Below, in pieces: positions 1 to 20,342 of a stretch of DNA of 20,342 nucleotides. The stretch's first letter is position 1. Every line of letters begins with the position of its first letter. A program made the translations under genes and the position numbers. The DNA is from a virus. The notes beneath the pieces were generated by a model. That model had not been told where the DNA came from. It saw only the letters and a program-made list of their open reading frames with translations, and did not search any database. The stretch covers positions 1 through 20,342 of the IMG/VR virus record IMGVR_UViG_3300012269_000034; one strand, written 5' to 3'.

Positions 1-2142
1 AAAGTCCCCGCGTGACCTCGCGAAATAGAAGCGGGTTTTTGATGTGCCCAAACCCGTTTCCGTGATACTAACGGTTGAGTTCTGACTTGTAAATATAGCA
101 GCCCCAAGCAAGCTTGCCGCCGCGCTGCTGTCTGTGTCGCTGCCGTGTATTTCTATTGATCTAAAGTCGGCATCGTTTGGCGTTCTGAAGTTCACCGTGA
201 TCTCATCAACGCCGCCCGCTGCGGTGCCGTTTGTTGGGATGTCGATTGTGATGGACACAACCGGCGTGACGCCTGTAATCTCCACAAAGTCCGAATTGCC
301 ATTGCTGCCAATTGCCCGCACACGGATTTCGTAAGTCTGTCCTGGCGTGCCGGTCATAAACCCGAACACTTTGCTTGACCCATCGCGCACGGCTTCATCA
401 ATAAATCCGCCGCTTTCATAGTCCCCGCCTGTTTCGCGAAATTGCCATTCGTATGTAGTGACGGTTGACGTTGACGGATCGAACGCGAACCGGACGCGCG
501 GGATGATCGTGCTGCCCGTGTCTAGGTTTACCGCGTCGCCTGTCGTGACCGAAATCGCGCCGGGGTCAGCCGTGCTTGAACGTTCGTCATCATAAGGCGC
601 GTTGAAAACAACCTCCTCATCAGTCGCAGGCGTCCAGTCATAGATTGTTGGATCGTGCTTAACCAGAGACGCGGGCAACCTCATGGCAACCTCGCCGCTT
701 TCGCCAATTGGATCAAGGCCGGGGTTGATGTTTTCAACTTCATAGATGCCATCTAGCGCGTCATATGGGGCAGGTAGCGCAATGGTAGCTGTTGCTCCGC
801 CCACAAGATTGAACGCCTCTGGGGGCAAGGTGCCTCCCTCGATGCGCTCTTGCCTGCGAAGTCTTAGGCCCGTGATCTTGCGCACCCGCATTGCCTGTGT
901 CGGGCTTCCACAAAACGGCAGGCTCATGGTTTTAACTGACGGCACGCCACCATCAGCCGCAAGTGCGCCCGGAATAGGCCACGGCAACAGTTCTGCGGTT
1001 TCATAGTCGCGGGCGCTGGAAATGTAAGTTACTCGCAGCTCATTAACCAGATCCGAACCCGGCAACATATCGGGAAACTGGAAGCCGTCGCCCAAAAGGT
1101 AGGTCAGCGTTTCAGTTGGCGCGCGATAAGCGCCGCTTGCATATCCCAGCTTGCCACCGACGCGGATAAAGTCAGCCGCGCCGCTTATCATCATGGGGTT
1201 AAGCTGGTCCTCTATCTCGCCTTCAGTCCAAACAACAGTTCCCGCGCAAGTATAGCGCGCCTCACTGCCGCCTGAGTTTAAAGCAACTGCGACATCGCAA
1301 TCGTTTGGGCCGTCCTCGTCAAATGAGTCGTGCACTTGCGCCTCAAGATATGGGCGGATTGGGTTTTGTCTTAAAGCGTCCCTTGCGCAAAGCGCATGAT
1401 TTTCCGACCATTCCCAAGTGTCTGGATCGTCAGGATCGTGTGACGCCTCGCGCGGATCATATAAAAGCGACCACTGGCCCTCGACTTCTACGAGTGGTGG
1501 CGTGGACGGCCAGCGTTTATTGCGGTCTCCAGATGAACCCGCATCTAGCTTCATCCAGATTATCGTCCGCCCCCTCCAGGCGTCTGTTGTTTTCCACAAG
1601 TCCTCCCTGACGCCAGCCTCGTAAGCGGCATCTGTCGTGAATGCTGTTGGTGGTGCCGTGTGATCGCCACGGCTAATCCAGACAGTGCAATGGTTCACGA
1701 AAGGGCTTTCAATTGCCGTGGCTCCCGCCCCGCTTAGGTCAAAAGCGTCGCCGGTCAAAGTCACTTCGCGCTTGTCTAGGTATAGCGTAAAGCTGGACAG
1801 GTCGGACGGTCTAGAGTTAAGTATCCAAGCGCCCCATAGATTGCGGCCTTTTACTGGCGTTCCTACTGGGGTTCCAGTTGCGCGCGTGTCGCCATATACA
1901 AAGCGATAAGAAGGCGCGGTACTTGGCTGTGACAGCTTGGCCGATATATCTTGAGCCGACGCCTGCTTGTCGCCAAATATGGCCGAGATTGCCACGTTGA
2001 TTAGGGCTGATACACCAAACTGAATAAGAGCAGATGACACTGAAGCTCCGATGCCAATGGCACCCAAACCCGCCGTAATGCCCGCAGCGATGCTTGCACC
2101 CACCGCCGAAATGCTTGCAATGACGGGGGCTAAAAACGGCAT
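1..2142 (-). CDS. Tail tip / host-specificity protein (J-like), partial at the left edge
   Basis: This gene would form the tail tip that contacts the host, like lambda gpJ. The minus frame is open from the ATG at 2142 to base 1 (714 codons, C-terminus missing). Residues about 4-55 are a glycine- and alanine-rich hydrophobic segment (ASISAVGASIAAG...), common at the start of J-like hub proteins. It is followed by a long beta-rich region with motifs such as YRFVYGDTRATG and ARDALRQNPIRP. From about residue 555 the sequence resembles fibronectin type III repeats (VTTYEWQFRETGG, TPGQTYEIRVRAIG). The start overlaps the end of the NlpC/P60-like gene by 13 bases and has AGGGG upstream. As the last tail gene in the order, after the distal tail proteins, its position also fits J. 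The family call is by motif style and position, not by search. Confidence 0.8.
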   Translation of the reverse strand, partial: MPFLAPVIASISAVGASIAAGITAGLGAIGIGASVSSALIQFGVSALINVAISAIFGDKQASAQDISAKLSQPSTAPSYRFVYGDTRATGTPVGTPVKGRNLWGAWILNSRPSDLSSFTLYLDKREVTLTGDAFDLSGAGATAIESPFVNHCTVWISRGDHTAPPTAFTTDAAYEAGVREDLWKTTDAWRGRTIIWMKLDAGSSGDRNKRWPSTPPLVEVEGQWSLLYDPREASHDPDDPDTWEWSENHALCARDALRQNPIRPYLEAQVHDSFDEDGPNDCDVAVALNSGGSEARYTCAGTVVWTEGEIEDQLNPMMISGAADFIRVGGKLGYASGAYRAPTETLTYLLGDGFQFPDMLPGSDLVNELRVTYISSARDYETAELLPWPIPGALAADGGVPSVKTMSLPFCGSPTQAMRVRKITGLRLRRQERIEGGTLPPEAFNLVGGATATIALPAPYDALDGIYEVENINPGLDPIGESGEVAMRLPASLVKHDPTIYDWTPATDEEVVFNAPYDDERSSTADPGAISVTTGDAVNLDTGSTIIPRVRFAFDPSTSTVTTYEWQFRETGGDYESGGFIDEAVRDGSSKVFGFMTGTPGQTYEIRVRAIGSNGNSDFVEITGVTPVVSITIDIPTNGTAAGGVDEITVNFRTPNDADFRSIEIHGSDTDSSAAASLLGAAIFTSQNSTVSITETGLGTSKTRFYFARSRGDF

Positions 2143-2534
2143 GACCAAGCCCCTAAAATATTAGCCCGATTAATACTCATTCCAGTCTCCGACTTGCTGG
2201 CGTATTCGCCGCGATTGATGCAGATTGATAATGCCGACCCTAACGGATCAGCGCTCACAATTAAAGCCAAATCACCGGGTCGAGGGTCGTCGGTCTCTGG
2301 CATGTCAAAAGTATTCCGGCACCATTCGAGATATCCACCCGCCCGGTTGAGTATCCGCGCGGCCCCTATTGCCGTCGTGTAGCTTGCCCCGCATTGCGCA
2401 AGAGGATCAAGGCCGTGCAGCGCCTTAAACGCCTCACAAGCCGCTGTGCAGTCGCTACGCAGTCCCCATGCGAAAGGCGTGCGCAAGTGCCACAGCGCCG
2501 CGTTAAAGGCTGCCTGTGGCGTTACTCTGGCCAT
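2130..2534 (-). CDS. NlpC/P60-like tail-associated protein (DUF6950 type)
   Basis: This 134-aa protein sits between the L-like distal tail protein and J, the slot where many siphophages encode a small NlpC/P60-like cell-wall hydrolase or tail assembly factor. The N-terminal motif TPFAWGLRSDCTAACEAF (about 19-36) places a candidate nucleophile at Cys29 after 'WG..SDC'. The following pattern (GLDPLAQCGASYTT, GAARILNRAGG) is typical of the phage DUF6950-type proteins. I do not see an obvious catalytic His of the classical NlpC/P60 layout, so peptidase activity is not certain. The start overlaps the upstream gene's end by 13 bases. Confidence 0.65.
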   Translation of the reverse strand: MARVTPQAAFNAALWHLRTPFAWGLRSDCTAACEAFKALHGLDPLAQCGASYTTAIGAARILNRAGGYLEWCRNTFDMPETDDPRPGDLALIVSADPLGSALSICINRGEYASKSETGMSINRANILGAWSCRF

Positions 2535-3103
2535 GACTTGGGGTTGAATTTGTTGCGGCTTGCATTCTGGACGTGCCGCCCCGCCGTATCGCCGGGAAAC
2601 TTGAATATCTGGTCCTCATATCCATGAGTGATTGCAGCCGACGACCGCGCGGACGGGCCAACGCCAACGCCTAAAACCATATCATTTGCAAAGCCGCCGT
2701 CCGCGCGCGATAGCATGCCCGTGCGACTGTCAAAATATCCTGTGAATAGTTGGTTTGGCTCTTGACTCAACACGTTGCCGCCCGCCGTTGTCGTGGTGGC
2801 AAACCAAACTGTTATGGTCTTGCCACGAATAATTTTGCCGCGCTCCGCAAGCATATCCTCCACAGTTGCAGCGACCCGAACGCTTGCGCCTGACGTTGCC
2901 AGCCCGCCCGCTTCCTGTGGCGCTTGGAATTGTACCAGCTTGCCCGCACCCGCCCATGTGTGCCCGCCCCAAGACAGATCACCAACGCCGGTGTGAATGC
3001 GGATCGTTTCGCCCGGCCAGTCTGCATAGGTCAGCAATACGGGGTAAAAATGCCCGCCAAGGTCTGTGATAAGGCCCGCCGTTGCGCCGCGAGTTAATGC
3101 CAT
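2522..3103 (-). CDS. Minor tail / distal tail protein (lambda gpL- or DUF2163-like)
   Basis: The 193-aa product is a probable structural protein of the distal tail, located between a Dit-like protein and the NlpC/P60-like protein. The pattern 'IHTGVGDLSWGGHTWAGAGKL' near residues 35-55 resembles the beta-hairpin of phage tail-tip proteins that describe a tested and grasped 'W.G..W.G.G' turn. Later segments (FTGYFDSRTGMLSRADGG, GPSARSSAAITHGYEDQIF) fit the same kind of protein, whose C-terminus often ends with 'R.S...W...DQ.F'. It overlaps both neighbours by 10-13 bases, consistent with translational coupling. Function is inferred from gene order and motif style; specific family uncertain. Confidence 0.55.
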   Translation of the reverse strand: MALTRGATAGLITDLGGHFYPVLLTYADWPGETIRIHTGVGDLSWGGHTWAGAGKLVQFQAPQEAGGLATSGASVRVAATVEDMLAERGKIIRGKTITVWFATTTTAGGNVLSQEPNQLFTGYFDSRTGMLSRADGGFANDMVLGVGVGPSARSSAAITHGYEDQIFKFPGDTAGRHVQNASRNKFNPKSWPE

Positions 3104-3849
3104 GGGTTCACCTCCACAAAGCCGCCCGCGTATTCATCGGCAAACACCTCGCGAAAGTCCCATTGAAAGCCAAACGCAGCGTTAACGCCCTGCACCGCCC
3201 TTGGCACGCCCTGCGCTTCAAATACGATGTTTTCCCCGTGGCCAATGCTGACAAGCCCAGTCAACGTGAACGCTGTTGCCTTGTCCGTGCGGATAGTCGC
3301 CACGCCTGACGCGTCTGAAGTTTCCGTCCTCATCACATAGGCGGTTTCTGTTGTGGCCCCGTCGGTCACGCTGATAAGTTCGGACGGGCGCGCGATGATC
3401 TGCGAAGGCGGCAAGCCTGAAACTGTCAGCCCGTAATAGCCGCCTTCAGTCAACGGCGATCCAGACAACGCATAAGCGCCATCGCCCCACACCATGCTTG
3501 TCCCGTTGTCCGTCCAAAGCATATCCGTGCCGCTGTCCGTCCAAGTCATGATTGTGTTGCGCAAGTCCTGCCCCGCGCGTGACAGGTGCCATAGAGACGA
3601 AAGACAAACGACGCGCGTAAGGTTTGGCGATCCGGCCCACTGTTTATTCAACATCCGAACATAGCCCGCGCCGTCTAAGTTGGTGCCGATCCCCGACACG
3701 TTAGCTGTTGCCACGCGACGGGGCCGCAGTGCCGATGATGTGCGTGCGCGGCCTTCGATTAGTCCGACCGATCTTGATTGCGGGATAACGTCCGCCAATT
3801 CCCAGCCCGTAAGCTGAAAGGGTGGCCACGCAATTACGTCTACGGTCAT
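3094..3849 (-). CDS. Distal tail protein, Dit-like candidate
   Basis: This 251-aa product follows the tape measure gene, the usual place for a distal tail protein that closes the tube and anchors the tip. I chose ATG at 3849 because it overlaps the tape measure stop as ATGA and has GGGGTGG upstream; a GTG at 3858 would add three residues. The N-terminus (VIAWPPFQLTGWELADVIPQSRSVGLIEGR) is compatible with a baseplate or tail-hub protein. In the middle lies a short tandem repeat built on M-x-W-T-D-x-G-T, twice complete and once partial (bases 3478-3549). No catalytic motif is visible. The Dit role is by position only. Confidence 0.5.
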   Translation of the reverse strand: MTVDVIAWPPFQLTGWELADVIPQSRSVGLIEGRARTSSALRPRRVATANVSGIGTNLDGAGYVRMLNKQWAGSPNLTRVVCLSSLWHLSRAGQDLRNTIMTWTDSGTDMLWTDNGTSMVWGDGAYALSGSPLTEGGYYGLTVSGLPPSQIIARPSELISVTDGATTETAYVMRTETSDASGVATIRTDKATAFTLTGLVSIGHGENIVFEAQGVPRAVQGVNAAFGFQWDFREVFADEYAGGFVEVNPWH

Positions 3850-6647
3850 GGTGACCACCCCGCTTTGCTGTTTCTAAATGACGCCTTGGATTGCGACACG
3901 GCGCTGGCTGTAAGGCCGCTTTCCGCTTGCTGAATACCTTGCGCAACCATTTCTCGGATCTCCGTATTGCCACGCGCGCCACTTACGTTGATGTTATAAA
4001 CCGGCGCTGCGGATTGTCCTTTGGTGTGGTCGATAACTGTTTCGTTAGGGTGTAGCATTGCGGGAAACCCGCCCTTGCCGTCCATGCCACCGGAACGTGG
4101 CCCGCTGCCCGTGCTGCCACCGCCGTCAAAGGAAAACAAGCTGCTAACCAATCCGCCAAGCAACCCGCCGCCACCGCCGCCTTGCGGTGCAAACTGGCCT
4201 GTCCCAAATAGCGCGTATTCCAGACCCGCCCGAATGATGCTGTCACGCAATGCGTCAAAAGCATTTTCACCACCCATAGCCGCGTCAAGAATGCTGTTTT
4301 TGAAGTCAGCAATGAACGGCTGTTGGTTTTGCATTTCTACGCCTAGCTGCGCAATATGCTTATTGTATTCTATTTGCGTTAAAACTTCCGCATCTAAAAG
4401 GCGGCCAGCTTGCTCTATAGCTTTGTTGTATTCGTCCATAGGCGTCATAAGGCCGAGCAGAATTCGTTTACCCTCAGCATCTAGTGCGTTTTTTTCCGCT
4501 TGTGCGTCGCGTGCCGCTTGGGATGCCCCGCCGCCACCGCCGGATGAAATACCGTCCACCGCGCTTGATGCGCCTGTAATATTTATTTTAACTCCGGTTG
4601 ATTCGTCGGCTAAGTCCGCCATAATTTTTGTAAGTCGCTCACTTCTTGCGGCTGATTCTGCCGCTGCCGCGTCAAATCGTGGATCACGAGGGTCAAAGAT
4701 AACAGGCTGGGCCGCCTGAGATGCCGCGCCCAATAGCCCCATCATTTGCATCGCCGCGTGCAGTGATATGCTTAACCTTTCGGCAAGTGCCTGAGCGCCC
4801 GCAACAGCGCTGGAAAAATTGATGTCGCCCGCAGATGCCGCAAGACGGTCAGATAAACTAACCCCGCTCACAACTTCACCGTTAAATGATATCATCCCAT
4901 TTTCGGCGTCCATCAAAGCAGCCTCAATAGATTTAATGTTTGCCTGAGATTGTTCTTGCGCAGCCACCTGCTCGTCTGAAAGAAAGTCCATTTCTGAAAG
5001 CGCGGCGTTGATGCTTGTTTGCTGGCCCAAAAGATCAATTAAACCTGACTCTAAATCACGAACAAGGCTCACTTGATCGGTGTTAAATGCCTCACCAAAT
5101 TCATCCATGTATTGGATTTCTTCGCCTGTCAGTCTGTTCCGCGCGTCTGTAAGTGCAGACTGAGCGTTGGCGATGTCGATCAAAACGCTATCGGCCCCAA
5201 GTTCCTGCCGCGCCATTGCCTCGTTCTGGCTTTGCATAGCGGCGACATCTTCAAGCCGCGCCCGTGCGCTTTCAAGGTTCACCCGTGCGCTTTCAACAGT
5301 CATAACGTTGCCGCTGCTTAGGCGTGTTGCCAGAAGCGCGGATTGCGTAATCTGATCCCCCATTGCAATTGTGGAGTTGTCGATTGCCATTTCAGTTGCA
5401 TCCATTGCTGATTCAAGATTATTCGCTTCTTGCGAAATGCCAAAAAACGCAAGCGCCATTTCTTTTGCCCTTGAAAACCCATCAACCAGCGCCGTCACAC
5501 CACGCGAAACCGCAGTGATCGCCTGCACAACACCCCGCAAAATGGCGGTCAAACCAGCATCGCCCAAGGCAATAACCAAGCCCTGCACCGATGACAAAAG
5601 GCCGTCAATATCGCCGCCAAGATTGTCGCGGATCTGTGCCGCCATATCTGACGCCGCGCCGTCTACGTTGCGCAGTTCGTCGCCAAATTCACCAAGCCGC
5701 GCTGCGCCTTCAACCAATACAAGCGCTCCCGATGCGGCCTCGCGTCCGAAGATTTCCATTGCGTCGGCTGTGGATAGGCCCGCCGCGCCCAGCTTGCCCA
5801 TAATTTCAGTGAGGGAATTTGTGGCCGGATCAACGTCGGCAATCGTCAGGCCAAGACCGCGCAAAGCATCTTCAGCTTGGGACGTAGGCCCAGCCAATGA
5901 AGCCAAGACGCCGCGCAATGCCGTACCTGCGCGCTCGCCTTGAATACCCGCGTCTGACATAAGGCCAATGGCTGCAGCTGTGTCCGCGAGGCTTATATCA
6001 AGCGCCTTGGCAATGGGCGCGACCGTAGACATAGCCTGCCCAAGCTGGCTCACGGATGTGTTTGCCCGCGATGATGCCGCCGCGAGAATGTCCGTTACAT
6101 CCGCCGCGTCCGCCGCTTCAATCCCAAAGCCGGACATAATATTTGATGCCGTGTCTGCTGCTTCTGCCAAGCCCAAGCCAGCCGCCGTCGCAAGGTCCAA
6201 GACGGCCGGAATAGACGCCATCGCCTCAGACGCGTCAAAGCCAGCCATTGCCAAGAATGTCAGGCCGTCCGCTGCTTGGCCAGCACTAAATTCTGTGCTT
6301 GACCCAAGGTCTTTGGCCACGTCGCGCATTGCCTCAAGTTCTGCTGTTGTCGCGCCTGAAATTGCGCCCATGCGAGCAACGCTGGTTTCAAACTCACGAA
6401 TAACACGGATGCCCGCGCCAATGCCAACCAATGCGCCAACGGCTGCCGTTGCTGCGATTGTAAGCGCGCGCATACCTTTAGTGGCGACGCCGCCCGATGC
6501 CGCGCCAAGGCGACCCATGCCGCCCGTTGCCCCGTCAGTGGCTTGCTCAGTCCGCTTGCCTGCGCGTGTCGTATCGTTTAGGGCGCGCTCGCCTTTCTTA
6601 AGCCCACGGGTATCAACGCCTAAAACAAGGTTTGCAAAATCAGCCAT
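3846..6647 (-). CDS. Tail tape measure protein (TP901 family type)
   Basis: This 933-aa protein sets tail length and fills the tail tube. Its N-terminal part begins MADFANLVLGVDTRGLKKGERAL, then a hydrophobic helix at about 61-82, then the alanine-rich region (GAISGATTAELEAMRDVAKD; GLTFLAMAGFDASEAMASIP) characteristic of the TP901-type tape measure core. Residues about 440-580 are rich in coiled-coil-like heptads. The C-terminal third has glycine-rich stretches (GGGGGASQ, GGGGGGLLGG) and a typical ending with GGFPAMLHPNETVIDH. At roughly 0.15 nm per residue the tail would be about 140 nm (inference from the tape measure rule). It lies directly after the two-frame chaperone gene, as in lambda. 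AAGGA precedes the ATG. Confidence 0.93.
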   Translation of the reverse strand: MADFANLVLGVDTRGLKKGERALNDTTRAGKRTEQATDGATGGMGRLGAASGGVATKGMRALTIAATAAVGALVGIGAGIRVIREFETSVARMGAISGATTAELEAMRDVAKDLGSSTEFSAGQAADGLTFLAMAGFDASEAMASIPAVLDLATAAGLGLAEAADTASNIMSGFGIEAADAADVTDILAAASSRANTSVSQLGQAMSTVAPIAKALDISLADTAAAIGLMSDAGIQGERAGTALRGVLASLAGPTSQAEDALRGLGLTIADVDPATNSLTEIMGKLGAAGLSTADAMEIFGREAASGALVLVEGAARLGEFGDELRNVDGAASDMAAQIRDNLGGDIDGLLSSVQGLVIALGDAGLTAILRGVVQAITAVSRGVTALVDGFSRAKEMALAFFGISQEANNLESAMDATEMAIDNSTIAMGDQITQSALLATRLSSGNVMTVESARVNLESARARLEDVAAMQSQNEAMARQELGADSVLIDIANAQSALTDARNRLTGEEIQYMDEFGEAFNTDQVSLVRDLESGLIDLLGQQTSINAALSEMDFLSDEQVAAQEQSQANIKSIEAALMDAENGMISFNGEVVSGVSLSDRLAASAGDINFSSAVAGAQALAERLSISLHAAMQMMGLLGAASQAAQPVIFDPRDPRFDAAAAESAARSERLTKIMADLADESTGVKINITGASSAVDGISSGGGGGASQAARDAQAEKNALDAEGKRILLGLMTPMDEYNKAIEQAGRLLDAEVLTQIEYNKHIAQLGVEMQNQQPFIADFKNSILDAAMGGENAFDALRDSIIRAGLEYALFGTGQFAPQGGGGGGLLGGLVSSLFSFDGGGSTGSGPRSGGMDGKGGFPAMLHPNETVIDHTKGQSAAPVYNINVSGARGNTEIREMVAQGIQQAESGLTASAVSQSKASFRNSKAGWSP

Positions 6648-6665
6648 ATAAATAATCCTTGGTGT

Positions 6666-7052
6666 TTAGGTCTTAGGCGTTCGATCAGCGGGGGCTTTTG
6701 AAAACGGGCTTTTGCCTTCGTTTAGGCCAGCCGCAAATGCGTCGCTCATTTCGCGCAGTAAAACGGCTTCCCATGGTTCGATGTGGTCCATGGTTAAGGA
6801 TGCGTAGGCCGCGACGTCAGCCCAATCCAAGGCGTAGAAACCACCCATCGGCGCAGACTTAACCGGCCCCGCTTCCATCAACAAATCTAGCATGTAACCG
6901 CCCGCGCGAACCTTAACAAAGGGCGCGGGCGTTTTGGTAGCTTCGTGCCGCATCAAGCGGCTTTCCTTTGGGCGGTCTGACTTGTCTTTGTATTCAATGA
7001 CAGCGTTTAGCCAGCCGAGTTGATGCGCGGCAAGGATTAACCGCTTTTTGCG
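6666..7052 (-). CDS. Tail assembly chaperone, GT-type C-terminal extension read after -1 frameshift
   Basis: This frame is continuous with the upstream chaperone gene through the -1 frame at the slippery site (7052-7058). After slippage, translation continues from base 7052 for 128 residues and stops at 6666, giving a fusion of about 291 aa. The first 32 codons (7052-6957) have no ATG. A TTG at 6956 or ATG at 6953 could permit separate initiation (AGGA lies about 10 bases upstream), so independent translation is not excluded. The peptide includes APFVKVRAGGYMLDLLMEAGP and HIEPWEAVLLREMSDAFAAG. In lambda the equivalent gpGT binds the tape measure protein during tail assembly; here it also lies immediately before the tape measure gene. 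Confidence 0.75.
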   Translation of the reverse strand, partial: RKKRLILAAHQLGWLNAVIEYKDKSDRPKESRLMRHEATKTPAPFVKVRAGGYMLDLLMEAGPVKSAPMGGFYALDWADVAAYASLTMDHIEPWEAVLLREMSDAFAAGLNEGKSPFSKAPADRTPKT

Positions 7053-7540
7053 TTTCCCAAGCGGTTAGCCTGCTTGGCTGCAAACTTATTGCACTGCATG
7101 GAAAAAGGGTTGTTCTTCATTTCAAAAACAGGCTCGCCGTCTTTGTTTAAAACAGGCTCTCCGTCCTTTTCTTTCACGCCCATCACTGGAAACGAAAGGT
7201 TAAGAAACCACATGGCATCCTCTGCTGTGGCTGGCTTGTCGCCGTTGTTGACGTTTTCAAAGCCAACGATAAACCGCGCCGCCGCTTCGCAAAGCGTGTT
7301 GTGCGTATCTTCCATCACGCGGGCCTCGTCTTTATCGTCACCCTTGGCCTTCTTAGACATCATGGCCGCTTTTTGTGTCGCGCGCATAGCCGCCTGCATG
7401 GAAGCCGACGCAGTGCCGCGCAGGATAACCCGGCACGGCTTGTCACCATCCATCATAGGCTCGCCGGTCCATTCATCCATGATCTGCATAGGCGTTCCGG
7501 CTTCGGCTTTCGCACGGCTGTCAAATTTGTTAAAGTCCAT
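7037..7540 (-). CDS. Tail assembly chaperone, lambda gpG-like
   Basis: This 167-aa protein lies between the tail tube and tape measure genes, the standard place for the short form of the tail assembly chaperone. The N-terminus (MDFNKFDSRAKAEAGTPMQIMD) and DGDKPCRVILRGTASASM are of the kind seen in phage proteins that describe the tube-associated chaperone. Near the end (TLCEAAARFIVGFENV, AEDAMWFLNLSFPV) helices dominate. The last codons contain GGGAAAC in the phase G-GGA-AAC, five codons before the stop, allowing a fraction of ribosomes to enter the downstream -1 frame. The ribosome-binding site is weak (GAAAG) and lies just after a structured spacer. Confidence 0.8.
   Translation of the reverse strand: MDFNKFDSRAKAEAGTPMQIMDEWTGEPMMDGDKPCRVILRGTASASMQAAMRATQKAAMMSKKAKGDDKDEARVMEDTHNTLCEAAARFIVGFENVNNGDKPATAEDAMWFLNLSFPVMGVKEKDGEPVLNKDGEPVFEMKNNPFSMQCNKFAAKQANRLGNAKSG
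7052..7058 (-). promoter_or_regulatory. Programmed -1 ribosomal frameshift site GGGAAAC
   Basis: Read on the minus strand, zero-frame codons TTG-GGA-AAC give the canonical X-XXY-YYZ heptamer G-GGA-AAC. Lambda uses G-GGA-AAG at the same place in its G/T genes. The -1 frame continues open for 128 codons into the next ORF. The heptamer starts the 12-base loop of a perfect 9-bp inverted repeat, TAACCGCTT / AAGCGGTTA (7038-7067). Neither a database search nor a folding calculation was run. Confidence 0.8.
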
Positions 7541-7558
7541 TGGTTATTCTTTCGTGGT

Positions 7559-7603
7559 TCTGGTTCAAAGTGGGGTGACGGGCGAACCAGACCTCGTCAC
7601 CCC
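7559..7603 (-). promoter_or_regulatory. Structured RNA spacer with potential H-type pseudoknot between tail tube and chaperone genes
   Basis: In the mRNA a perfect 9-bp stem forms between GGGGTGACG (7603-7595) and CGTCACCCC (7580-7572). Its loop contains TCTGGTTC (7591-7584), which is perfectly complementary to GAACCAGA (7566-7559) downstream of the stem. Pairing both at once would make an H-type pseudoknot of 9 and 8 bp; alternatively the two helices could exclude each other. A third small hairpin, TCCGC-TTAG-GCGGA (7618-7605), lies between this element and the tail tube stop codon. There is no U-run, so it does not look like an intrinsic terminator. It may stabilise or uncouple the highly expressed tail tube message from the chaperone. 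Confidence 0.6.
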
Positions 7604-7619
7604 TTCCGCCTAAGCGGAT

Positions 7620-8105
7620 TTAGGAAGGCTCAACATCAACCACTGTGGCGGCGTTCTGCTTGAACGCAATTGTCGCGCCTTCGTGACTGTCAACTGAGGA
7701 TGGATTGTCTACCAAGTCGTGCAGGTATCCCGTCGCGTATTGGACGGGATCGCCTGCTACAAGGGCAGGCCCATCAACGCCAACAGCTCCGGAACCGCGT
7801 GCGATCTTGAGCGTGTACGTGCCAGGCCGTGCATTGGCCGCTACGATTGCCGTAGCAACACCGGGGTCTGACCCGTCGCCATGATACATGAATGACGTCT
7901 CCTTGCCGCTCGCTTGGGCTTTTTCCGTCTTGGTAAACCCTGTGGCAAGGTCAACGACATCTTGGCCAGCGTGATCAACGCCAAACACGGGGCCAACTTC
8001 AATGCCTTTAAGCTGCACAAAGGTCAAAGCTTCCATGCCCGTCTTGTTGTTTGTTGCGGGTGCGCCAGCGACGCCCCACACTGTAATTCCGATATTAACA
8101 GCCAT
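7620..8105 (-). CDS. Major tail protein (tail tube subunit)
   Basis: This 161-aa protein is the likely tube-forming subunit. It lies just before the chaperone pair and tape measure gene, as major tail proteins do in siphophages. The sequence begins MAVNIGITVWGVAGAPATNNKTG and then alternates short beta-like strands with loops (TFVQLKGIEVGPVFGVDHAG, ASGKETSFMYHGDGSDP, GATIAFKQNAATVVDVEPS), suitable for the tube beta-barrel fold. AAAGGAT precedes the ATG. It is followed by strong RNA secondary structure, consistent with high-level expression. Identification rests on gene order and size. Confidence 0.75.
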   Translation of the reverse strand: MAVNIGITVWGVAGAPATNNKTGMEALTFVQLKGIEVGPVFGVDHAGQDVVDLATGFTKTEKAQASGKETSFMYHGDGSDPGVATAIVAANARPGTYTLKIARGSGAVGVDGPALVAGDPVQYATGYLHDLVDNPSSVDSHEGATIAFKQNAATVVDVEPS

Positions 8106-8132
8106 TAGCTTGGTATCCTTTCAAGCGATTGA

Positions 8133-8147
8133 ACCCCTCGCAGGGGT
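8133..8147 (-). repeat. Short hairpin upstream of the tail tube gene
   Basis: ACCCCT-gcg-AGGGGT on the minus strand makes a 6-bp stem with a three-base loop right after the stop of the 49-aa gene. No U-run follows, so it is probably an mRNA processing or stability hairpin, not a terminator. Confidence 0.4.
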
Positions 8148-8148
8148 A

Positions 8149-8298
8149 TTATGTGACGCGAAACCAGCCGATTTTCAGCCACGCTTCCACGTCTGTTTCG
8201 AGGGGCGTCGCGCTTGCTCCTGCTTTGTTCGTGAGGTTTGCCCACTTGGGCTTGTCCGTCATTTTTTCATCAATGCGAACGGGTTTTTTCTTTGTCAT
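8149..8298 (-). CDS. Small protein of unknown function (49 aa)
   Basis: The ATG overlaps the stop of the tail terminator gene as ATGA, indicating translational coupling, and the frame runs 49 codons to a TAA. The peptide begins MTKKKPVRIDEKMTDKPKW and ends VEAWLKIGWFRVT. It has a lysine-rich start, a central small-residue section and a tryptophan-containing C-terminal strand. I do not recognise a family. It lies just before the tail tube gene, so a minor tail or assembly role is possible. A small hairpin follows 1-2 bases after the stop (8133-8147). Confidence 0.7.
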   Translation of the reverse strand: MTKKKPVRIDEKMTDKPKWANLTNKAGASATPLETDVEAWLKIGWFRVT

Positions 8299-8702
8299 GC
8301 TATGCTCCGATAACTAATCCAAATTGGGGTTTCCCAACGCTGGCCTTCTTGGCGGCCCTGACGAACGCTGTGCGACATGATGGCCACCTTGGTAGCGTTT
8401 GCCGTGAACCGCGCGCCGCTAAGAAAGTAGGCCGCAATGTCGCCCGCCTTGCGCCTGCTGACAATTTCGTAAACGTCAAGCGGTGACACAAGCGTGATAA
8501 TGAGAAATCCTTGGCGGTCCATTGTTTGATCTGAAAGGCCAAGCTGGTTGTTGTCGTTTGGCAATTGCTGAATTGTGACGTGTTCGCCCGCTGGCTTGTC
8601 ACCGCCCTTTTGCGACCAGACCGCAGGATAGGAAAGCGCGGCAATCATAACCGATGCCTGCGCGCTTAGGGCTTGCAATATGTTGCTGTCTACATTGCTC
8701 AT
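8295..8702 (-). CDS. Tail terminator-like protein (DUF4128 type)
   Basis: This 135-aa product lies between an HK97 gp10-like protein and the tail tube, where phages encode the tail terminator that caps the tube and joins it to the head. The pattern is an N-terminal helix (NVDSNILQALSAQASVMIA), then beta-like strands (HVTIQQLPNDNN, GFLIITLVSPLDVY), an alpha segment (RRKAGDIAAYFLSG) and a terminal beta strand (ETPIWISYRSIA). This is the architecture of DUF4128-type tail terminator proteins. It overlaps both neighbours as ATGA. Family call by memory of the pattern only. Confidence 0.6.
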   Translation of the reverse strand: MSNVDSNILQALSAQASVMIAALSYPAVWSQKGGDKPAGEHVTIQQLPNDNNQLGLSDQTMDRQGFLIITLVSPLDVYEIVSRRKAGDIAAYFLSGARFTANATKVAIMSHSVRQGRQEGQRWETPIWISYRSIA

Positions 8703-9118
8703 TGCACGCTCAATTCTATGCCGATTTTTTTGACAACCAGCTGAAACTCTTGGACCGTAAGCGCGACCATTCCGGCAGGGGCTTGCTGGGAATAGCCTTC
8801 CTCAAGACGCCGCGCATAGGGCAGGTTGTTTGCCAGATAGATGATGTTGCCTGCCGTTACGCCCGCAAGTCGCGCCGCCGCTGCGCTAATCGTCGCAACC
8901 CCTGTCGCGTCGTCAAGTTCTAGCGTGCCGTTTGGCACAGAACCGATGCCTACCTGCCAGTTGCCACGAAACCGCCCCGTGTCTACAGGGCTTTTAAGAA
9001 TCACCCGTGTGAATATTTCCAACGCAACCTTGCGCGCGGCCATATCCATCTTGCGCTCAGTCTTGACTTGGAACGCGCGTAGCTGATCCTCAAAACTACC
9101 CACGACACACCATGTCAT
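8699..9118 (-). CDS. HK97 gp10-like tail completion / connector protein
   Basis: The motif SPVDTGRFRGNWQVG together with IYLANNLPYARRLEEGYSQQ is the signature of HK97 gp10-like proteins, which act at the head-tail or tail completion step. The frame extends upstream to 9163. I place the start at ATG 9118, and GTG at 9103 (giving MGSFEDQLRAF) is an equally reasonable choice because family members usually begin this way. Neither has a strong ribosome-binding site. The gene overlaps the end of the connector gene upstream, and its stop overlaps the next start as ATGA. Confidence 0.8.
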   Translation of the reverse strand: MTWCVVGSFEDQLRAFQVKTERKMDMAARKVALEIFTRVILKSPVDTGRFRGNWQVGIGSVPNGTLELDDATGVATISAAAARLAGVTAGNIIYLANNLPYARRLEEGYSQQAPAGMVALTVQEFQLVVKKIGIELSVQ

Positions 9119-9476
9119 AAAGCGCCGTTTCGCCGCCCGATGCCACGCGGCCAAGAATGGCAATCGTTAGAGTTCCACGGTCGCAGATTATCAGGTCGTC
9201 AAGTGTCACTTCGATTGTGGCGGGTTCAACGATAACTTGGAAGTCTCCCGCTTGAATGTTTGTGCCATCGATCCGGCGCTCTGCAACCTCAAAAACTGCC
9301 ATGCGCGCCGATACCGCAGCGGGTTGCGTGCCAGCCGTGCCGCCTGTTGGATCTGTTGGACCGCCGCCGCTTGCTGTTGGGGTCGGCTGTTGAATGGTTC
9401 CGGTCTGGACCGCGTCCGGCTGCTTGGCCGCTAGTTTGTCAAACGCTCCTGTGACGCGGCTTGCAATAGTTGCCAT
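9096..9476 (-). CDS. Probable head-tail connector / head completion protein
   Basis: The 126-aa protein has an N-terminal helix, then a low-complexity linker rich in Pro, Thr and Gly (about 30-52; TPTASGGGPTDPTGGTAGTQP), then a compact C-terminal part (DDLIICDRGTLTIAILGRV, ETALYDMVCRG). The C-terminal 'CDRGTLTI...YDMV.RG' pattern resembles small phage head-tail stopper or head completion proteins. Its position, between the DnaT-like adaptor and gp10-like gene, agrees. Its start shares one base with the stop of the upstream gene (TAATG type junction). Specific family is unknown to me. Confidence 0.55.
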   Translation of the reverse strand: MATIASRVTGAFDKLAAKQPDAVQTGTIQQPTPTASGGGPTDPTGGTAGTQPAAVSARMAVFEVAERRIDGTNIQAGDFQVIVEPATIEVTLDDLIICDRGTLTIAILGRVASGGETALYDMVCRG

Positions 9477-9967
9477 TAGCCGCGCACCATAGAAGCCACG
9501 CCGACACCGCCCTTGATATAGCCGCGCAACAAACCCTCAACCGCGACAATGCGGGGGGTTCCTGTTGGCAATGTTTCTGCGTCCAACGTGATAGGGCCGA
9601 TTTTAATCATGTCGTTTGTCACGCTGGTTTCAATGGTCGCGAAAGGATCAAGCCCGCCCTGCAAGATGTAAGCCACCTCGAATTGTGCGTAGATGATATT
9701 AAGCGGCACAGTATCGGGATTGATTGGCCAATCGTCTACAAGGTCATTGACCAAGCGCGGCCATGATAAGCCCTGATATTGGTATTGCTGCATCCCGATG
9801 AATTTATATTTTCGGTCAAGATAGATTGCCGACTTGCGCAAATTGATTTCGTTTGCCGCCTCTGTTGCCGCAAGCGTAAAGCCCATGCCAAGCGCGTAGG
9901 CTTCATAGGCGACAAGCGTGCCATAGCTGTCCGCAGCAACGTCGCCGATTGTGGTATCAAGTGCCAT
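9476..9967 (-). CDS. Head-tail adaptor, DnaT-like connector family
   Basis: This 163-aa protein follows the major capsid gene, where phages encode the gp6/gp15-like adaptor of the portal. The sequence DSYGTLVAYEAYALGMGF, then LRKSAIYLDRKYKFIG and QGLSWPRLVNDLVDD, matches the layout of the phage 'DnaT-like ssDNA-binding' family (Ala-Asp-Ser-Tyr start, aromatic 'D..Y.F.G' and 'WPR' motifs). That name is misleading; members lie in connector positions. AGGAGA stands about 6 bases before the ATG. Confidence 0.7.
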   Translation of the reverse strand: MALDTTIGDVAADSYGTLVAYEAYALGMGFTLAATEAANEINLRKSAIYLDRKYKFIGMQQYQYQGLSWPRLVNDLVDDWPINPDTVPLNIIYAQFEVAYILQGGLDPFATIETSVTNDMIKIGPITLDAETLPTGTPRIVAVEGLLRGYIKGGVGVASMVRG

Positions 9968-9989
9968 GCGGTTCTCCTAATCTTGGTGA

Positions 9990-10013
9990 AGGGGCGAACC
10001 TAAGCCCGCCCCT
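9990..10013 (-). repeat. Hairpin after the major capsid gene
   Basis: AGGGGCG and CGCCCCT flank a 10-base loop (ggcttaggtt) eight bases after the capsid stop codon. With no U-run, it is more likely an mRNA stability or processing element than a terminator. Confidence 0.5.
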
Positions 10014-10021
10014 CTGTAAAC

Positions 10022-11179
10022 TTAGCCGAGCAATGTGGCGACAAATTCAGGCTTCCAGACCTTCACACCGTAAAACGTGGTGATGTCCAGCATGGATTTG
10101 CCGTAACCCTTATACAGAGCCATTTCAAACACCAGACCAGAGAACGGATCTTGAACCGTCATCCGGTCGGATGCCAGATCGCCGCCCTGTGGCATTGCAG
10201 GGGGACGGACAACCAATTCAGCAGCAGCGCGGTGGAATGCGATGTTTGCCGTGTGGGTGGCCACGATAGTCACCGCAGCATCGTCCGCAATGATCTCGCG
10301 CAATCCGGGCTTTTGGATCGTGAACGTGCCAGATGCGCCACTCAAGCCCGTTTCGACAACGTACTGGTTGGCGGTGTCACCCGCAAAGGTAACAATGTCA
10401 CCCGCAAGAATGCCGGTTGCGCCAGCGGTCGCGCCGTTAAACACAATGGCGGTTGCGCCAACAGCCAACGCGCCATTGACAGTAACGCCTGTTGCGGTGC
10501 CTTTGACGTGCGCGGCAATGCCGTTGCTTTCTTTCAGCATCAAGCCCTGAAGGTTAAGCAATTCGCCGCGACGCAACAACGATTCGTCGCCGCTTTCGTT
10601 CACCTTTTGCAACTGTGCGAGATTGCGCAGCTTTGTACCTGCGGCTGTGTTCATCGCAATAGTGGCCTGACCATCAAGCGGCATTGTGTTGTCCACAAGG
10701 ATTTGGCGGATTTCTGCAATGGTGTCGAAGTTAGACGCAAATGGCGTGGTGCCAGCCGTACCAATCGCGCGGGATGCGCCAAGGGACAGCGTCAAAGCGG
10801 CATAGGCTTCGATCTTGTTGGTCATACCGCGCATGGCTTGTGCGATCTGGTCGCCATAAACCGTCTCATAACCAACGCCGTTATTCAGCTTGCGAATATC
10901 CTCGCCAGTGTAAGGGATTTTGACGTTGGCAACCTTGTCGATTGTGGCGGTCTTGTTATCGACCGTCTGGTCGTCACCCTCTGGCACGGTCATAGACGGG
11001 GTGTAAGCCTCGTTAACCGTGGTCGCCCGGGTGAAAGACGAGCGGACAACGCCACCGAATGCGGCGCGCTCGGTGCCTGCGTTGATTGTCATTGAAGGAA
11101 TGACGCCTACAAGTTCACGACCGACAATGTCAGCCGCCTTGTAGATGTCTGCTGCGAGGTCGTCAAATACGTTTGCCAT
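10022..11179 (-). CDS. Major capsid protein, P22 coat-like
   Basis: This 385-aa protein begins MANVFDDLAADIYKAADIVGRELVG, followed by IPSMTINAG...FGGVVRSSFTRA and KIPYTGEDIRKLNNG, in the style of the P22-type coat family, a branch of the HK97 fold. Residues about 230-310 form a Gly/Ala/Thr-rich beta region (VKGTATGVTVNGALAVG, TFAGDTANQYVVETG) that may be an inserted or accessory domain similar in position to the P22 I-domain, although that is inference. It lies after the scaffold gene. AGGAGCC precedes the ATG by about 8 bases. A stem-loop follows its stop. Confidence 0.88.
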   Translation of the reverse strand: MANVFDDLAADIYKAADIVGRELVGVIPSMTINAGTERAAFGGVVRSSFTRATTVNEAYTPSMTVPEGDDQTVDNKTATIDKVANVKIPYTGEDIRKLNNGVGYETVYGDQIAQAMRGMTNKIEAYAALTLSLGASRAIGTAGTTPFASNFDTIAEIRQILVDNTMPLDGQATIAMNTAAGTKLRNLAQLQKVNESGDESLLRRGELLNLQGLMLKESNGIAAHVKGTATGVTVNGALAVGATAIVFNGATAGATGILAGDIVTFAGDTANQYVVETGLSGASGTFTIQKPGLREIIADDAAVTIVATHTANIAFHRAAAELVVRPPAMPQGGDLASDRMTVQDPFSGLVFEMALYKGYGKSMLDITTFYGVKVWKPEFVATLLG

Positions 11180-11203
11180 TTTTTAGGCTCCTAGATATGG
11201 GGG

Positions 11204-11908
11204 CTAACCTTTGATGGTGCCGCCTGATTTAAAGTGTTCCATGCGTTCGGACTGCGACATTGCGTCGTGAGCCTCACGCGTGATTGTCGGTTTATCAGGC
11301 GTCCCGCCTTGTGATCCGGCTGGCTTCCCGCCGCCGCCCTTGCCAGCATCCCGAACCGCGTATGATTTGGATGTAGCAAGTTCCTTCGCCAGATCGGCTA
11401 AGGTCGCACCGTGATCAGAACCTGATCCGATCATCGGTTTTCCGTCTGAGGTCATCACCTTAACAGTGCCGTCCTCGTGGAACTGTAGGCGGCCCATTGC
11501 GCTGGAAGCGATGTCATCAATGGCGTCAGGAATAAATCCGGCCTTTGCCAACTCTGCCTTCATGTCGCTAGATGCGCCGCGTTGCATCATTTTGCTGATC
11601 CGGTCGTTTGCGCCAGTTAGCTTGCCTTCGTAATCGTTTTTCATGGCGTCAAGCTTGGCCTGTGCGTCGTCGCTTGTCTTGCCCGTACCCTTGGCCTTTT
11701 CGGTAAGGTCGGCGATGGTTGCCGCGATTTCGTCAGGCGTGCCATACTTTGAATATGCCGCTGCGTTGCCGCGCTCTTTCGATAGGGCGGTTTTTAAGCC
11801 AGATACGTCCTCTGGTGCAGCGAGTGCGCCAAGGTCAAGGTGTCCGTCAGCCACAAGGGGTTGCATCCATGTTGGCAGTGTCGTTGCGTCTGTTACTTCG
11901 ATTTTCAT
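11204..11908 (-). CDS. Capsid scaffolding protein
   Basis: This 234-aa protein precedes the major capsid gene and has the composition expected of an internal scaffold: helical, charged, with coiled-coil-like runs (TEKAKGTGKTSDDAQAKLDAM, ANDRISKMMQRGASSDMKAEL), a Gly-rich linker (AGKGGGGKPAGSQGG) and a short basic helical tail (AMSQSERMEHFKSGGTIKG) like the coat-binding tails of known scaffolds. The frame extends 14 codons further up, to 11950, but I chose ATG at 11908, because the upstream codons coincide with the repeated GGCGGGATGCC leader and a GGGA-type site lies before 11908. Confidence 0.8.
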   Translation of the reverse strand: MKIEVTDATTLPTWMQPLVADGHLDLGALAAPEDVSGLKTALSKERGNAAAYSKYGTPDEIAATIADLTEKAKGTGKTSDDAQAKLDAMKNDYEGKLTGANDRISKMMQRGASSDMKAELAKAGFIPDAIDDIASSAMGRLQFHEDGTVKVMTSDGKPMIGSGSDHGATLADLAKELATSKSYAVRDAGKGGGGKPAGSQGGTPDKPTITREAHDAMSQSERMEHFKSGGTIKG

Positions 11909-11910
11909 TG

Positions 11911-11950
11911 GTTCAGCTTCCCGCTTGTTTACGCGCAGGCATCCCGCCAA
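11911..11950 (-). promoter_or_regulatory. Leader element shared with the small terminase gene
   Basis: Between the terminator and the scaffold start, the mRNA reads TTGGCGGGATGCCT, then about ten bases, then AAGCGGGAAGCT just before the start codon. The leader of the small terminase gene has the same two blocks in the same order (18732-18703). Each block contains GGCGGGA[T/A]GCC or a shorter version and may act as the ribosome-binding region. Confidence 0.45.
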
Positions 11951-11953
11951 CGC

Positions 11954-11975
11954 AAAAAGCCCCGCCTAAGCAGGG
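11954..11975 (-). terminator. Intrinsic terminator upstream of the scaffold gene
   Basis: Minus-strand CCCTGC-TTAG-GCGGGG forms a 6-bp stem (one G-U) with a TTAG loop, followed by CTTTTT. It would end transcripts coming from the MuF region before the scaffold and capsid genes unless antiterminated or partly leaky. Confidence 0.6.
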
Positions 11976-12164
11976 TTGTTTGGTTCGTGTTGTTTGTTTG
12001 ATCGGGCTTATTTAGCCACGTTATCCCGATTGCAGCCTAAGCCTGTCGTGCGGTCCAAGGGAGCTACCCAAGTATCTCTTTAAACTTTATTTTCCGCCCA
12101 TTTAGAGCGCATAGGTATTCAAGGCAAGAAATACACTACTTTGACGCGGGGCGCAAGGGGGTTG
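11976..12164. other. Non-coding interval between the 58-aa gene and scaffold terminator
   Basis: I find no convincing gene here. On the minus strand the frames are broken by several stops. The longest readable piece (about 23 codons before the stop around 12066) has no start or ribosome-binding site. The tract has two nested stem candidates (GGCT/AGCC inside ATCGGG/CCCGAT at about 12003-12033). No tRNA cloverleaf could be drawn. It might hold a promoter for the scaffold and capsid genes, but I could not find clear -35 and -10 boxes. Confidence 0.4.
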
Positions 12165-12341
12165 TTAGGCATCAAATGCGGCACTGGAACCTGCAAAAAC
12201 CCTAAATGCGACTGCGTAAACGTCAGGTTCAATCAACAATTTATCTTTGCCACTATATTCTTTCATGAAGGTTTCGGCAAGATCAATGGCTTTTGCTGGT
12301 TTCGACTTGTTCACTTCTTTGATAATTTGGTCAAACGTCAT
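12165..12341 (-). CDS. Small protein of unknown function (58 aa)
   Basis: The ATG overlaps the MuF stop as ATGA, so it is probably translated by coupling. The product begins MTFDQIIKEVNKSKPAKAI and includes LAETFMKEYSGKDKLLIEP and DVYAVAFRVFAGSSAAFDA at its end. It looks like one or two amphipathic helices followed by a short strand, and has no signal peptide or known motif. If the MuF C-terminal metallopeptidase-like domain is toxic or a protease, a coupled small protein would be a reasonable candidate partner or inhibitor; this is speculation. Confidence 0.65.
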   Translation of the reverse strand: MTFDQIIKEVNKSKPAKAIDLAETFMKEYSGKDKLLIEPDVYAVAFRVFAGSSAAFDA

Positions 12342-15256
12342 ATTGCTGCATCCTTTTCCCTGAAAATTTCTAGCAATTTGGGGTGTATTCTGTAATGCTC
12401 CGAGTCAGGCAACCTGTTGTATATGGTGAAACATTCGGCTACATATTCAATTGGCAGCGTGTTTCCATAAGACGAAACAAGATAGCCCCAACCTGTTTCA
12501 GTCGGCCTTACCTCCGTCAAGAAGTTGTCGATTTCAACCTTTGCCACGTTGTCATGAAACAGGTGGCCGTATTCGTGCGTGATTGTGGCCCTTGATTGGT
12601 CTACGCCATCGAAACCAACTGGTATCGAGTGCCTGTACTCAGAATCCGGCATGGACTTGACGCGCGCCGCAAGGTCAGGCCCTAAGTCCCCAATTTCTTC
12701 TAAGCCCTGCGTCCTTGCTGCCAAGTGCTTTACCTGAGTGTTTTTCGCTATCTCGTACATCAATTCGTTCCTCCTGCCAAAATCGTCAGGTAAATGAAGC
12801 ACTGTAAACGAGTCACCATTCTTGCGGGTTGCGGTCACTATTGCGCCGCCGACACCCGGCGGCATCCGCAAATCGCGAATAACCTTTGTTGCGTTTCCTG
12901 TAAAATCAACTTCCGGCGTCCCAAATCGCTCCTTCATTTCAAGGGCCTGCATTGGCACAGCCCGAACAGATGCGGGTTCTCCCTTAATCTCACTCCGCCT
13001 TGAAATGCCCCTATCAACCATCATTCGGTTTGAGGCCGCTGCGCTTTTAGGTGCTGCAATAGTGTCAAACGTAAATGTGGGCTTAACACGAGTAACGGGC
13101 GCTACCATCCGCGCCTGCAATTCCATCAACGTCAACGGCCGCCCGTTAGCATCCATCAAATCCCTGAACGATATATCCCCATCGCGCCATAGCTTCGCAC
13201 GACCTACGCCAAGGTTTGCGTCCTGATCGGCAACCGACCGCCGCGATAGCCAGCCCTCGAAAGAGGTGTCTTGCGGTATCTGCCCGTCCAAGCTGGCCCG
13301 CGTGGTTTCTGGCACCTCGTCAATGTCTAGGCCCAATTCGCGGAATGACTTCAGCACGGGCGTTGATGTTGACCGGCAATTCGAAACTGCGATTCCGTTG
13401 GCAATGTAAGAGGCGTCAGTTTTCACTTCCAAATCATAAACATTGCCGCTATAAGTATGCAACCCCAATGAAAGGACCACGTCATGCCCAAACTGAACCC
13501 CGCCCTTGCAGACATCATAAACCGGAGGCATATCGCAGACGGGTTTTCCCTGCGACGCATTGAGCGAGAGGAAGGATTGAGCAACGGCATTCTTTCTAGC
13601 TACGCCAAAAGGCACGGCTTGACTGTCCGCAACAAAACTGACCAAGCCAGACTTGATCACGATAGCGGAAAAATCGTTAACCCTTCCGGCGCTGAACATT
13701 GGGGATTTGGACAAACCAAAGAAACCCACGCCAAATATGCCGAAGCGTCTGCTCGCATGACCACGAACAACCCTACAAAGGTTCCTGAAGCTGTTGCCAA
13801 GGCTCTTGCAACAAAGCGCGCCAATGGCTTCGGAGACACCATGCGCGCGCGCCTTGGTGGTATCCCCCTCACTCACGATCATAGATACAAGGTGGCCAAG
13901 GGAATCGCGCCCTACTTCAGAGAGAACATGACTAACAGAGAGCATATGATGTCTGAAGCTTTGATCTCTATTGATAGCAAGTGGGTCGCCCAATATCATT
14001 TTGATTGCGCGGTTCTCGACTTCGCCCGCCCAGATATTAGATGCGCATTCGAACCCGATGTCGGGGGCCACAAGCTTGAGCGCTCGCTTGGCCGCGACGC
14101 CGCCCTCGTCCGTCAGGGCTGGACCATATTCAGGTTTCGCTGCGACAAGGTCGCAAGCCCTGATTATTTCCTTCATGCAATAAGCATCGCTGCGCAGATC
14201 ATCCCCGACCTTCAAGGCCCCCGCGAATTTCCAGTCGCCCGAAAATATGGGGTGGTCATCCGTTGCCCTGAGAACCCCGCCGGACTTCGTGTTTATCACC
14301 CTGACGACGCCGCCCTTAAGGGGCTTGCATTTCGTATCGGTGACGGGCTTCCACCTGCCAAGGTGCGTTAAAACAAGGTCGCCAACTTTGACAAACTCAA
14401 TCGGGACAAGGCCTGCCTTTGTCCTGATTAGCGTACCCTCAACCAAAGCGCCCCAATGTAGATTCCCCGGGCCGCCACCCCATGGCAGCGTATGATCAAT
14501 CGGCTCATGCGCACCAACCGTATATGTCAGCCCGTCGCGCGCGCCGCATTCCTCAGTTGTGCGCAGATCAATCGTGCTTACCCACTGTTCTGCCTTTACG
14601 ATGTCGTCATTAGCATCATAGACCGCTTGCCGCGATGCCTGCGAAACCGCTTGCGTTGCCGATCGAACAAGGCTGTCAGCATGGTGGCGCGTGATGTCCA
14701 TAAAGCCCTTGACCACCGCGCCGTTCTGCTTTCCGCCACGGATACGCCGGATAAGCTGCCCGTTCGTCTCACCCTGCGCAATACCAAGCCGCATGTTGTC
14801 TGTGAACCGCGTGAGAGTGTCGCCAGCTTGCCGTGATAGCCAGTCTGACACCGGAGCGCCCTGCACTAGCAGATCGCCCGTAATGGCTACTAGCTGCCCG
14901 CGTGTTAGCTCTGACGTGATAAGCTGTACGCCTGCACCGTTGTTAATTGCAGATACCGCAAACCGCGCTTCCATATCCGCAATCTCGCGCAACTCATTTG
15001 CCAGCCGCTTGCCTTCGCTGCGATAAGACGCGGTGATCGTGCCTTTGACCTGCGCCAGTAGCTTTTCTAGCCGTGTCGCGCGCCGTGATATGCTGCCAAT
15101 GCCCGTTGGATCAATCCGCGCAAGCTGTGCAACAATATCGCCTTGAAGTTCCGTGAGGAATTTATTGACATCACGCGCTTGCCCCGCCGCCAGCCTTTGC
15201 AGGTCCAGCGCGCGGGTTTGCATCGCGTCAAGGATTTTATCGTTTGCGGATGTCAT
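12338..15256 (-). CDS. MuF-type head morphogenesis protein with an intein and a C-terminal HExxH metallopeptidase-like domain
   Basis: The 972-codon frame contains three parts. Residues 1-269 plus 627 onward are a Phage Mu F-type domain (MDITRHHADSLVRSATQAVS, AEQWVSTIDLRTTEECGARD, then LHWG...CRSTSTPV). Residues 270-626 are an intein placed exactly in the conserved 'HWG/CRS' motif. Residues about 690-972 are a tail with ATITHEYGHLFHDN (H894, E895, H898) and later PIEYVAECF (E937 or E941), fitting an HExxH zinc peptidase with a downstream glutamate ligand. After splicing the protein would be 615 aa. MuF proteins act in head assembly, are often packaged, and in temperate phages can carry C-terminal effector domains. 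The start overlaps a 17-codon leader ORF as ATGA. Confidence 0.9.
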   Translation of the reverse strand: MTSANDKILDAMQTRALDLQRLAAGQARDVNKFLTELQGDIVAQLARIDPTGIGSISRRATRLEKLLAQVKGTITASYRSEGKRLANELREIADMEARFAVSAINNGAGVQLITSELTRGQLVAITGDLLVQGAPVSDWLSRQAGDTLTRFTDNMRLGIAQGETNGQLIRRIRGGKQNGAVVKGFMDITRHHADSLVRSATQAVSQASRQAVYDANDDIVKAEQWVSTIDLRTTEECGARDGLTYTVGAHEPIDHTLPWGGGPGNLHWGALVEGTLIRTKAGLVPIEFVKVGDLVLTHLGRWKPVTDTKCKPLKGGVVRVINTKSGGVLRATDDHPIFSGDWKFAGALKVGDDLRSDAYCMKEIIRACDLVAAKPEYGPALTDEGGVAAKRALKLVAPDIGFECASNIWAGEVENRAIKMILGDPLAINRDQSFRHHMLSVSHVLSEVGRDSLGHLVSMIVSEGDTTKARAHGVSEAIGALCCKSLGNSFRNLCRVVRGHASRRFGIFGVGFFGLSKSPMFSAGRVNDFSAIVIKSGLVSFVADSQAVPFGVARKNAVAQSFLSLNASQGKPVCDMPPVYDVCKGGVQFGHDVVLSLGLHTYSGNVYDLEVKTDASYIANGIAVSNCRSTSTPVLKSFRELGLDIDEVPETTRASLDGQIPQDTSFEGWLSRRSVADQDANLGVGRAKLWRDGDISFRDLMDANGRPLTLMELQARMVAPVTRVKPTFTFDTIAAPKSAAASNRMMVDRGISRRSEIKGEPASVRAVPMQALEMKERFGTPEVDFTGNATKVIRDLRMPPGVGGAIVTATRKNGDSFTVLHLPDDFGRRNELMYEIAKNTQVKHLAARTQGLEEIGDLGPDLAARVKSMPDSEYRHSIPVGFDGVDQSRATITHEYGHLFHDNVAKVEIDNFLTEVRPTETGWGYLVSSYGNTLPIEYVAECFTIYNRLPDSEHYRIHPKLLEIFREKDAAI
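13471..13476 (+). promoter_or_regulatory. Ribosome-binding site of the antisense endonuclease gene
   Basis: AAAGGA lies 7 bases before the ATG at 13484 on the plus strand. This is the only plus-strand ORF in the window for which I noted both such a site and a recognisable protein, and it supports translation of the antisense frame. Confidence 0.6.
13484..14371 (+). CDS. Vsr/EDxHD-type homing endonuclease encoded antisense inside the intein
   Basis: The 295-aa protein has an N-terminal helix-turn-helix (about 20-48, FSLRRIEREEGLSNGILSSY), a NUMOD3-like segment (SGAEHWGFGQTKETHAKYAE with NNP after it, 68-97) and a nuclease core. In the core, VLDFARPDIRCAFEPDVGGH leads to LGRDAALVRQGWTIFRF. Asp179, Glu190, Asp192, His196 and Asp205 fit the E-D-x-H-D pattern of Vsr-like homing endonucleases (I-Bth0305I type). 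A ribosome-binding site (AAAGGA) precedes the ATG. It lies wholly within the intein coding region but on the other strand; the nuclease core (to about residue 240) maps between the Hint N- and C-parts, and only the last 50 or so residues oppose Hint block B. Presumably it cuts intein-free MuF alleles. Not tested: activity and target. Confidence 0.85.
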   Translation: MPKLNPALADIINRRHIADGFSLRRIEREEGLSNGILSSYAKRHGLTVRNKTDQARLDHDSGKIVNPSGAEHWGFGQTKETHAKYAEASARMTTNNPTKVPEAVAKALATKRANGFGDTMRARLGGIPLTHDHRYKVAKGIAPYFRENMTNREHMMSEALISIDSKWVAQYHFDCAVLDFARPDIRCAFEPDVGGHKLERSLGRDAALVRQGWTIFRFRCDKVASPDYFLHAISIAAQIIPDLQGPREFPVARKYGVVIRCPENPAGLRVYHPDDAALKGLAFRIGDGLPPAKVR

Positions 15257-15306
15257 TTCTTTGGCTTTGGCTTGCGCTTGACTGTTGGCTTTTTAGGGTA
15301 TCTCAT
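15253..15306 (-). CDS. 17-codon basic leader ORF coupled to the MuF gene
   Basis: The peptide MRYPKKPTVKRKPKPKK is encoded between the 52-aa gene and MuF. Its AAAGGA lies in the last codons of the 52-aa gene (11 bases upstream of the ATG), and its TGA overlaps the MuF ATG as ATGA. The sequence is 9 Lys/Arg of 17, with a proline-spaced pattern. It may only couple MuF translation to the upstream gene, or be a real basic peptide. Too short to assign a function. Confidence 0.45.
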   Translation of the reverse strand: MRYPKKPTVKRKPKPKK

Positions 15307-15313
15307 AGGGTTT

Positions 15314-15472
15314 CTATCCTTTCATTGATCGGCAAAACTTCAAAGTTGCCATTGGTAATTGAAAAGCAAAAAGCATATGGCCCAAAATTCCGCGAGGGTT
15401 AATGTAGTTGTAACTTGTCTCAAAGAACCACAAGACGCCTGCATCTGACTCGTTGCTAATATAACGTTTCAT
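15314..15472 (-). CDS. Small protein of unknown function (52 aa)
   Basis: ATG at 15472 is preceded by AAGGA at a spacing of 6, one of the best ribosome-binding sites in the window. The product begins MKRYISNESDAGVLWFFETS and continues YNYINPRGILGHMLFAFQLP and ends with CRSMKG. It is aromatic-rich with a mildly hydrophobic middle but no clear membrane helix. It occupies the gap between portal and MuF. The same frame is open further upstream through the portal gene's end, which is a shadow. I do not recognise the family. Confidence 0.65.
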   Translation of the reverse strand: MKRYISNESDAGVLWFFETSYNYINPRGILGHMLFAFQLPMATLKFCRSMKG

Positions 15473-15488
15473 AAGGTTTCCTTTATTG

Positions 15489-16919
15489 TTATCCATTCGA
15501 TGTGGCAAGCGCGTTATCAACAGCACTTGGCCCCGTAAGATCCAGCCCGTCACCCTGCAAGTCAGGCATTTCCTCGCTGATTGCGTCCATGTCGGTTTCC
15601 GTATCCAGATCAGGGCGCAGGAACCCGCGGCGCTTGCGTTCCTCATAATACGCTTCTTTTGACAGCAGGCCAAGGGAAACGTCAGTCTGCATGACTTGCA
15701 CTTCCTGCGCGGTTAGCGCCGTAATGCCAAAGTCTTTGTTGACCTCGACCGTGATTGATTCCTCTGGCAAGCCCGCATAGAACGCCATCCATGCCAACGC
15801 TTGTTCAAGCGCGTCCTTGAGGTTATCCGCCATCATAGACAGCGTGGATGTCTCTTTGACCGCATCAAGCGCCGCGCCTGTTGCTGTCTCGTTGCTTTCG
15901 ACCAATAGTTGCAAGCCGAGCGCCTGCATTTGAAATTCAAGGTCTTTCAGATCAGTGCGCCCAGCGCCAATCGCCTGTCCTGAATGCTCGACCCACGACA
16001 GCTTGGCATCGGCATCGCGTGACGTGACAGCTTGGCTTGCGCTGATAACTAGCGGTTCATCGTCACCGCGACCGGACGCAAACAGGATCGGAACGCGCGC
16101 AAAGTGCAGAATGTTGCGCTGGTCAGACTGCGATTGCCAGTGCGCAATGTTCACATCGGCCAAGTCTTCCAATACAGGCTCGCCCACAAAGAAGCCCGTG
16201 CGCTGCGCATAGAATGGAATGACTGTGATTTCTTCCGCGTTGGTCAGGTATTCGTCGTGGATCAGCCACTTGTCTTTGTCGTTCTTGCGGTAGATCCGCA
16301 CCGACACAACGCCCTCGAACCGCGTCAATACGCGCACTTGGTCAATCTTGATCTGCGTAAACTCGTCTTTCGGATCGTCCTCGGTCACGCTTTCCATAAT
16401 CCGCAGCATAGACAGCGCCAAGACGTTGTTGAACATTTCCGTCTTGAACCCAAGGATGTTTTCAACGGTTAAATGCACCATATAGGGACGCAGGCCAAGC
16501 GTTGTCGCCTGCTGGCGGGTTGTCTCACCTTCGCGCCGTGGTGCATCGACCATGATAAAGCTAATGCCAGGCACAAAGCCATCCTTGAACACATCAGACG
16601 CAAAGGCGCTGAGGTCTTGCCCCTGCATGTTGATGTCGTCGGCAAATTCCTTTAGGCGTTCTGGCCCTTCGGTAATCTCAATGGGCTTGGCAAACACGCG
16701 GCCCGTCATGTCTTTGACCGTCTTGCGCATCCCGTTAAACAGCCATGAGGACGCCAAACGTGCCTTGTAGTCCTCATCAAGTTCGGCCTTGAATTTGGGC
16801 AGGTATGTTTTGCCCGCGAGGCGCATGGCATCAGATCCACCCATTAGGGCACGGCCTTTTTCGGATGCTTCAACCATTTTGGCCATCACAGCCGAGCGTT
16901 TGTTGACTGTGTCAGACAT
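15489..16919 (-). CDS. Portal protein (DUF4055 type)
   Basis: This 476-aa protein follows the large terminase and precedes the MuF gene, the portal position. The N-terminal pattern (AMRLAGKTYLPKFKAELDEDYKARLASSWLFNGMRKTVKDMTGRVFAKP) and later YMVHLTVENILGFKTEMFNNV, PFYAQRTGFFVGEPVLEDLADVNIAHWQSQSDQRNILHFARVP are typical of DUF4055-type phage portals, which form the dodecameric channel for DNA. The terminal region is acidic (SEEMPDLQGDGLDL). AAGGAAAA precedes the ATG. (Motif segments are quoted from separate positions.) It is one of the most secure calls in the window. Confidence 0.85.
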   Translation of the reverse strand: MSDTVNKRSAVMAKMVEASEKGRALMGGSDAMRLAGKTYLPKFKAELDEDYKARLASSWLFNGMRKTVKDMTGRVFAKPIEITEGPERLKEFADDINMQGQDLSAFASDVFKDGFVPGISFIMVDAPRREGETTRQQATTLGLRPYMVHLTVENILGFKTEMFNNVLALSMLRIMESVTEDDPKDEFTQIKIDQVRVLTRFEGVVSVRIYRKNDKDKWLIHDEYLTNAEEITVIPFYAQRTGFFVGEPVLEDLADVNIAHWQSQSDQRNILHFARVPILFASGRGDDEPLVISASQAVTSRDADAKLSWVEHSGQAIGAGRTDLKDLEFQMQALGLQLLVESNETATGAALDAVKETSTLSMMADNLKDALEQALAWMAFYAGLPEESITVEVNKDFGITALTAQEVQVMQTDVSLGLLSKEAYYEERKRRGFLRPDLDTETDMDAISEEMPDLQGDGLDLTGPSAVDNALATSNG

Positions 16920-16928
16920 TTATTTTCC

Positions 16929-18233
16929 TTAGAATGGCAAAGCGCTTGAGGTCATTGTGCTTCGATCAATAGGCCAGACGCGGTGGACCATATAGCCGAT
17001 TGCGGTCGTGATGTGTTGTGTGTCGTTTTTCTGGTCTTCCTGAAACGTGCTGCCCTTTTGAAGCTGCACTGTAGCCAAGCCTTTGTTGCAGTATGGCGCG
17101 GTGACGGGATTAACGAAAAGACGCCTTTCGCCCGCCGCGTTGCATATCCTTGCCCGCACCGCGTTTTGCCTGTCTTTAATCGCGGGCGCGGCTCTGGAAA
17201 CCTTGCGCGAGTAGGTCCAGCCGTTTGTTTTTAGAACGTCTTCAATGTCGGTATAGTCAGACGCATGGCCGTGCTTTTCGCCAGCGCGTCCAGCCGGATC
17301 GCCGTAGACATCGACGTGCTTATTCTTGTGGTCCTTGTATCGCTCTACAAATTCCGTAGCGGATTGCCGCGATACGGCGCTGGTCAAAACAATCTCATCC
17401 AGCAGGTAAAGCGCGTCATTGCGCACAACACCGATTGCAGATGATAGCGGGGTGTAGTTTTGGTCATGCATCCATGCTATGCGCTCATGCGGCTGGATTG
17501 TCTCGCTTGTTTTGTTGCCCTGCCCGTAATCCTCATAAATCCGGCCCGTTGCCGTCTCGAAACTTGCCTCGAACTCCTGCTTAAATTGCATTGGCGACAT
17601 TACGCGCCGGGCAGATTCAATCACGTCCTCCGGTAGAATGTCCGACGATTTCCAGTGATACGCCGCCCAGTCAGGATCTCCACTGTTTAGGGCATATTGA
17701 TACATGTCATAATAGTGGTTTAGGCCATCTGGCACACCGATAAGCCAGCACCATGCGCGATAGTCGGGGCGCAACGGTGACACGGTATTCAATGCGGGCA
17801 GAATGTTAGACTGCCACGCGCTTTCCTTCACGTCCGCGATTTCATCAATGACGCCGCCCGTCCACGGTATGCCCTCAATCCGCTGCGGCTTGTCTAGGCC
17901 GATCATGTGGATTTCTGACCCGTTGGGCATGAATATCTTTAAATCGCTCTCACTGGGCCGCTTTGTGTGCGCTGCGCTGAACGTCATTGCCTTCATGTCA
18001 TCCCAGAAGATCTTCTTGACCTGATCGCGCGTCGGCGCTGCACAGAAATACAATTCGCCCGCGTTCTTCATGGCTTGCTTGGCAACGTATCGCTTGGCCC
18101 GTTCTGTCTTGCCGGATCGCCTGCCTGCTGGCACAACTTTGAACCGCACAACCTCGTCGCGAAGCCTTACTTGCTCGGGAATGTCTATCAGATCATACCA
18201 GCGTGACGCTTGCCGATCAATTTGAAGCGTCAT
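16929..18233 (-). CDS. terL: Terminase large subunit
   Basis: This 434-aa protein is the packaging motor. Residues 33-43 hold a Walker A (AGRRSGKT at 36-43), residues 128-131 a Walker B (VIDE), and an ATPase coupling-type motif may follow (NTVS at 149-152). The C-terminal nuclease domain has acidic residues at D257 (WMHDQNY), D312 (YGDPAG) and D404 (KNDTQHITTAIGY), matching the RNase H-like layout. Its start overlaps the small subunit stop as ATGA. Length and motif order are normal for the family. Confidence 0.95.
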   Translation of the reverse strand: MTLQIDRQASRWYDLIDIPEQVRLRDEVVRFKVVPAGRRSGKTERAKRYVAKQAMKNAGELYFCAAPTRDQVKKIFWDDMKAMTFSAAHTKRPSESDLKIFMPNGSEIHMIGLDKPQRIEGIPWTGGVIDEIADVKESAWQSNILPALNTVSPLRPDYRAWCWLIGVPDGLNHYYDMYQYALNSGDPDWAAYHWKSSDILPEDVIESARRVMSPMQFKQEFEASFETATGRIYEDYGQGNKTSETIQPHERIAWMHDQNYTPLSSAIGVVRNDALYLLDEIVLTSAVSRQSATEFVERYKDHKNKHVDVYGDPAGRAGEKHGHASDYTDIEDVLKTNGWTYSRKVSRAAPAIKDRQNAVRARICNAAGERRLFVNPVTAPYCNKGLATVQLQKGSTFQEDQKNDTQHITTAIGYMVHRVWPIDRSTMTSSALPF

Positions 18234-18694
18234 CCGTTTAGCTTGTCTGCTACTTCGCGCAAGGCTTCGGCAACAGCTTCAGCGCCGTTTAGCCCCGCAT
18301 CCTTTTCGTTAAACATGCCAAGATGCTTGCCAAGCAATTCCGCGCCCTTGAACACGCCCATTGCGTTGAACGTGTAGGCAGGGGCAAGATCGCCCGACGG
18401 TGTTTCGACCAAGACAGCCTCTCCACGTCGATCGAGAACGGCCTCTGCTTGCTTGCATCGTTCCATTGCTGAAAAGATGCTGCTTAGGACATAATCTTGC
18501 GTTATATCCGTGCGTTCTGACCTGTCGGCCTGCGCCTCTGCGATATAAGCAGCAACCTTATCATTTCCCAACAGACGATTGCCCTGCTGCTCTGCTGATC
18601 GTTCGCTATATCCGGCGCGAATTGCTGCCTGCGTTGCGTTAAGGTCGATCAGGTATTCGTCTGCGAACCGCTGCTGCTTTGGCGTGATTGTCAT
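18230..18694 (-). CDS. terS: Terminase small subunit (Terminase_2 type)
   Basis: The N-terminus 'TPKQQRFADEYLIDLNATQAAIRAGYS' (about 4-30) is the classic signature of Terminase_2 small subunits, with a helix-turn-helix that recognises packaging DNA. It is followed by ERSAEQQGNRLLGNDKV and AAYIAEAQADRSE. The C-terminus (GAEAVAEALREVADKLNG) probably binds TerL. The gene lies directly downstream of the terminator at 18733-18767 and has the leader block shared with the scaffold gene. Confidence 0.92.
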   Translation of the reverse strand: MTITPKQQRFADEYLIDLNATQAAIRAGYSERSAEQQGNRLLGNDKVAAYIAEAQADRSERTDITQDYVLSSIFSAMERCKQAEAVLDRRGEAVLVETPSGDLAPAYTFNAMGVFKGAELLGKHLGMFNEKDAGLNGAEAVAEALREVADKLNG

Positions 18695-18702
18695 AGGCTT
18701 CC

Positions 18703-18732
18703 CGCCTTTCGTTATCGTTTAGGCATCCCGCC
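18703..18732 (-). promoter_or_regulatory. Leader element ahead of terS, shared with the scaffold gene
   Basis: The mRNA reads GGCGGGATGCCT (18732-18721) and, about six bases later in the same leader, GGCGGGAAGCCT directly before the ATG. The two copies are near-identical 11-mers and occur again ahead of the scaffold. GGGA would serve as the ribosome-binding core and the flanking GGC/GCC could pair to mask it. Confidence 0.45.
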
Positions 18733-18767
18733 AAAATAAAAAAGCGCCTAGCCCTTTGGCTAAACGC
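18733..18767 (-). terminator. Strong intrinsic terminator between the upstream gene cluster and terS
   Basis: On the minus strand GCGTTTAGCC-AAAG-GGCTAGGCGC forms a 10-bp stem (two G-U pairs) followed by TTTTTTATTTT. It would end transcripts of the regulatory cluster before the packaging operon, or serve as the target of an antiterminator. Confidence 0.85.
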
Positions 18768-18782
18768 AATTCTTCACCGCCA

Positions 18783-18810
18783 TAAATACCACGTTTGCGG
18801 CGTTAGTCAA
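18783..18810 (-). promoter_or_regulatory. Possible promoter before the terS terminator
   Basis: TTGACT (18810-18805), a 16-bp gap and TATTTA (18788-18783) make a moderate sigma-70-like promoter overlapping the end of the upstream gene. The transcript would start about 8 bases before the terminator stem, an arrangement resembling late promoters controlled by antitermination. The -10 box is poor. Confidence 0.3.
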
Positions 18811-19307
18811 GCGCCTAAACAATCAAGCGCGTTGCGTAGCGCTGGCAGGTCGTATGGCACGCCGTCCGCTGGCTTGTCGCACTCGTCCTGTAGAAATGCC
18901 ACCTTCACGCGCCCGATCTTGTCTCTCAGCGCGTAGTAGGTTTTATACACCGCAGGGTTGCCGTCTGATGGATCAAAGCCCCCCGATGATATGGCCAAGC
19001 AGGATTTGCTTTCAGCTATGCCGATTTCTTCTTTGTAAGCATGGTAGACTTCTGAGAACATGCGCGCGTTCTGCGCTTGCTCTTGCGATAGTTTCCGCTC
19101 TACCAACAGCCGTCCGATCATGTCACAGGCTATGTCAACGTATGCGCCGCCTGCCTTGGTGTCTGGGGTTGTCCAGTGTCCCCTTGCTAGGCGTTCCCGT
19201 GTTGGTTCTGTCGTTGGCTTAAGATGCTGGGGAATGACGCTAGGCAAGGGCTGCGCGTCTATGATCTGCGCGCGCTTGTTGCGTCTGGCTTGGGATTTGC
19301 TGGTCAT
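18807..19307 (-). CDS. Unknown phage protein upstream of terS (166 aa)
   Basis: I do not recognise this protein with certainty. The N-terminus is basic (MTSKSQARRNKRAQIIDAQP). The core reads RLARGHWTTPDTKAGGAYVD, then LLVERKLSQEQAQNARMFSE and VYHAYKEEIGIAESKSCLAI, then GGFDPSDGNPAVYKTYYALRD. The C-terminal part has charge but no enzymatic motif. Several helices and the position before the packaging genes fit a regulatory protein that controls late genes, but this is inference. The start overlaps the zinc-ribbon gene's stop as ATGA, and its own stop coincides with the possible terS promoter. Confidence 0.55.
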   Translation of the reverse strand: MTSKSQARRNKRAQIIDAQPLPSVIPQHLKPTTEPTRERLARGHWTTPDTKAGGAYVDIACDMIGRLLVERKLSQEQAQNARMFSEVYHAYKEEIGIAESKSCLAISSGGFDPSDGNPAVYKTYYALRDKIGRVKVAFLQDECDKPADGVPYDLPALRNALDCLGA

Positions 19308-19501
19308 GCTGCGTCCTCCAAAACATCACTGCTTTCCCATTTGCAGTGGTGGCACTTCCACCAGACAAGGCCGTGATCCTGCCAAACATTCATGCACCGT
19401 TCGCCGCGTTTTTTGCGGTAGTCGCTGCATTGTGGGCATGTTGTGCGGTGGTGCCCTGTTGCGGGTGGTGTTATGCCGTTGCGTGCGAGGACGTTGTTCA
19501 T
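19304..19501 (-). CDS. Zinc-ribbon protein resembling the primase zinc-binding domain
   Basis: The 65-aa product has Cys22-x2-Cys25 (TCPQCSDYRKKRGERCMNVW) and Cys50-x2-Cys53 (WWKCHHCKWE), giving a four-cysteine zinc ribbon, with an extra Cys36. The order 'CP.CS..RKK....C..V....G..WWKCHHC.WE' resembles the zinc-binding domain at the start of T7-like primase-helicases, but here stands alone, with no primase catalytic part in the window. It may bind DNA or regulate a phage primase, or be a transcription-linked factor. It overlaps both neighbours as ATGA. Confidence 0.75.
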   Translation of the reverse strand: MNNVLARNGITPPATGHHRTTCPQCSDYRKKRGERCMNVWQDHGLVWWKCHHCKWESSDVLEDAA

Positions 19502-19833
19502 TTCGCCACCTCATAGTGCCAGATCGGTGTGAGTTTCGCGTCTGGGTTTCGGTTTTCGCCGCGCGGCAAGATGCGCCTGCGTTGCACGGTGCCCTGCTTC
19601 AAAAGATGGTTAAGGGTGGATCGCAGATTATATTGATCCTCGCCCGTTTCTTGGATGATAAAATGCACGCTTACTGTGCCGTATTTTTGGACGATCTTAA
19701 GTGCAAGTTCACGACGTTGGTGGTCTGTGGTCGGATGGGATTTCATGCCCGCAATCATCAGGCGCTCCATCGCGCGGGCGGTTTCTGGGCTGTAGCCTTT
19801 CGGGTCGCGGAATGTGTGGGTCGGGATGTTCAT
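19498..19833 (-). CDS. Probable winged-helix DNA-binding protein (111 aa)
   Basis: I chose ATG at 19833 because it overlaps the upstream stop as ATGA; an earlier ATG-containing frame reaches 19878. The protein reads MNIPTHTFRDPKGYSPETAR, then a likely helix-turn-helix in RRELALKIVQKYGTVSVHFI, QETGEDQYNLRSTLNHLLKQ and a wing-like basic strand (GTVQRRRILPRG). This fits a small winged-helix regulator. The family is unknown. It may regulate the cluster or early genes beyond the right edge. Confidence 0.6.
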   Translation of the reverse strand: MNIPTHTFRDPKGYSPETARAMERLMIAGMKSHPTTDHQRRELALKIVQKYGTVSVHFIIQETGEDQYNLRSTLNHLLKQGTVQRRRILPRGENRNPDAKLTPIWHYEVAK

Positions 19834-20159
19834 TCGCCCGCCTCCGATATCAAGGCGCGAAGGACAGCGATCAACCATGCGCGGGCGGGGATGTTATTGT
19901 CAGACCTGCCAAATTTTGAATTAACAACGCCGTAGTTACAGACCTCAATTTCTTCGTCATGGTGGCGGGTCCACCTCCACCCTGGAAGCACCGCCTCATG
20001 CAGCTCCTTAGCCGCATCAAGGGATCCGTTGTAGGCATTTAAGGACATAAGCACATGCCGCGCGCTATCAAAGCTGCCGGCCGTATCTTCGATAGACATA
20101 GCGCCCCCCGCCTTGACTTTCACCAGCAGGTTTTCGAGTTGTTCTTTACGGTTGTTCAT
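19830..20159 (-). CDS. Conserved-looking phage protein of unknown function (109 aa)
   Basis: This 109-aa protein has SLDAAKELHEAVLPGWRWTR and later SDNNIPARAWLIAVLRALIS, a motif that I associate with small phage proteins adjacent to packaging or replication genes, but I do not know its job. The N-terminus (NNRKEQLENLLVKVKAGG) is helical. Both ends overlap neighbours as ATGA. Confidence 0.6.
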   Translation of the reverse strand: MNNRKEQLENLLVKVKAGGAMSIEDTAGSFDSARHVLMSLNAYNGSLDAAKELHEAVLPGWRWTRHHDEEIEVCNYGVVNSKFGRSDNNIPARAWLIAVLRALISEAGE

Positions 20160-20293
20160 TCGCTCGCCCTCGCTGCGTCGATCATGGATTTTTGGTATCC
20201 AAGCGCGATCATGTATTCGGCAAGGTGTCCCTCGATGAACAGGCGCCGGCAGTAGGCTATTTGTGCGGCTTGGGTTTCGGTGCGATGTTGCAT
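20156..20293 (-). CDS. Small protein of unknown function (45 aa)
   Basis: ATG at 20293 has AGGAG nine bases upstream. The 45-aa product contains TQAAQIAYCRRLFIEGHLAE and MIALGYQKSMIDAARASE. It looks helical. It overlaps the next gene as ATGA, so the cluster begins here or earlier. No family known to me. Confidence 0.6.
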   Translation of the reverse strand: MQHRTETQAAQIAYCRRLFIEGHLAEYMIALGYQKSMIDAARASE

Positions 20294-20306
20294 GTGTGAT
20301 CTCCTG

Positions 20307-20342
20307 TCACGATCCCATTGTGTGTAGCGCGGCGATCCGTGG
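20307..20342 (-). CDS. Possible end of a gene entering from the right edge
   Basis: One minus frame reads PRIAALHTMGS and stops at a TGA at 20307-20309, just before the 45-aa gene's ribosome-binding site. It could be the end of the previous gene, but with only eleven codons visible this is weak. Confidence 0.25.
   Translation of the reverse strand, partial: PRIAALHTMGS

Follow-up and report, generated by a model that had tools for sequence, protein, structure and literature searches.

The leaders of many phage tail assembly chaperone genes carry a conserved RNA element in which the loop of a hairpin remains complementary to downstream sequence while the letters of the loop vary. The stem is shown, as is, by covariation, the pairing of the loop with each of two tandem partners; the spacing to the start codon is fixed, and among the gene starts tested the element is restricted to this one. 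We lean toward the view that it is a cis-acting regulatory pseudoknot controlling translation of the chaperone. The effect on translation, the off state and the trigger are all inferred, and there are no expression, probing or binding data.

A predicted pseudoknot in the window

The window is the whole stretch of viral DNA that was analyzed (20,342 nucleotides). The element lies in its tail tube-chaperone spacer, 79 nt long (7619-7541) on the minus strand, which is the coding strand here; unless noted, all features below are on that strand. Upstream is an ORF for the major tail tube protein (161 aa, 7620..8105; PHROG 158 major tail protein, E 0.00012). Downstream is the gene for a gpG-like tail assembly chaperone (167 aa, 7037..7540; PHROG 313, E 2.1e-05). 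Reading the frames, we found a slippery heptamer, GGGAAAC (G GGA AAC; 7052..7058), near the end of the chaperone gene. It is in the correct frame and joins the chaperone to a -1 frame that stops at 6666, as in a gpGT-like product. The downstream gene thus has both hallmarks of a gpG-like chaperone, a profile match and a -1 slippery heptamer.

From 5' to 3', the tail tube stop codon is followed by a small hairpin (P0), the 5' arm of the main stem (S1), the loop TCTGGTTC, the S1 3' arm, ACTTT, GAACCA, GAACCA, GAAAG and ATG. The S1 arms, GGGGTGACG (7595..7603) and CGTCACCCC (7572..7580), are an exact inverted repeat at 9/9 positions. The loop segment TCTGGTTC (7584..7591, with its core GGTTC at 7588-7584) is the 5' arm of a second helix, S2. 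It matches at 8/8 positions the S2 3' arm GAACCA(GA) (7559..7566), hereafter copy 1, and S2 is interleaved with S1 as in an H-type pseudoknot. Between S1 and copy 1 is the linker L3, ACTTT (7567..7571), which, like P0 and the Shine-Dalgarno, was read from the sequence. The original prediction had claimed just this 9-bp stem and an 8-base loop segment with a perfect downstream complement, and the claim held: both repeats are exact.

Two features had been overlooked. The first is a tandem second partner: GAACCA occurs at 7566-7561 and again at 7560-7555, so the loop has two possible partners. The second occurrence, copy 2 (7555..7560), is an alternative S2 3' arm that overlaps the final two bases of the copy 1 8-mer. 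The 5-base cores of copies 1 and 2 end 21 and 15 nt before the start codon, respectively, and copy 2 lies 0-4 nt before the Shine-Dalgarno, which in the window is GAAAG (7549..7553) and in most relatives has an AGGA-type core. The other overlooked feature is P0 itself (TCCGC-TTAG-GCGGA, 7605..7618), directly 3' of the tail tube stop codon. Judged by eye, many relatives keep P0 with altered letters, and some have none or a different one.

Could such an arrangement arise by chance? H-type Watson-Crick stems of at least 8+8 appeared in 2 of 20,000 dinucleotide shuffles of the spacer and nowhere else in the window; 7 of 4,054 overlapping tiles were positive, all within 7524-7632. A harsher control kept S1 fixed and shuffled the 31-nt tail 4,000 times. 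The 8-base loop match then arose in 3.8% of shuffles and two copies of the 6-mer partner in 0.8%. The claim that a chance origin is unlikely hence held for whole-spacer shuffles and was weaker with S1 fixed. Because of that 3.8%, we regard the window alone as only suggestive; the case is carried by the relatives.

The element did not correspond to any known RNA that we looked for. At the gathering score, Rfam covariance models gave no match in the window or in 10 relatives. A riboswitch or other known Rfam RNA was rejected, the sole weak match in the window being to a microRNA model (E 3.3). An intrinsic terminator (GC hairpin plus T run) was rejected as well, as none of the 4 predicted sites falls at 7500-7620. 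So was a frameshift-stimulating pseudoknot: there is no slippery site just upstream in a translated frame. Searching the open-licence PMC literature, we recognized no description of this element.

Covariation among relatives

A search with the tail tube protein found two near-identical contigs only, and for that reason the chaperone was used as the query instead. Chaperone protein searches yielded 60, 78 and the best 80 of 84 loci, with many contigs repeated. To these were added one annotated phage and 11 of 15 places found in 11 of 390 sampled genomes of one order (L408, L414, L418 and L419 were left out). In all, 171 loci were used, contig repeats included, and these reduce to 88 distinct 70-nt stretches upstream of chaperone genes. 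DNA-pattern and RNA-model searches added divergent cases but are biased towards GGTTC; they supplied none of the 88 stretches and 20 of the 100 loci behind the position and S1 analyses of 64 elements described below.

Other searches added little. When annotated phages were searched at the DNA level with 4 kb, the only match was short and uninformative; of the protein scans of viral contigs, one found nothing and two found only close relatives, which were left out of the counts. Of 394 sampled genomes, RNA model R1, run under strict filters, picked up the element in 3. Weak RNA-model matches in L251, L107 and L294-L296 were judged on reading to be chance; L298 is a weakened type with the loop GGGTC. 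The downstream chaperones are diverse: among 10 from pattern-found loci, 8 match PHROG 313 (E <=0.01) and 2 match nothing. Among the named prophage hosts, Gemmobacter and Thiosulfatihalobacter belong to the Rhodobacterales, and a Roseovarius MAG has two copies.

The element is present in 74 of the 88 distinct stretches. Twelve lack it, and there the intergenic gap is at most about a dozen bases (e.g., Paracoccus phage Pkon1). In the remaining two it is disrupted, by an inserted HNH gene (L191) or by loss of the S1 5' arm (L328). Since some homologous phages do without it, tail assembly in general does not depend on the element.

Both copies pair fully with the loop, G-U pairs allowed, in 72 of the 74 element-bearing stretches, and both are exact Watson-Crick complements in 58. 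The parser itself reads two paired copies in 71; we added L240, whose loop is beyond the parser's range and which has GAACC ending at -30 and -21 and GAGCC at -14. The two exceptions, L335 and L336, have the loop GGGTC and copies GAACCC, leaving 4 bp. Because the parser accepts only paired copies, a shuffle control was needed. With the tail 3' of S1 shuffled, two G-U-tolerant copies arose in 114 of 3,650 cases (observed, 71 of 73) and two exact copies in 14 of 3,650 (observed, 58 of 73). Loop words borrowed from other elements met two exact copies in 2 of 511 trials.

The loops read GGTTC, GGTTT, GGTTA, GGCTC, GGCTT, GGTGC or GGGAC. Twelve of 71 differ from GGTTC (five GGTTT, two GGTTA, two GGTGC and one each of GGCTC, GGCTT and GGGAC), and in all 12 both copies track the loop, in one case via a G-U pair; GGGAC, for example, is accompanied by GTCCC twice. 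On a chaperone tree of 71 labelled rows we counted 13 loop-letter changes, of which two may lead to the weakened GGGTC type. A smaller set gave 6 changes, at least 4 of which are forced by well-supported branches. Long branches on the tree leave some placements unsure.

An automatic covariance alignment, A3, was out of register: sliding the structure by -1 column improved its score (76.0% of cells paired, versus 67.7%), a shift that we infer stems from a one-base bulge in S1. Hence, we relied on letter-blind parsing, controlled by shuffles, by arm swaps and by other ATG starts. A strict letter-blind detector required a stem of at least 6 bp and a loop 5-mer with two non-overlapping exact complements downstream. 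It fired in 52 of the 88 stretches; the same detector fired in 2 of 880 shuffles and 1 of 1,041 other ATG starts (same loci, same strand, >=80 aa). Its 36 misses comprise 14 stretches that pass with G-U pairs, 6 with a bulged or mismatched stem (L035, L331, L334, L337, L374 and L376), 2 of the GGGTC type, 12 without the element and the 2 disrupted ones. For S1, native arms fold at a mean of -23.7 kcal/mol, versus -15.7 for arms swapped between elements, and the native arms outdid 95% or more of their swaps in only 42 of 64 elements.

In principle, replication slippage could keep tandem copies alike, though their variable spacing (5-9 nt) and the variable base that follows them (different in 38 of 64) count against it. 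A broader objection is that the repeats reflect chance or act at the level of DNA, for instance as a homing endonuclease site, and are not RNA structure at all. The HNH gene inside the element in L191 speaks for this. Against it, the loop and both copies change together on separate branches, and the detector fired in only 2 of 880 shuffles; we consider this explanation virtually eliminated. The original prediction named as its refutation a lack of covariation in homologous spacers. That test was run, the covariation is strong and the potential H-type pseudoknot is supported. We conclude that the definition of such a fold, two interleaved helices with the loop paired to a downstream strand, is met by the exact arms in the window, the covariation of S2 and the arm-swap test of S1. 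This is an inference from sequence alone, without probing data.

At L191:1322-1971, a gene for an HNH/AP2 endonuclease splits the pseudoknot, with the S1 hairpin on one side and the two GAACC copies on the other. The insertion had no Rfam match, so no known intron type was seen; the element may be a homing target. Compared with its close relative L327, L328:480-600 is missing the S1 5' arm along with some of the spacer, through deletion or assembly error. Elsewhere in the window, a 295-aa ORF of the DUF559 endonuclease type (13484-14371, plus strand) runs antisense inside the gene for a head morphogenesis protein (12338-15256, minus strand). It lies opposite an intein-like insert (residues about 271-626) whose Hint and Intein_splicing matches are below curated cut-offs. 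Vibrio phages 1.266.O and 1.265.O have a similar endonuclease protein opposite annotated hint-domain proteins. Because they share this arrangement, the nesting of a homing endonuclease antisense within an intein gene may be a conserved feature.

Position and a proposed mechanism

Across 64 elements, the start codon lies 18-24 nt beyond the end of copy 1 and 12-18 nt beyond the end of copy 2, and in all 64 a Shine-Dalgarno-like core (loose pattern) follows copy 2 within 0-4 nt. The distance from loop to start codon (48.8 +/- 1.8 nt, 25 elements) is much tighter than that from the upstream stop codon to the loop (35.8 +/- 6.0 nt). Spacer lengths at 60 loci fall into all three frames (modulo 3: 0 in 22, 1 in 25, 2 in 13). 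Since the element keeps a fixed distance from the start codon but not from the upstream stop, and the spacer takes all three frames, we assign it to the chaperone gene start.

These positions bear on two other readings. Perhaps the knot stimulates recoding, that is, frameshifting at or readthrough of the tail tube stop codon? The sizes of S1, L1 and S2 do appear to resemble those of coronavirus-type frameshift pseudoknots. However, the knot follows the stop codon, with another hairpin between them in the window, and a spacer length that takes all three values modulo 3 contradicts the frame requirement. We regard recoding as practically ruled out. Alternatively, the knot might govern mRNA stability or processing, blocking 3'-to-5' exonucleases and so protecting the upstream tail tube message. 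Its place directly after the tail tube gene and its strong GC-rich stem would suit such a role. Yet it is anchored to the downstream start codon and not to the upstream stop, and the two partners beside the Shine-Dalgarno would go unexplained. We give this reading very little weight.

Of the three functions originally proposed, regulation of chaperone translation has the best fit: the element keeps its distance to the start codon, and its second partner lies right against the Shine-Dalgarno. Stability as the sole function is a poorer match. A switch between two hairpins failed: the data show that the S1 hairpin is kept, its loop having two competing downstream partners.

With one loop and two partners, one of them beside the ribosome site, control of initiation is the simplest reading. 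We propose that a GC-rich S1 hairpin (about 9-15 bp) presents its loop, 5-8 bases of which would pair with a downstream segment; only one of the two tandem copies could be paired at a time. With copy 2 paired, the folded RNA would be pressed against the Shine-Dalgarno and shut out the 30S subunit (the closed state). With copy 1 paired, the fold would lie ~6 nt further upstream, at the edge of the ribosome footprint, and the Shine-Dalgarno would be freed. The balance would set the amount of chaperone relative to the abundant tail tube protein made from the adjacent upstream gene, and it may be shifted by a tail protein, by the ribosome or by nothing, in which case it would be a fixed set-point. 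We infer that P0 may keep S1 out of reach of a ribosome that is terminating translation of the tail tube gene.

Energies and geometry pull in different directions here. The copy 1 duplex is the stronger in 45 of 64 elements (mean -9.4 versus -8.5 kcal/mol for copy 2). By rough A-form geometry, an S1 of 11-12 bp needs an L3 of ~6 nt or more. Copy 1, with an L3 of mostly 4-7 nt, may thus be strained, and the geometry may suit copy 2 better. It is possible, as an inference, that the two pairings are nearly balanced, copy 1 offering the stronger duplex and copy 2 the better geometry.

Might the knot instead be an autogenous repressor site of the T4 gene 32 kind, docking a phage protein (tail tube or chaperone) that covers the ribosome site, with copy 2 only tuning the fold? 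The layout, a pseudoknot 5' of a less structured ribosome site, is shared (PMC535899), and the element adjoins the chaperone start. However, loop and stem letters change freely, which makes a sequence-reading protein unlikely; the UUAAA/UAAA repeats are absent from the window tail ACCACGAAAGAATAACCA (relatives not counted); and the covariation of copy 2 with the loop is left unexplained. There are no binding data, and we doubt this alternative.

Control of initiation by competition between the two copies remains our preferred reading. A bolder version would make it a new RNA switch, in which one loop moves between two tandem identical partners and thereby slides the pseudoknot ~6 nt on or off the Shine-Dalgarno. 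It would be a letter-free design of siphophages in several proteobacterial groups, inherited or repeatedly invented, that meters the tail chaperone against the tail tube protein. We offer this tentatively and would not yet wager on it. Lambda tail assembly depends critically on the 30:1 ratio of its two chaperone forms, and the lambda tail tube protein is present in about 192 copies (PMC5009743). A second, initiation-level control kept through letter turnover would help to explain how a helper is metered against a many-copy tail tube protein encoded on the same message. As a switch design, one loop for which two tandem partners compete is simple and testable; it is easily missed because its sequence is not conserved, and it could be sought at other gene starts.

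The same junction in annotated phages and known systems

Vibrio phages 1.151.O and 230E39-1 have the same plan at this junction, with a loop TCTCTGTG and CACAGAGA twice, the second running into AGAGAG; the two-copy P values are 0.0003 and 0/4,000, respectively. Caulobacter phage Sansa has GTGGGG with two CCCCAC (P 0.0067), and its S1 stem is annotated as a terminator. In the phiHSIC group, the complement of the loop CCTCTC is the Shine-Dalgarno itself, GAGAGG (P 0.026 for phiHSIC, 0.09 for 1.137.O). The closed state agrees with the Vibrio phages, where the partner overlaps or is the Shine-Dalgarno. The Vibrio and Caulobacter cases could be either homologous to the main element or convergent with it.

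Not every phage follows the plan. Pseudomonas phage PAE1 and Salicola phage CGphi29 do not meet the two-copy plan, and their single pairings are not significant (P 0.35 and 0.08). No such plan was seen at the junction of Limnohabitans phage DC31, and lambda, HK97 and N15, examined at the tail tube-chaperone junction, have no element.

Other structures occupy this junction. The phiHSIC-like Vibrio phages (L310-L314, L317, L319 and L320) have a strong hairpin with the CCTCTC loop in the spacer, and GAGAGG lies between the TTGATT and AATCAA arms of a second hairpin, so that a loop-loop contact is possible. In phage sp. 438212 (L302:1130-1194) a hairpin, GTCCTTTTCAAAGGAC, covers the chaperone Shine-Dalgarno, another structural restraint on a chaperone gene. 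Junction hairpins are annotated as terminators in Sansa (L316:570-609), HK97 (L322:444-463) and N15 (L323:2097-2114).

Among known systems, the nearest is the translational operator of T4/RB69 gene 32 (PMC535899), in which an H-type pseudoknot likewise lies on the 5' side of a phage gene's ribosome site. That knot is bound by gp32, as are the UUAAA/UAAA repeats downstream of it, whereas the window tail has no such repeats; here, one loop has two tandem partners, and the gene is a different one. In T4 the homing endonuclease gene segG overlaps the gene 32 operator (PMC535899), and here an HNH gene interrupts the element in L191. With the lambda-type gpG/gpGT system (PMC5009743) the element's gene shares a tail chaperone with a -1 slippery heptamer near the gene end. 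The control described in lambda is frameshifting at that end (PMC5009743), whereas we propose control of initiation; the lambda V-G spacer is just 15 nt and has no knot.

Two further classes invite comparison. The H-type pseudoknot of the coronavirus (IBV) type has S1, L1 and S2 of similar sizes; in contrast, the present knot lies outside a translated frame, has no preceding slippery site and has two 3' partners. Leader pseudoknots of ribosomal-protein genes, such as that of S15, sit just 5' of or over the Shine-Dalgarno and control initiation. Their ligand is a ribosomal protein, and to our knowledge no S15-type leader has an alternative tandem partner.
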